From positions 38,195,375-38,259,374 of the forward strand of contig CAIIXF020000005.1 of assembly GCA_903813345.2 (NCBI GenBank): DNA of 64,000 nucleotides, written 5' to 3'. Under the pieces are notes generated by a model. The model was not told the origin of the DNA. It was given only the letters and a program-made list of their open reading frames with translations, and ran no database searches. Positions 1 to 64,000 of the stretch are shown here, piece by piece. Numbering within the stretch: position 1 is the stretch's first letter; every line of letters starts with the position of its first letter. A program made the position numbers and the translations under genes. This DNA comes from Owenia fusiformis (lineage: Eukaryota; Annelida; Polychaeta; Sabellida; Oweniidae).

Positions 1-385
1 CATTGTTTTATATTGGGTAGGGCATGTTATGGTTAATAAGTGCCAGAAATTTCTAATCTCTAACTTATATGGTTACCATAGAAACAGTATTTATATCTCG
101 AAATATTCTCAATTTGACCCCCTCCCAAATGTGTCCCATTGTTCTCTAAGTGAAATATTTCAAAATCTGTTTGGATTTTATGGCTGCTACTTTGTCAAAA
201 TTTGTAATATTATGTCTACATTAACACTAAAACACTTAAAAGTTGATATAATGATCCTATAAATCAATAATATTTATCAAATATAGTCACACATAGCTGC
301 TTTCAGGGAAAAGTGGGCGTGGCACATTTTGGTACTTGTGCGCTTGTTGCAGCATTAAATGAAAAATGCAGATTACACTAACAAT
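1..385. repeat. Direct repeat copy A (second copy at 5383-5768)
   Basis: The sequence from the window edge to about 385 recurs in the same orientation at 5383-5768 with scattered differences (both include GTGGGCGTGGCAC and GCAGCATTAAATGAAAAAT). Copy A probably continues left of the window. No open reading frame or LTR signals are seen. Confidence 0.85.
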
Positions 386-494
386 AATTGACATTTAATT
401 AGCATCTACTAATGTTGTGTAACATTGTAATATGTTCTTTATCATTATTAGACACTTTAAATATTTTATATAAGTGTTATCCTGACCCTTCCCT
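386..494. repeat. Inverted repeat, left arm (right arm 4511-4620)
   Basis: About 110 bp starting AATTGACATTTAATTAGCAT match the reverse complement of 4511-4620 with few changes. It starts exactly where direct repeat copy A ends. Confidence 0.82.
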
Positions 495-1430
495 ATCATA
501 GGTCATCAATGGTCAAATGAACTTTTAGCTTAAGTCTTATAGGGTCCTCTGTCTTTTAAGCCTGTCAAGAGTCAAGTCTTACTTATTCATTGACTTGTTC
601 CTAGAATATGAATGAATAAGTTCAAGTCATCTAGAGCTATTCAAGTCATCTATGCTTGTTCAACAATGTTCAATTTTTAGAACCATTTTACCATGTTTAC
701 TGCAATTGAAAAGTAATGAACAGTTCAATCCTTTTGGTATGATATTTGATGCTAGTGTGAATTGCATAACATTTATGATTAAACTTAAATGAACTAATTT
801 AACTCTGGCTATTAACCCTTCCCTAGTATCCTTCACATAACCTCTAAATCATCTTCATATCCATTGCCTAAATGGAGAAGGAGGGATGGGTTACAAATAG
901 AGACCGAGGATAATTTGAATCAAAGCAAGAAGACGTAATACTCAAAACTAGAAAGATTGGAGACCATTTATACCCTTCCTAATATTTTGCCTAATACATA
1001 ACACTAAAATCTATTTTGTAAGACACTTGCTGATTCTTTTATCAATACCTCAACATCAGGCAATGCATGATCTATCCAATGGATTAAAGATTATGCTTGA
1101 TGCTAATATGGCAAAATTAATTTTTCGTATGAATTGCATAGAGCATCATTTTGCAGTTATAATAAAATGCATCCATTCATTCATTGGCTCATAGTTAACA
1201 AAATAGCTATTCTCTGGAAGGTACAGTATAATTTCTATAGCAAAATAATTGCAAGATAAACAATTTACACATGTTTCTGATATGCTGTATTTTCAATGAT
1301 TCCTTCAATAGTGGTTCGGTATATGTTTTTGAAATACTTCATATAATTTCTAAACAAATCGGTTTAGTGTATGAAATCAAAGTAGATACATTTGTCCCAT
1401 ACTTGGATATGTTTCAGATACATATAGCAG
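495..1430. other. No gene or clear repeat seen
   Basis: AT-rich non-coding sequence with short reading frames only. Confidence 0.5.
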
Positions 1431-3070
1431 GTTTATAAATACTTATATTTTCATCAGCGGGCAGATATAGCTAATGTCCCTGCCCGAGAGGGCAGATATA
1501 TTACACCTGCCCACTAAGTCATAATCATCATTTGTGTATGATTAGCAATGAGGGAAGTAGCATACTTAATACATATGTTAATAATCAATGATTCGAGAAT
1601 ATGTGGATGAATACTTAAAAAAACAGGAGAATCCTCCTAAGGCCAAGAAAACAAAATTAGTCATGAATACATTCATGTGGTTGTATTCTCTCTAACTCTG
1701 GCCAATTGAACAATGTGAACCAGATAAGAAAGATTGATATGGGATAAACAGATAATCCTATATAGGTCAGTTCATGCTATTAGGATTATCCCTTGGCAAA
1801 TATAATATATCTTCCCTCAGGACCTAAGGCCTTTGGCCAATAGAAAATATCTTCCCTCGGGACCTAAGAACCTCGACCAGATATATTATATTGGCCTCAA
1901 GTTAATTCCAATACCCTGAACCTCATAGAGGATAATCTTCGTCTTCATCAATTATTATTATACATATAAATCGGGATATAAATATAACCTAAAGTAAGAA
2001 ATCACATTCTCTAACCAGTAATATATAATTTTAAAATTGGTAAATGATGATTATGTCACAATAGAATTGATGACCATGATTTATTTGAGAATAAAACAGA
2101 CAAAACAAAGGCTAACAAAAATCTTTAAAAATTTGGGTAAAACATAAATATTTTAAAATTGCTTGTTTTTCATCATTATTACTTCCATCTCCAAACCCCA
2201 AAAATTGAGTGTTACAAATTGTTTCAAGTTAAAGTATGCCTAATTTCATGAGCAAACTAGTAATCTTGTTGGATATTTTTCCTCGACAATGCCTTATCTA
2301 ATTCATCTATATACAAACTACTATATTCCAAATGCTATTTTACAGGATGGGTGTTCATGAAAGTAACACTAAACATCAGTTTTGTCATAAACTGAACAAT
2401 GCAGCTAACTGATTATCCCATCTAAGCAACAGAGCCTCTTTTAATATATTGTAATTTCAAAATTGCCTCTAATGAAGTTCTTCAATCAAATCTAAAATGG
2501 ACACAACTGGTAATATCTTTATACCATATGAGTAGAATGTTTGTTTCTTTCAAATTCATGCTTTCGTTAGAAACATGGATATCACTAATTCATAGTTTTG
2601 ATTCATATTTAAAATGGTGTGCATTATATATGAGGTTTAATTAATGGGAAGTTTTTAATACAGGGAAATACAATATATCTGAGGGAAATACAATATACCT
2701 CCCCTAAGGGGTTGAGGGTAGAATATTGTATTTCCCAAGGGTTATATCTTGTACCCAAAATTATTTATCATATACTAATATACGAAAATATGAGAAATTG
2801 CACAGAATGAAATTCCTGCAGGGGATTACTGAGCGGGTGATAAACCTGGCGATACATAGAGATTATCCTATATGAGGTTCAGGATATTGGAACTATCCCG
2901 ATTCAAATATAATATATCTGCCCAAGGGCGATTATGACGGAGTGGGCAGATATACTATATCTGCCCGCTCGCAACAGAACGTAAAGCTATATCTGCCCGC
3001 TGATGAGTACATAAGTTTTTACAAACCTGCTTTATGTACCTGAAACACGACCAAGTATGGGATAAATAGG

Positions 3071-3212
3071 GGTTATGCACTGGGAGGTTTTGGATACAGG
3101 GAATATCCCGAGGGATATACAATATATCTTCCCGAGGGACCGAAGGGACCGAGGGAAGATGTATTGTATATCCCAAGGGATATTCCATGTATCCAAACCG
3201 ACCGTGCATAAC
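3071..3212. repeat. About 140-bp imperfect hairpin
   Basis: GGTTATGCAC and TTTGGATACAGGGAATATCC on the left arm match the reverse complement of the right arm ending GTGCATAAC; the centre is CCGAAGGGACCGA. Confidence 0.75.
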
Positions 3213-3217
3213 TGGTG

Positions 3218-3557
3218 TATCTCATACTTGAGTGGGTTTAGGGTAGATATAACCTTTTCCACCTTTTTCAGATGACAAGATATTTATATTGAACATTTTC
3301 GTAATATTCTTTTTGTTCAATACAATGAAATTGTAACATTTAAACTTAAAAAAAATTAATTTTAAAATTAAAAAATTAAAAGTTTTGATATTTAAACTTT
3401 TTTAAATTTTTGAAAAATTCCCGGGAGCGGGATGGATATATTATATCTGCCCGCATTTGGCCTGGAGCGGGACATATACAATATATCCTGCCCGCTCCTC
3501 AGATACGATATATATTCCCGGGTGATATCTACCCCAAACCCACTCAAGTATGAGATA
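3218..3557. repeat. Inverted pair around a TA-rich spacer
   Basis: TCTCATACTTGAGTGGGTTT at about 3220 is repeated in reverse complement at about 3535-3557 (ACCCACTCAAGTATGAGA). Confidence 0.75.
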
Positions 3558-4510
3558 CAGCGGGATATGCAGTACATGTATATCCCCACTCACCTAAGGT
3601 ATCAATTATATTCATGCATTTTATTTACCTATAACACTAAGTATAGGATAAATAACTTTTACTGACAAATTATATAAGTGCATGATTACATTAGTCACAA
3701 CTACTCACTAAAAGGTTAACTTATTGCATGAAGAAATGTAATTCTTCATGAAGATTTCAAATATGATATCACTTATTTGACTGAATTTTGAATTTTTAAT
3801 GATGTAAAGCAAGATTATTTCTACTTGCATCTAAGTCTATTTCATTGTATAAGTCAACAATTAATAAGGCAAATACATATCACTGGCTTCCCTGATTCAT
3901 TTAGATTCCTTGCACTTTTAAAATCATCAATAATTCATATAGGGTTGAACTATCGAATAATGAAAACGTTGCAAATGATGTGATAGAAGTTTTTATACTA
4001 TTTAGCTTGGAAATATTGCTGATATAGTTTTAATGTGATTTTAGGAGATTAAATGTTCTACTGAGGAACTTTGATTATGTTCAATTTTCTATGATCTTTA
4101 ACTTTCTGAAAAAGGTTGTGCTAAATTCTCATTGAGACGATGTTAAAAATCTTAATGTTGACTTCCTAAATGTTGAATTCTTTTGATTGTCATGAATTTA
4201 AGGTTCACACAAAATCTGAAGATCATCTAGTTTCAAACACAATCTGAATCTCATTAAGTTTGATGCGAAAGCAGTTTTACTTTAATCCAAAATAACAAGT
4301 ATGGTAAATCAATATGTGTCTATGGTAGATGCTAGCGTGTAGTCCAACCAGCACAAGTGCTGCCATCTACCTATCCATTCATCAGTTTAGCACCTAATAA
4401 GGTCAGTACTCATGGTAAAGCTTTTGTACCTTGTCTATGGTAAAAATAAATCAAACAGAAATGTTAACTTGACACGATTGGTAATGCCCACCTTGAAGCA
4501 TATAGGGATA

Positions 4511-4620
4511 AAGGGAAGGGTCAGGATAACACTTATATAAAATATTTAAAGTGTCTAATAATGATAATGAACATATTACAATGTTACACAACATAAGTAG
4601 ATGCTAATTAAATGTCAATT
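4511..4620. repeat. Inverted repeat, right arm (left arm 386-494)
   Basis: Reverse complement of 386-494. The pair brackets 4 kb that carries the palindromic GGGCAGATATA cluster but no gene, so it may be a non-autonomous foldback element. Confidence 0.82.
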
Positions 4621-5382
4621 GTTGGTTTTGTTTAACCGTCGATAAAGCAAGCCTCGTGAGTTCAAAGCTAAACATCAAGTAAGACCACTGTTTCCTCTTA
4701 TCCCATCAGATAAGGCAGACGATACTGGTAAACAGAATCTTGTCAGAATATTGAATGTTTGTTTTTGAAAAATTAGCACAAAGTGTACATAAGAATTGGA
4801 TATATTCACTCTACTACGAGTATACTAAACCCCTAGAATTACATAAGATACTCTGTTTGTCTAATTGCATTGTTTAGTATATTTTTGAAAGTACTGTACC
4901 TTATTAACATCTAACTTTCAACCGATAAACCATTTATAAGGAACAGACAAATAAAAATGAATAACATAATTATTACTAATAAGCCAAACGGGTTGTTTCT
5001 GAACACCAAATGCAAGGTATAGTAGAGTGATATTTATCATATTAAAACAATGGTACATTAATTCACAATTGACACTTAAGGATTAACATAACACAGCTGT
5101 GTAAAAACAGTACATTATCTTCTAGAATATTTCATTCGTCTATGTTTCCATTATAGACTACGGCCCACTCTGATAATTGTAACTCCTTCCTTACATGAAA
5201 GGTTACACATTCCAACATATTTCAAACCATCTGTATGATGATACTAGACACTTTCTGGGTAGTTGGACTTTCTATAGGGGTGGCAGACGGCCCTCAGACC
5301 AATTTATACCCCTACCCCCAAAAAACCATGGGGGTACTTTAATACCACCCAATAAAAAGAATACTAATGCATGTCAGATATT

Positions 5383-5768
5383 CATTGTTTTATATAGGGT
5401 AGGGCATGTTATGGTTAGTTAGTGCCAGAAATTTCCAATCTCTAACTTTTATGGTTACCATAGAAACAGTATTTATATCTCGAAATATTCTCAATTTGAC
5501 CCCCTCCCAAATGTGTCCCTTTGTTCTCAAAGTGAAATATTTGCAAATCTGTTTGGATTTTATGGCTGCTACTTTGTCAAAGATTGTATCAATGTGTATA
5601 TTTTAACATTTAAACACTGAAAAGTGTTCATAATGATCCTATAAATCAATAATATTTATCACATATAGTCACACATAGCTGCTTTTAGGGAAAAGTGGGC
5701 GTGGCACTTTTTGGTACGTCTGTACTTGTTGCAGCATTAAATGAAAAATACATATTATACTAACAAAA
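5383..5768. repeat. Direct repeat copy B (first copy at 1-385)
   Basis: Same orientation as copy A. Similarity ends at about ACTAACAA, after which the two flanks differ completely, so this marks a true element boundary. Confidence 0.85.
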
Positions 5769-5774
5769 TCAGCT

Positions 5775-5848
5775 ATTGCCCCGAACCGGTCCGTCTTCTC
5801 GCTACAAGCAGATTGCCCCGGACCAGTCCGTCTTCTCGCTGCAAGCAG
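5775..5848. repeat. 37-bp tandem duplication
   Basis: Two adjoining copies starting ATTGCCCCG and ending AAGCAG, with four differences. Related ACCGGTCC words appear at 6190-6225. Confidence 0.75.
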
Positions 5849-8800
5849 GATGAAATTCTTTGTCACAAAGTTTGGCATTTTTTATAAAATAAAACGCGCG
5901 TCATTGAAACTCACAAGATGTAAATAGCATGTCATTTACATCATACCTTGATGGGGAAAAATAGATCTTATATGTTAGAAGTACTAAATAAAAGTTATCC
6001 TGAAAATGAGACAGTCGTTCTCGAGAGAAAAGAGCATAAATGCGCATTTAGAGAGTTTTGGTCTGTTTAAAAATCTGTAAAAAATTGGGGTACTTTAAAG
6101 CATCGGGAGGCATCATATATTTCAAATTAGACACGAGGAAGTCAATATTGAGCAAGTTATGGCTGTTTTAAATTCAAATAAAACCGTTAACCCGTACCGG
6201 TCCAGCTTTTGACCCGTACCGGTCAATTTTCGTTAGCTGCGTATACCAAGGGTGTGTATACCTTGAGTTTTTTAGTCCAATTAATCGCAATTTACAATGA
6301 CTATTTCTGACACCAATATCACCAATATCCCCCCTCCCCACCGGTATCGATCGATTCTCTTTTTTTAGTTCATCTTTTATGGGATTGTAGATTTAATGGC
6401 CTGCAATTAATCAAAGATGATATTCTATTAATGTTAGTACGTACATACACTGAAAAAATACTCCATTCTAGGACATACTAAGGTGGATGTATACAAAACA
6501 TACCTGTGATCGCATAAACTTCTTCGTTCATTGTGCATCTTCACGACTATCTCACCTTGAGAGGTATTGTAGTAACCTTTACCTATATCCAACAACGTTA
6601 TCCAATGCTATATAACGACCCACGTGAGGTTTTAATATTTTCCTGAAATCTTCTGATTCTCTTGATTTCAATACAATTATAGACTGTTAAATATTGAGTT
6701 GTTCTGTTCTCTTCATTTGTATTTCTCTGAAGATCTATAGACTCGGAGGTTACGAATGGTATACCTGACAATTACAGTCAAATCGATGTTTAATATTGTA
6801 TAGCATGGTCGCTATGGCTACATATTACACCTATGTTCAGCGAGAATCGACGATGAGTGATACTTTAGTTGTACGTTCCCCTGTGACTTTACGGGCCTGT
6901 GATATAGATTCATTTCATATCTACGATAAAGAGGCAACGCAAACTGTGGCGAATTTAATGATACAGTAATGGAAACATAGCATTTCTAGTTACCTTTTCT
7001 AAAACCAGCATAAAACAACTGATTGCACCCATAGTACAGATGTACATATGTTTAACCAAACATATGACAAGAATGATCCTTTAATAAGTTTATTTCTATA
7101 TATGACGGATATGATCCTTTAATCAATTTCTGTATTTAGAGAGAATGACCCTTTAATCCGTTAATCTCTATCTGGAAGTCTGTTCTCGGTGCCAAAGGGA
7201 ATTCAAGTTAATATTTAAATAAAAGTTGGTATAAATAGAATTAATTTCACTATTTACATATGGGAGATAATAGAGTCCAAAAGTCCCCATAGTACAATGT
7301 GCTTACATGAATTTTAATGCAACGTTAAGATGTTCAACGCAGTATTGAGCCAACGATTAATGAGAATCACAAATGACGGATGATTCATTTTCTAAGAAAC
7401 CCATAACACCATAACTATCTGACTTTTGTTCCTTTGACAATATCGAGCTACACCCAGCCTTTAAACGCCACCTTTTTAATAGTTTCATCGAAACGTATCG
7501 AAAAGTATATAAGTTCACTAAATAAGGTAAATTGGAGACATTTTTAAATGCTACAACCTGTCCATGTTATGAAGTATACCCAAGTATTACATTCCCCCAA
7601 ATAAGAAGATATAGGTGCATTTCCTTATTGGGTTTTCTAAAAGCATCCTTTTTGCATCTAATGTTAGGTAAAACGAAAATGATGTGAAAGTTGGAGAAGA
7701 AATTTGGAAAATTGACACAGCGACCATTTTGAATGTTTTTTACGGTTCTCAGATGCAGCTTTTTAGGGACATTATGTCTTCCAGTTTTGTGACGTTAACC
7801 TAGATCATGAACTTCTTGAATAAAGTATGAGCTCCCAGTGACCGACGTCAACGTTACTCATCATGTTCAGTTGATTACATTGGAATCCTTGTAACCATAA
7901 GAAAGCTAAAGAACAAATTAAAGTATTGAGTTGTTTTTTACTTGAAATGACTTACCCGTGTCTGGACTGCACTTTCTTATAACTTTGGAGTACCTGACAT
8001 ACACGATATCCGATGACAATGCCGGTCCAAATCACTACCACATTTTATCAAACGTTAAGTACACGTAATCAGTTTGAAAGTCTAAATATGTCGTGTAAGG
8101 GTGAGTGTCAACATCTCGTTTCAATTTTAGTTATCCTCATTTGTTTCCCTTAGGTTGTGTTTCAATATGACAAAAAACTATGTCCTTCCTCAATCCTCTT
8201 AAAGATTATTCTATATATATTATACGTCCTGCTTGTTTTACACTCATGATGATAAGAAGTTAAACACGTTAAAGCTGTTCTAATACATATATTTCACCTT
8301 GTTTAAGCGAACGTAGAAAACAAACAAACCTATACTATAGGTTACCTTAAAAAAGTAGTTTAGAACAAACACAGAGACCTCACCATCCAATAAAAAGCTT
8401 GGTGACCCTAAAGTGCACGCTATAAATTAATCCATTTAATACATTCATGTGTAGACCTCAAAACTGGAACAATATAAATAAAATAAAACTAATGTCTTGA
8501 AATAATTTTTGCAATATCGATTTACAATATAAAAAGCATATTGGTATAAGCATATTTTTCAAGACTTGATAATAACCTTCAATTGAATCTGACAACCATG
8601 GAATATTTTTGTAGAAGTAGTAAATAATATTAAGTCGTATACATTATACACTCAATATGTAAAACAATATCTTAGGATTTGAGAATTATTATATAGGAAT
8701 GTTTGCATTTCGTCCGGTACAGCATACATAGAAGAATACTGAGTTTTCATAAACTTACACAAAGAACTTGCAATGATTGTATCGTACACATGCATAACAT

Positions 8801-9149
8801 ATACTTCTTTCCTATTATAATATTTCCTTCTTTATAAAATCATGGACTTTAGTTTTAAACTAGATTGAGGACAAGGGAATGAATTGAAATTGGTCCTGTA
8901 CCCCCTCAAATATATTTGCATTGATATATCTCTTAATCCACACTGTGTTGATGATGGCGATTAGCGGTAGAATGGATTTGCGATTATAGTATTCTAATCC
9001 AGCTTTATTGGCATTTACATTGAATTTTGTTGACATGGCTGGGTTAAACATGTTTCTTTAAAAGATGATGTACATGTACATGTACGCTAATCTTGTGCAC
9101 ACTACTAGTACATCATCGCATTCGGCCGCAGTACCAGCAGCTACCAGTA
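5849..9149. other. Intergenic, nothing recognised
   Basis: AT-rich sequence with no long reading frame, no RNA gene and no clear repeat that I can see by eye. Confidence 0.5.
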
Positions 9150-9681
9150 TCACTGGTGATCCGCTCGATTACGCTGGTTACCGAAACGGTTCGTTTTGGT
9201 AACAAAATGTCGGAACATCGAAGGTACGATTTTTCTTTTTTCCTTATTTCACACGTTGTTGGCAGAATTCCCACGACATTTTCATACAAACGTGCATCAG
9301 TACCATATGTTTAAGAAAATGTACATATTTGCGGAACACTTAAGGTTCAGAAGACAACAGAATCGTCGATTTAATTCCTCACTTAAGTTACATAAACTGT
9401 TTTTCGAAAAACAGTTAAGATCTGCATTTTTTACCCAAACCGTTCATGTAACTTAAGTCATATGTGAGGAATCGACGATTCTGTTGTCTTCTGAGCTATT
9501 TTTGCAACATCTTCTAAAACATATAATGCTGATACACGTTTGTGAGAAAAAACGTCGTTGGGATTCTGCCTACAACGCGTGAAATAAGGAAAAAAGAAAA
9601 ATCGTACCTTCGACGTTCCGACATTTTGTTACCAAAACGAACCATTTCGGTAACCTGCGTAATCGAGCGGATCACCAGTGA
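9150..9681. mobile_element. 532-bp foldback MITE with long terminal inverted repeats
   Basis: Both arms, each over 200 bp, start TCACTGGTGATCCGCTCGAT and continue through ACCGAAACGGTTCGTTTTGG. The element is flanked by GTA on both sides (9147-9149, 9682-9684), a candidate 3-bp target duplication. No transposase is present. Relics of the same family are at 18819-18840 and 19218-19241. Confidence 0.85.
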
Positions 9682-10530
9682 GTATTGAATTTACATTGGG
9701 GTTTGTTTATGGGATTCTCGATCGTCTCGGACGACAGCGCTGCTTTTTGATCAAAGATCAACCACCTGAATCTTTTAGATAGCAGATGGGCTCTAGGTCT
9801 AGATCAAATGATTACTCAATCATAGTGTATCAGGCAATATTTGCAATAGAATTAGTGGCAAAACACGAACATAGAAATAATTACATTATTTATGTTCTTA
9901 ATTATATTCAGAAATAGCCTACAAGATATATCCATGCATTTGGCTATTATCACGCAATCCAAAATATCTATATGGGATCCTGCATGGGATACCCTTTGCA
10001 TTCGTTCGACTTCGCTTCCTAAAAGAGAGCTTCATTCGCCTTTATAACTAGACTATGGGACCTACGTATGGGACCTACGGATTACCACCAATGTAATGGA
10101 AGGGATACACTGCATTTAAAGAAGTGAACATAGCCATGTGTGTAGAGTAATAAACCGCCCACTCATGACGTTCGTAATATAAAAAAAAATGAATTAATTT
10201 ATTACGAAAACCTGTTGGTAAAATATGTCACCTTTTACTTAGTTTGAGTTATTTGAATGATAATAGCTGTCTATTCCATGCATGATAACAAAATTTTCAA
10301 TTTGCAATTTTCAAATATTTTCTTTATTCTTCAATTTTAAACGCTCTATAAAACAATTGCAACTGACCTTTATTTACAATAGTCGAAATTCAATAATCTA
10401 CATTATTTGTTATTGACCTGATATAACTAACCAAAAGTATTTTGTATACTGCTTGACCTCGTTAATATCATAATTTGAAGCGTAAAGTAAGTTGTTCGTC
10501 CCGGGTTCTACCAAAACCGCTATCATGTTA

Positions 10531-11255
10531 TACAGGGTGAGCCAAAAAAGGTACCCAAAACAGATGTTAATAACGGAGTCATCCAGCATTCGTTTCATTC
10601 ATATATTCATATAATTCATATATATTTTGCAAGATTTAACCTTGTTCGATGTCCTTTCATTCTACTAAAATTCACATGTCTATTCCAAGTGGTCATTTAT
10701 TGGCCATTTTACAAAATGTGCTCCAAATGCCGAAACGTGCCAAAATCAACCAATATGTACACCAAGAATTTCATCTTTGGGGCTATTTGAAAGATAATGG
10801 AGAGATTTTGTAACTCACTTATAGCGTGTTTATTATTCCCGTATAACGTTTAACTTAATGATAGTTTGATTACGTCATAATTTATTGCGCAGCTCTATTC
10901 GGCCATAAATGTGATATTCTTACGAATAGACGACGATTTATTAGAAAATCAAACTTAAGGATGTGTAGAGCTGCGCAACAAATGATGACGTAATCAAATG
11001 CTTCATAAGTTATACGATATACGGGAATAATAAACATAATACATGTATGTGAGTTGGTAGTTAGAACAACTTCACCCGGCGCGTTTAAGTTTGCTTTAAG
11101 CATGTTTTGTAAAATGACCATAAATCGTGACCATTCGGAGCAGAAATGAAACTTGGTAAATATAAAGAACATTGAACAGGGCTCAGTTCCACCAACCCAT
11201 GCCGGATGACTGAGTTATTTACATTTATTTTGGTTGCCTTTTTGGCTCACATTGT
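10531..11255. mobile_element. 725-bp foldback MITE with TACAGGGTGAGCC ends
   Basis: The left end TACAGGGTGAGCCAAAAAA and the right end complement TACAATGTGAGCCAAAAAG are alike, and further inverted blocks (ATTATTCCCGTATA, GCGCAGCTCT) run inward to a centre near 10930. No coding capacity. Confidence 0.82.
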
Positions 11256-11496
11256 ACTTTTCATAAATATGATAAATTAAATAAATCACATATAAAATCC
11301 GACTAACGTATTACTAAATAAGATATTTACAAATCATCTACAAGTTCACTTTTCACCACAATGGCTTACATTGACTAAACTACCATTCTGTGACTGGATG
11401 GAAATAAATTGAAATTGAACTGTTCGTGAATATGATATATTATGTTTATCTACGCATATTCTACAGTTTCGTGTTCAAAAGTCGTTTTGGTTTGGC

Positions 11497-11732
11497 TTAA
11501 TTTTTTCCTGGGTATGCTGCATTTTCATAGGCGGTTGCCTGGTACATCATGTGATCACTATGGAAACGTTGCTCAGTGCGCAGGCGCAGAAAGAGGAAGA
11601 GGACTACACTGAGAGACATGAGGAGGACAAACGACAGGATGCCAACAGTCACAAGGAACCCGATACTCTGGAAGCAGCCAACTGTTGGAGTCACTGAACC
11701 TAACCCAGTTTCAACTGTTAATGCTGGTTTTT
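11497..11732 (-). CDS. ZP gene exon 11: transmembrane helix, tail and stop
   Basis: Acceptor TTTCAG. Encodes a linker, a hydrophobic helix (IGFLVTVGILSFVLLMSLSV onward) and a short tail containing YQATAYENAAYPGKN before the stop. Tyrosines in the tail could serve sorting, which is inference only. Phase 1 in. Confidence 0.88.
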
Positions 11733-14700
11733 CTGAAATCAAAATAAAATAATAGGCTAGTGCTCCGTCTCACAATTTATTGGATATCTTATATTTTTCT
11801 AACGTATGAAAAGTTCAGCACATTTTTTAGGAAATAGCAGACTCTTGATTTTATTTGTGGCAAATGACAACGCGAGTGTAGATTTCCCACGTTGCCTTTT
11901 AATCTGTGAAAAACCTATCTAACATTATGAAACAAGTCATGGTGAGAAATTGCCTTACCTAATGACGAATCTAGTTTATTGGCTTCGTCTTTGAGTCCCA
12001 CAACGATGAAGGAACTGGAGACAGTGAGCTCAGAAGTATTGAGACCACGACGCTTGCGACCAAAACCAGAGTTTTCACCTCCTGTGTGTACATCAGAGCA
12101 GTCCCTCTGCAAGTTGGATGCAATATATTTATGAATAGTATCCCATTACACTACCTAATTATACCCTCGTGCATGCTTGTTTGCTTTTAGAGTTGTGATA
12201 CCTTCGTAGATGGAATTTATTGCGTTGCATATTGTACTAGAACTACTTTGTCCATTGGTTGCATGAGTCGATATTTTAGGTGAAAAGTTATGACACATTA
12301 ATGCCCCATTTTATCTCTGTAGAATGGAGTCTGGATCAAAATGTATTAGATTAGTATGAAGTGTAGTATGGTTATATTTTTCTAAATGGGTGTCTTTCTG
12401 CATGTAATTGTGTCAACATACCGGCTCACATTCTTTCTCGTTCTGTTCTTGGCAGAGTTTCACCTTGGCCAGTATGTTCACCATCTCGCTTGCACCTTGG
12501 AACTTGAACGCTTTCATATTGATCTGCATGTCTAAGAGCGGAATATCAACCACACCAGCTGACTGCGTGTCCGGGCAACTACATTTCAAAATACAAAAAA
12601 ATCAAGAACCTGCATGCATCGTAACCTTCCAAGAATTACCAAATTGTGCGGTTGACGGTAAGGATTGACTTTGAATTCAGGTTATTATAGTATCCCTAGT
12701 GGTGGTCATAATGTACTCCCCTCCTTTAGTTTGACAACTGGAAGTTTTCATTGGATAGCACTGATAAAGCCTCTGTTCTCTCTTTGTTCCTTAATTCCAA
12801 CATTTCCATTGTGACTTTGATGAATTTTTTGAATCGATTAATAAACAGACTTTGGTTTGCGGTCTAAAAGGCTACGTCTGGTTGCCAAACCTCAAAGGGA
12901 ATAGAGTCCCGCTTGTCAGTGTAATTTTCTGGTTACATTATACTTTGATGAATATACCATCCTTCAAGATTGGGTTTTCTTTTTTATCGCAGCCATGGGA
13001 AGAATTGAAATACCCTTTGATCAAGGATAGGACGGACGTGAAATAGACGATTAAGATTAAAACATAAACCTTTCAACAATGTTAATCCCAATAGTCTTAG
13101 TTGGGCGCGGCGCTGGGATAAACACTTTACCTATTGACAACCAAGTCGATGTGCTTTGTGTCTGGTTTCTCAGTGTCCAAACTATCGAAGGCACAGACCA
13201 TCTCTATTCTGGCTTTGGTGAAGACAGCACCCCCGGGTCCAGATCCTGTATCAAGAGCAAACTTTAACCTGAGGGGTGTTCCAAGATCAACAGCTGTCTT
13301 ATGGGTTACGGGGTTGCCTGCCTCGTCCAGGACTTCCATTGAAAGAGGAGAGTATGAATCGTCAGCTTTGTGTCCCTGTGGAAGGTCTTTGCTATAATCC
13401 ACAAAAAGAGGAATTCTATATGTTTACATGTATCGTGCTGTTCTATAACAAGTCTTTCAGACATGGAATCACGATTATTCTATTCATCAATTATTTAAAG
13501 TTGTTTTCGACCTCCCAAGCTCCTAAATTGATTAATTACAAATCAATCATACAACTTCTTTGTTTGCATCTTATTAAGTACACGATAGAGAATCTGGTCA
13601 ATAGATGAGATATTGCAATAATCTACAAGTTAATCACAAAATCACGAGCGTTCGTAGATTTTTTCGTACTTACTCCTGGTCGACCTTGACCTTTTCTCCA
13701 ACTACACCCCCTACAACTTTATCCTGCGAATGCACACAGTACACTCTGTATCTAGCATCCAGTGTAGAAACAAACTTGTCACTGTACTCTATGATAATAT
13801 CTTGGTAGAAAGTCTTGTCTCCTTTCTATAAAACATAAGACATCACTTTGATGTAACACTGGGTGGAAGAATGAATGGTTTCAAAAGAAAAGGCTGCATC
13901 TCTTTTAGTTTTCCACCCTTGGAATGTTTTATTGGGTTATCTTTTGATATTTATAACCATAGTTGAAATTAGTGTTTTACTTAAGACAGCCCTCAATTGA
14001 AATCAACAATATAATTTACGAACGAGCAGTTCGATGTTTTGTTTTGCTTTAAGACTACATAAGACACCACCATACTTTTGGAGTGTTCTGCATTTCTTTC
14101 AGTGATACGGAGCATCTTGGTGCCTTCATGTTTCTATGCTGGTATTTGATCATCCTCACACCCTGGAAGTCTTCATCGGCAAGCTCATCCGCCTCTAGTT
14201 TACATGTCTCACTGTCGCCCATAATGTAGACGTTGCCCTTGAAGTTACCATGGGGCAAGGCGTAGATGGTCATCGATGTAGAAGAACATTCAGCCATAAC
14301 TACAGGATTATAATAGACACAAGTCAATTCAGTTGGTGAACGTTTTGAGCATGATCAAGTGCATGCGTAAATTCATAGTTTGTAGCTGATGTTATAGATT
14401 GCTGTGTTTTCCTGATTATTTAATAAAAGAAGAACACTAAAGTACCTCTCGTATTTTCACAGGTCTTTCCAAAGTATGAGCAATCACAGTAGCACATGGG
14501 TTGGCCTCCTTGTGGTGTGTAACATTTTCCCCCATTTTGGCATCCTCCAAAGTCATCACAAGCGTATTGCATAGCAGTCGTTGTGTCATCTGGAATATAA
14601 AGACAATGGCTGTAACAATGCAAGCAATTGTGATCTTAAACGTTTGTGAACTAAGGTATTATTTCACCATTTCTCCTGGGGGTCAAATATAACGTACATT

Positions 14701-17460
14701 TTTATCATTTCGATAGGTTATGTGAGAGATGACTGTACATAACATTTCAAAAAATTGCTTGTTACATATTTAACTTTAGAAGTAGTTCTCATACTTGTGC
14801 CGGGATTGACGAGGACCCTTTCACCATTGTCGACTAAGGAGAGCTCAAGCCCACAATCGAACATGTCGTAACCGTCCATACAATCACATCGCCCTGTTAC
14901 CATGTTGCACTGGCCTCCCTCCTTGCAACCAACATTTGCCCGACGGCAATCAAAGCTTGTGACGTCATCCTTTACTGTAAGGATAATAGGGCATGTGATG
15001 TAGATCGATTAGATCATTTTCTATAGTCGGTTAAGATACTCGTGTATTATTTTACGAGTTGCCAGGGGCCTCATTCATTGTGATTCACTTATTTTTATAG
15101 TGTATTACCAATTACTTTTATTGACGGCGGGATGTATAATGAGTGCTTCTTTAATCATGATTCTTTAATTAGTCATTGGGCTTCGAATTCCCTTAAGACA
15201 AATATATGTTTTTCTATAATGAACTTTGAGAACCTTGATTAATCATAAATTGATTGCCACATTTTATTTGACACATGGTTAACTCTTCCCTTACCACAAA
15301 CGCCATTAACGTTAGTCGTCCCCTCGGAGCATTTGCATGTGTTGCTCTCAGAGTCACATTCGGACATGGGATCGCTGCAGGGTGATTGGCCACGAGCACA
15401 AGTCTGATCTAGATTCGTGCATTTTCCACTTGCCTAGAATCACGTATAAGAGTGTTTATAGGTTGGGCGAAAATTAGGCTATTGCCCTGACACTCGCAAT
15501 CGTTAAGATAGGTCCCCGAGAGAGGCAGGTGGTAAAGGATAGAGACTCGTTTGGAGTAATGTTATGAAAATCACAACTGATCCCGGTTCACTTATAACAC
15601 GTACTTATTCATTTATATGGTCCACCCACATACATTTACTTTGTTCAAAGACAGTTAATGTAGAAGACTAAACATTCATTGATCCAAAATACTTTAATCC
15701 AAAATAATGTTCCTATTGTTCCTCGACATGTATTGTAACGACTTTGGTATGAATGATTGAACTGTCCAATATGTCTGTTGGCTTTGGATTGTGATGATGG
15801 TTTCTACGTGTTGGGAACCCCCCTATCACACCAAACTAGTTCTTACCCGTTCTTGCCAGTCCTACGAAAACGCTCAATCTGGCTGTGGTCGGGAAATATG
15901 TCTAAAATAATTAGCTAGTTCGTTTATAAACAGTCTTCAATACGTCCATCTCATTCGCAGTTCGTTCAGGTCGCACCACGTCGGTGTGCAACGTCGTATA
16001 ACGCGTCCCTTAGTCGAGAAGGTCATCATGACCTGATTACAGAACGGTATGGTCGCCATCGAATAAAATCACCTTCCCGTCTGAGAACGTTCTTAAATAG
16101 TCCTTAGAAAGTTGCAGCTACGTTCATTCCGTTCGCACACAGTTTAAAACCAGTTTTGAAGAACGTAGTGGCAACTTGTTTGGTGTGGTAGCTATATTCT
16201 TGCTAACTCGTTCATAAGCAGTTTTTAATACGTTCTAAATCAGTTTAAACCTACAATTCCCAAAAACCATTGTCTAACTTTTGATGAACAATGACTTATG
16301 GCTTATGGTTAAATGGTGTTGTGGTGCTCGATTTATTATTTGTACATCATAAAATAATTTTATAATCCCATTTTTGCAAACTCACCTCTATGTAGCCAAC
16401 TTGGCATTTACATACGAGTCCTGCACCCTCTCCATCCCCCTCTACACATTGGGCATAGAGGTCTTCGCATCCTAGTATGGGAGTACATGCCTCACTAATA
16501 CCAGCACGTCTTGGGTCTTCGCGGTCATCATCATCTATATTAATAGCATAGTTTAAATATTTATTCTGTAATGTTGTATGAACAAATTTGTCAGAATTTC
16601 CCTCATCCCATGACCGAAACGCACAAGGTTTGGAATACTAAAAGTAAATGTATCTGTACACATTTTTCCATATCATTAAAGTTGATTTTTTGTTGGTTTA
16701 TTTTGTAACTGTATTGAGATACATTTGCAGTCGGAGTCTACTGGTTGGCCTTATTTTGGCTTTTTAAAAAGAATTTGGTACTTTTTATAATGATGGGGAT
16801 TTTTGGAAACCTGGGTCTCAGAAAAATCCGACCCAAATTTTTGACATATTTTATAAATCAAATGCATTGTTAGGTGGCAATTATTGTTTCAAAGACCTCT
16901 AAACTTCTATTTAATTCCACTATACAGGGTGGGCCTAACAAACTTATTTCAATATAACCTTTTGGAAAATACATGGATTTCAAGAATCACTTTTTTGTTC
17001 TTGAAAAGAAATGAACAACTTTAGTAATCTTTCAGAGATTTTGAATAATAACGTTTAACGAAGGAACATGCAATCTTACATTCCATTTTAGAAAGAATGT
17101 TAGAGTGATTCCTGCATCCCCATGTGAAAATTATATTGAAATCCATGCATTTTCAGAAAGGTTGTATCGAAATGAAAAATATTGACGTTTTTGACCAAAC
17201 CTGTATGCAGTGTTGCATTCATGAGTAGATTTGTGTTTATTTTAATGACACGACTGTCTTCATCTACTTATATCAAATAATATAAATACAAATTGAATGT
17301 TACCACGTGGTAACGCCTTTTGTAATAAATAATAACCATTACAAGACCAGCATGTGAGTTTGTTGATTGAAATATTATACCTCTATAAATGTAATATAAA
17401 CGTACCTTGGCATCTGATGTAACATATTCCTAGTAGTAATATAAATACTGTAATCCGCAT
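11497..17460 (-). CDS. EGF-like and zona pellucida (ZP) domain membrane protein, 11 exons (whole gene)
   Basis: Eleven exons join with consistent phases into 1,845 nt (614 residues plus stop). Order seen: hydrophobic signal peptide (residues 1-18), acidic start of the mature chain, cysteine-rich EGF-like modules (about 75-220), ZP-N module (about 224-300), ZP linker and ZP-C (about 300-503), a furin-type site RKRR at 504-507, one transmembrane helix (about 560-585) and a tail of about 29 residues with tyrosines. ZP proteins are made as membrane precursors, cleaved at such a site and polymerised into extracellular matrices or egg coats; that this one does so is inference from the family. The exact orthologue is not recognised; vitelline-envelope or epithelial matrix proteins are the nearest idea. 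An AATAAA on the minus strand lies at 11224-11229, inside a foldback element. Confidence is high for family, low for role. Confidence 0.88.
11959..12106 (-). CDS. ZP gene exon 10: last ZP cysteine and furin-type cleavage site
   Basis: Acceptor CTTGCAG, donor GTAAGG. Begins RDCSDVHTGGENSGFG and reaches RKRR, a consensus furin site at residues 504-507 just after the final ZP cysteine. The following residues (LNTSELTVSSSFIVVGL) resemble the external hydrophobic patch that is released on cleavage in this family. Phase 0 in, 1 out. Confidence 0.86.
12422..12578 (-). CDS. ZP gene exon 9: ZP-C second half
   Basis: Acceptor ATGTAG, donor GTATGT. Encodes CPDTQSAGVVDIPLLDMQI, MKAFKFQGASE and AKVKLCQEQNEKECEP. 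The F.F.G....V...V.LC...C sequence is the typical late ZP-C core. Phase 2 in, 0 out. Confidence 0.86.
13131..13391 (-). CDS. ZP gene exon 8: ZP-C first half
   Basis: Acceptor TTATAG, donor GTAAAG. Encodes SYSPLSMEVLDEAGNPV, a segment with VDLGTPLRLKFALDTG, and ARIEMVCAFDSLD. This matches the ZP-C pattern of a property-describing strand followed by a G..L...F block and a conserved cysteine. Phase 2 in and 2 out. Confidence 0.84.
13674..13825 (-). CDS. ZP gene exon 7: end of ZP-N and linker
   Basis: Acceptor TTTATAG, donor GTAAGT. Encodes KGDKTFYQDIIIEYSDKF then RYRVYCVHSQDK, the last ZP-N strands with the conserved cysteine, and VVGGVVGEKVKVDQ. Phase 0 in, 2 out. Confidence 0.84.
14076..14299 (-). 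CDS. ZP gene exon 6: ZP-N module
   Basis: Acceptor CCTGTAG, donor GTATGG. Encodes MAECSSTSMTIYALP, then FKGNVYIMGDSETCKLE and a Cys near APRCSVSL. The pattern C...M.I, F.G.VY..G...C is the hallmark of the ZP-N immunoglobulin-like polymerisation module. Phase 1 in, 0 out. Confidence 0.86.
14446..14589 (-). CDS. ZP gene exon 5: EGF-like module
   Basis: Acceptor TTCCAG, donor GTACTT. Encodes CDDFGGCQNGGKCYTPQ then CYCDCSYFGKTCEN, a clear EGF pattern (C-x-NGGxC and CxC...G..C). Phase 1-1. Confidence 0.86.
14795..14974 (-). CDS. ZP gene exon 4: EGF-like module
   Basis: Acceptor CTTACAG, donor GTATGA. Encodes an EGF-like unit with FDCRRANVGCKEGGQC and CDCMDGYDMFDCG, then a non-cysteine linker LSLVDNGERVLVNPGT. 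Phase 1 in and 1 out, the usual exon class for shuffled EGF modules. Confidence 0.82.
15295..15433 (-). CDS. ZP gene exon 3: cysteine-rich EGF-like module
   Basis: Acceptor ATTCTAG, donor GTAAGG. Encodes ASGKCTNLDQTCARG through CKCSEGTTNVNGVC, with six or more cysteines in EGF-like spacing. Phase 0 in, 1 out. Confidence 0.8.
15827..16187. mobile_element. 361-bp element with CACACCAAAC inverted ends, in ZP intron 2
   Basis: Begins CACACCAAACTAGTT and ends AACTTGTTTGGTGTG. Internally it has a direct repeat (GTTCGTTTATAAACAGTC and a variant near 16210) and more CpG than its surroundings. Confidence 0.6.
16386..16534 (-). CDS. ZP gene exon 2: acidic linker and first EGF-like half
   Basis: Starts after a TATAG acceptor and ends before GTGAG. 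It encodes DDDDREDPRRAGISEAC followed by a cysteine-spaced stretch ending CKCQVGYIE, the usual C-terminal half of an EGF module. Phases are 1 in and 0 out. Confidence 0.82.
16923..17205. mobile_element. 283-bp foldback MITE with TACAGGGTGGGCC end, in ZP intron 1
   Basis: The left end TACAGGGTGGGCC and the right end CCTGTA bound inverted blocks carrying ACATGGATTTCAA and its complement. TA precedes the left end, consistent with a TA target. Confidence 0.72.
17406..17460 (-). CDS. ZP gene exon 1: start codon and signal peptide
   Basis: The ATG is at 17458-17460. Eighteen codons encode Met-Arg and then a hydrophobic stretch ending near C-Q, a typical secretory signal. The exon ends CCAAG before a GTACG donor, in phase 1, and joins exon 2 to give an Asp-rich start of the mature protein. 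I chose this start because it is the only upstream ATG in frame with exon 2 and it makes a classic signal peptide. Confidence 0.8.
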
Positions 17461-18065
17461 AATTATTGAAGAACTCAAAATATATATACAAGTATCAATC
17501 AAACACACGTGCACTTGGTTATGGTACAGTTTAGAAAAAGGACGACAATTTATCTAGTGAAGTCGCTTCGGGGGACATACACTTGCCGTTGCTCAGCGTT
17601 TCAATTTAACATTTTACTGTACATAACAGACATTTATGGTCAGAGTAGCAGTATGTGTCACTAGTTTATTACTTAAGTCACTATTTTCTTTCTTTGTCAA
17701 TATAAATTGTGTTTTGATAAGAAAACTTTGTGTTTTCAATAATAAAATCTGTTGCTGACTCTAAATTAAATATGAGCAACTTGCGATCTGAGACACTTGA
17801 AGTATGGTTTCGTTTAATTTCAAGAAGTCTGACTTTTGATTCTCTGACCTCATTTACAAACTGGAAACTCATCACAATTTCAATTAAAGACAAATATTTG
17901 AATGACAGTACAATTTTGGAAGCTGATTGCAAAGCCTATAGAGGAGAAACTGTATCAGGTTACACAATTTACAGTCTCATTAATTAACGAATTTGCGGTC
18001 ATACTTCAAAGTCCCTTTTTGCCAAAAGTTTCTTCAACTTGGTCATGTAGTTGCCCATGGACCAC
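17461..18065. other. Intergenic between the ZP gene start and the SLC10-like gene end
   Basis: About 600 bp. Holds the presumed ZP promoter (no TATA box I can assign) and the SLC10-like 3' end with AATAAA (minus) at 17665-17670. Confidence 0.45.
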
Positions 18066-18790
18066 TTAATTAGCGACTCCATTGGCAGTACCATTGGATA
18101 TTGGTCCAGCTTCGGTAGGTTTCCATGTTAACGAATATACCCCTGGTTTAGTATCGATGACAGACTCAGTGCTTTGTGGGATATCTTCCTTCTCTGTGAT
18201 ATTGTCGGTCCCTATGGCACCCAGTTCACCATCCTTCTCCTTTTTATTTTTCTCACAAGTGCGTGCATAGATGGTTAGTATCACGTAGGCGATCATAAGA
18301 GGGATGTGCATGAAGAGAACGGTGGCAATTGGCATGACGGCCGCGAGGTCAGCTTCCGGTTGCCCGAATGTGAACTGAAGGACGACGAGAGATATGGTAA
18401 TGTCTTGTATGCCAGTCTCAATGCCTATGGTCACTGAGTTACGAGGAGTTTGGCGTAGTAATCTAGCCAAGCCCATTCCCATTGTGAAGCCGAACGCTGG
18501 GAGTAAAAATGCTGATGGGATTATAGACGGATCCGAGCCCATCATTCTATAGCGATAAACATTTACGTATGTTCCAAAGCCAAGGATATACACGATCAAA
18601 GATAGAGACATCACACGGACTCCTTTTGTGAGGAAATCTGCGATAGATGCTTTGATTTTTCGGATGATGACACCTATGATGATGGGCGTGAGTAGACTGA
18701 TGAGGGAGAGAACGATATCGACATAAGGAATGCCGATCCTTTGTTCCAGGTAGAAACGGCCCAACGTGAAAAGCCATAGAGGCATCATGA
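18066..18790 (-). CDS. SLC10-like gene exon 3: C-terminal membrane helices and tail
   Basis: Acceptor TTTCAG. Begins FMMPLWLFTLGRF, continues through several helices, and includes SVTIGIETGIQDITISLVVL, the second crossover motif of the family (usually E-x-G-x-Q-N; here Asp replaces the usual Asn after Gln). It ends in a charged cytosolic tail with stop at 18066-18068. Confidence 0.9.
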
Positions 18791-21722
18791 CTGAAATATA
18801 AGCAATAATTCATTAATTGATCCACTCAATTACGCTGGTTGTTACGCGGTAAACAAGATACAAATATATGTCATATACCGCAACGAATATGGCATATTCA
18901 CTTACGGTGTATGACAGATTCAGCTGCGGTATATGGCATACATGCTAACCAATGAGAACTTGATACAGAAGTACGCGTCAATTGCATCGATTAAATGTAA
19001 ATTATTATAATGATTATTGGATCAACAGTACAGTGTATCGAATATACCAACTTATGCTGACGTATTACTCACCAATCTAACGTTATAAACTTACTCAATC
19101 AATCCAGGATTCATATATGATACGGGTGAATATGCCATATATCGCATGTGAATATGGCATATTCACCCGTATCACAAATACCGCGCAACCATGAATGTAT
19201 GCCATATTCCGCGTAACGCTGGTTACCGAAACGGTTCGTTTCATCTTAAAATGTAATAATTTCCTTTGTGTGGAATGATTTGATTATTTGGATTAGAGTT
19301 ACGTCACATACTATTTCCAAAACTGGTGTATAACTTACAAAGAGCACATATTTTGCTGATGAAAGTCATGGTCATGCTGAGGTTGATATCGCCCCTGAGA
19401 AGTACGGACCAAGCGTTGCTGGCGCCCCCTCCCGGACTACACGACACTACCAGTAGCCCAAGGCCCAGTCCCGCCTCCATGCGGAATGCTTGTGAGATTG
19501 CAAATCCTAACTGGAAATTAATTAAAATAACCATATTAGATAATAAAGCAACAACGATTGATAAATTGGAAACATATGGATATAACCCGTGCCACATTTT
19601 GCTAGATATCTAGTTATTATTCTAAAACCTGGATATTCATGGATATTACCTGTTATTGATTTATTTCATTGTTAATGTCCTTGGTTAATGTTACACCTTT
19701 ATACATGTACATAGTTATGAATAGACGCAACAATAGATGGTACAGCTTCGCAGACTATTTTTAATTGGTACAGAGAATTTCTTGGTGTGCACATTTCGCA
19801 ATGGTTATACTTATAATATTGCTCGATATGATATGGCTAATTGAGTGATAATTTGGAACTATCAGCGGTTCAATGCTCAAGATATGATTTTGTCTCAATG
19901 TTTTTTTTCGAAAAGTGGACACATTTAATTGATTAATTTTGTGTAACGACCTTAATATCATTTTATCATCCATGGGTTCCGGTTTATGCGCATGAAAATG
20001 TGTTGATAGGATGTATTTAAGAAATCATTACACTTAATTGACAATAATTGACACTCGACCGTAAACACGTACCAAACATGCAAAATGTCTCATATTTGAT
20101 TGGTTCACCTCTTCAATGTTAATCCACGTATAGAGTTCTTGGCCTCGAAAACGTGCATGTATTTAAAACTATTTTGCAACCACCTCATTAATAAGGCATA
20201 TGTTTAAGGAATAAATAATGATAGGCCATTCAATATGGTGAAATTCAGCACTCGTTGGACAGAATGTTAGTACAAATGCACTCACCTTCGGTTCGTGCTT
20301 TGTACAACATTCTGTCCAACTCGTGCTGAATTTCACCATATTGAATGGCCTATCATTATTTATTCCGATTCAAACATAAAAATTAGTAAAAGCCGTGTCT
20401 GTGGAACGGGCATGAAGGAAGAATACGTCAAGCTATCCCCTGACAGAGCCCCAGATGTGCAGCTGAGATGTGACGTCACTCAAAACAATGCAAATTGCAG
20501 ATTGAATAGAGCATGGTCGTGCATCTATGGAGCATTAGAGAACGTTCTATATTGGCTATGCTGCATTCTGATTGGTTGAGAAATTCGAATAGAGCACGGT
20601 CATGTTTGAATAAAGATTAAGTCATAATCCTGGCCTACTGTCTAGACGATAACACAGTACATAAATATTTGCAAAAACATACGCCATGATTTCAAATGTG
20701 TCAAACTTCATGGTCAACAGTAATTAATACACTACATTGCAAGTATTTCATCAGTCTTGAGTTGATATACTCGAACACTGATACGCAAAGTATCAAAAAT
20801 CAGAACATTATTGTCAAGGTTTTGATTTTTGATTTTGTAGCTGACCACATTTTTACCAATCAATAATCACTTATGATGGCATTTATAAGTTTACGTGTGC
20901 ATCAACTAATTTGGGAAGGTGGTTCTTTTCTGCTATAATTACCACTCTATCCACGAACCTGAATGTTGGTTGCATGGGGCACTAGTTCGAAATTAAACTA
21001 CTTTCAAAGGTGATAGAATCAAAAGATGACATATTGGACAAATTATATTGACTTTTAAAAAATCTATACATGCGACAAAAGAGTAACAGAAAAAGAAGAT
21101 TTTTAAATTTGGTTCTACCTACCAATGGCATTAGAATAAACTGACAACAGAAACCAATGAAAGGTGGAATGGGTCTCTTCAGGATCACTTTAATGACGTC
21201 AAGGTCCAATGCACACCCCATACACAGCGTCAGGATGATTACAATTGGAATTAGAATGGCTCGGTATACGGTGTCTAGAGTTCTTGTGCGTCGAACAACG
21301 CTTATACGGTAGTTCCTATGCACGGCTACACCTGGGGAGGTCGTCCTGTTGATCAACTGGTGGTAGGCTGTTAGGGTAGTACGTCCTAGACGAACCCCTC
21401 GAATTGTTATTGACGCGTTTAATCTACGGTATTCTTCACACTTTTCACCAAGCTGGTCACTCCCTAAGAACACAGTTGCATTTTTCATCACTCTCGCAAT
21501 GACTTCATTGTCGACTTTGAATGTTAAAGCATGCCCGCTTGTCCAACACGGGTATTCAACTGTTATAATGCGTTCTTGTTCCTCAACGAGGCGCTCTATT
21601 TCTTTCGGAATAAAGGTGAGGTTGAATTCATTTTGGCACTTCACAATGACAACGTTCGTGAGCCATAGTAGAATAAGAATGAATAATTTCGCCGGGCATC
21701 TGCTATCCAAAGTAAACGCCAT
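18066..21722 (-). CDS. SLC10-family (sodium/bile-acid cotransporter-like) transporter, A3/A5 type, 3 exons (whole gene)
   Basis: Three exons join in phase into 1,497 nt (498 residues plus stop). A signal-like N-terminus (1-29) precedes an extracellular domain of about 120 residues with NxS/T sites at 34, 81, 102 and 125. A multi-pass region then runs from about residue 152. Family marks seen are CSPGGGASN at 224-232, LLRGDINLSM just after, and ETGIQD at 382-387. SLC10 proteins move organic anions, often bile acids or sulfated steroids, with sodium. The long glycosylated N-terminus favours the SLC10A3/A5 branch, whose substrates are poorly defined. The tail is hydrophilic, about 60 residues. 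An AATAAA lies at 17665-17670 on the minus strand. The exact substrate cannot be read from sequence. Confidence 0.88.
18841..19217. mobile_element. 377-bp element inserted into a relic of the 9150-9681 family
   Basis: Starts GTTACGCGG and ends CCGCGTAAC, flanked by GCTGGTT on both sides (18834-18840, 19218-19224). Joining the flanks restores the terminal repeat of the 9150 family (GATCC-CTC-ATTACGCTGGTTACCGAAACGG pattern). Inside, ATATGGCATATTC recurs in both orientations. It lies in intron 2 of the SLC10-like gene. Confidence 0.82.
19339..19510 (-). CDS. SLC10-like gene exon 2: CSPGGG core motif
   Basis: Acceptor TTTCCAG, donor GTAAGT. Encodes GLGLLVVSCSPGGGASNAW and LLRGDINLSMTMTFISKICA, the best conserved SLC10 core, whose GG-containing crossover lines the sodium and substrate path in bacterial homologues. 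Phase 0 in, 1 out. Confidence 0.9.
20200..20372. repeat. About 170-bp near-perfect hairpin in SLC10-like intron 1
   Basis: Arms of about 70-80 bp (left ...GGAATAAATAATGATAGGCC..., right ending GGCCTATCATTATTTATTCC) meet at a loop around CACCTTCGGTTCGTG. Almost no mismatches, so it is recent or maintained. Confidence 0.85.
20373..21122. other. Rest of SLC10-like intron 1
   Basis: No exon or RNA gene seen. Confidence 0.4.
21123..21722 (-). CDS. SLC10-like gene exon 1: signal, extracellular domain, first membrane helices
   Basis: Starts at ATG 21720-21722 and ends exactly after 200 codons at ATTG before a GTAGGT donor (phase 0). Encodes the hydrophobic leader ending near VIVKCQ, the Asn-glycosylation-rich domain, a helix starting YRAILIPIVIILTLC, the family motif CALDLDVIKVILKRP, and GFCCQFILMPL. 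Confidence 0.88.
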
Positions 21723-24447
21723 AATCCCCAGTTTTCAAATTCAATTTAAATACCTCTATCTAGTCTGCTGACTTTGGCCCTTCTAAAATCAACAGTACAA
21801 ATCAGGCACCTTTGTAGCGTATTTATGTACTATGCACTTATTCAACATATGTTTTACAACTTAACCTTCCACAAGAGATAGTGACTTACTTAAGCGAAAT
21901 AGGTAAATAACTTTTTCAGATCAAAGGCCAAAAATAATTATCTCAACTGAAGTGGGTTTACGTTATGTCTATCAGTGGCGTAGAAAATATCATGAAATTT
22001 TTACGGTGATGGAGCTGAATCGACTCAGAATGAGAAGGCAGTCGTCCTCTATTCAGTACACACGTTACATTTTTTGTAATAATTTTATCAATAATGTTGT
22101 ATTTTAATAGTCTTGCTCCAAGACTCCACCACATCACCCTGGTATGAAGTAGATAATGGGGGTCCAGGGTCTTGAATCTTTTTATTTACATAAATAAGCT
22201 TACATTATATCAAGAAAGGAAGCTGGCATATGGTTTAATTTTTTCTGATATAAATAAACTACTCTGCCATCTATCAATGTAGCACGTATTTACGTAACAT
22301 TGGAGTAGCCACTAATGAGGCATACGAGGTGCACGACCCCACCAATAATTTACAGAAATATATATTCAGTCAGACTTTTTCGACTAAAATTTAGTTTGAA
22401 TTTACCTCCCAGATCCTAACTAGGACTACACTTCCGACTGTTGCTCTAAATTATGCATGGATATGTCGTGCCTTCATCCATGAAATAAATAATATGTTAA
22501 ATATTGAAGAAACTACGTCTTAATTCAACTAAACCGTTCAACTATCTGTGCTTCTGTGAATTCTTATGGTAATAAATAGATGGTGAGACGGTATAGAGAC
22601 ATAATAGAGACAAGAATCGACGACTGACTTTAATAATAGTTCACTCCATAAATCATTTGCCCACCTCCCCCATATACCTATACCAATCCCCATCCGAACT
22701 TTGTTTCGGATATAGTAAGACCCTCTGTCCGTTCGTCTGAAAAATAATTGAATAACTAGTGGATGGATTTTTTTCATAATTGGTGCAAACATGTATATTG
22801 GTAGAGTTTATGCAAAAAAATGTTTCAAGACGCCCACAAATCTATTGGTTTCCATTTTCACTCAAAATAATGAGTATTACTTTTTGAACTTTTGGTAATA
22901 CATATACTATTTTAGATGTATACCGAGACCGACTTCCAGGGTCAAAAAATATTTACTTCAAGTTAACCCAACAAGACATTCTCTCATATCTATTTATTAC
23001 ATAATACCAATAATTTATCATTTTTACAATAACATATACACGTACGCGTATTGCACAAACTTTGATTAATATTTGAACAGTACACCTCAGTCCGATCAGG
23101 AGAGGTTGTAGTTAACGTAATTGTGCAGTATCCCATGTATGAAATAGCAAAGAATGCTAAAGGGCCAATAGCTGCAATTATCATCCAAAATAGTCATAAA
23201 GTGTGTTAAAATTCACAACGATACGTAACATGATTAATATAAACTTGGACATAGACTCTGAAAATATATAAAAGCTTGAAAAAATGCATGACCTATATTG
23301 ACTTGCATCTTTTTCAATTTCAAAAACGACTAAATTTTCTTCACATATTCTATTGTTTCAAGCTTCCACAAGAAAAGAAAGCTTATAGTCGTAAGTCAAT
23401 TGATTGTGTAAGTTATCCATTATTATGCATTATGAATTCAAAATATTCTAATTAAGAGTTATTAAGAATTATAGCTAAGAGCCCTTTAAAAAGTAAAATG
23501 TCATGCAAGTAAGTCAACTGAATGATCCTAAGAGGTAGTTTGCGTCCAGCCTTTTAGACACTTTTTATTATGAAGCAATGATATGAAAGTTCCTAATATT
23601 TTCATACAATGATATTAATTTGTCAAAATAAATTTCAAATATATACATTTATTCCATTGTGCTCTCAGGCACAGGTCGTTTAATCTTTTTAACGAGATTA
23701 AAGGGATGTCTGTTATCTGAGCTAAAATCAAATTAAGTTTAACATATACCTATATATACAGTTACAATAATCATCTCAGATAAAGGCAAAAAATATTTTT
23801 GTTATATTTACAATGCTGACTTTATATACAATATTTACATTGGTGCATTATCAATTGAGACACCCCACTGAGCATTCATCTTAAATTCATCACAAGTCCT
23901 TACGTTTTAATGTCATAAAGCCTGCCAGTGTATAGAACCATCTCGACCCAGTCTCTTTTTTCTTCTGTCTGAAACTATGGTTTCAGGAGTAGAACAGAAA
24001 GGGTCACAGACACAGAAAGATCACGTGACAACCCTGATGAACCATATTGCATCATGGGACTATCAGTACAGAATTTAGTTCAGCATTGGTATATATCGAT
24101 ATAGCTCCTCCAGGTTTTGATGAACATGGATGTTTCCGATTATATCAAAAATATATCAATATCACCACATATTACATTTTTGTGTTTCCAATTTTTCCAT
24201 ATTTCGTTATTTTGATTGTAAACTCGCTATATACATAATCCTGAAATGAATCAGACATAATCCAGATTTGATCCCATATATATTCGTGTCATAATCCATG
24301 TTTTGTCCTTATGTAATCCGAATATAATCCTACAGTATTGAAGTCAAACACAGTGCACACTACAACGTTTAATAATAATACATTTAAAGATAACTCGAGA
24401 TCTGAAATATGTAAAATTACCAACATGTACACACAAGTTGCTTCGTC
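21723..24447. other. Intergenic between SLC10-like 5' end and Roco 3' end
   Basis: About 2.7 kb of AT-rich sequence. No gene, tandem array or foldback recognised. Confidence 0.5.
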
Positions 24448-24618
24448 TCATAATATTGTACATGTTTTGCTCTTTCCATTACGATGCGCCTCTTCCTGCG
24501 CTTTGTCGAGGGCCTGTTGAACACCTTTGGCAGCTTCAAACACAGCTTTGGCAGCCTCGTCTATCTGTCCTGTCTGTGTGGCCCAAGCTGCTCCAGCGGT
24601 TACCTTTGCGGCCTCAAC
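24448..24618 (-). CDS. Roco exon 18: helical tail ending in a CaaX box
   Basis: Acceptor CTTCAG; 56 codons and stop. An Ala-rich helix (IDEAAKAVFEAAKGVQQALD and so on) runs into EEAHRNGKSKTCTIL. The last four residues C-T-I-L fit a CaaX prenylation signal; a terminal Leu is the geranylgeranyltransferase I preference. Basic residues lie just before it. An ATTAAA on the minus strand at 24368-24373 could serve polyadenylation. Confidence 0.78.
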   Translation of the reverse strand, partial: VEAAKVTAGAAWATQTGQIDEAAKAVFEAAKGVQQALDKAQEEAHRNGKSKTCTIL

Positions 24619-27600
24619 CTGAAGTTCAAGTCCCATTGGCGGTAAGTCATTGCCTTATGATGTTTAATATGTAGGGGATACATTGGTTGAATAGGAATAT
24701 TGAAATATATCAATGCTAGGACAGACAAGCATGGCAAATACAGGATTTACCATGTTGATTTTTAGTTCTTACTTCGACAGTAAAATTAACTACGAAACTT
24801 TTGACCTGTGAAATCATGTTCTCTGCAAAATATCAAATTGAACAGTAAAATGTTTTAAAGATAATGGTGAAGCACTTTTAAATTAACCCTCGTGCAAAAC
24901 ATTTAAAAGGTTTATTAAACTGCAAAATAGGTGCATTACCTGTGCGGCTGATATGACCTCGTCCCCTCTGTTCATATCGTCATAACCAACTTTGATATAC
25001 TCCGCTACCCCGCTAGCCAAGATGGCCGCCACAAAGGCAGACGCAATCCGAGTGGCTTCTCTTGTTTCCTCTTCTTCAGACATAACACGAGATCCTACAT
25101 ACAAGAATATTAACAATTGAAACAATTAAAGATCGAGAAAAATGAATTCATACTATTGCTAGGAAATCATGGTGAAGTCGCCCAAATAGACATTTTCAAT
25201 GCATGTTGATTTTACGGGGACATTGTTCCATTATTTTTGGTAAGCATGAACGATTTGTTGAGAAAAAGGGGTAACCAACTCAATCACAAAGGCCCATAAT
25301 CATATGTTCACCAAAGGAAGCTCATCAAAATTATTGTGCTGTATATGTACAGTATATGTATAAGCCTACTCTTAATGAATTCTCCAAATGAACAGTTTAA
25401 AGTAAAAGGTGTCCAGTGGAGAAATTTGGTCTTTTAGAAAGGTTTACAGAGACGTACACAGATTATAGCTTTAGCTGGCAAAAACATATAAAAGCATATT
25501 TACCAACAGCTACGAGGGTCCCTTCTTGTGTCGAGTCTTTGTCCTTATCGTCATCATCCTTCTTTCCCTTGGTGGCTTCAGCCTTATTGCCATCAGAGTC
25601 CGTTGTTATCTTTCCATCTATGTTCCACTTAATATCCACCTTCTAAAACATACGGGAGATATGAACTTCAATAATGATCATGCCAGAAATATTGCGAATC
25701 AAAGGTGAAAAGAACTAGCTAATTGTTTATTGCATTGATAAGGAATGCCTTGTCCATAACTGAGCTATAGCATTGTCCAGGTAATGTAGATCCGGCGCGT
25801 AACCATAATTAACAATTAACATTGGCAAATGGACATAATTGTCATTAGTTTTCAACATAGCTGAACTCGTCTGGTACACATAGCTTGGATTGTGTGAGAT
25901 GATCCAGGTTGTGAATAAACCCAAATGATTACACTAGAAATGTGAATCTACTTTGCGAGATTAACGGACAACATTTTTGTATTTTTATGAAAAAAAGTTG
26001 GAATATTTATTGAGCTGTCAAATAACATAACAGTAATCTATTTCATTTAAGATTGATTGGCATTGTTTCCATACAATAAAGCAACACATCAGACACAATA
26101 TCGCAATTGTCATAAATCATGAACCGCAATACATTCTTTTCATATAAACAATCGCAAAGTTTGTGGTATTGTAGTTATTATTTGATCAGCAGTTATAATA
26201 CACTGAGTTTTCCTTGATATATTTATTTCCCCGATATATTTTGTGTAATTTAATTTGTGATCCATTCCATAATATATCAGACACAAATCTACTCCTTGAT
26301 CAAGCACAACATAATCAGTTGAATTTTATTAAGTCCGTCACCTGTGTCTATGTCTATAGTTTCACCTATGTCTACAATTTCATCAGTTTAATATCTTGTG
26401 AATAACAATTTTTATTCAAGTGAGATCAATAAAACTGATCGACCTTATCATTGTTCATTTACTTTGGAATCAACAGATTAATTTAAAAGATCACCTTGAG
26501 CTTAGTTCTTTTCAACATCGATGACCTGAATTCATTTGTAGACTATATATTAGGAAACGTTGAAAAATAATATTGCTACATGTATGTAATGCTTGAAATT
26601 CTAGAAAAACTGCCTGGATCATTCCTAAAATGAGAATAAAAAAGGCATGTTTCGAGTGTTTTTTCGTACAGTGCAAGTAAATCTTATTTTAATTTTACTT
26701 TACACACAAATGACTCCAATCGGATACAATGATCATTCATATCATTTACTGGTGAAATAAAGCATAACATTTTGTATTGAAGTTCTTTATTTTACATTCG
26801 CTTGATGTAAATGAATAAAATCTCTAGCTGACTCAGAAAATGGACTCTGCTATCAGGCACCCAACAACATTTACCTAACAGATGGAGAAAATGCCAATCA
26901 ATGTTGTGAAATATGGTAAATATTTGTATTTTATTACATTCTTTTACAATATTATCTCAGCTAAATATTGCTGATAGAAAACGCTTTCATCACCAACCGA
27001 TCTATAATCAAAGGCTCTGTAAATCTAGAACCAAAACAATTCCTGAGCGTAATATGACTACGCAAACTAAAAACAAACATGTTAATTACTAATCTCTCGG
27101 GCAACATTTTAGTATGTAAGCATTTATCAATTGCCGTAATTCCAGTTACCAGCAAAGCATCAAAATAATTAGATTAAAAAATAGGAAAAGACACTTAATT
27201 TATGATTTGGTTATTAATCATATGGGACATACACTTTACCTTCGTGTTCGGTACGTTTGAGAACTTTAATTTTTATTGACTATAGAATCCAAAAGAATCT
27301 ACCTTTTTCTTCTTTGACATGTGATTCTTTCGCTTGCTTTGTCGTTTATTCTGTAGCCGTACTATCTGACTATTAGTCGTGTCGTTGATCAACTTGCGGC
27401 TGTTTATGACGTTTGTCCTCTTCAGCACCATCAACTTTATGAAACTCTTCAGATCAGATAGGTCCTCACCTGAAACATTTCGAACCTCAATGTCAACTTC
27501 TTTCACTTTTACAAAAGTTATCTATCAATCGATGTTTGACATTTCAAATATCTACAATATCTTTAGAAATATTTCTCTTGAAAATTTAACATTTTATGTA

Positions 27601-30600
27601 TCACTTTTTGTCACCCTGAAATATATGAAATGTAAAGCAATTTCAATAAATTTCTCGAAAAACATGCATGTTAATATCATCAGCCTAGCTGTTATTCAGT
27701 TGAATGGAACAATAGTAAAACACAATTTTCACTCAGCATATCCGTTAACAATTATCCTTTATAATAGAGTTTCACAGATATTGTTTTATATATCGATGTT
27801 TCAGTCCACTGACTATTTGCGAACTTTTAGATATCGTATCGTATCGTAACAACACCGTTACCTGATCAGTATTTCGTATCTCCAAATATTTATATGACAA
27901 ATTGTATCGTTCAATGTACCAAATCTGTTTGAAACGATATGCCATATCATGTTCTTTTAATCCAATTAATAAACAAAATATGCTCTATCCGATAAAACAA
28001 AGCACAGGAAATAATGACCTGTCCTATGTAGGTTGACAATTAGAACATATTCGTGGAATATGCCCTTCCATGTAATACAGTACGATTCCGCAATATGAGG
28101 TGTCCGTTGACAAAAAGGACATACATACCCAGAGTATGTGCATATAATTGGTACATATACGAGTCCATAAAATATACCTTACCCTGTAATCTAGCACGAG
28201 TTCAAAAATATGTTATTTCCATCGGAAGAGTCTTCCCCACGTGTTTGTTATCCTCACATTAATACAATACAGCCATAACAGGATATATTCTATGTGTATT
28301 GCTAAACTAGAAATTATCTATGCATATGATTTCAATGCATTAGTATTAAATACGAAATTGTCTTCAACTCTACGTTTTCCAATTATTGCTCTCATATATA
28401 GTATGCCAACGTAAGTATATAATTATACAGCACATTGGAAAGAGTTAAAATTGAGTAAAATTAAACTCTGCATGAGACACATTGTGTGTTAAACAAATGT
28501 TCTTTTTATTAATTTCCTTGGTATTTGAACTTAAGTGGCTGCTAGAATTGGTTAATAGGAGAATATCGATTTATAATGACTCGAACAATGTCCACGTTTG
28601 TACAGTTATTGACTGATAAGTAAAAGGTTAACTGGAGAAATGATTGCTGTTGCAAGTCACAATTTCCTAATTGGTGTCGCATATCTTGGCGAATGTTTTC
28701 ACAAAAATGGTTCCTACGAAGGAGTACTACATTGTATACAGCAGAGAGACCAAACATTTTGAGGACATGTAACGACACTGCTGAAACATGACACGATAAT
28801 TTAAAGTCATATTGTTTAAGAAGCGATATCTGAGTGAGTCACAGAGGTGATCATATATATATCTCATTGTCATTATCTCATTGTCATTATCTCATTGCCA
28901 TAATTCAATTGTCATTATCTAATTGATTGTCATTATCTCATCGTCATTATCACATTGATTGTCATTATCTCATTGTCATTATCTCATTGCCATTATCTCA
29001 TTGTCATTATCTCATAGCCATTATTTCATTGTCATTATCTCATTGATTGTAATTATCTAATTGCCATTATCTCATTGATTGTTATCATCTCATTGTCCTT
29101 ATCCCATTGATTGTCATCATCTCATTGTCATTATCTCATTGTCATTATCTCATTGCCATTATCTCATTGTCATAATCTCATTGCCATTATCTCATTGCCA
29201 TGATTTAATTGTCATTATCTTATTGTCATTATCTCATAGCCATTATCTCATTGTCATTATCTCATTGCCATTATCTCATTGTCATTATCGCATAGCCATT
29301 ATTTATTTGTCATTATCTCATGGATTGTAATTATCTCATCGCCATTATCTCATTGATTGTTATTATCTCATTGTCATTACCTCATTGTCATAATCTCATT
29401 GATTGTTATTATCTCATTGTCATTATCTCATTGATTGTCATTATCTCATTGTCATTATCTCATTGCCATTATCTCATTGTCATTATATCATTGCCATTAT
29501 CTCATTGTCATTATCTCATTGTCATTATCGCATAGCCATTATTTAATTCTCATTATCTCATGGATTGTAATTATCTCATCGCCATTATCTCATTGATTGT
29601 TATTATCTCATTGTCATTATCTCATTGTCATAATCTCATTGATTGTCATTATCTCATTGTCATTATCTAAAAGCCATTATCTCATTGTCATTATCTCATT
29701 GCCATTATTTCATTGTCATTATCTCATAGCCATTATTTCATTGCCATTATCTCATTGATTGTAATTATATCATTACCATTATCTCATTGATTGTCATTAT
29801 CTCATTGTCATTTTCTCATTGATTGTCATTATCTCATTGCCATTATCTTATTAGCATTATCTCATGACATGAATACATATCCATGGGTGTGGTAAAGTAT
29901 GAGGCAGGCGATGCAATTGCCTCATACTATTCCCCTTTAACTGAAATTGCCTCGCCAATTTGAAATTGCCTTACATATAAAAAATTTGCCTCGTTTTCAA
30001 GGGCCAAGCCCTTGATATCCCCTTATTTACATGCAAATCCGTTGAACAATCCGCTCATTCATATGCACTCTCTATATGCCTGATGATAGTATTGTCTTCA
30101 CTTACCCTTAAAAGGCATAAGAACCTCTGTGGTGAGATTCCGCTCTGACTCGCCTTGAAAGAACGTAATATTCTGCTTGGCTCTCAGTGCCGCCAAACAA
30201 TTGTAAATTGGAAAATAATGAACTCCATCAACGGTTCCTCCCTTGAAGAAATGTTTCCCCATCGGAACAATGGAGATCTGTAAGGCGGGAGATGAAACAA
30301 CAATTAAGTCAGTGGGATATTTCAATTCAAGAATGGCAGTGTCTGATAGGAGCACACTTGGAGAGAGAAAGACAATCTTAAACACTTAAAACTGTCCACC
30401 GAAAAAGCGACATCTTTTGAACGAGTTGATGTTTTAATAAGGACAATGGAACTTGGTGCAAATAAATGAAGTAATGATCTCAGGGTACAGTCTATATACA
30501 AGACGCCATCTTTAATGTAATATATAAATTTTCTGAGGTTATAAAAGTTCCTTGATACTCTAACAATGAATGTCATCGCTGTACCTTTTGATACTCACTT

Positions 30601-33600
30601 ATGTATAAGTTTCTTTAAGATACAAATAATGATACCTCTACAAGTGTCTTCTTAATTATACTCACAAGGAATGCTACAACTACAAGAGGGTTTATGATAC
30701 TCACTGGGGCATAAAGTCCCTTCCATTGTTTGAAATATTTCTCCGCAGCCGTTATAAGCAGGGCCATTTCTACCCAGATAAGCTCCACAGTCTGGCGAAT
30801 TTCTCCGTCCTCCGCGTTGGCTCGCCCTGCTATGTTGAATGACCCATCGTCCAAGAAACAGCATATACACCTAGGGAAAGGGGAGACGGGGTCAAGGTTC
30901 ATGTCACTTCGACTTTTTCATTTGTACAATGAAATGCGATATTTACATTGCATGTGTATTTACTTGGAATAAAGGCCGACTCAAATATATATAAATTCAA
31001 AACTGGAATATTTTTTTAAATACCTATGCAATCAACTAATAATTTCTGATGTAAATTATACTCTGTCCTTGATTTGTAAATAATAAAAGAAATTGGAGAT
31101 ATATCAGAAGTTCCACCTATTGAGCATTTGGTTCATCAGTCAGGAGTTTCAAAGTCATAAATTTAATTTCTTCAGTATTTGAGATCTTATGCAATATAAT
31201 GTAACCAAATGAAGGGTTATAGCGAATTTTAACTCTAATTTGAACATAGCCATACTTTGAAGAGATCATGAAATTATTGCAAAATCCCATATCAGGCGGC
31301 CATTTTGAATTTTCCCTGAGATGGATAGAGGGATTTATTATACAAAGTTCATCTACTGTACAATTAACACATGATTACTAACCTCGTCTATTCTAGACAA
31401 GACTCCGTTTCTCCAGCAATGTTGATAGTTACAAAATTCGCTGCTGGCACGCTTCACATTAGCTAATGCCCTCAACAGCAGGCCGGGTGGCACCCCTGTT
31501 GGGAAGTCGTAGCGCCAACCAATTTGAAGATCTCCCTTGAATGGCGTCGGTGTCCAGTTCAGTTGCTGCAATATATTTAAGGCAATTTCGAACTGTTTTT
31601 GCCCAATGTGGTCAATATAATATACAAATATCTGCCCTCGGGGTCAATAGCCCTCAGGCAGATATATAATATTAGCCTCGGGATAATCCCAATATCCTGA
31701 ACCTCATATAGGATAATCTCTATATATCTGGGATAAGATTTGGAGAGGGATATTGAATCAACTTACAGGCTTTATATATGGCATTGGGAATCAACTTACA
31801 GGTTTTAAATCTGGCATTAGGTTCATGAGAAGGATGTTGAATCAACTTACAGGTTTTATATCTGGCATTAGGTTCATGAGAAGGATGTTGAATCAACTTA
31901 CAGGTTTTATATCTGGCATTAGGTTCGTGAGAGGGATGTTGAATCAACTTACAGGTTTGTATCTGGCATTAGGTTCATGAGAAGGATGTTGAATCAACTT
32001 ACAGGTTTTATATATGGCAGTGGGAATCAACTTACAGGTTTTAAATCTGGCATTAGGTTCATGAGAAGGATGTTGAATCAACTTACAGGTTTTATATCTG
32101 GCATTAGGTTCATGAGAAGGATGTTGAATCAACTTACAGGTTTTATATCTGGCATTAGGTTCGTGAGAAGGTTGTTGAATCAACTTACAGGTTTTATATC
32201 TGGCATTAGGTTCATGAGAAGGATGTTGAATCAACTTACAGGTTTTATATCTGGCTTTAGGTTCATGAGAAGGATGTTGAATCAACTTACGGGTTTAAAA
32301 TCTGGGATTAGGTTCATGAGAGGGATGTTGAATCAATTTACAGGTTTTATATCTGGTATTAGATTCACGAGAAGGATATTGAAGGCTTTATATCTGGCAT
32401 TAGGTTCACGAGAAGGATATTGAAGGCTTTATATCTGGCATTAGGTTCGTAAGAGGGATGTTGAATCAACTTACAGGTTTTATATCTGGTATTAGATTCA
32501 CGAGAAGGATATTGAAGGCTTTATATCTGGCATTAGGTTCGTAAGAGGGATGTTGAATCAACTTACAGGTTTTAAATCTGGTATTAGGTTCATGAGAAGG
32601 ATATTGAAGGCTTTATATCTGGCATTACTGTAGGTTCGTGAGAAGGATGTTGAATCAACTTACAGGTTTTATATCTGGCATTAGGTTCATGAGAAGGATG
32701 TTGAATCAACTTACAGGTTTTATATCTGGCATTAGGTTCATGAGAGGGATGTTGAATCAATTTACAGGTTTTATATCTGGAAGTGGGAATCAACTTACAG
32801 GTTTTATATCTGGCATTAGGTTCATGAGAGGGATGTTGAATCAATTTACAGGTTTTATATCTGGCAGTGGGAATCAACTTACAGGTTTTATATCTGGCAT
32901 TAGGTTCATGAGAGGGATGTTGAATCAATTTACAGGTTTTATATCTGGCAGTGGGAATCAACTTACAGGTCTTATATCTGGCAGTGGGAATCAACTTACA
33001 GGTTTTATATCTGGCATTAGGTTCGTGAGAGGGGTGTTGGATCAACTTACAGGTTTTATATCTGGTATTATATTCATGAGAAGGATATATTGAAGGCTTA
33101 ATATCTGGCATTAGGTTCGTGAGGAGGGTATCGAATCAACTTACAGGTTTTATATCTGGCATTAGGTTCATGAGAGGGATGTAATATCTTGACTGTGTGC
33201 TGAGAGACTTGAAATGGGGCAATGCCAAGCCCTTGGTGGGAGTCTTTGAAGCTTCAGCCTTGGACAACAGACTCAATCTCCCAAGAGTTTCCACCATCAG
33301 AACAGCTTGCTCATCTGTTATGTTGAAATCCTATAAAAAGTATTCATAAATTGTTTCACATTTCATTTACATAAAGGTGTTGATGAAGACCGAGAAAAAC
33401 CAAAAATTAAATGCAAAAACATAATATGCCAAAATCTAAATGAGTATTCTTCCTGTATGTAATATTACTCCACTCTACATTAGCACTTTAAAGATAAGAA
33501 TGTAATTTGCATCTTATATGATATACACTTAGTCTAGCTCTTACCTGCCATATGAGAGGCAGCAGTGACATCCTAACAAGCCCCTCTAGAGGGATTTCTT

Positions 33601-36600
33601 CAAGAACCCTCACTAAGATAGCAGGATCAGGCTTGGGATAGCCAGACTCTTTAGGCCAGAATCTTCGAGCTGCAGAAATGACCAAGTTGATAAATATTAA
33701 CATATTCACACATGGGTCATTTTTAAAATACGCGAACTAATCAATTGAACTTTTAAAGTTTTCATAGGTTCATGCAACTGCACGTTTGTTGTTTAAATAC
33801 ACTTCATACATGTATTTATATACGCTAATGATATTTCATTCACTAAAATACAGTTAGTAAGTAGATATACATAATAATTAATATCTCTAAAATGTGAAAT
33901 TCTTAAAATCATTCATAATTCAGCTGTTTCTCTATATAAAAGTTTTATGTAGAGAAAACCTACCTTCAAATCGAAAAGCTTGTTTGTCATTGTCAACAAT
34001 CGTGGCACAGATAGACTCAGCGAAGGCATAAGGATAAATACAAATGACTCGATCCCGGGGGTCAGACGGGTTCCTATTCTCAGAGAATTTAAAGTCTAAA
34101 ACCCCACCCTGAAACGAAAGCAAAGTGGTTGATTTTTGTGACTTTATGTGTAACAAGTAAGTGGATGTAAAAGAATTGTTAACTTAACTTTATATTCTTC
34201 TTAGTGAACAATTTAGAATCAATAAACCATCAATATGATTTTATAAAAAAAGGGAATAACAATAAATTGATAGAGACAATACTTCTTAAGATAGAGAGGA
34301 CACAATTTAAATATATTTTTTCCTTACAACAGTGTGAAGGAACTCTATCTCGCCCTCTAAGATCTCCTCCTGGGGGATGCGCTCCTCACACATGGCCATC
34401 TCCTTAAACTCCTTCCACGTCATCAACAAAGTGCCCTTCTGGCGCAGCTTCAGTATCTCATCATACAATTGTATCAAGCCGGGCTTGATCTCCCGAATCA
34501 GATGGGGAAACGTCTTCGGGTCGAGGGCTTTAGTGAATAGTTTAGTCTTTATCTCATCGACACCCTGGAAAAACAGTTGACTTGTGTTTTTATTAGCTTG
34601 TAGAAATAACTATTTTGTTATAAACAAAAGAATAATTGTACCATATGGTATTTCGCTCAACGATTATCTACCAGTCCATTCTATTTAATACAAGCACAAG
34701 AAAATGTAAGTGTTATCCAGCCATGTATTGTTAATCTACAATACAGTATATACTTACATAAAGGGATAATATGATATCCCTAGGCAAAGAATAACTCTTA
34801 CAGTATAGGTATATTAACTTACCTTTCCAGTGGCTGCGTTAACGGATATTACGCTATTTGGCACATTCAGTTGGTGCTTCAAGACATACTTTACTTCCTC
34901 TATGCGTTTTAGAAACACATTCTCCTTTCCAAATTGTCTGAAAATTTGAAAATATTTTTTTTCAACTACGAGTCTTTGTCCAGGAAAGAAGTGATGCGGG
35001 GGAAAAGTGTGAGATTGAAATAAGAATCCCAGTCAGACATTTTCATACATAAACACCAGCATTTACATGTATTCATTTTTACTTAATCAAACATGTTAAA
35101 TACATTGCAAGACAAATATAATTTAATATATTAATATACTTTCACATTACATCATTTAGCTGAAATGATATTGCTTGTTTCTGGGCGACAGACCTAATAC
35201 TTCAGGCATATGACGAAAATCAATTAAGATTTACAGTTCTTTCAAGGCTATTATATCGCTTATGAAGATGATTGTTTATCTGTTTACTTTACATTGAGGG
35301 AGCCCTCAGTCGAGTAAATCCCCCTTCATATCCTCTTACACGAATCGGTTTGGAATCTAAAAATGGGTGTGTGAGCTTACAATGACGCAATAGTTGCTAC
35401 CTACACGTACACTTGGGAAATACTAGTATATCTGTATATGATCGAACTCATCAATTATTCTAACAATTAGTTTCTCTTATCGAACAGTATTGTTCATGAA
35501 GTTGAAAGTTGCTTCAATCATCGTAATGATGATTAGCTAATGTAACACCGAACTGTACTAAAATGACCAAATTGTCCAGGTTGTAGTGCGATTGTATATA
35601 AACCTTTCTTAAAAGCCATTATCAATTTTCTTCTTCTTAAGCCATTTTAATGGGGAAATACCAAGCTTATGAAGATGAGTGTATATTAACACGGTGCAAA
35701 GGTGAATAAATTACAAAAAATCAAGTACGACGAATTCCATATTCCTGTGAAAAAAAATACAAAATTATTTTATCATATATTCATTTATTAAAATTACAAA
35801 ATAACAAGTGAAATATTTTGTCATTTATTTATAATATATTATAAAATAATCCAAAATAAAGGCAGAGAAATTATTCCAACATGTTTCTTTATTTATAAAA
35901 TCATCACGCCATCATCATCTTCAGTCAGAGTCATTTTAAGTGAAGCCATTTTCTTTAAAATTCTCCAATATCGCGGTTGTTTGGGCATCTATTTGTAGTT
36001 ATTTACCATTATAGCTTCATGAATTTGCATGGCGAAACATTTGGAATCCAGATTCAACTTAGTTTAGCTGAAATCGGAGGTTTATCGAAAAGGAAAGAAT
36101 TTCGGCAACCATCTTGAATGAAGCTTGCCAGTTAGAGTCATCCAGCTGTGGAACAGTGTATATAAAACTACATAATTCTATGTGAAATATTTTCTGAAAA
36201 GGTCAATGCGATGTCATTAAATAATTGAACAGAATAATAAGTATCTTGTATTGTATACAGGATTCACGCCAATGTAATTATCGAATTGTATGTTCGTTAT
36301 TTCCATTCAAAGTGCCGCAAATATCAATTATCCATTGAGGATTGACAAACAACGGGCGAGGACAAAATTCAATAGACTAGGTGCGAGTAGAAATAATCTT
36401 GATTTACGTCATAAAAAATTCAAAATTCAGTCAAACTGATGTCATATTTGAAATCTACATTTAAAATTACATTTAGAAATGTGTTTCTAAAAAGAGTTTA
36501 TCAGTCAGGTTCAGTAACTAAGTCAACATTCGAAATTCGTATGTTCATCAATATTTACTGTGAATGGTGCCACAATTGAAGTAAAGTTCAGGTTTATCAT

Positions 36601-39600
36601 TTTCAATATACCTATCAGCAAACGTGCAAATGAAAATGTTGATGTTCTGTTACATATTGGTGAAGCAATCTTGAAGATATGGCCTGAATTTCTGAATTTC
36701 CACTATGCCCCTATTTACCCCTACTTCAAATGATGTATACAGGGCGTATCAAAAAAGCGCAACAAGTAGATATCTCGTAAAATCACAAAACTAGTGATGA
36801 CTACATCAATTTCATTCAATGTATATATACAAAGAAATGAAAATGCATGAAACCTCTTGTGAAAATTCGAACGATTTTTCAAGAATCCTCCTTCAAAGAG
36901 TTACCAAAAGGCTCCCCGGGAATGGAAATTTCGTCTCGAGCAATCAAATAATAGCGGGTAGTTTGAATTTTTGTTCGATTTAATAGCTTACATTTCTAAA
37001 TTTAAAAACATATCATCTCATTGAAAGGTACATGCATTTTTAGTGATCCAGCAAGATATAAAGGCTAAATTTTGTGATAACAACGTTTACAAAATTATTT
37101 AAAACAGAGATATCAACATAAGTAACATTCGTTGACATGTGTCAGTGAGTAAATAAGAAGAATATGTTTTCATTCTATATCTTGTTAATTTGTTAAGGAG
37201 CGGTATATCTTAACGTACTTTTATCACCCCGAACTCAAACATTTCGAATACTTTTTTCGCGAACGCTTTGTTGAAAAGGAATTCGAGATGTACTCAAAAT
37301 TATACGTTAAAATGTGCATTATCACCACCTCACAAATTATATTGGAAATCAAATATGTACAAATTATTGAGATTTTTAGTTTCGAATGTTGACTTAGTAT
37401 TACTGAACCTGACTGTTTGGAATTTAATTTTCTTTGAAAATGTTACTTCTAGGTCGGGGAGATTCCACAAAGATCCCATGGTGTAAAATCACAAACAGTG
37501 AATATCTTTTCTTGTATTAAATAGAAAGAAATACAATATACTCATGTTATTATTATGTTGAGATTTTTAATATCATTTTACTTTATCAAAATATATTTAT
37601 ACAATAAAAAAACATTTAGAAAATATGAAAAATGATTCAAATTAATACTGTTAGTAAATCGCAATTCTACGGGTTATTTCAAACTATGTGTAATGACGAT
37701 TCAAATGAGAGAAAATCATTATCTATATCTCCATCTTAGTATAATGAAAGTGAATACTTAATGTATCCTAACGATTTGGTAGTTATTTCTACACACAAAG
37801 GTATCATTAATAAACCTAAAAAGAATGTATATCAATCAAAACATCATCATTCAAATGCATGCATGGAAGAAATGGAATTGGTTAAGTCAGTACTAAATAA
37901 TGTGCGAGTGTTGGCATGTGAAAATAGCAGTGGAAAACGATAAATTCTATCAAAAGCTAATGCAACAGATCCTTCATAAAGGCGTTCAAAATAAAAAATA
38001 ACAGAATTAATATTTCTTTACACATTTTCCAATTTTAAATGCATTACATTGGCACATTATATAGTAATATCAGGAGTGTTAAAACTAGAAAACAGCAACT
38101 CCACGGAGTAGCAAATCCCACCGAACAAAACATGTTTTGATTAATAGCGGCCATCTTGAAATTTGAACATAATCTGTCCACTTGTATTTGAGTTATCAAA
38201 GATCATGTTCTTTTCCGAAAAATGGCGGCCATTTTGAAATTCAGCAGCCATTTTGAAAATTCCTTCTCAAGCAGAGCTCCTGTGTCCCTAAGCATCGTAT
38301 AGATATATAAACACACGTGCCAAAAGGAAATCACCAAAACTGTAAAGAAACCTAGCGAGAAAAATTCTAAATGTGAAACTGTAATAAGCCAAACAGACCC
38401 TATCTATCCCAACACCATGATCTCACATGAAAAGACAAAATGTTCAACTCCCTCCTCCCTCCACCCCCCCCCCCCTCCCCTTCCGCTTCCAATCGAGAGC
38501 CAACATCACAATCAAGGATCAGAACACCAAAGGATATTTCATTCATACTGAAGTCAGTTATACTTAGTAATACATGTTGAAGAGTAAATCAAAAATCAAA
38601 AATAGGTGCAGATACCTAGTACTCATAAAAGTGAAAACATTGTGAGTTCAATTCCAATTTCGTAAACTTTTCCAACATCAATCAGCATCTCCAGTGGAAA
38701 AATTTGAAAATGTGTACCTACAGTATATTTTTCAGTAAAACCCAGAAAGAATTTCTTAAGCTTGTATACCTTGACCTAGAATTAATTGAGGGAACATGTT
38801 GAAAATTCTTCCTCGGGTAAAGGTCTTATAACCATAAGGCATAAGCTTATAAAATTTGAATCAAATTCGTCATCTGGTATTTCAGTTATCGGACGAACAA
38901 ACGGACGCTCGGACGAACGCATGGACGGGCGGTTTTTTATATTCCTAAGAATTTCGTTCGGTGGGATAAATAGTGGGAAGGATGATCAAACTTAAAAGTG
39001 AATTAAATTATTCTAGAGAGGTACTAAGGTGTTATTTCACTTGTGAGAGCACTTGCTACATATTATGTTTTCTGAAATAAAAAGTAAAACAAGTCTTAGA
39101 AAATCATCAGTAAATAATTATAAGAAATAACGAAGGTGTTTTGTAATAAGGAATGGCTTGGGTGTTTAGTAATAAGGTATAGAAGTGTAGGAAGTGTTTG
39201 GTAATAAGGATTTGCAAGTGTATCATAAAAATTACCAGAGGTGTTTGTTAATAACGAATAACGGAAGTATTTGTTAATAACGAATAACTGAAGTGTTTGG
39301 TAATAACGAATAACGGAGTTGTTTGGTTATAAGGACTAACAAAGGTGTTTTTTAAGAAGATAGCTAATTCTACATCACATCACCTGTCGTATTTCCTCCT
39401 TAAAAGCAGAATGAGCACATTTAAAATGGTTTTGTCAAAAGGAAATGTTGACATTCTAATGCACTTTTATGAACAATGTGCTTAAGAATTAGGATAAACA
39501 AATTTGAAAGAAGGTATACACAGTTTAACTGCAGCAGCAGGTATGTTCATAATTTATCATAATTCTAACATGAGGAACGGAATTGTCTAATTTATAATAT

Positions 39601-42600
39601 TAATTTATAAAACATGCAACTTATCATGTCAGAATTGCGATAAACGCCTACAAAATAAAAGAAGCTAATTTTTTCGAACTCAAGTTAATTTCAACTTGTT
39701 CGAAGTGAGACTCCATTCATAAAAATTGATGTGCCATTAAGGTTATGATTTTTTATGATCCAAATGAAAATCTTACTTTAGACTGTCTATTTCCTCTTGT
39801 AGCAGAGTGACCTTCTGTTTCTCTAATTCCTGAATTGGAAGCAACACACCTTGGATCTTAGCTTTCCTCTGATCCTCGCTGTTTAACTTATCAGCATGCG
39901 TTGCAGCAAGGATTACGTGACTCCCCGGGGCCTGAAATAAAGATGTGAACGATATTCATCAAAAATCACTTTAAGGTTATGGACAATGACAATACATGAA
40001 CGTGTGTAATTGTTATTGATAATGATAGGTTCCATTATTCAGTAATTATGAATCAGACACTAATTTGGACAATCGTCTTCCAAGACACAAACTGGAAATG
40101 TGGGTCATCCTAACCAGGTGGAAAGGTTCTTCAATTTTGATAATATTTTTAAGAGCGACCTGAAAGAACATACATACAGGTATTTTGGCATTTCCTTGAT
40201 TATTGGAAAATCATATAAATAATCTGTTTTGTCACGAAGTTGCGAACCTAAGTTTGTTACGAACCTCAAATTCCTGGCTCGAGCCAGATGAAAATGAAAA
40301 TGATGAGGTGTGTCCAACATCAAAAAAACATTCGTTAATTGACTACTCCCATAATGTCAGTATGAATTAAGTCAAGGAACCATAGTCTCTTAGTTTTAGA
40401 TTGTGATACTCATTCCTGAATGGGTTCAACATTATTACTTTATGAGTTAGGACAGAGTTTTGGGATATCGGGGGATTGTTTTTCTCACAATTGGCTGAGC
40501 TCATTGGTGTTTCCTTTTCTTAGTGTGTCTTGTTAGTGTTAGTCTTGTAATGCTATTTTGATGCCTCGGTTTGATCTAGATCAACGCTGTATCTTGAAGA
40601 CAAAATAGCATGAGGAAAAAATGCAGTACCTTTGTATGAATGTAATATTGGTGGTAATATGTTGTTCTGACACGGTACAAGAATACTGATGAAATTGTAA
40701 TTTTCCACTGTCCTAGAAATCTGTCTTTGCCCCAAGTACGAGTTCTATTAGATGACAATTTTATGATTTATTACAATCAATGTGAATTGTTTCCCATTTC
40801 TGAAATTAATAATCCAATTCGAGTCATTAGAACATGAAAGGAAAGTACAGAGTGTCCCAAAGAATCAAAAGCGATTTCTTGATAATACAATTTGTGTTCT
40901 ACATTGTGGATAGAATATTTTGTTTTTTGTGTTTAGAAATTCAAGTTTGACTTTAATTTTGAATAAGACCTTGGTTTTCGATAATTCCAACAGACCCGTT
41001 AAAAAATGTCCATAACCTGAAATGAAACAACTGCTTCTTGATTTTGACAATGAAGTTATTTTTCTCTTTTGATTTCCTGTTTATCATTTGAAATGGATAT
41101 CATTTAAGGCACAGTACGATCTATAACCAGGCCATTCGATAAATAAATAGGTCGTTGATCTTTTCATCCTTCATTCGAGAAATAAAATAAACAAGAAGCA
41201 AGCCAACATCTCCTTACCAATGTCATATCTCGCTTTGAAGTGCATCCAGAGAGACAATAAAAATCAATTTTAAACAAGAATGTATAATCAATGTAGTATG
41301 GATCATTGTGCCGTGTAGGAGAAGGACACCTTGAATTTCACGACCCCCGTCTATCGATGCTTCTGCTAAGTAAAATGCCGTCAAAGACGAGACGATATGA
41401 GAGGAATAAACCATTCATCTCAAGATCAAAAAATGAAATTACATCGATCCCCTCTTCCACATATCCGTACTTTATGCTTTTTGACTGATTGTTAAAAGTG
41501 TGAAAAGTCGTAAGTACTTTCAAGAGAATTTGAGACAATTCGATAAGATTCATCATCCTGAACTAAAACTAATTGCACTGGCCAGATTCAGTGAATACCT
41601 AGCTGAGGAATATAAGTACGACGTGTGAGTATGACATATTCCACATGTGAGAACGTGATACAGACACCCTCGATTTGATTGGTCAAAAGAATCTACTCTA
41701 AATGTAAAATTATGCTGGATTACCAATATTTTTAGCGCATCACACAATGTGTAATGAATTCCCTTGCAGTGTGTGTTTCTGTGTTATACATACATAAAAC
41801 AACTTCAAACAACACAGTGCACCCATTGATGTATGCTATTCAACGGCATTCGTTGATATATTTGATTGAAGAGAAAGTTTCCACCTTTTGGCTAAAGGAT
41901 GAGACATGAATGCTCGATGCAAAAAAATATAATATGCATTATTTATGTCATCCAGAGATTTTTATGCTTCATGTTCTTGAATTATTATGTTCAACAGAAA
42001 ACACCAAATAGCATTTCTGAAAGTCCTTTGGTGTTCTAGGTCTACAGTTTTTGATCTTTTCCCTTTGGCATTTGAGTTTGAACATCCATGCATTCGCAAA
42101 ATGAAATGAACAAAGATGGCTATCAAAATTGCCATTTTAACATTTGTCTTAAAAATTCATTTGAGCCATCCACATGGAAAGACCCTGATAAAAAGCCGTG
42201 ATCTGATTTTGTAAGAACAGGTGCCACTGCCAAACCCTGAGAATCTAGGAAATATTCCTAAACTATGTTCCGTTTCACAGAGAAACAAAGATGATTTCCT
42301 GGCACTTACCTTTGTTTGCACTGCATCTAAGTAGGAAGCCACGCTGTTACAACTAGCGTCACTGCTGAGATTAAATACTACAATGTAGATGGCGCCATTG
42401 GTCATGTACGCCTGATGAGCACCTTGGAGCACCTGGAAAAAATGAAGCACTGCTATCACGGGTTGTCATCAAGGATTTGTCCAGCTTGGGGGAGCATGCA
42501 ATTTTTTATTAAAACACTAAGAAATTTTACAAATTATTTTTAACTCATATGTTTCGTTATATATACCAAAGAGAATTAACTACTCCGTGCAATAAGTATA

Positions 42601-45600
42601 TCATTTGGGGATAACCTTTACTTCTGTTTGAAGTCCAATAAAAAACGCTAGGAGTAAAAGCTACTGAAAAGGCGCCAGAGTACCTTACTCTAAAATATAC
42701 CATTTCTTTTTTCACTTTTTAAAAGCATGATATAGTGACATGATAACATAATGTATATATTTTTTCAGCATAACTCTGGAGCTATTAATGAGATCCTGAT
42801 GATTTTTATAAAAAAGATAATGTTTCATGCTTTGTCCAGCTTGGAGGAGCAGTTTTTTATTTCACATTTTACAAACCTATTTATGTTGCTTCTTGATTAG
42901 CCTAGAGCTATAGGTATAAAAAGGTGGTGAACTGGTGCATATAAGGATGCATGTTTTGAAATGTGTCGTTTGTGTTATTAATACATGCAGCTATTAGTCA
43001 GAAACCTGTCTCTCTATCGTTTCAAAAAGTTTATCCAACGTATCGGTCTCTCTGTTAATTTATGGCATCCATACTGTTTTGAAAGGTAACACTTTGAGGT
43101 TCAATTTTCTGCCGGATGCCCTCGCATACTCTCATTGGTTGCTCTGTAATGTAGTATTCCGTTGCCATGATTACCTCTTCCATCTTACCTTGGAATCTTA
43201 AATCATTTGTAGCTTTGTCATTATTTTGTATATACAAATAACATTGGTATTAAATTAAACCTAAATAGATTTCCCATATAATTACAATATTAAATTAGCT
43301 CATTTGCATAAATTGTGACATCATAAATCTATTTTTGGTTCAGAATTTTCAAGTATAGCAATATATCTTTAAGAACTGAAGCCGTACGGTAGAATTTCTT
43401 CCATGTTATGACTTTCATTCTATGAGCAGAAGGTTTAAGCAACATAAAAAGGAAAACAGATTTAAAATTGGATCAAAACTTGCAAAGTTATTAAGCTTTC
43501 TGGGCAGCTACCATGAACATTATCATTTAACAATTAACTTTAAACGTCTTACCTTAGAATTGAAATGTTCGGTAGCTTTACCATTATTTGGTCTATAGAG
43601 GAGATCTTGGTATCGAATTGATCCTAATTGAATAACCAGCACAGTAACGGTATTCAATTATGCAAATTAGCTAATTTGCATGATGTCATGAATTATGATG
43701 TCATCAATCTATTTTGGGTTCAGAACCTCTAAGTATAGCAACATATTTATTAGATCCGAGGTTGTATTGCATAGTTTCTGCATAGTTTGTCATTTATTCT
43801 CTGAGCGGAAGAGGTATGAGCAACATAAAAAATGATTCAGCAAAGAAATTCAGCTTTTGGTGCAGGTACTATGAACATTACTTTATTTGACAATCATAAA
43901 TAAAACACTAAAATAACAAAAAATGAAACAAAGCGGATTCAAGCTTATTGAGTGAAAAATATATATTTTCCATGTCACTTAGTTACCATGTCAATTAGTT
44001 GGTGTATAAAAATGATACATGTATTTGTAATCTTGACTATCATTGACAGGGGTCAAATCATTTTTCTTCATTTTGTAACATTTGTGAGAAAGTTATGGAT
44101 TAATCAGTTAGTGAACGGGTAAATGGTATGGTAAAATCTGTTATGTAATCTATAAATTTTTTAACTGGTTTGCTTCATAGGCTTCATATTGTTTACGTTG
44201 CTAAACAGGTCATGCTACATGACCTGTTTGTACAAATTGACGACGTTATACCACAAAATGTATGTATGTCATTGTTGTTTTTATGTCACCACCAAAGCGG
44301 TGAAATATTGTTATGATCTCCATTTTTTGAAACAGTGTTTGGCATCTGGTGTCTGACCTTGGAAATCTGTAACAAATACCTCCAAATATTCTCAATTTTT
44401 TCCTCAATTACAAAAGTCGATGGTACGTTTGCCGCAACTCATATGACAGAATATCAGGTTCAACAAAGTTAAAGGGCTTAAAGTCAAAATTGTTTTTCAA
44501 AAAAAAACTCTCCCATTGAAATAACACAGGAGGCGAAAAATTATTTTCAAAAATGACTTTGAAGCGCTGTAACTTTAGTATTCATCAAATAAACTAAACA
44601 CTTAGCGTACAAAAAAAGTTAGACAATTCAATTTTCTATACAACAATATTTTGCTGAATCTTTTATTGAAAAGATATCCTGATTTCTGATTTTCCCCGAA
44701 CCCTCCATTTCCCATTGGATTACACATGGGAATGACGATTTTCAAAAGTTCATCAAATTTATCATCAACCTAGTGTAATTGAGGAAACAAATTGAGAAAA
44801 TTTGGAGGTATTGGAAATAAAGTCAAGTTACGTTTCCATCAATATTATAAGTTATCTCATCGCTGGTTAAGTAAATAAAAATTCAAACGTAAAGAGGCTT
44901 TAACACGTAGTTCAATGGGGGAGCCAAGGTTGCCGAACTTATGGAGGGGAGTGTAAAATACAGGATCGAGATCATACGATATGGACCCCTGTGCGTGATA
45001 GTCAAAATACATGTAACATTTCCACATACTTACATGTTCAGTTCAATGGAAAAATATGTAAAAGTCACGTATATTTTTACTCAATAAGATTGAAACAACT
45101 ATGTGTTTCTTTTTTCGTAATTGTAATATCTTTTTATAATTGTCAAACAATGATGCTCACAGTAGCTGCCCCAAAAGCTGAATAACTTTGCTAATTCTGA
45201 TCCAATTTTGAATCTGTTTCTCAAATAAAGGTCAAAACTATGCACAAATTCTGTCATACGGCCTAAGTTCTAACAGATATGTTGCTAAACTGTGATATTC
45301 TAAACAAAAATAGATTGATGAAGCCACAATTTATGCAAATTAGCTAATTTGCATAATTGAAAATTGTAATCGTACAGGAAATTTTAATTTGATACCAATA
45401 TCATTTCTAAAGACCAAATAATGACAAAGCTGCAAACATTTTAAACTTCCATGGTAAGATGTCTGAATATAGTATACATATCACTACTACATTCACAGTA
45501 GCTGCCTGGAAAGTTTAATAAGTTTGGAATCCTGATCCAATTTTGAATCTGTTTTCACTTTTATGTTGCTCATACCTTCTTCTTATAGTCTAAAGGATCA

Positions 45601-48600
45601 AACTTTGCAGAGATTCTGATATACGGCCTCGGTTCTAATAGATACGTTGCTATTTTTGAAAATTCTGAATCAAAAATTGATTGATGACGTCACAATTTAT
45701 GCAAGTTATCTAATTTGCATAGTTGAATATCATTACTTTATGGGAAATGTAATAAGGTTTAATTTGATACCAATATCATCACTATAGGCCAAATAATGAC
45801 AAAGTAACAAATGATTTAAGAGTCCAAGGTAAGATGTCTATAGATGCACAACCATGGTAAAGGAATGCTACAATACAGAGCAACCAATGAGAGATTTTGC
45901 AAGGGCAAAGTATGGATGCCATAAATTAACAGAGACCGATACGTTAAGCTATTTTTTGAAAAGATAGAGGCATGGGTCTCTGACTAATTAATTGTTTACA
46001 AGAGATAATATTTCATATCGATAACCAGGAAACATATATCGCCATGACAGTATATATATAAAGTATAATATTACCAAACCCTTTGGCTATGACTGAACAT
46101 TTATAACCATCGTGAGTATTGAATTGTATTCTAAGTGTTCTGTACTTTTATATATTGGATATATGATCCTCACATATCAGATAAAAATCAACATATTATC
46201 AATATAAAGATGATAATTATAGATTTTTCATAGACATCATGTGTATGTGAGTGTGCCATTTCTTAACATCGTAAATTCTGATGAATACCTAAGTTCCCTT
46301 AATCCTCCTTTCGTTGACACATCCTGCTTTTTTAGGACCCACCACCTAAAGAGATATTTCTGCATTGTTTATCAATTTTGACCATATCAAAACATTTTCC
46401 TATGTTTTACTAAATATGGATGAAAAATAAATTGTTATAGCTACTCTATCAAGATATGAGCTTGCAAAAATTTCCCTTAAAACGTATTGTAAGACTGCCC
46501 TGCTCGTTTGAAAATATGTGTAAAAGTACTTAATTTGTATTTGTAGACACAAAAATTGTTAAAAACGTTAATTTATCATAAAATACTGAAAAAGAGTTAT
46601 TCTTTTCCAGAAATATTAGTAAGAGAGTAATTTTATTTAGAAACACTTAATATTAATTAATGGATTAAATTAATCAATTCTTAAGTATGCAGAATGAATT
46701 TTATACTACATTTGATGTGTTATCTGATTCAGCTATGTCTCCGAAAATGACATTGTCAAGGTCACATATGGCCAGTTTTATACACCAAACTTGTGAATTT
46801 AATAAATATATTATATAATATTATTTACATCCAAAACGTATCGTTATATTGTCTATTGATTCAAAACAAGCAGATCTAGGGAGTATCACAAAGCTTTATA
46901 TTTGCATAAATTGAATAATAGTTTACACACCACTTTAGACAGTTTTGGTTACTTTATAATTATTTACTCAGCTGATTGCTCTATATAATATACACTAATA
47001 TAATCAATAATTAATTTAAAAAAATATATAATGTAATATAATATAATAAATATAATTACAAACTTAGGCTAAAATGAAATTAATATTTAACATCCCGGCC
47101 TGAAGATACAGTTGTGGGACATTACTATTACATTAAGACTCACTTAAATAACAATTAACACACCAATTAAGACACTTCGCATTCTAGATTGCATTGTTTT
47201 ATTTACCTCGCAGATATCTCCACACATAAATCCTTAGCTACTGTTTATAATACATGGATACTATGTTTGTGATGAACCATTCAAATCAAGCTCCATTGAC
47301 GTCATATTCAAATAATTGCGTTTCATATACATAAGGGTATAGATTTCTACTTAGCATTTAACGAATTTTGAGGTTTTGTATATAATTGTCTATAATTGTT
47401 CCAAGAATTGTCTGAGAACACCCCAACCTATGGCATAGTGTTAAAAGTCTCTTACACTTATATGAATTATTTTATCCAGTGCACATATAAAATAATTGAC
47501 TATAAAAAAGAATAAATGCTCTATATCCTACCTTTCAAGAACCATGTTTTACAAATTAAAACCATGTGGCATTTTATTCACACTAAAGCAATAGTAACAA
47601 ATGAAAACGTCAACTTCACAAACTTATGGAGGGGAGTGTATCTCACAACATATGGTATCGAATGTGTCCTGAGTACCAGTGTCCATAAATATTCTTGTCT
47701 GAAGTAAAACTCTCCTTTTTTAATTGTTCTTGAACATGTTTTTTAATTACGCTCATAATCCTTCTCACGGTTACCCTATTTTGAATTATGATAATGGTTT
47801 AGCTATGATGATGAGAAGGTGTGAGGCGCGTGGATGGTGTAATAAATTTTGGATGTTTAGGATTCGTTTCAACATCTCGAGTTGTACTCTTAGATGTTAC
47901 TTTTTATCTGTGTTTTGGACTGCGTTTTTGAACTGCCCGCGGCCCAAGTATATTGCTTAATATTTTATAAGTTTCCACCTTAGATACCATGAAAAAGAAA
48001 AATAAGCCCGTGTGTTGCAAATTACATGCTCATACGTTTTCAACATAAGCAGTTCATCCAAGCACTTAAACAACTAATTACGCCGTGACAACCTCGTCGG
48101 CTGCTCGCGTGTGTTATGCCTTGGTCACATTTGTTCCAATTTTTACTACGCCGCCCGGCCGATTGAGTATTTTGTTCAAAATTGAATACAATATTGAACA
48201 AAACACTCAATCGGCCGGACGCCGGCCGATGGATCGGAGCATATGTGACACAGGCATTATCCGGGTTTGCTTGTTGCTAGTGAAGCGCAGGAGTTCCACT
48301 GCAATAAACTGTGGTATCTTTCATAAGAATTGTGTTATTGTAGATGCGCTTGCAGTGGCGTAGGAACAATGTACGCCAAAACGCCAGTGCGTAGTGTTGA
48401 AAAGTGAGAATAAAAAGGCTTATTAATTTTCTTATGTTCTTTAGTCATATTTTCTCATTGTATTGTGCAAAAGTAATCTCGAGCACACTAGCCTAAAGAA
48501 ATGTTTTGTGGATATCATATGATATGCTCGATTTTTTCAATGATACTCTGCATGGTTTTTGTGCCTCTGTTATTTTTCTAACCTGGGCCACAAATAAATG

Positions 48601-51600
48601 ACACTTTTTGAAGAAAAAAATATTGAAAGTTACCTTGTTTCTACAGTTCTAATTCTGTAGAAAATGCAAAGTAATCATTATTGCTCTGTTTGGCAAATAA
48701 TCATTTAACAGATTGAATTCTCTTACCAACATACTTCATGAAAATCGAGCCACTATTGACTATCTTATGGGTTTTAAAACTAAAATACAATTTCGCCAAA
48801 TATTCGTGATTCGCATTCTCTTCACGAATTTGAGAAACATTTTTTTTTCGAAAACTACTTGATAAATACCTTTGCAATTTTTTTGTGCATGTTCCATAAT
48901 GCTTATGCAAACTGTGGTATCATTTAATTATAATGATGAACCTCTTTAAATTAGATGTACATTTTTTATTCTCCCCTACCCTGCAATTTTTCAATTTCAC
49001 TATATCGATTTATATTCCCTTGCTAGGCAAAATTACAGACAGAAATTATAGTTAAGTCAGCAATTATCTATTGTCTTACTAAATCACCAATTGTTATTGG
49101 TAGTACTTCTTGAAATATGAATTAAAGACAAAAACAACTTGAAAATGTTGATTATTCAATTACGCGTTCCACTGATTTCAGTTCTAGAAAAGCCATTACC
49201 TAGATTTTTTATTCCATTTGAAAGATTATGGTTTTAGGAAATATAACATTTTTGGCACCCCCTAATCACGTTGACGTCGATTTGACCTTTGTGGTGAGAG
49301 GTTTATTTGGTCTTGCGAATTAGTGTTATAAAGGTTGCAGACATTAGGGTCAATTGTATCATTGATCACGAATGCGTTTCTTTAAACCAATTGACCAAAC
49401 TAGATTCTTTAATCTGTACGTATTGTATTGCAGGATACACGATGGAATCATACAATACAATATATCTCAATTCAATTATTCGAAAATGATTAAAAATCTC
49501 TCATTTTTATTTTGAAATTGGTCGTCTATATCGTTCGAGACATAAGAAAAGTGAGAATGATTTGTGTCGAAATTTAAAAGATCGGCTTTCCATGGTGATT
49601 TTAAATGATGAAAATCATTCGAACATTTTAAGCACATTAAAGAGGTATCAGGGATTTTAAGCTTGCATATAAAAGCGAAACGTTAACCTATACGTATGAC
49701 CAATCGCCCATTCAAATGCATCGCTTAAATATTTCCGTTCACTTAGGTTGTGAAAACATGGCAAGCTTAAAATCTCTATTGCCATAAAATGACGTTTTAC
49801 GAGCATAAAATAGGCGTTTTGATATAGAAGATTTGACACCATTGTTACATATTTTTGGCGGGATTTTTTGGCGTAGTGTTGAATTTACACCTTCCTACGC
49901 CCCTGGCTTGGATAAGCTATTTCTGTTGAAAACACATGGACATGTAATCTGCAGTGCGCCGCGTGGCTTATTGTTCTTTTAGTTATACCTGGGAAGAAAC
50001 CTCATTAAAATATGACGCGATTCACTAGCACCGCGGACATACAAAAATACAGTCTTGATTACGTTGTTGTCTTTATCCGTAATACCATCTGAGTTTACTG
50101 TACGTGCATTATTTACATTGTAAGGAAATGATACTTACAGGGCGACCAGAAAGATCCCATATATCAAATGTAAGATTCTTCTCTCCCTGTCTTAATTGTT
50201 TTTGGATGAATTTTTCTAAAATACAAACAAAACAAGTTATTCAGGATATCAACTGATATTACAGCGTATATACTGTGAATTGGAATATGAAGGAGAGATA
50301 CATACATTGTTACTGTCATAACACAATATCTTACCGACAACAAACAATCAAACATTTACAAACCCCTCAACAGAGATGTATTAGCTATTGACATATCGAA
50401 AATGGACGTTTATGTTCGATCAATATAGAACCTTAAAAAAGACACAAGGAAAATTCGAACTATACTCCAGGGTTTATTGTAGTATACAATGAGACCAGTA
50501 TGCATTTATTCAGCCATGTTATAATGGGATGATAAATAATAGATATAATTCTGCTACATCAAGATATAATCAAGTATATAATAAAAGGACATAGACGTAA
50601 AGTTATAAATGAAACAATAAAATGACTTACCATTTTGCGAGTCAACAAAAGGATGCCAGAGGTCAATATTGACACCCTCCGTAGGTCCTTCGGTTGCACC
50701 GAGTAGCGACCCAACGAGGGCACTAGCTAATGTCGTTTTCCCAACATTTTGGTCACCCAGTAGAAAAACTTTTAATCTGAAATGAACAACAGTAGAAATT
50801 GTCGATGTAGATTAAATGGTTTGACGAAGTATATATAAAATTATTAGAGATGGTGAACTCGCTAACTACTATGAGATTTTCTCGATCTCATATCCGTTTG
50901 GGCCACTTTCTTAAAAAGACAATTAATATCACAATGCGTAATAAGTAATTATAAACAATAAAAATTACTTTTTGCAAAAAAATGTTGATTCTTTTCTCTT
51001 AACAAATATTGACATATAAGATTGCAAAAAATTATAAAAACTAGATTAACATGTCGGTGGGTTGGTACACTCCCCTCCATAAGTTTGGCAACCTTAGCTC
51101 CCCCATTGAACTACGTGTTAAAGCATCTTTACCTTTGAACTTTTATTTACTTAACCTACGATGAAAATACTTATACTATTGATGGAAACGCAATTTGACT
51201 TTATTTCCAATGCCTCCAGATTTTCTCAATTTTTTTCCTCGATTACAATAACTCGAAAATTGATGTTAAATTTGATGATATTTTGAAAATCGACATTCCC
51301 ATGTTAACCAATTGGAAATGTTAGGTTTTCCGCAAGTCATATGACAGAATATCCATCCATCCGAGTCCTTGCAAAAAATACGAGTTAGGCAGGCAATTGA
51401 ATTTGCTAACTTTATCTAACAAAAAATTGATATGTTTCTTCAGGTTCAACAAAGTTATTGGGCTTTAAAGTCAAAATTGTTTTTCAAAAAACCTCTCCCA
51501 TTGAAAGGAGGCGAAAAATTATTTTCAAAAATGACTTTGAAACGCTGTAACTTTAGTATTCATCAAATAAGCTAAACGCTTAGTGTACAAAAAAGTTAGA

Positions 51601-54600
51601 CAATTCAATTTTCTATTTATAAATATCTTTTGCTGAATCTTTTACAGAAAAGATTCTGATTTCTGATTTGCCCCAAACCTTCCATTTCCCATTGGATTAC
51701 ATGGGAATGACGATTTTCAAAATTCATCAAATTTATCATCAATTTCGACCTATTGTCATTGAGGAAAAATTGAGAAATTTGGAAGTAATGGAAATAAAGT
51801 CAAGTTGCGTTTCCGTCAATATAATATTAAGTTATTTCATCGCTGGTAAAGGACAGGGTGCATGTTTTCTGCATTCCTCAATTGAGTCACAACAAGAATA
51901 ACTCCTTCCCCACATTGTCTACATCTTCCAGGTTTGCACAAAATAACATGTGACTCAATTGAGGAATGCAGAAAATTTCCCATCATGCACCCTGACCTTA
52001 AGTAAATAAAAATTCAAACGTAAAGAGGCTTTAACACGTAGTTCAATGGGGGAGCTAAGGTTGCCAAACTTATTGAGGGGGTGTGCATGTATATGCCTAT
52101 TACCTGTCAGGGTTAAAGTATCTTTATATAATAATTCATATCCTATATACTATTTTTGGAAATGGTACATTGGACTGACAAAGTTCACCTTTTTGCTCAA
52201 CAGACCAATAAACAATTACTAGACCTCGTGTTGCTTTATTATGTTACTTTATTAGTTGTATCTATTTGTTTTGAATTTGGTATTGTTCAGCTTGATTCTC
52301 TTTACTGTTTCCATGGAATGCTAAATATTGAAACTTTGCATTTCATGCTTATTTCCAGTGAGCTGTCATGCTTGGAGCCTAAATGGAAATTTTCGTTAGG
52401 AATCCTCTTAGCTTTATAATGAGATATAGGCTGCGTTTTGAACTGCCCGCGGGCGAGTGCATTGCATAATATATAATAAGAATTCCTATTAGGTCAGAAG
52501 AAGTGAGTAGCTCCCACAATTCTTTCATATTCTATCGTATTCGGGGATTCCCCATTATGTCATATCCCACATCATCTCTAATCAAATTGCAGGATGTGAT
52601 CACGTGAACAATCATGAGCACGTGCTCTCTCGGTGCTGCACATGCGCAAAGTTAAATTTGAAATGGCTTTACATCAGTTCAACATCATCATTTCAAACCT
52701 ACGATAACACTATTGAAGTTACTCGATCCATACGTGTAGAGAATACTCATAAAACTACAGCGAACATTTGGAGATCCATTTCAATTTTCAATGGCAAATG
52801 AGGCCTGTTAATAAAATTTGTTTTCGAATGTGCCAATACGAAAGGTCATTTTTGGGAAATCTCCCCCCCCCCCCTGTATTAGGTAACACGAAAAAGAACA
52901 ATGAGCCTATGCGTTGCAAATTACATGCTCGCGCATTTTCAACAAAAGCTGTTCATCCTTGCGCACTTAAACCGCTAGTTACGCTGTACCGGTAGAGGGT
53001 AGGAGGTCCTATCATATTATGGTCGTACTATCCATTGATTTATATGGTGACCTAAATTCAACTCTTTCCCTCATTATCGTATCCACAATTAGGGCCAGTA
53101 AGGGCGAAAGGAGACCATAATCCCCAGGGCACCATAATTTCTTTCACACCGGCAACCTTGTCGGCTGCTCACGTGTGTCAACCGCGCCCGCTTGTCGCTA
53201 GTACACCAATTGCAATAAACCGTTTTGTCTTTCAAAAGAATCATGTGAGTGTTACTGCGCTTGAATGAGCTTTTTTGTTGAAAACACATGAGCATGTAAT
53301 AAGCATTGCACATCCTCCTAAGCAGGTTTCCAGAATCCGCATCTCCTTCTTCCCCCTGCCATAACCAATTTGGAAGCGCCCGATTTAACTGAATCACGTG
53401 ATCTAATTATGCACAATGACTAGTACCTGATTTTTGTCGCAGTGTTGCGACAGCCAATCAGATTGCGAGTTCTTAATAGGGGAAATGCAAACTACTTATC
53501 GCAGGGGGTAAAAAGAACGAATATATTCTGGATTTTTGTTCTTTTTAGTGATACCTGAGGAGAAACCTCATTGAAACATTACGCCATTCACTAGCACGGC
53601 GGGGATACAGAAACACTATAATAGAGTTTGAAATTAGAGAAAGGATAGCCGCAGAGATATAACATGATTCCCAAGAGGCTGTCTTAGCTACTCTGTAGCT
53701 ACTATAATTCCGCGGTAAATCCGGTATTCTGTTTCCCATTGAACAGTCATGAGTAGAAACACGTGAATGTCGCATAGCAGACATTAACTCATATTATCAA
53801 TCATAATCAATAAAGTTAAAGGAACAAAACATCTAGATATGGTAATGAATATAAAAATTACCCAACAGCAGTAGGTCATGACAGGGCTTCTAATTGTTTA
53901 TTGAACGCCACACGGAACTAATGAACAACACCACATTGTAATACAATTCATTAATTGATAAATGTGAATTTGAAATAATACAACTGAGGACTTGTGAAAA
54001 TGATGACATAATTATGTTTTGTTGTATGAGACGATCACGTCAACGATTTAACCAAAACGATCCTCGAGCAACGTGTTGATATCAGGGGTAAAATAAGCAC
54101 GTAAACTGGTACGTTACGTGTACTAGCATTTACTCATTTTTACTCCGAATTATTAACCTGGCGTTAGTTTTATTCATGCTCATGTGGGTGAGGAAAGGAG
54201 GGAGTTTGCATAGCTTATGGTAACTGAACACATGCCAGGTGTATAGATCATTCAGAAGAATAGCACTTACACATCATGAATTTTTCTTCAATGACGGTTC
54301 AAAAATCTACATAATATATGATTGGCGTATGTGATTGATATTGATATTGATATTGTTAATAAATATTTATAAATATTATATTCATATTTACTATTTTAAA
54401 TGTCGACCTTGACTCTAGTGCAACTGACATGGAATATGAACTAAATCCTCAATTATTCAGAATATGGTGTCTATCATGAGTTCATAAGCCATGTCTTTCA
54501 ATGAACAATCGCAAATTATTAAGTAAGCCCTGCTGAAGTATCGACAAAACCAAATATATGGAAAATGAAAATTAACAACTATTTTTCAAGCATTGCTGGA

Positions 54601-57600
54601 AGTCTGAAGAAACTGATATAAGTGTAAATTAAACGAATTGTGAATAAGATTAAGAATAAGACTCATAAATATAGGATCATTAATATTAATAAATACCATA
54701 GGATCATAAATATTAAATGAATACCTGAAATATATATGAAAAGGTTATGTAATTATATTACTATTGGAGAAACGTTAACGTTTATATCATGATATGATAC
54801 CCAGAGGTTGAAAATCAATACTGCCCTTTACACGATTCCAATAACGGATCAATTCCTAAGATTTTCGATGTTACTGGGATGAAATACGTATACACAAACT
54901 GTAGGTGCAACTTGATGGATTTATTGATTCGTGAACACATCACAATTAGAACTTTGTAGGTTTGAGCTTTGTGTGTTCGAGCGTTAACATCAGCTGCCTC
55001 TAGTCAGATCGACTAACAAAACAGCCTTTTTTGGGGTTGTCGAGTTGGTCGAGAGGGCTTGAGCGGCAGCACGTTCGGGCTAGGTGCGATTGGGAGCCGT
55101 AACCACGAGGCTGCGAGTTCGAGACGAGTGTGCTCCTTGTGTTTATTCAATCCTATAACTAGTTCAAAATATTTGTATTTTCAAGGTCTGAGAAATGGTT
55201 TTCAATCTTTTTTGTTTTAAAATGTTTTGTTCTGATAATTTTCTTTTGATAATACCTCCAGATAGCCACTCGGGAATTATACCATATCTCTTCATTTTTT
55301 CGCTTTAACAATCTATGGCTAGCTATGAAGCTTGAATAGTTTCTATACAACGACTTGAAATCGTTCGTTTGCCATGACATTATTCCTTTATTTTTGAAAC
55401 AATTTACATTTTATCACACTTTTATCACATTTTAGAATAAGCCCCATGCTTCATTTTTGTAATCGTTATTTTGGTATCTCGTGTAGCCCTGTCGTTTCTT
55501 TTCTTTCATTTCTTGTCCCATGGATTTTAACAAAAAGACAAGAAGTGACCAACTTCGTTACATCAGGGCGTTACCCGAAATGCATTCAAAACTGTAAATG
55601 GCGCGAAATTCAAAAATTATAAAGAACATTAAAAATCCAACAACGGTACATTGTGTGATACACCATTGGAAAGATCGTCCAAAGTTATGTTAACTCACAA
55701 ACTCTCAAAAGTATTTTGGATGAAATTTACCTATATTTTCACGATGTCTTTTATGGTTAACGCGCCCTCCTTCAAGCAGCTTTTTGCGTCAAAATGAAAA
55801 GAATATGACCTCAGAAATACAGATATCAAGAAGTTTATATTTTTCGGACTCCACTTGTTACAAAAAGGTTTTCACTACTTTCCTTGCACCTCTATTTTCT
55901 ACACATCTAACCCTATACAGAAATTGGTTAAATTCATGCCATAAACATATTTAGCCATCTTTTGGTCCTTTGACCTTTCTTATACCCGATTCTTAAAATC
56001 CTGCCAAATACACCAAATTGTTAGGCTACTATGGTAACCTCAATTGATATAATGTAAAAATTTATGAGATTGATTGACATGTGTCAGATATATGCCAATC
56101 AACGAAACTTTGGAAGACCTTTCCAATGATACATCACACTTGGTACCAAATATCCTTGTTTTGGCTGTAGAGGGGGACGGGACTTATTTGACACCCTGTA
56201 TAATATATGTCAACATAAACATAAAAATAATTAAAGCCAAATATAATGATAAAAATCATAATTTCAAAAAGTGGTCCGAGTTGTCTCGGGTAAGAGATGT
56301 CTAGGGTCAGAGTTGTCTTGGGTCCAAGATGTCTGCAGTGAACACCTCCCTAGCCACACACTTTAAGGGTGGCTTCAAAAATATGTATGATGCCCCATGC
56401 AGCATATTTCCCAGATAAGGCCCCACTTGATTTTATTGTATTTTCCCCTGTGAAAAGGGATCTGAGAGGAATATCGCACCAGAATCTCATTTAGCTGATG
56501 TCTGCAGTGAACACCTCCCTAGCCACACACTTTAAGGGTGGCTTCAAAAATATGTACCACGAGTGGGTCGCCAGACAGCAACTGTGCATTGACGCTAAGG
56601 GTGTCTGGCTATTTTGAGCACCTCATGAAGTTAATATGGATGATGAAGTGACTCTGGAATGGATTATTTATAACTGCACTGCATATCCCAAGAGTTAAAC
56701 ACTCAAAATGTCGTCCAAAGTGACGTCAGAAATTTGCCCCGCATATCCATGATACTGGTTACCTTAGTAACCATAACTTTGTTAATACGATACGATTCGA
56801 TTGTCTTGAAACTTTCATAGAATAAAGTCAGATATATGTATCTTATGTTGTGGAAGTTTCAAGAAGAAAAGCAAACAGGACAAAAGTTATAGCAAAATTA
56901 GCAATACTTATTGAACGCCAAAATTAAGAATTGCTTACCTGTAGGCAAGACTGTATTCCTTATAAAACTCTAAAAGACCGTCAATCTGTCGATCGATAAC
57001 CTCAGGTGGTGGATGGTACAATTCTCTACAGGCGTGGAGGCTCAAAATGGACAACTTTCTTAGTCCAACAATAAGCACGGGTATTGTCCTGATAGAGGTC
57101 TGATCAAAGTTCAACACCTCAAGCTCTAGACATCCTTTGGCTAAAGATGCAAGAGATAGTTCCGTTATTCTATAGCAGCTTTCTACATTTAATTGAGTTA
57201 GTTTTGGGCACCCTTTGGCTAAGTTTTCTATGCTTGAGTCCGATAATTCTAAGCAGTTTCCAAAATTTACTATCTCCAATTGTGAACATTTTGAAGCAAG
57301 AAGTGAAACACCTTTGTCGGTAATGTTCGTAGAGTTGAGCTCAATATCTCGAAGCCCTTTGCAACATTTGGCTAAAGTTATCAGGGCGTCATCTGTGATT
57401 TTACCACAGTGGCTGAAGTTCACTTGATTTAAAGTATTTTGATAGCCATCGGCTACATAATTCACTCCCAAATCTGTGATCTCATCAAATCCCACAAATG
57501 CAATTGAGTTAATTTCTGCTGATATGCTTTTGGCGAGAACACTCAGCGATTTGTCGATGATGTGCCATTCGGTGTTGACTTCGTATATGAATGCAACAGT

Positions 57601-60593
57601 GCGAAGGTCATTGCAATGTCGCCCTAAAGATTTCATCCCATCTTCACCGACAGCATTGCACCCTATGAACTTCACATTTTGCAACTGCTGGCATCTTTTG
57701 GCAATAAACTCTACCCCTTTGTCCGTAAATATCCCTTTACGGACAATGAGGGACTGAAGGTCCTTGGTAAGTGTCTCTGCAACATCGGCAATGGCTGTAT
57801 CATTGATATGAATGCACTCATTCAACTCAAGCTTTGTTAATGTCGGTGTCTCGATAATTTTTTCCTGAAAAAAAGTTAAAATAATACATTAACACAATTT
57901 GAAATATGAGAGTTAGATAATAATAGAAACACGATGGTAATGATGGGCTATTTATTATTAGTTGAACAACAAAATAATGTACATCATATGCATAACTCCT
58001 CAGTTTTCATTGATTTCGTAGAGGATTACTCGGGTAACGTAGAGCTATTATTACACCGGCATTACATATCTAGTTATATTTATAATTATGTAACAGAAGG
58101 TACTTTAGATGGGAAACCTTGAAATTAATCTAAAGTAATTATAATCGAATCATTATCGCATTAATTCAATGGCAGTCCCTTAACAGTAAATGTTGATATT
58201 GAGACAACAGTAGACCGCATTGCAGTGAATGATATATATACGACCACTAATTCAAACAACTACGCTTTCATAATGGAAATCAAGAGTATTGATAGGATAT
58301 TGGTAAATAATGGTCTACATTGATTTTATGCATTCATTATTCTAGATAATTCCTTCATGTTAAGAGGGGAAACAAGCTCCCGTCGTACCTTGATCCAGTC
58401 TCCATGCAGACCTTTGATACGGGGTCATCTCTACATATAGACAGGATCAAGGTGCGATGGGCGTGTACTCCCTCGCTCACTATCTAATGAGATGTCTCTG
58501 GGTGTACCGAAACACATCTTCCGACAAAGACATTCCTATCTCTTTTATTGTCTCGTTTCTTGTATTTAATCATAGATCACATTTCCCTAAGAAGATATGA
58601 CATATGCTTCTTATATGGTACAATGCTTTCCCATTATAAGTCTAAGCAACGCACAAATATAGAAATGACTGTATAAACGGGTAACGCTTATTGTAGGGGG
58701 TCAGTTCTATTCTATTGTAAAATATTCCTGAAACTACATTGGCGCTTCTATCGATTGATAACGTTTACTGGACTGTCTCTACAATATATTGCTTATAAAT
58801 TAAAGGGGGTCCACAATTACATGAAAGTATTGTTTTGTTTTCCTTAAAGTAAATCGCAATGATGATTTAGAATGAGTGGAATGTTTCGTGGGTCTTATTG
58901 GTTTAGGTCGGGATCGTAGTTCTAAATCGGTAGAGGGGCGATGCTATTTGGACACTGTACTATGAAAAGCATTGGTTCAAATGGTTGAAGTGTCCCTAAA
59001 GATGGTTGCAATTTGGATGCTCCTTTAATAAGGTTTGTTTTTCCTCTTTTTGATGGTAAACATTTCTGAAAAAGTGGCATGTGTTCTGTCTGAGTACGTT
59101 TCAATTGTACGATATGTCAAAGAAGTTTGAAATATTACAAAAAGTGAAAACGAAGAAATAATATAGTTCCTCAACATTGGGACATTTAGTGAATCTGACA
59201 CTCATTTCAAAACGCTAGCCAGATTTAGCCAGATCACTCGTATTTTAGATATGCCAATGGTCAAAGCAAATCTAGAAATGACTTGCTTTTTTTGCAAAGA
59301 TAGGAAAGAAACTTCAAGACTTAATCCATTTATTATTACAAATATTCTAATCAATATGATGAAAGAATATAAGAAACAAAAATTGAATACGAGAATGTTG
59401 ATCAGCCTCAAAATAAAGTCACATCTGTTCAACGTCATTCTGCACCCTGGCTAGAATGAACAGGTTGCTTAAATACAAATGATGTTATAATCATGTCATA
59501 TTAACCAGTATTAACCAGTATCTCACACAAAAATCAATGTTAAAACATAAAAAGCAGAATCAAATGCAGCCCTTTAACCTCATCATTTATAGATAAAATC
59601 GGTCCATTGGTAACCAATACATCTTTGTTGGAAAACAGAAACCCTTTTTCCAATTTGAGAAAGTAGCACGTTTCCTGTGTTATGGGAGCTGATCAGTACT
59701 TACCCCTACCCCTTTATTCACCAAATTCAGGCATACAGGAGCACACTTTTTTAAATCCCAAAATTATGTGGTCCGCTTTGGTACCATCCAAGAAAGCTAT
59801 TTCTATTGCAAAATGAATAGTGACTTGGGAGAATACCGTTAGTTAAGACCGTGCCAAAAACTGCCCCTGTGTTTAAAGGATAGTTCCAACATAGCACGGT
59901 AAGTGTCACATAATTTCTGATCACTGAATGATCTTCTTTTTCCCAATTTGAACATATCGAAACATTTTTAACTTCTGGGAATGGTGAAGGTATCGGAATG
60001 AAGTTCAAATGAAGTTGGAGGAAATTCATTGTTTTAGTAATGAGAATCATGTGGGTCAAAGATAAGTTCTCTTCATATTTGTTTCAAGAAAATATACATG
60101 GTCACAGTTATGACCATCTGAAACCACGTGCTTCATCATACATGGTGCTTTATCAAAATATCTTCAACAAGCGCATCTTTATTATGTGCACTGCCTAAAA
60201 TTACAATTCCCTATCGAAGGTAAGGATCTGATCTATTCGTACTGTTTTTCTTGAACGTTTCTACATTGTGTCCTGTGAACAGTTTAACTTTTTGTTTTTC
60301 CATTGATCTCTGTAAATGAATTTGTGCTACATGTGCATACCTTTAAGATAATCGAAATTTCTATTAAAAATGCAAATTATAAAAGGCGTACACGGATATG
60401 ATCTCGAAATACAATTTAAACATGTTGCATGAAGTTAAGAACCACATTTCTAAAGAAAAACTACGACAATAAACAAATTGGATTTAACTTTGGACCGGGT
60501 CCGATAATTTAAATAATAGATATTTACCTTTATATCTTGTACTGTTGAGTCTTTACCAAATGCTAACGCCGCCCCATCCATCATAACGTACAT
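24448..60593 (-). CDS. Roco-family GTPase (LRR-Roc-COR) with C-terminal CaaX box, about 18 exons (whole gene)
   Basis: Exons at 60.5, 57.9-56.9, 50.7, 50.2, 42.4, 39.9, 34.9-33.1, 31.5, 30.8, 30.3, 27.4, 25.6, 25.0 and 24.6 kb assemble into about 1,180 residues. Domain order: cysteine-containing LRRs (about 30-325), Roc GTPase (about 332-540) with GDQNVGKTT, WDLSG and THAD, COR (about 540-885), an unassigned region (about 885-1,060), an Ala-rich helical tail, and the end motif CTIL. Roco proteins are dimerising GTPases; some (LRRK) carry a kinase, but no kinase motif is seen here, so it is closer in layout to MFHAS1/MASL1-type Rocos. The PPPEVIDRQ link between LRR and Roc is typical of the family. 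The 5' end is uncertain: upstream exons may lie outside the window. Phase does not close cleanly around exon 13. Confidence in family is high. Confidence 0.87.
24940..25094 (-). CDS. Roco exon 17: Ala-rich helical tail
   Basis: Acceptor TGTAG, donor GTAATG. Encodes MSEEEETREATRIASAFVAA, ILASGVAEYIKVGYDDM and EVISAAQ, an amphipathic Ala-rich helical region. Phase 1 in, 0 out. Confidence 0.76.
25504..25642 (-). CDS. Roco exon 16: charged linker
   Basis: Acceptor TTTTAG, donor GTAAAT. Encodes KVDIKWNIDGKITTDSDG then KGKKDDDDKDKDSTQEGT, a low-complexity acidic and basic spacer likely to be disordered. Phase 0 in, 1 out. Confidence 0.74.
25643..27302. other. Roco intron 15, nothing recognised
   Basis: AT-rich intron sequence between basic linker exon 15 and charged linker exon 16. 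Confidence 0.45.
27303..27469 (-). CDS. Roco exon 15: basic linker
   Basis: Acceptor TTTCAG, donor GTAGAT. Encodes EDLSDLKSFIKLMVLKRT then a strongly basic stretch RLQNKRQSKRKNHMSKKKK. Such a stretch could bind acidic lipids or act as a nuclear signal, by inference only. Phase 1 in, 0 out. Confidence 0.75.
28860..29870. repeat. About 1-kb tandem array of CATTGTCATTATCT (14 bp) with an 18-bp variant
   Basis: The 14-bp unit is repeated some 65-70 times, mixed with CATTGATTGTCATTATCT and a GCC variant. It lies in Roco intron 14. Reading frames of 70-83 residues within it are artefacts of the repeat. Confidence 0.92.
30106..30376 (-). CDS. Roco exon 14: region after COR, no family recognised
   Basis: Donor AAGG/GTAAG at 30106. 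Encodes AILELKYPTDLIVVSSPALQ, FFKGGTVDGVHYFPIYNCLA and TTEVLMPFKG. The acceptor is ambiguous: a weak TTTAAG gives a start at 30376 (phase 0), a better CTATCAG gives 30342 (phase 1). I do not recognise the fold; it may be a beta-rich domain. Confidence 0.72.
30705..30870 (-). CDS. Roco exon 13: COR C-terminal part, phase unresolved
   Basis: Strong acceptor (pyrimidine tract, CCCTAG) and donor GTGAGT bound 166 nt. The protein-like frame gives CICCFLDDGSFNIAGRANAE, then a helix IRQTVELIWVEMALLITAAE; it needs two nucleotides carried from exon 12, which the visible donor does not supply. The frame that fits the splice sites reads VYMLFLGRWVIQHSRASQRG and looks unlike protein. A missed microexon or a 1-bp indel would explain it. 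Confidence 0.65.
31383..31565 (-). CDS. Roco exon 12: COR
   Basis: Acceptor ATTGCAG, donor GTTAGT, 61 codons. Encodes GWRYDFPTGVPPGLLLRALA and HCWRNGVLSRIDE, close to the COR pattern y.FP.G...rL......WR.Gv. Phase 0 in and, with this donor, 0 out, which does not match the best frame of exon 13. Confidence 0.84.
31620..31745. repeat. Further copy of the palindromic TATATCTGCCC family
   Basis: Includes ATATCTGCCCTCGGGG, AGGCAGATATATAAT and CTGAACCTCATATAGGATAA, words shared with 1860-1960 and 2850-2960. It sits at the 3' edge of the minisatellite intron. Confidence 0.75.
31746..33180. repeat. 51-bp minisatellite, about 26 units, each carrying a 5' splice site
   Basis: On the minus strand each unit reads GTAAGTTGATTCAACATCC, then CTCATGAACCTAATGCCAG and ATATAAAACCT. 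Shorter forms of about 33 and 42 bp are interspersed. The first unit overlaps the end of Roco exon 11 (33145-33180). I count about 22 units with GTAAG and 4 with GTAAA at the donor position. The unit length is divisible by three, so one frame stays open for up to 173 codons on the minus strand, but that frame is not the exon 11 frame. Confidence 0.92.
33145..33330 (-). CDS. Roco exon 11: COR; its 3' end is the source of the 51-bp minisatellite
   Basis: Acceptor TTATAG, 62 codons, donor ACCT/GTAAGTTG. Encodes DFNITDEQAVLMVETLGRLS and SRYYIPLMNLMPDIKP, the COR y.iP.l stretch. The last 36 nt or so plus the donor are repeated about 26 times in the following intron. The frame enters GTA AGT TGA if the first donor is skipped. 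Phase 0-0. Confidence 0.85.
33545..33669 (-). CDS. Roco exon 10: COR
   Basis: Acceptor CTGCAG, donor GTAAGA. Encodes RRFWPKESGYPKPDPAILV and EGLVRMSLLPLIWQ; LLPLIW is the COR L..LW motif. Phase 1 in, 0 out. Confidence 0.86.
33964..34108 (-). CDS. Roco exon 9: COR
   Basis: Acceptor TTTCAG, donor GTAGGT. Encodes GGVLDFKFSENR and DRVICIYPYAFAESICATIV, fitting the COR signature G.l..f....l...vi..P.w....... Phase 0 in, 1 out. Confidence 0.86.
34328..34564 (-). CDS. Roco exon 8: last Roc helix and COR start
   Basis: Acceptor TTCCAG, donor GTAAGG, 79 codons. Encodes GVDEIKTKLFTKAL then a helical stretch with YDEILKLRQKGTLLMTWKEF and EILEGEIEFLHTV, as at the Roc-COR junction. Phase 0-0. Confidence 0.86.
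34823..34937 (-). CDS. Roco exon 7: end of Roc (G5 region)
   Basis: Acceptor CAG, donor GTAAGT. Encodes FGKENVFLKRIEEVKYVLKH and SVISVNAATGK; the VNAATGK stretch stands where Roc has its ISA-type G5. Phase 2 in, 0 out. Confidence 0.84.
34938..39776. other. Roco intron 6, mostly unassigned
   Basis: Contains a lone TACAGGGCGTATCAAAAAA end at 36738, a poly-C tract near 38464-38480, and the tandem repeat at 39126-39352. No exon recognised. Confidence 0.5.
39126..39352. repeat. Degenerate tandem repeat, unit about 28 bp
   Basis: Variants of GTGTTTGGTAATAACGAATA recur about eight times with mismatches. Confidence 0.7.
39777..39931 (-). CDS. Roco exon 6: Roc G4 motif
   Basis: Acceptor TTTCAG, donor GTAAGA. 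Encodes SHVILAATHADKLNSEDQ, with THAD as the Roc G4 (THxD in place of NKxD), followed by a charged helix. Phase 0 in, 2 out. Confidence 0.88.
39932..42309. other. Roco intron 5
   Basis: No exon seen. TACAGAGTGTCCCAAAGAAT at 40846 resembles the ends of the CAGGGTG elements, but no partner end was found. Confidence 0.4.
42310..42432 (-). CDS. Roco exon 5: Roc core strand
   Basis: Acceptor TTTCCAG, donor GTAAGT, 41 codons. Encodes VLQGAHQAYMTNGAIYIVVF and NLSSDASC, matching the Roc pattern Hq.f....a.yivVf. Phase 0-0. Confidence 0.87.
42993..45988. mobile_element. 3-kb foldback element with about 0.9-1 kb inverted arms
   Basis: Left arm from ATTAGTCAGA, right arm ending TGACTAAT; both contain ACGTATCGGTCTCT, ATTTATGGCATCCATACT and several copies of a roughly 350-bp subunit (TTTGTCATTATTTGGTCTAT, GATGTCATCAATCTATTTT, GCAGCTAC). 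The centre holds part of another repeat (44390-44960). No transposase frame is seen. Confidence 0.82.
44390..44960. repeat. Partial copy of the 51066-52085 repeat
   Basis: Shares TTCAACAAAGTTA, GGAGGCGAAAAATTATTTTC, CATCGCTGGTTAAGTAAATA and ACACGTAGTTCAATGGGGGA with 51420-52060, and lacks the 149-bp insertion present there. A short tail fragment of the same family is at 47618-47645. Confidence 0.8.
45989..47920. other. Part of Roco intron 4, very AT-rich
   Basis: Includes an AT-only stretch around 46990-47060. No exon or element boundary recognised. Confidence 0.4.
48117..48256. mobile_element. 140-bp palindromic MITE with TTA target duplication
   Basis: Ends TGCCTTGGTCACAT and ATGTGACACAGGCA; the core ATTGAGTATTTTGTTC is inverted as GAACAAAACACTCAAT. 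TTA flanks both sides (48114-48116, 48257-48259), as for PIF/Harbinger-type elements. Confidence 0.82.
48353..49905. mobile_element. 1,553-bp non-autonomous element with CAGTGGCGTAGG ends and GCTTG duplication
   Basis: Left end CAGTGGCGTAGGAA, right end TTCCTACGCCCCTG. GCTTG flanks both ends (48348-48352, 49906-49910), and the uninterrupted site survives in copy 2 near 53260. The termini resemble hAT-type ends, though 5 bp is short of the usual 8-bp hAT duplication. No transposase frame. Confidence 0.78.
50139..50215 (-). CDS. Roco exon 4: Roc G3 motif
   Basis: Acceptor TTTAG, donor GTAAGT. Encodes KFIQKQLRQGEKNLTFDIWD then LSGRP. DLSG is the G3 DxxG; the next residue is Arg where Roc and Ras-like proteins normally have Gln. 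Phase 1 in, 0 out. Confidence 0.86.
50631..50776 (-). CDS. Roco exon 3: Roc P-loop (G1) and G2
   Basis: Acceptor TCAG, donor GTAAGT. Encodes LKVFLLGDQNVGKTTLASAL, a Walker A/G1 P-loop (G-x4-GKT), then ATEGPTEGVNIDLWHP with the G2 threonine. Phase 2 in, 1 out. Confidence 0.9.
51066..52085. mobile_element. About 1-kb foldback element with ACACTCCCCTCCATAAGTTT ends
   Basis: Left end ACACTCCCCTCCATAAGTTT and right end complement match, and inward blocks (TTGAACTACGTGTTAAAG, AAAATTCATC) are mirrored. It lies in Roco intron 2 and hosts the insertion at 51850-51998. Confidence 0.8.
51850..51998. mobile_element. 149-bp nested MITE with TAA duplication
   Basis: Inverted ends AGGACAGGGTGCATG and AGGTCAGGGTGCATG, inner arms TTCTGCATTCCTCAATTGAG. 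TAA flanks it at 51847-51849 and 51999-52001. The sister repeat at about 44870 has the uninterrupted site. Confidence 0.88.
52432..53612. repeat. Interspersed repeat copy 2
   Basis: Partner of 47921-50048. Keeps the unfilled target TGCGCTTGAATGAGC near 53257-53272. It has its own extra segments, including a poly-C run at 52862-52875. Confidence 0.75.
53613..55030. other. Part of Roco intron 2, nothing recognised
   Basis: AT-rich; contains a short (TGATAT)n run near 54335-54355. Confidence 0.4.
55038..55136 (+). repeat. tRNA-like SINE head (pol III A and B boxes)
   Basis: TGGTCGAGAGG fits the A box and AGTTCGAGAC fits the B box, about 70 bp apart, in a locally GC-rich stretch. No intact cloverleaf is evident, so I call it the tRNA-derived head of a SINE or a tRNA pseudogene rather than a tRNA gene. 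Confidence 0.5.
55562..56200. mobile_element. Foldback MITE of the CAGGGTG group
   Basis: TTTGGACGATCTTTCCAATG-like arms (55665-55710 and 56105-56150) are inverted, and the right end is GACACCCTGTA. The left end, near CATCAGGGCG, is less certain. Confidence 0.6.
56329..56556. repeat. Direct duplication of about 65 bp
   Basis: GATGTCTGCAGTGAACACCT through GGTGGCTTCAAAAATATGTA occurs at about 56329-56387 and again at 56498-56556. Confidence 0.85.
56939..57864 (-). CDS. Roco exon 2: leucine-rich repeats (AMN1/LRR_CC type)
   Basis: A single 926-nt exon (acceptor TTTTCAG, donor GTAAGC) encodes about 309 residues of LRRs of the cysteine-containing kind: units such as LTQLNVESCYRITELSLASL and LRDIELNSTNITDKGVSLLA recur every 24-26 residues. 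It closes with RELYHPPPEVIDRQIDGLLE, the cap that links LRRs to Roc in Roco proteins. Reading is open throughout. The codons upstream of the first Met-like position are part of the exon, so its true start is the splice acceptor. Confidence 0.9.
57865..60527. other. Roco intron 1
   Basis: Contains a hairpin at about 58378-58466 (GTACCTTGATCCAGTCT and AGACAGGATCAAGGTGC). Otherwise nothing recognised. Confidence 0.5.
60528..60593 (-). CDS. Roco exon 1 (first exon found): possible start codon
   Basis: From ATG 60591-60593 it encodes MYVMMDGAALAFGKDSTVQD then IK, ending at AAG before GTAAAT in phase 0, which fits exon 2. Two more in-frame ATGs follow within five codons. A TTTCTAG just upstream could instead be an acceptor, so this may be an internal exon. 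Confidence 0.6.
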
Positions 60594-61251
60594 AAATACT
60601 AGAAACTTCCTCCTATTATTTAAAAGTAAATATCCATTATATTATATTATAATCCTAAATGTTCAGCTTCCGGGAAAAATGTCGCTCATTTTGTCATGAG
60701 AATGCATATTTTCTGGTTATTTTTGAAACTTTTTCACCACGAAGGTGATATCATAATATGTAACTCCTCTTTGCATTTTTAGTTTTCACTTTTCATTTTT
60801 CTTTCTTTAAATCCATCATTACTCCAGGGGAAATCCTCTTTAGTTTGGTAAACATGTAGAATTGGTAGGACTAGCAATGGCACCTGTTTCTATGGTATGA
60901 GAGAAGATCAATGGAAGTTTGGGAACCGACCATATGGTACCATACACGTTGTATACAAATAAGCCCAGAAATTGATCTAGCGTTTACTTATCAAAAGACG
61001 AAAGTAGTGACATCTGGAAATCATTTAATATAACAAAATCACCCAATCATGGATATTTGGCGTGCCTTCTTGGAGAAATCATGTCTTAGAGGCGGATCGC
61101 CGATAGTACTTATGCGAAGGACTGACATCTTTTGGTCTTGCACATTACCATTTGGATCTATATCATGATTACACTAATCATGTCAATGTCGATTTGAAAT
61201 CTTATTAATTAAAACAAACAGGTTGATAAATCATTTTCAATAACATACAGT

Positions 61252-61955
61252 TCAGGGTGGTCCAAAAAAGTGAACCCCTGCAACAGGCTATATTTTCCTT
61301 AATGCTTGCATGAATAGACTGATATTATCACATGTTGTAGAGAAAGGTCTAACATTTTGATTGATGCCATAATTTATTCTCAGTCTTACATTTTGAAGAA
61401 ATTACAAGAGTTTAACAAACATGCCAGAAAATTAAATATTGTGCAAAACACATTGGATGATCTTAAACAGCTATCAGTTAGAGATACAAATTTAAAACCT
61501 TGCCATTTGACAAAAGGGACACTGTTTAAGCAGAAAACACATATCACACTTTCATTGATCATTTTGAAGCACCTTTAACCGTTCAACAGTTCGGGGGTAT
61601 GTTACCTACACCAACATTAGAGGGGGCCTTTTGTGGAAGGAAGTTGCTCCCTGTGACCAGGAACCTGAGAAGCCCCTCATCAAATATCTTTAAAAAATCA
61701 AAAGAAAATCAAATATTCCATGTTTTGAGCCATATTTCATGAGAATTGGTTCATGGTTTATGAAGATTTTGACATTTCAAGATCATATAGGGGTATGTTC
61801 GCGATTTTACTGGAAAATGTTATCGTCTAAAGAAGCTTAGAGCATTTCTTTAGATAACAATAACTCTGCAACATATGAAAATATAAAAGAGTTCCTGCAA
61901 GTAATAAGGGAAATATGGCCCGTTGCAGGGGTTCGCTTTTTTGGACCACCTTGTA
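61252..61955. mobile_element. About 700-bp MITE with CAGGGTGGTCCAAAAAAG ends
   Basis: Left TTCAGGGTGGTCCAAAAAAG and right complement TACAAGGTGGTCCAAAAAAG agree through GAACCCCTGCAAC and on. The 73-codon frame inside (61357-61578) has no recognisable domain. Confidence 0.82.
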
Positions 61956-62052
61956 CATAAAGTCAATTATGATCATGTTTCTCAAGTAGCCCATCGTACC
62001 AGCTTCATATCAATTAATAGCTACATGCAATAGATTTAAATTAAATAAGATA

Positions 62053-63951
62053 TAGTATAGTAGGAACAAGGGGTTCCCATGCACCCATAAGGTGTGAATA
62101 AGTTACATACATTTTTGTAATCCCTAGGGTGTCTATTTAATGAATTCATTTGTTAACATTGCCAACTAATGTCCCATAGTACTTTTATGGGGGCATTCAG
62201 TTACCATGGTTACGCATCTTTAGACATCTTACCTTGGTATCTTAAATCATTTGTAGCTCTGTCATTATTTGGTCTATAGAAATGATATTAGTACCAAATT
62301 GAACCTCGTTAAATTTCCAATAAATTTCTGATATTCAATAATGCAAATTATCTAATTTGCATAAATTATGATGTCATCAATCTATTTTTGGTTCAGAATT
62401 TCCAACTATAGCAACGTATCTATTAAAACTGAGGCCGTATGGCAAAATTTCTGAAAGGTTTTGTCCTTTATTCTATTAGTATAAGGTATAAGCAACATAA
62501 AAGTGAAGTTATGTAACTTTCGAGGCAGCTATCGTGAATGTCATTATTTGACAATAATATATATTACGTCTTACCTTGGAGTCTTGAATCAATGTAGCTT
62601 CGCCATTGTTTGGTCTATAGAGATGATATTGGTATTTGATTAAACCTTATTAAATTTACTATATGGCTACTATATTCAGTTATGCAAGTTAGCTAATTTC
62701 CATTAATTGTGATGTCATCAATCCATTTTTGGTTCAGAATATCCTAGTATAGCAACATATCTATTAGAACTGAGGCCGTGTGACAGAATGTGTGCATAGT
62801 TTTGTCCCTTATTTGATGAGTGGAAGATATAAGCAACATTCAAAAAAGACAACAAATCTTCAAAATTGGATCAGAATTAACAAAATTTTCCAGCTTTGGA
62901 GGCAGCTACTGTGAACGTCATTGTTTGACAATTATAAAAAGAATATTAAATTAACAAAAAAAGATTGATGCACATTTTTACTCAATAAGATTGAAACAAC
63001 TATGGTTGTTACTTTTTTGTTAATTTAATATTCTTTTTATAATTGTCAAACAATGACGTTCACAGTAGCTGCCTCCAAAGCTGAATAATTTTGTTAATTC
63101 TGATCCAATTTTGAAGATTTGCTGTCCCTTTCATGTTGCTTATATCTTCCACTCATCAAATAAGGTACAAAACTATGCACACATTCTGTCATACGGCCTC
63201 AATTCTAATAGATATGTTGCTATACTAGGATATTCTGAACCAAAAATGGATTGATGACGTCCCAATAAATGCAAATTAGCTTATTTGCATAACTTAATAT
63301 TGTTACCATATAGTAAATTTAATAAGGTTTAATCAGATACCAATATCATCTCTATAGACCAAATAATGGCGAAGCTACATTGATTCAAGACTCCAAGGTA
63401 AGACGTAATGTATATTATTGTCAAATAATGACATTCAAGATAGCTGCCTCGAAAGTTACATAAGTTTCGTAATACTGATTCAATTTTGAATCTGTTTTCA
63501 CTTTTATGTTGCTTATACCTTCTACTAATAGAATAAAGGACAAAACCTTTCAGAAATTTTGCCATACGGCCTCAGTTCTAATAGATTCGTTGCTATAGTT
63601 GGAAATTCTGAACCAAAAATAGATTGATGACGTCATAATTTATGCAAATTAGATAATTTGCATAATTGAATATCAGAAATTTATTGGAAATTTAACGAGG
63701 TTTAATTTGGTACCAATATCATTTCTATAGACCAAATAATGACAGAGCTACAAATGATTTAAGATACCAAGGTAAGATGTCTAAAGATGCGTAACCATGG
63801 TAACTGAATGCCCCCATAAAAGTACTATGGGACATTAGTTGGCAATGTTAACAAATGAATTCATTAAATAGACACCCTAGGAATTACAAAAATGTGCGTA
63901 ACTTATTCACACCTTATGGGTGCATGGGAACCCCTTGTTCCTACTATACTA
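62053..63951. mobile_element. 1.9-kb foldback element with about 0.9-kb nearly identical inverted arms
   Basis: Ends TAGTATAGTAGGAACAAGGG; both arms carry CCCATGCACCCATAAGGTG, ACTAATGTCCCATAGTACTT and two copies each of the roughly 350-bp subunit also found in 42993-45988. The arms meet near 62960-62990. Confidence 0.88.
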
Positions 63952-64000
63952 ATACGTTCACCCTAGCTTTTCTCTGTTTTTGAATAATCGTTTGACATGA

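Follow-up and report, generated by a model that had tools for sequence, protein, structure and literature searches.

Exon ends and their 5' splice sites as units of intronic minisatellites: a Roco gene of the annelid Owenia fusiformis and comparable arrays in its genome

In the annelid Owenia fusiformis, the end of an exon of a Roco gene was found to be repeated in tandem together with its 5' splice site, forming a minisatellite in the intron that follows. The array carries 25 further donors behind the authentic one, and the predicted protein of the gene joins the first donor to the next exon. The exonic part of the repeated segment is conserved as coding sequence in other phyla, and arrays of the same kind, starting at the ends of coding exons, were detected at further loci of the genome.

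The gene lies on the minus strand of the window, i.e., the whole 64-kb stretch of DNA that was analyzed, and encodes leucine-rich repeats, a Roc GTPase and a COR region. The exons joined from the window match the Owenia fusiformis database protein P0001 to 100% over the searched region, and the 12 exons of P0001 follow in order along the window from 60593 to 31356, in agreement with the numbering of exons 11 and 12 used in an earlier sequence-only reading of this DNA. Roc is detected in P0001 by Pfam with an E-value of 2.3e-16. The Pfam COR-A/COR-B models give no match for P0001 itself and match two of three homologues weakly (0.007-0.05); that COR follows Roc was seen in a profile comparison with five proteins labeled COR-A/COR-B in the database, which aligns the region (99.9%). 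Exon 11 is preceded by an intron of 214 nt and followed by intron 11 with 1579 nt (Table 1).

Table 1. Features of the Roco array in the window, and acceptor-side arrays at two other loci (a slash marks the splice point)
Feature	Position	Strand	Remarks
Exon 11, Roco gene	33145..33330	-	186 nt, end ...YYIPLMNLMPDIKP, phase 0; matches P0001
Intron 11	33144-31566	-	1579 nt
Authentic 5' splice site CCT/GTAAGT	33139..33147	-	First intron base 33144
Exon 12	31383..31565	-	Acceptor TTGCAG/CAA; P0001 continues to 31356
Minisatellite	31731..33182	-	31 in-register units, 26 with donor including the authentic one
Founder segment (last 38 nt of exon 11 and first 12 nt of intron)	33133..33182	-	Identical to three intronic copies
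Exact intronic copy of the 50-nt core	32871..32920	-	Letter-for-letter match
Exact intronic copy of the 50-nt core	32787..32836	-	Letter-for-letter match
Exact intronic copy of the 50-nt core	32703..32752	-	Letter-for-letter match
43-bp donor-less unit, first of five	33065..33107	-	In-register cut
Four other donor-less units	32621-32581, 32529-32489, 32437-32397, 32396-32356	-	In-register cut
In-frame TGA reached directly if the first donor is skipped	33136..33138	-	Reading of the sequence
Acceptor-side array, L016	Offsets 1894-5240	-
Acceptor-side array, L015	Offsets 3527-4307

Units were cut in register between 33158 and 31731 on the minus strand. Twenty of them are 50-56 bp long (mostly 51), six have 33 bp and five have 41 or 43 bp. 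The donors, the authentic one counted, are 22 GTAAGT and four GTAAAT, while the five units of 41 or 43 bp have lost theirs through a 10-bp deletion. The earlier claim that the end of exon 11 and its donor are repeated about 26 times in the 1.58-kb intron is thereby borne out; as to extent, the array was rightly placed in intron 11, but its start, at 33182, is still exonic, and it closes with a decayed unit at 31780-31731. The amplified segment comprises 38 nt of exon and 12-13 nt of intron. On the minus strand of the window, 22 of the 38 GTAAGT hexamers fall into intron 11, and the array is detected independently by TRF. A search of the 498-Mb assembly with the doubled unit consensus gave 14 matches among the best candidates that were scored, all of them within intron 11, by which a dispersed repeat was rejected. 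The full-length units are homogenized in the interior of the array: 17 interior units differ from the consensus at 0-4 positions (six of them at none) and the three edge units at 5, 4, and 10. The 11 short units were excluded from this count; they show 5-9 differences, which partly stem from forced alignment of variant sequence. All three frames of each strand are open over 161-181 codons in the array (window 31923-33135), since the main period of 51 is a multiple of three, and P0001 makes no use of these frames. By eye, CCAG is observed 11 nt before the donor in most units (31731-33182, minus strand), and a reading of such units as 11-nt microexons (ATATAAAACCT), each behind an acceptor of its own, is conceivable in principle.

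The exonic part of the unit encodes IPLMNLMPDIKP, the counterparts of which are VPLLNLLPDNKP in Lineus, AVLLDLLPNNRP in Haliotis and IPLLGLLADAKP in Hypsibius, aligned without gaps. In all three, this peptide is directly followed by QLNWT, which corresponds to the start of exon 12; exon 11 is conserved up to the splice point P/QLNWT in a nemertean, a gastropod and a tardigrade, i.e., in three other phyla. In the profile comparison with COR-bearing proteins, the peptide of the unit falls at the junction of COR-A and COR-B. Judged by this conservation, the exonic part of the unit is ancestral and derived from the exon. This upholds the proposal that the 5' splice site of an exon was amplified into a minisatellite: the conserved COR sequence does not end well short of the repeat, the finding named beforehand as speaking against the proposal, but reaches the splice point. 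The reverse origin, in which the minisatellite is older and the end of the exon was taken from it by exonization, would equally account for the identity of exon end and array copies over 50 nt; it was rejected on the conservation of the exon end, as IPLMNLMPDIKP aligns gapless with its Lineus, Haliotis and Hypsibius counterparts and is continued directly by QLNWT, and the probability of this origin is negligible. Tandem arrays are difficult to assemble and the copy number might have been inflated or collapsed by the assembler. Against this stand private substitutions in many units, three length classes alternating in ordered patterns and comparable arrays at other Owenia loci; ordered length classes and private substitutions are hardly an invention of an assembler, and an artifact is very improbable.

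With the first donor the reading frame runs on into exon 12, as had been predicted for COR, and P0001 has that junction; with any of the 25 later donors the message reads GTA AGT TGA, so that the predicted immediate stop holds for all of them. The resulting TGA codons lie 85-1369 nt upstream of the exon junction, farther than the 50-55 nt that the rule for nonsense-mediated decay sets. P0001 joins 33145 to 31565 and thus uses the first donor, at the level of a predicted protein that is incomplete at its 3' end. The Owenia annotation is reported to have been built with RNA-seq, with 99.29% of its transcripts supported (PMC9977687), and P0001 is assumed to derive from this annotation. For 5' splice sites of similar strength that compete under exon definition, a preference for the upstream site was reported: minigenes carrying a pair of identical CAG/guaagu sites favored the one nearest to the upstream 3' splice site, and a short upstream together with a long downstream intron strengthened the bias (PMC9225289). 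The same source reports that strength-unmatched human events prefer the downstream site in about 60%, and it cites the rule of Reed and Maniatis that the intron-proximal site wins, by which the last copy would be predicted. Two sites were tested there versus 26 in the Roco array, which would count against carrying the result over by analogy.

The array donor was scored with a position weight matrix from 11 donors of the Roco gene, one of which is also CCT/GTAAGT: 15 of 1508 GT sites outside the array score as high, these sites including real donors. Its calculated duplex energy with U1 is -5.4 kcal/mol for CCT/GTAAGTTG; the copies with GTAAAT, four in number, have -1.6, and the 11 other donors of the gene range from -4.5 to -11.7, which places the array donor at the weak end. 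RNA folding that would hide the donors was rejected as well, since two windows of the array fold no better than their shuffles (z 0.80 and -0.60). Between the array and the acceptor of exon 12, a hairpin with a 10-bp outer stem is seen (window 31628-31665, minus strand); the 141-nt stretch containing it folds better than most shuffles (z -2.03).

The sequence-only reading had offered three roles for the array: a sponge for U1 snRNP, a source of aborted transcripts, or none. In the 20 full-length units, variable columns number 2 of 12 on the donor side versus 19 of 39 elsewhere (p 0.09), and after removal of two edge units the figures are 2/12 and 11/39 (p 0.71). With all units, 3 of 51 windows of 12 columns are equally invariant, the donor window thus being among the three most invariant; without the edge units there are 15 of 51. 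Extra conservation of the donor side among full-length units is therefore not significant, and selection on the donors, tested by this column conservation, is not supported. In addition, variants that kill the donor have spread with the array (GTAAAT four times, the 10-bp deletion five times). Given the lack of significant extra conservation and the spread of dead variants, neither the sponge nor a maintained source of aborted transcripts finds support. Neutrality appears to be the best of the three readings and the array most likely has no function, although loss of the donor in five units could reflect mild selection against decoys.

Two functional alternatives were weighed. Occasional use of a later donor might act as a poison switch, the stop and nonsense-mediated decay tuning the dose of Roco. 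The TGA placed before the junction by all 25 later donors and the score of the array donor, reached by few outside GT sites, fit such a switch, and in human IFI6, repeat units further downstream reportedly serve as donors (PMC4526556). The switch is nevertheless unlikely: the donors show no significant extra conservation, the GTAAAT and donor-less variants were amplified along with the others, and no second isoform was seen, the cluster of P0001 having one member. The array might also titrate U1, or keep U1 on the intron and so suppress premature polyadenylation. It offers 22 GTAAGT within 1.58 kb, and TATAAA, a weak polyadenylation-like hexamer, occurs at 23 places of intron 11. On the other side, pairing with U1 is at the weak end, donor conservation is again not significant, and U1 snRNP is very abundant, so that titration by a single intron is hardly possible; we regard such a sponge or shield as highly improbable. 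Neutral drift of the array thus remains the preferred reading.

For comparable arrays, the genome was queried for three exact copies of a donor nonamer spaced 20-50 nt apart; the loci are named L009-L026 and L039-L049. The query AAGGTAAGT gave 92 places that make up 12 array loci, all of which were examined. At eight of these the first donor ends a coding exon supported by databases, at one by reading only, and at three no such exon was seen. The supported exons were assigned by Pfam to UGDH, FANCI, an Ig domain, CRIPT and SFT2, and further ones belong to NCS-1, an ABCC5-like transporter and a ubiquitin hydrolase (UCH, E 2.3e-8). For NCS-1 the first-donor exon joined to the next exon aligns unbroken (E 7.5e-30); the ABCC5-like join aligns with E 4.2e-26 and a one-residue gap at the junction, the position of the acceptor not being fixed. 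The locus assigned by reading only is DIP2-like, and neither a PDB match at 1e-3 nor a Pfam family that fits was found for its join. The query CAGGTAAGT gave 141 places with at least 11 array loci, and these 11 were read as 650-base edges: five exons are supported (NIF phosphatase, kringle, an 'Il2rg' family protein, a methyltransferase and PP2A B56), five are by reading only, one of them with p85 iSH2 at 0.043, and one locus has none. At the methyltransferase locus (L045) the array begins 87 nt behind the donor of the exon, and its unit is a diverged copy of the exon end that agrees in 15 of 17 bases, which none of 500 shuffles equaled. Six loci of the GTAAGT hexamer, hand-picked from the first places listed, comprise one supported exon (Muted, 5.9e-15), two weak ones (tetraspanin at 0.058; L012 by reading) and three without. 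Over all donor arrays examined, Roco included (n=30), 15 are supported, eight rest on reading only or weak matches, and seven have no exon. The query GAGGTAAGT gave 134 places, known as a listing, and one of its units reads QLWDTAGQER, which we take to be Rab-like. Arrays contain 2 to 56 later donor-like copies in the stretches read, lower bounds where 650 bases were read.

Both boundaries of an exon can be affected. The ubiquitin-hydrolase exon (L016) of 143 nt carries arrays on both sides: 27 copies of the acceptor with the first bases of the exon at a spacing of about 81, and about 21 copies of the exon end with the donor at a spacing of about 54, its own counted in each case. The whole exon stands between the last acceptor and the first donor, i.e., the innermost pair. 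Acceptor-side copies were looked for at nine further loci (L009, L015, L017, L018, L020-L023 and L025), all in terms of candidate acceptors. UGDH (L015) has seven candidate copies at a spacing of 130 nt, the last one at the exon, and the tetraspanin-like locus L009 has two; at the other seven, candidate acceptor copies are absent. At L017, a second candidate acceptor within the exon was observed to repeat along with the donor array. Use of the innermost pair is predicted by exon definition and likewise by selection on the protein alone; since no other pair yields an intact protein, selection by itself could explain why the intact exon stands there.

These counts were compared with controls. 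GTAAGT arrays show no general excess (7610 places versus 7919 for the reversed hexamer), so that tandem arrays are common in general. The exonic nonamers exceed their controls with 92, 141, and 134 versus 62, 56, and 76 places, figures that are not array counts, as neighboring places are copies of one array. At 12 loci of the reversed-nonamer control (650-base edges), Pfam matches below 1e-3 were found in 2 of 74 flank frames, representing one or two loci. At one of them (L029, SNF) the exon ends about 40 bases before the array and the unit aligns to intron sequence only; the other match, BROMI, was not traced in the 20 frames examined. The crude Pfam flank procedure, applied to the CAG set, detected 4 of 11 loci, which is no difference from the control (Fisher p 0.37). 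A database-supported exon at the first donor was found at 12 of 23 loci (later 13 of 23) versus at most 1 of 12 in the control (p 0.013), in a comparison for which the peptides were hand-picked with the sets known to the picker. Exon-end arrays are no proof that donors are hot spots.

The anatomy of the unit was determined at 20 loci, i.e., Roco and 19 others, with L012, L016, L045, and seven exon-less loci left out. The exonic part, with a mean of 36 nt, is longer than the intronic part, with a mean of 11 nt, in 17 of them (sign test p 0.0026, Wilcoxon 0.0002). The match at L023 is longer than the period by one. As an even split would be expected from random breakpoints, the downstream breakpoint is apparently situated close to the donor. 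At L039, L044, and L047, AAGT at the exon-side breakpoint is common to the exon and the donor GTAAGT, a pattern that would fit a duplication in which the donor served as microhomology. Over all loci, breakpoint microhomology is slightly above chance (2.0 versus 1.57 of 6, p 0.04), with Roco, L015, and L048 scored at spacings other than the main period. We take the donor-near breakpoint and the microhomology as a lead.

A short tandem duplication across the boundary of exon 11 and intron 11 would have placed a second exon end with its donor inside the intron, and it would have been tolerated because the spliceosome still takes the first donor. Unequal exchange or slippage may then have expanded the array to 31 units within the intron, where it would drift as a neutral minisatellite. 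Exon definition, with an exon of 186 nt and a downstream intron of 1579 nt, would favor the donor nearest to the 3' splice site of the exon, which is copy one; leakage to later copies would lead to a stop and presumably to nonsense-mediated decay. The process is not confined to Roco: the Owenia genome abounds in tandem arrays, and those started at an exon boundary would survive because the extra copies fall into the intron. We consider this account of duplication, neutral drift and first-donor use by exon definition, taken as a whole, to be probable.

The kind of array is already known from amphioxus and from human IFI6. Turri et al. are said to have described in 1995 that the minisatellite of human IFI6 / 6-16 (G1P3) supplies many donors to one transcript. 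In a study of intron gain, tandem genomic duplication of AGGT-bearing exon sequence reportedly creates extra splice sites; the Roco array shares with this the extra splice sites round coding sequence, whereas its outcome is a lengthened intron. In amphioxus, tandem repeats of exon-intron boundaries were named 'mirages' (PMC3087553, PMC3902484), and such minisatellites were reported in Adh3, TnC, the globins BflGb6 and BflGb9, and PGBD5. As described there, the units of mirages span the exon-intron boundary and carry splice signals, as the Roco unit does with 38 exonic and 12 intronic nt and a donor in 26 of 31 units. Mirages are also reported to have edge units that escape homogenization, as seen for the full-length Roco units (5, 4, and 10 differences at the edges versus 0-4 in the interior). 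Regular splicing is reported as undisturbed in mirages; for Roco, the predicted protein P0001 has the first-donor junction. Length instability between haplotypes or somatic cells is a further trait of mirages, and for Roco one locus with the unit was seen among the best candidates scored in the assembly. In BflGb9 the 3' boundary of exon 2 is duplicated, the same type of boundary as in Roco exon 11 (PMC3087553). Reported unit lengths are 150-160 bp in the globins and 10-72 bp in Adh3 compared with 51 bp in Roco, and the two haplotypes of BflGb6 are reported with 3 and 6 units versus 26 donors in Roco. In the amphioxus globins, 5' and 3' boundaries were described as duplicated in different genes, whereas Owenia L016 has both sides of one exon amplified. 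In IFI6 two downstream repeat units were reported as used donors, whereas P0001 shows the first donor only (PMC4526556). Internal tandem repeats at exon-intron boundaries were also reported to alter gene structure in human segmental duplications; these cases are young paralogs, and 66% of their intron changes are reported to be accompanied by a transcript in which the repeat stays exonic (PMC2812944). Among the papers listed in searches of open-licence literature, none dealt with such arrays in an annelid. So far as this search shows, the phylum is new, as is the recurrence within one genome, and the 'mirage' phenomenon of amphioxus is extended to annelids.

Tentatively, minisatellites of Owenia may have started again and again from exon boundaries, in many genes and at some exons on both sides, with the innermost pair being picked each time; the arrays would then form a natural exon-definition series, and the donor may help to set the breakpoint of the duplication, as exon sequence makes up most of the unit and its short intronic remainder ends just past the donor. 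We hold this wider reading to be possible rather than probable. Owenia arrays constitute a natural test of choice among identical splice signals; in Roco, 26 donors stand in series, most of them preceded by one and the same exonic segment. Exclusive use of the innermost sites would support cross-exon proximity over intron proximity in vivo, with competitors far exceeding the two of the minigenes (PMC9225289). If use is graded with copy number, position or expression, the arrays would measure the error rate of splice-site choice. Stage-resolved RNA-seq of Owenia is reported as public (PMC9977687), and these existing data are able to test the choice of donor.

Some further observations concern the 3' part of the gene. 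A second array of 1 kb with a 14-bp unit (TATCTCATTGTCAT) lies between later exons (window 28860-29865), and no exon sequence was seen in its unit. AATAAA occurs at 31339, just past the annotated stop of P0001, which ends early inside intron 12. The canonical junction of exons 12 and 13 is one base out of frame. Within window 31382-24451 (minus strand), homologues match frames beyond the end of P0001 at about 30866-30705, 30280-30106, 25089-24937, and 24621-24451, the last of which terminates in a CAAX-like CTIL.
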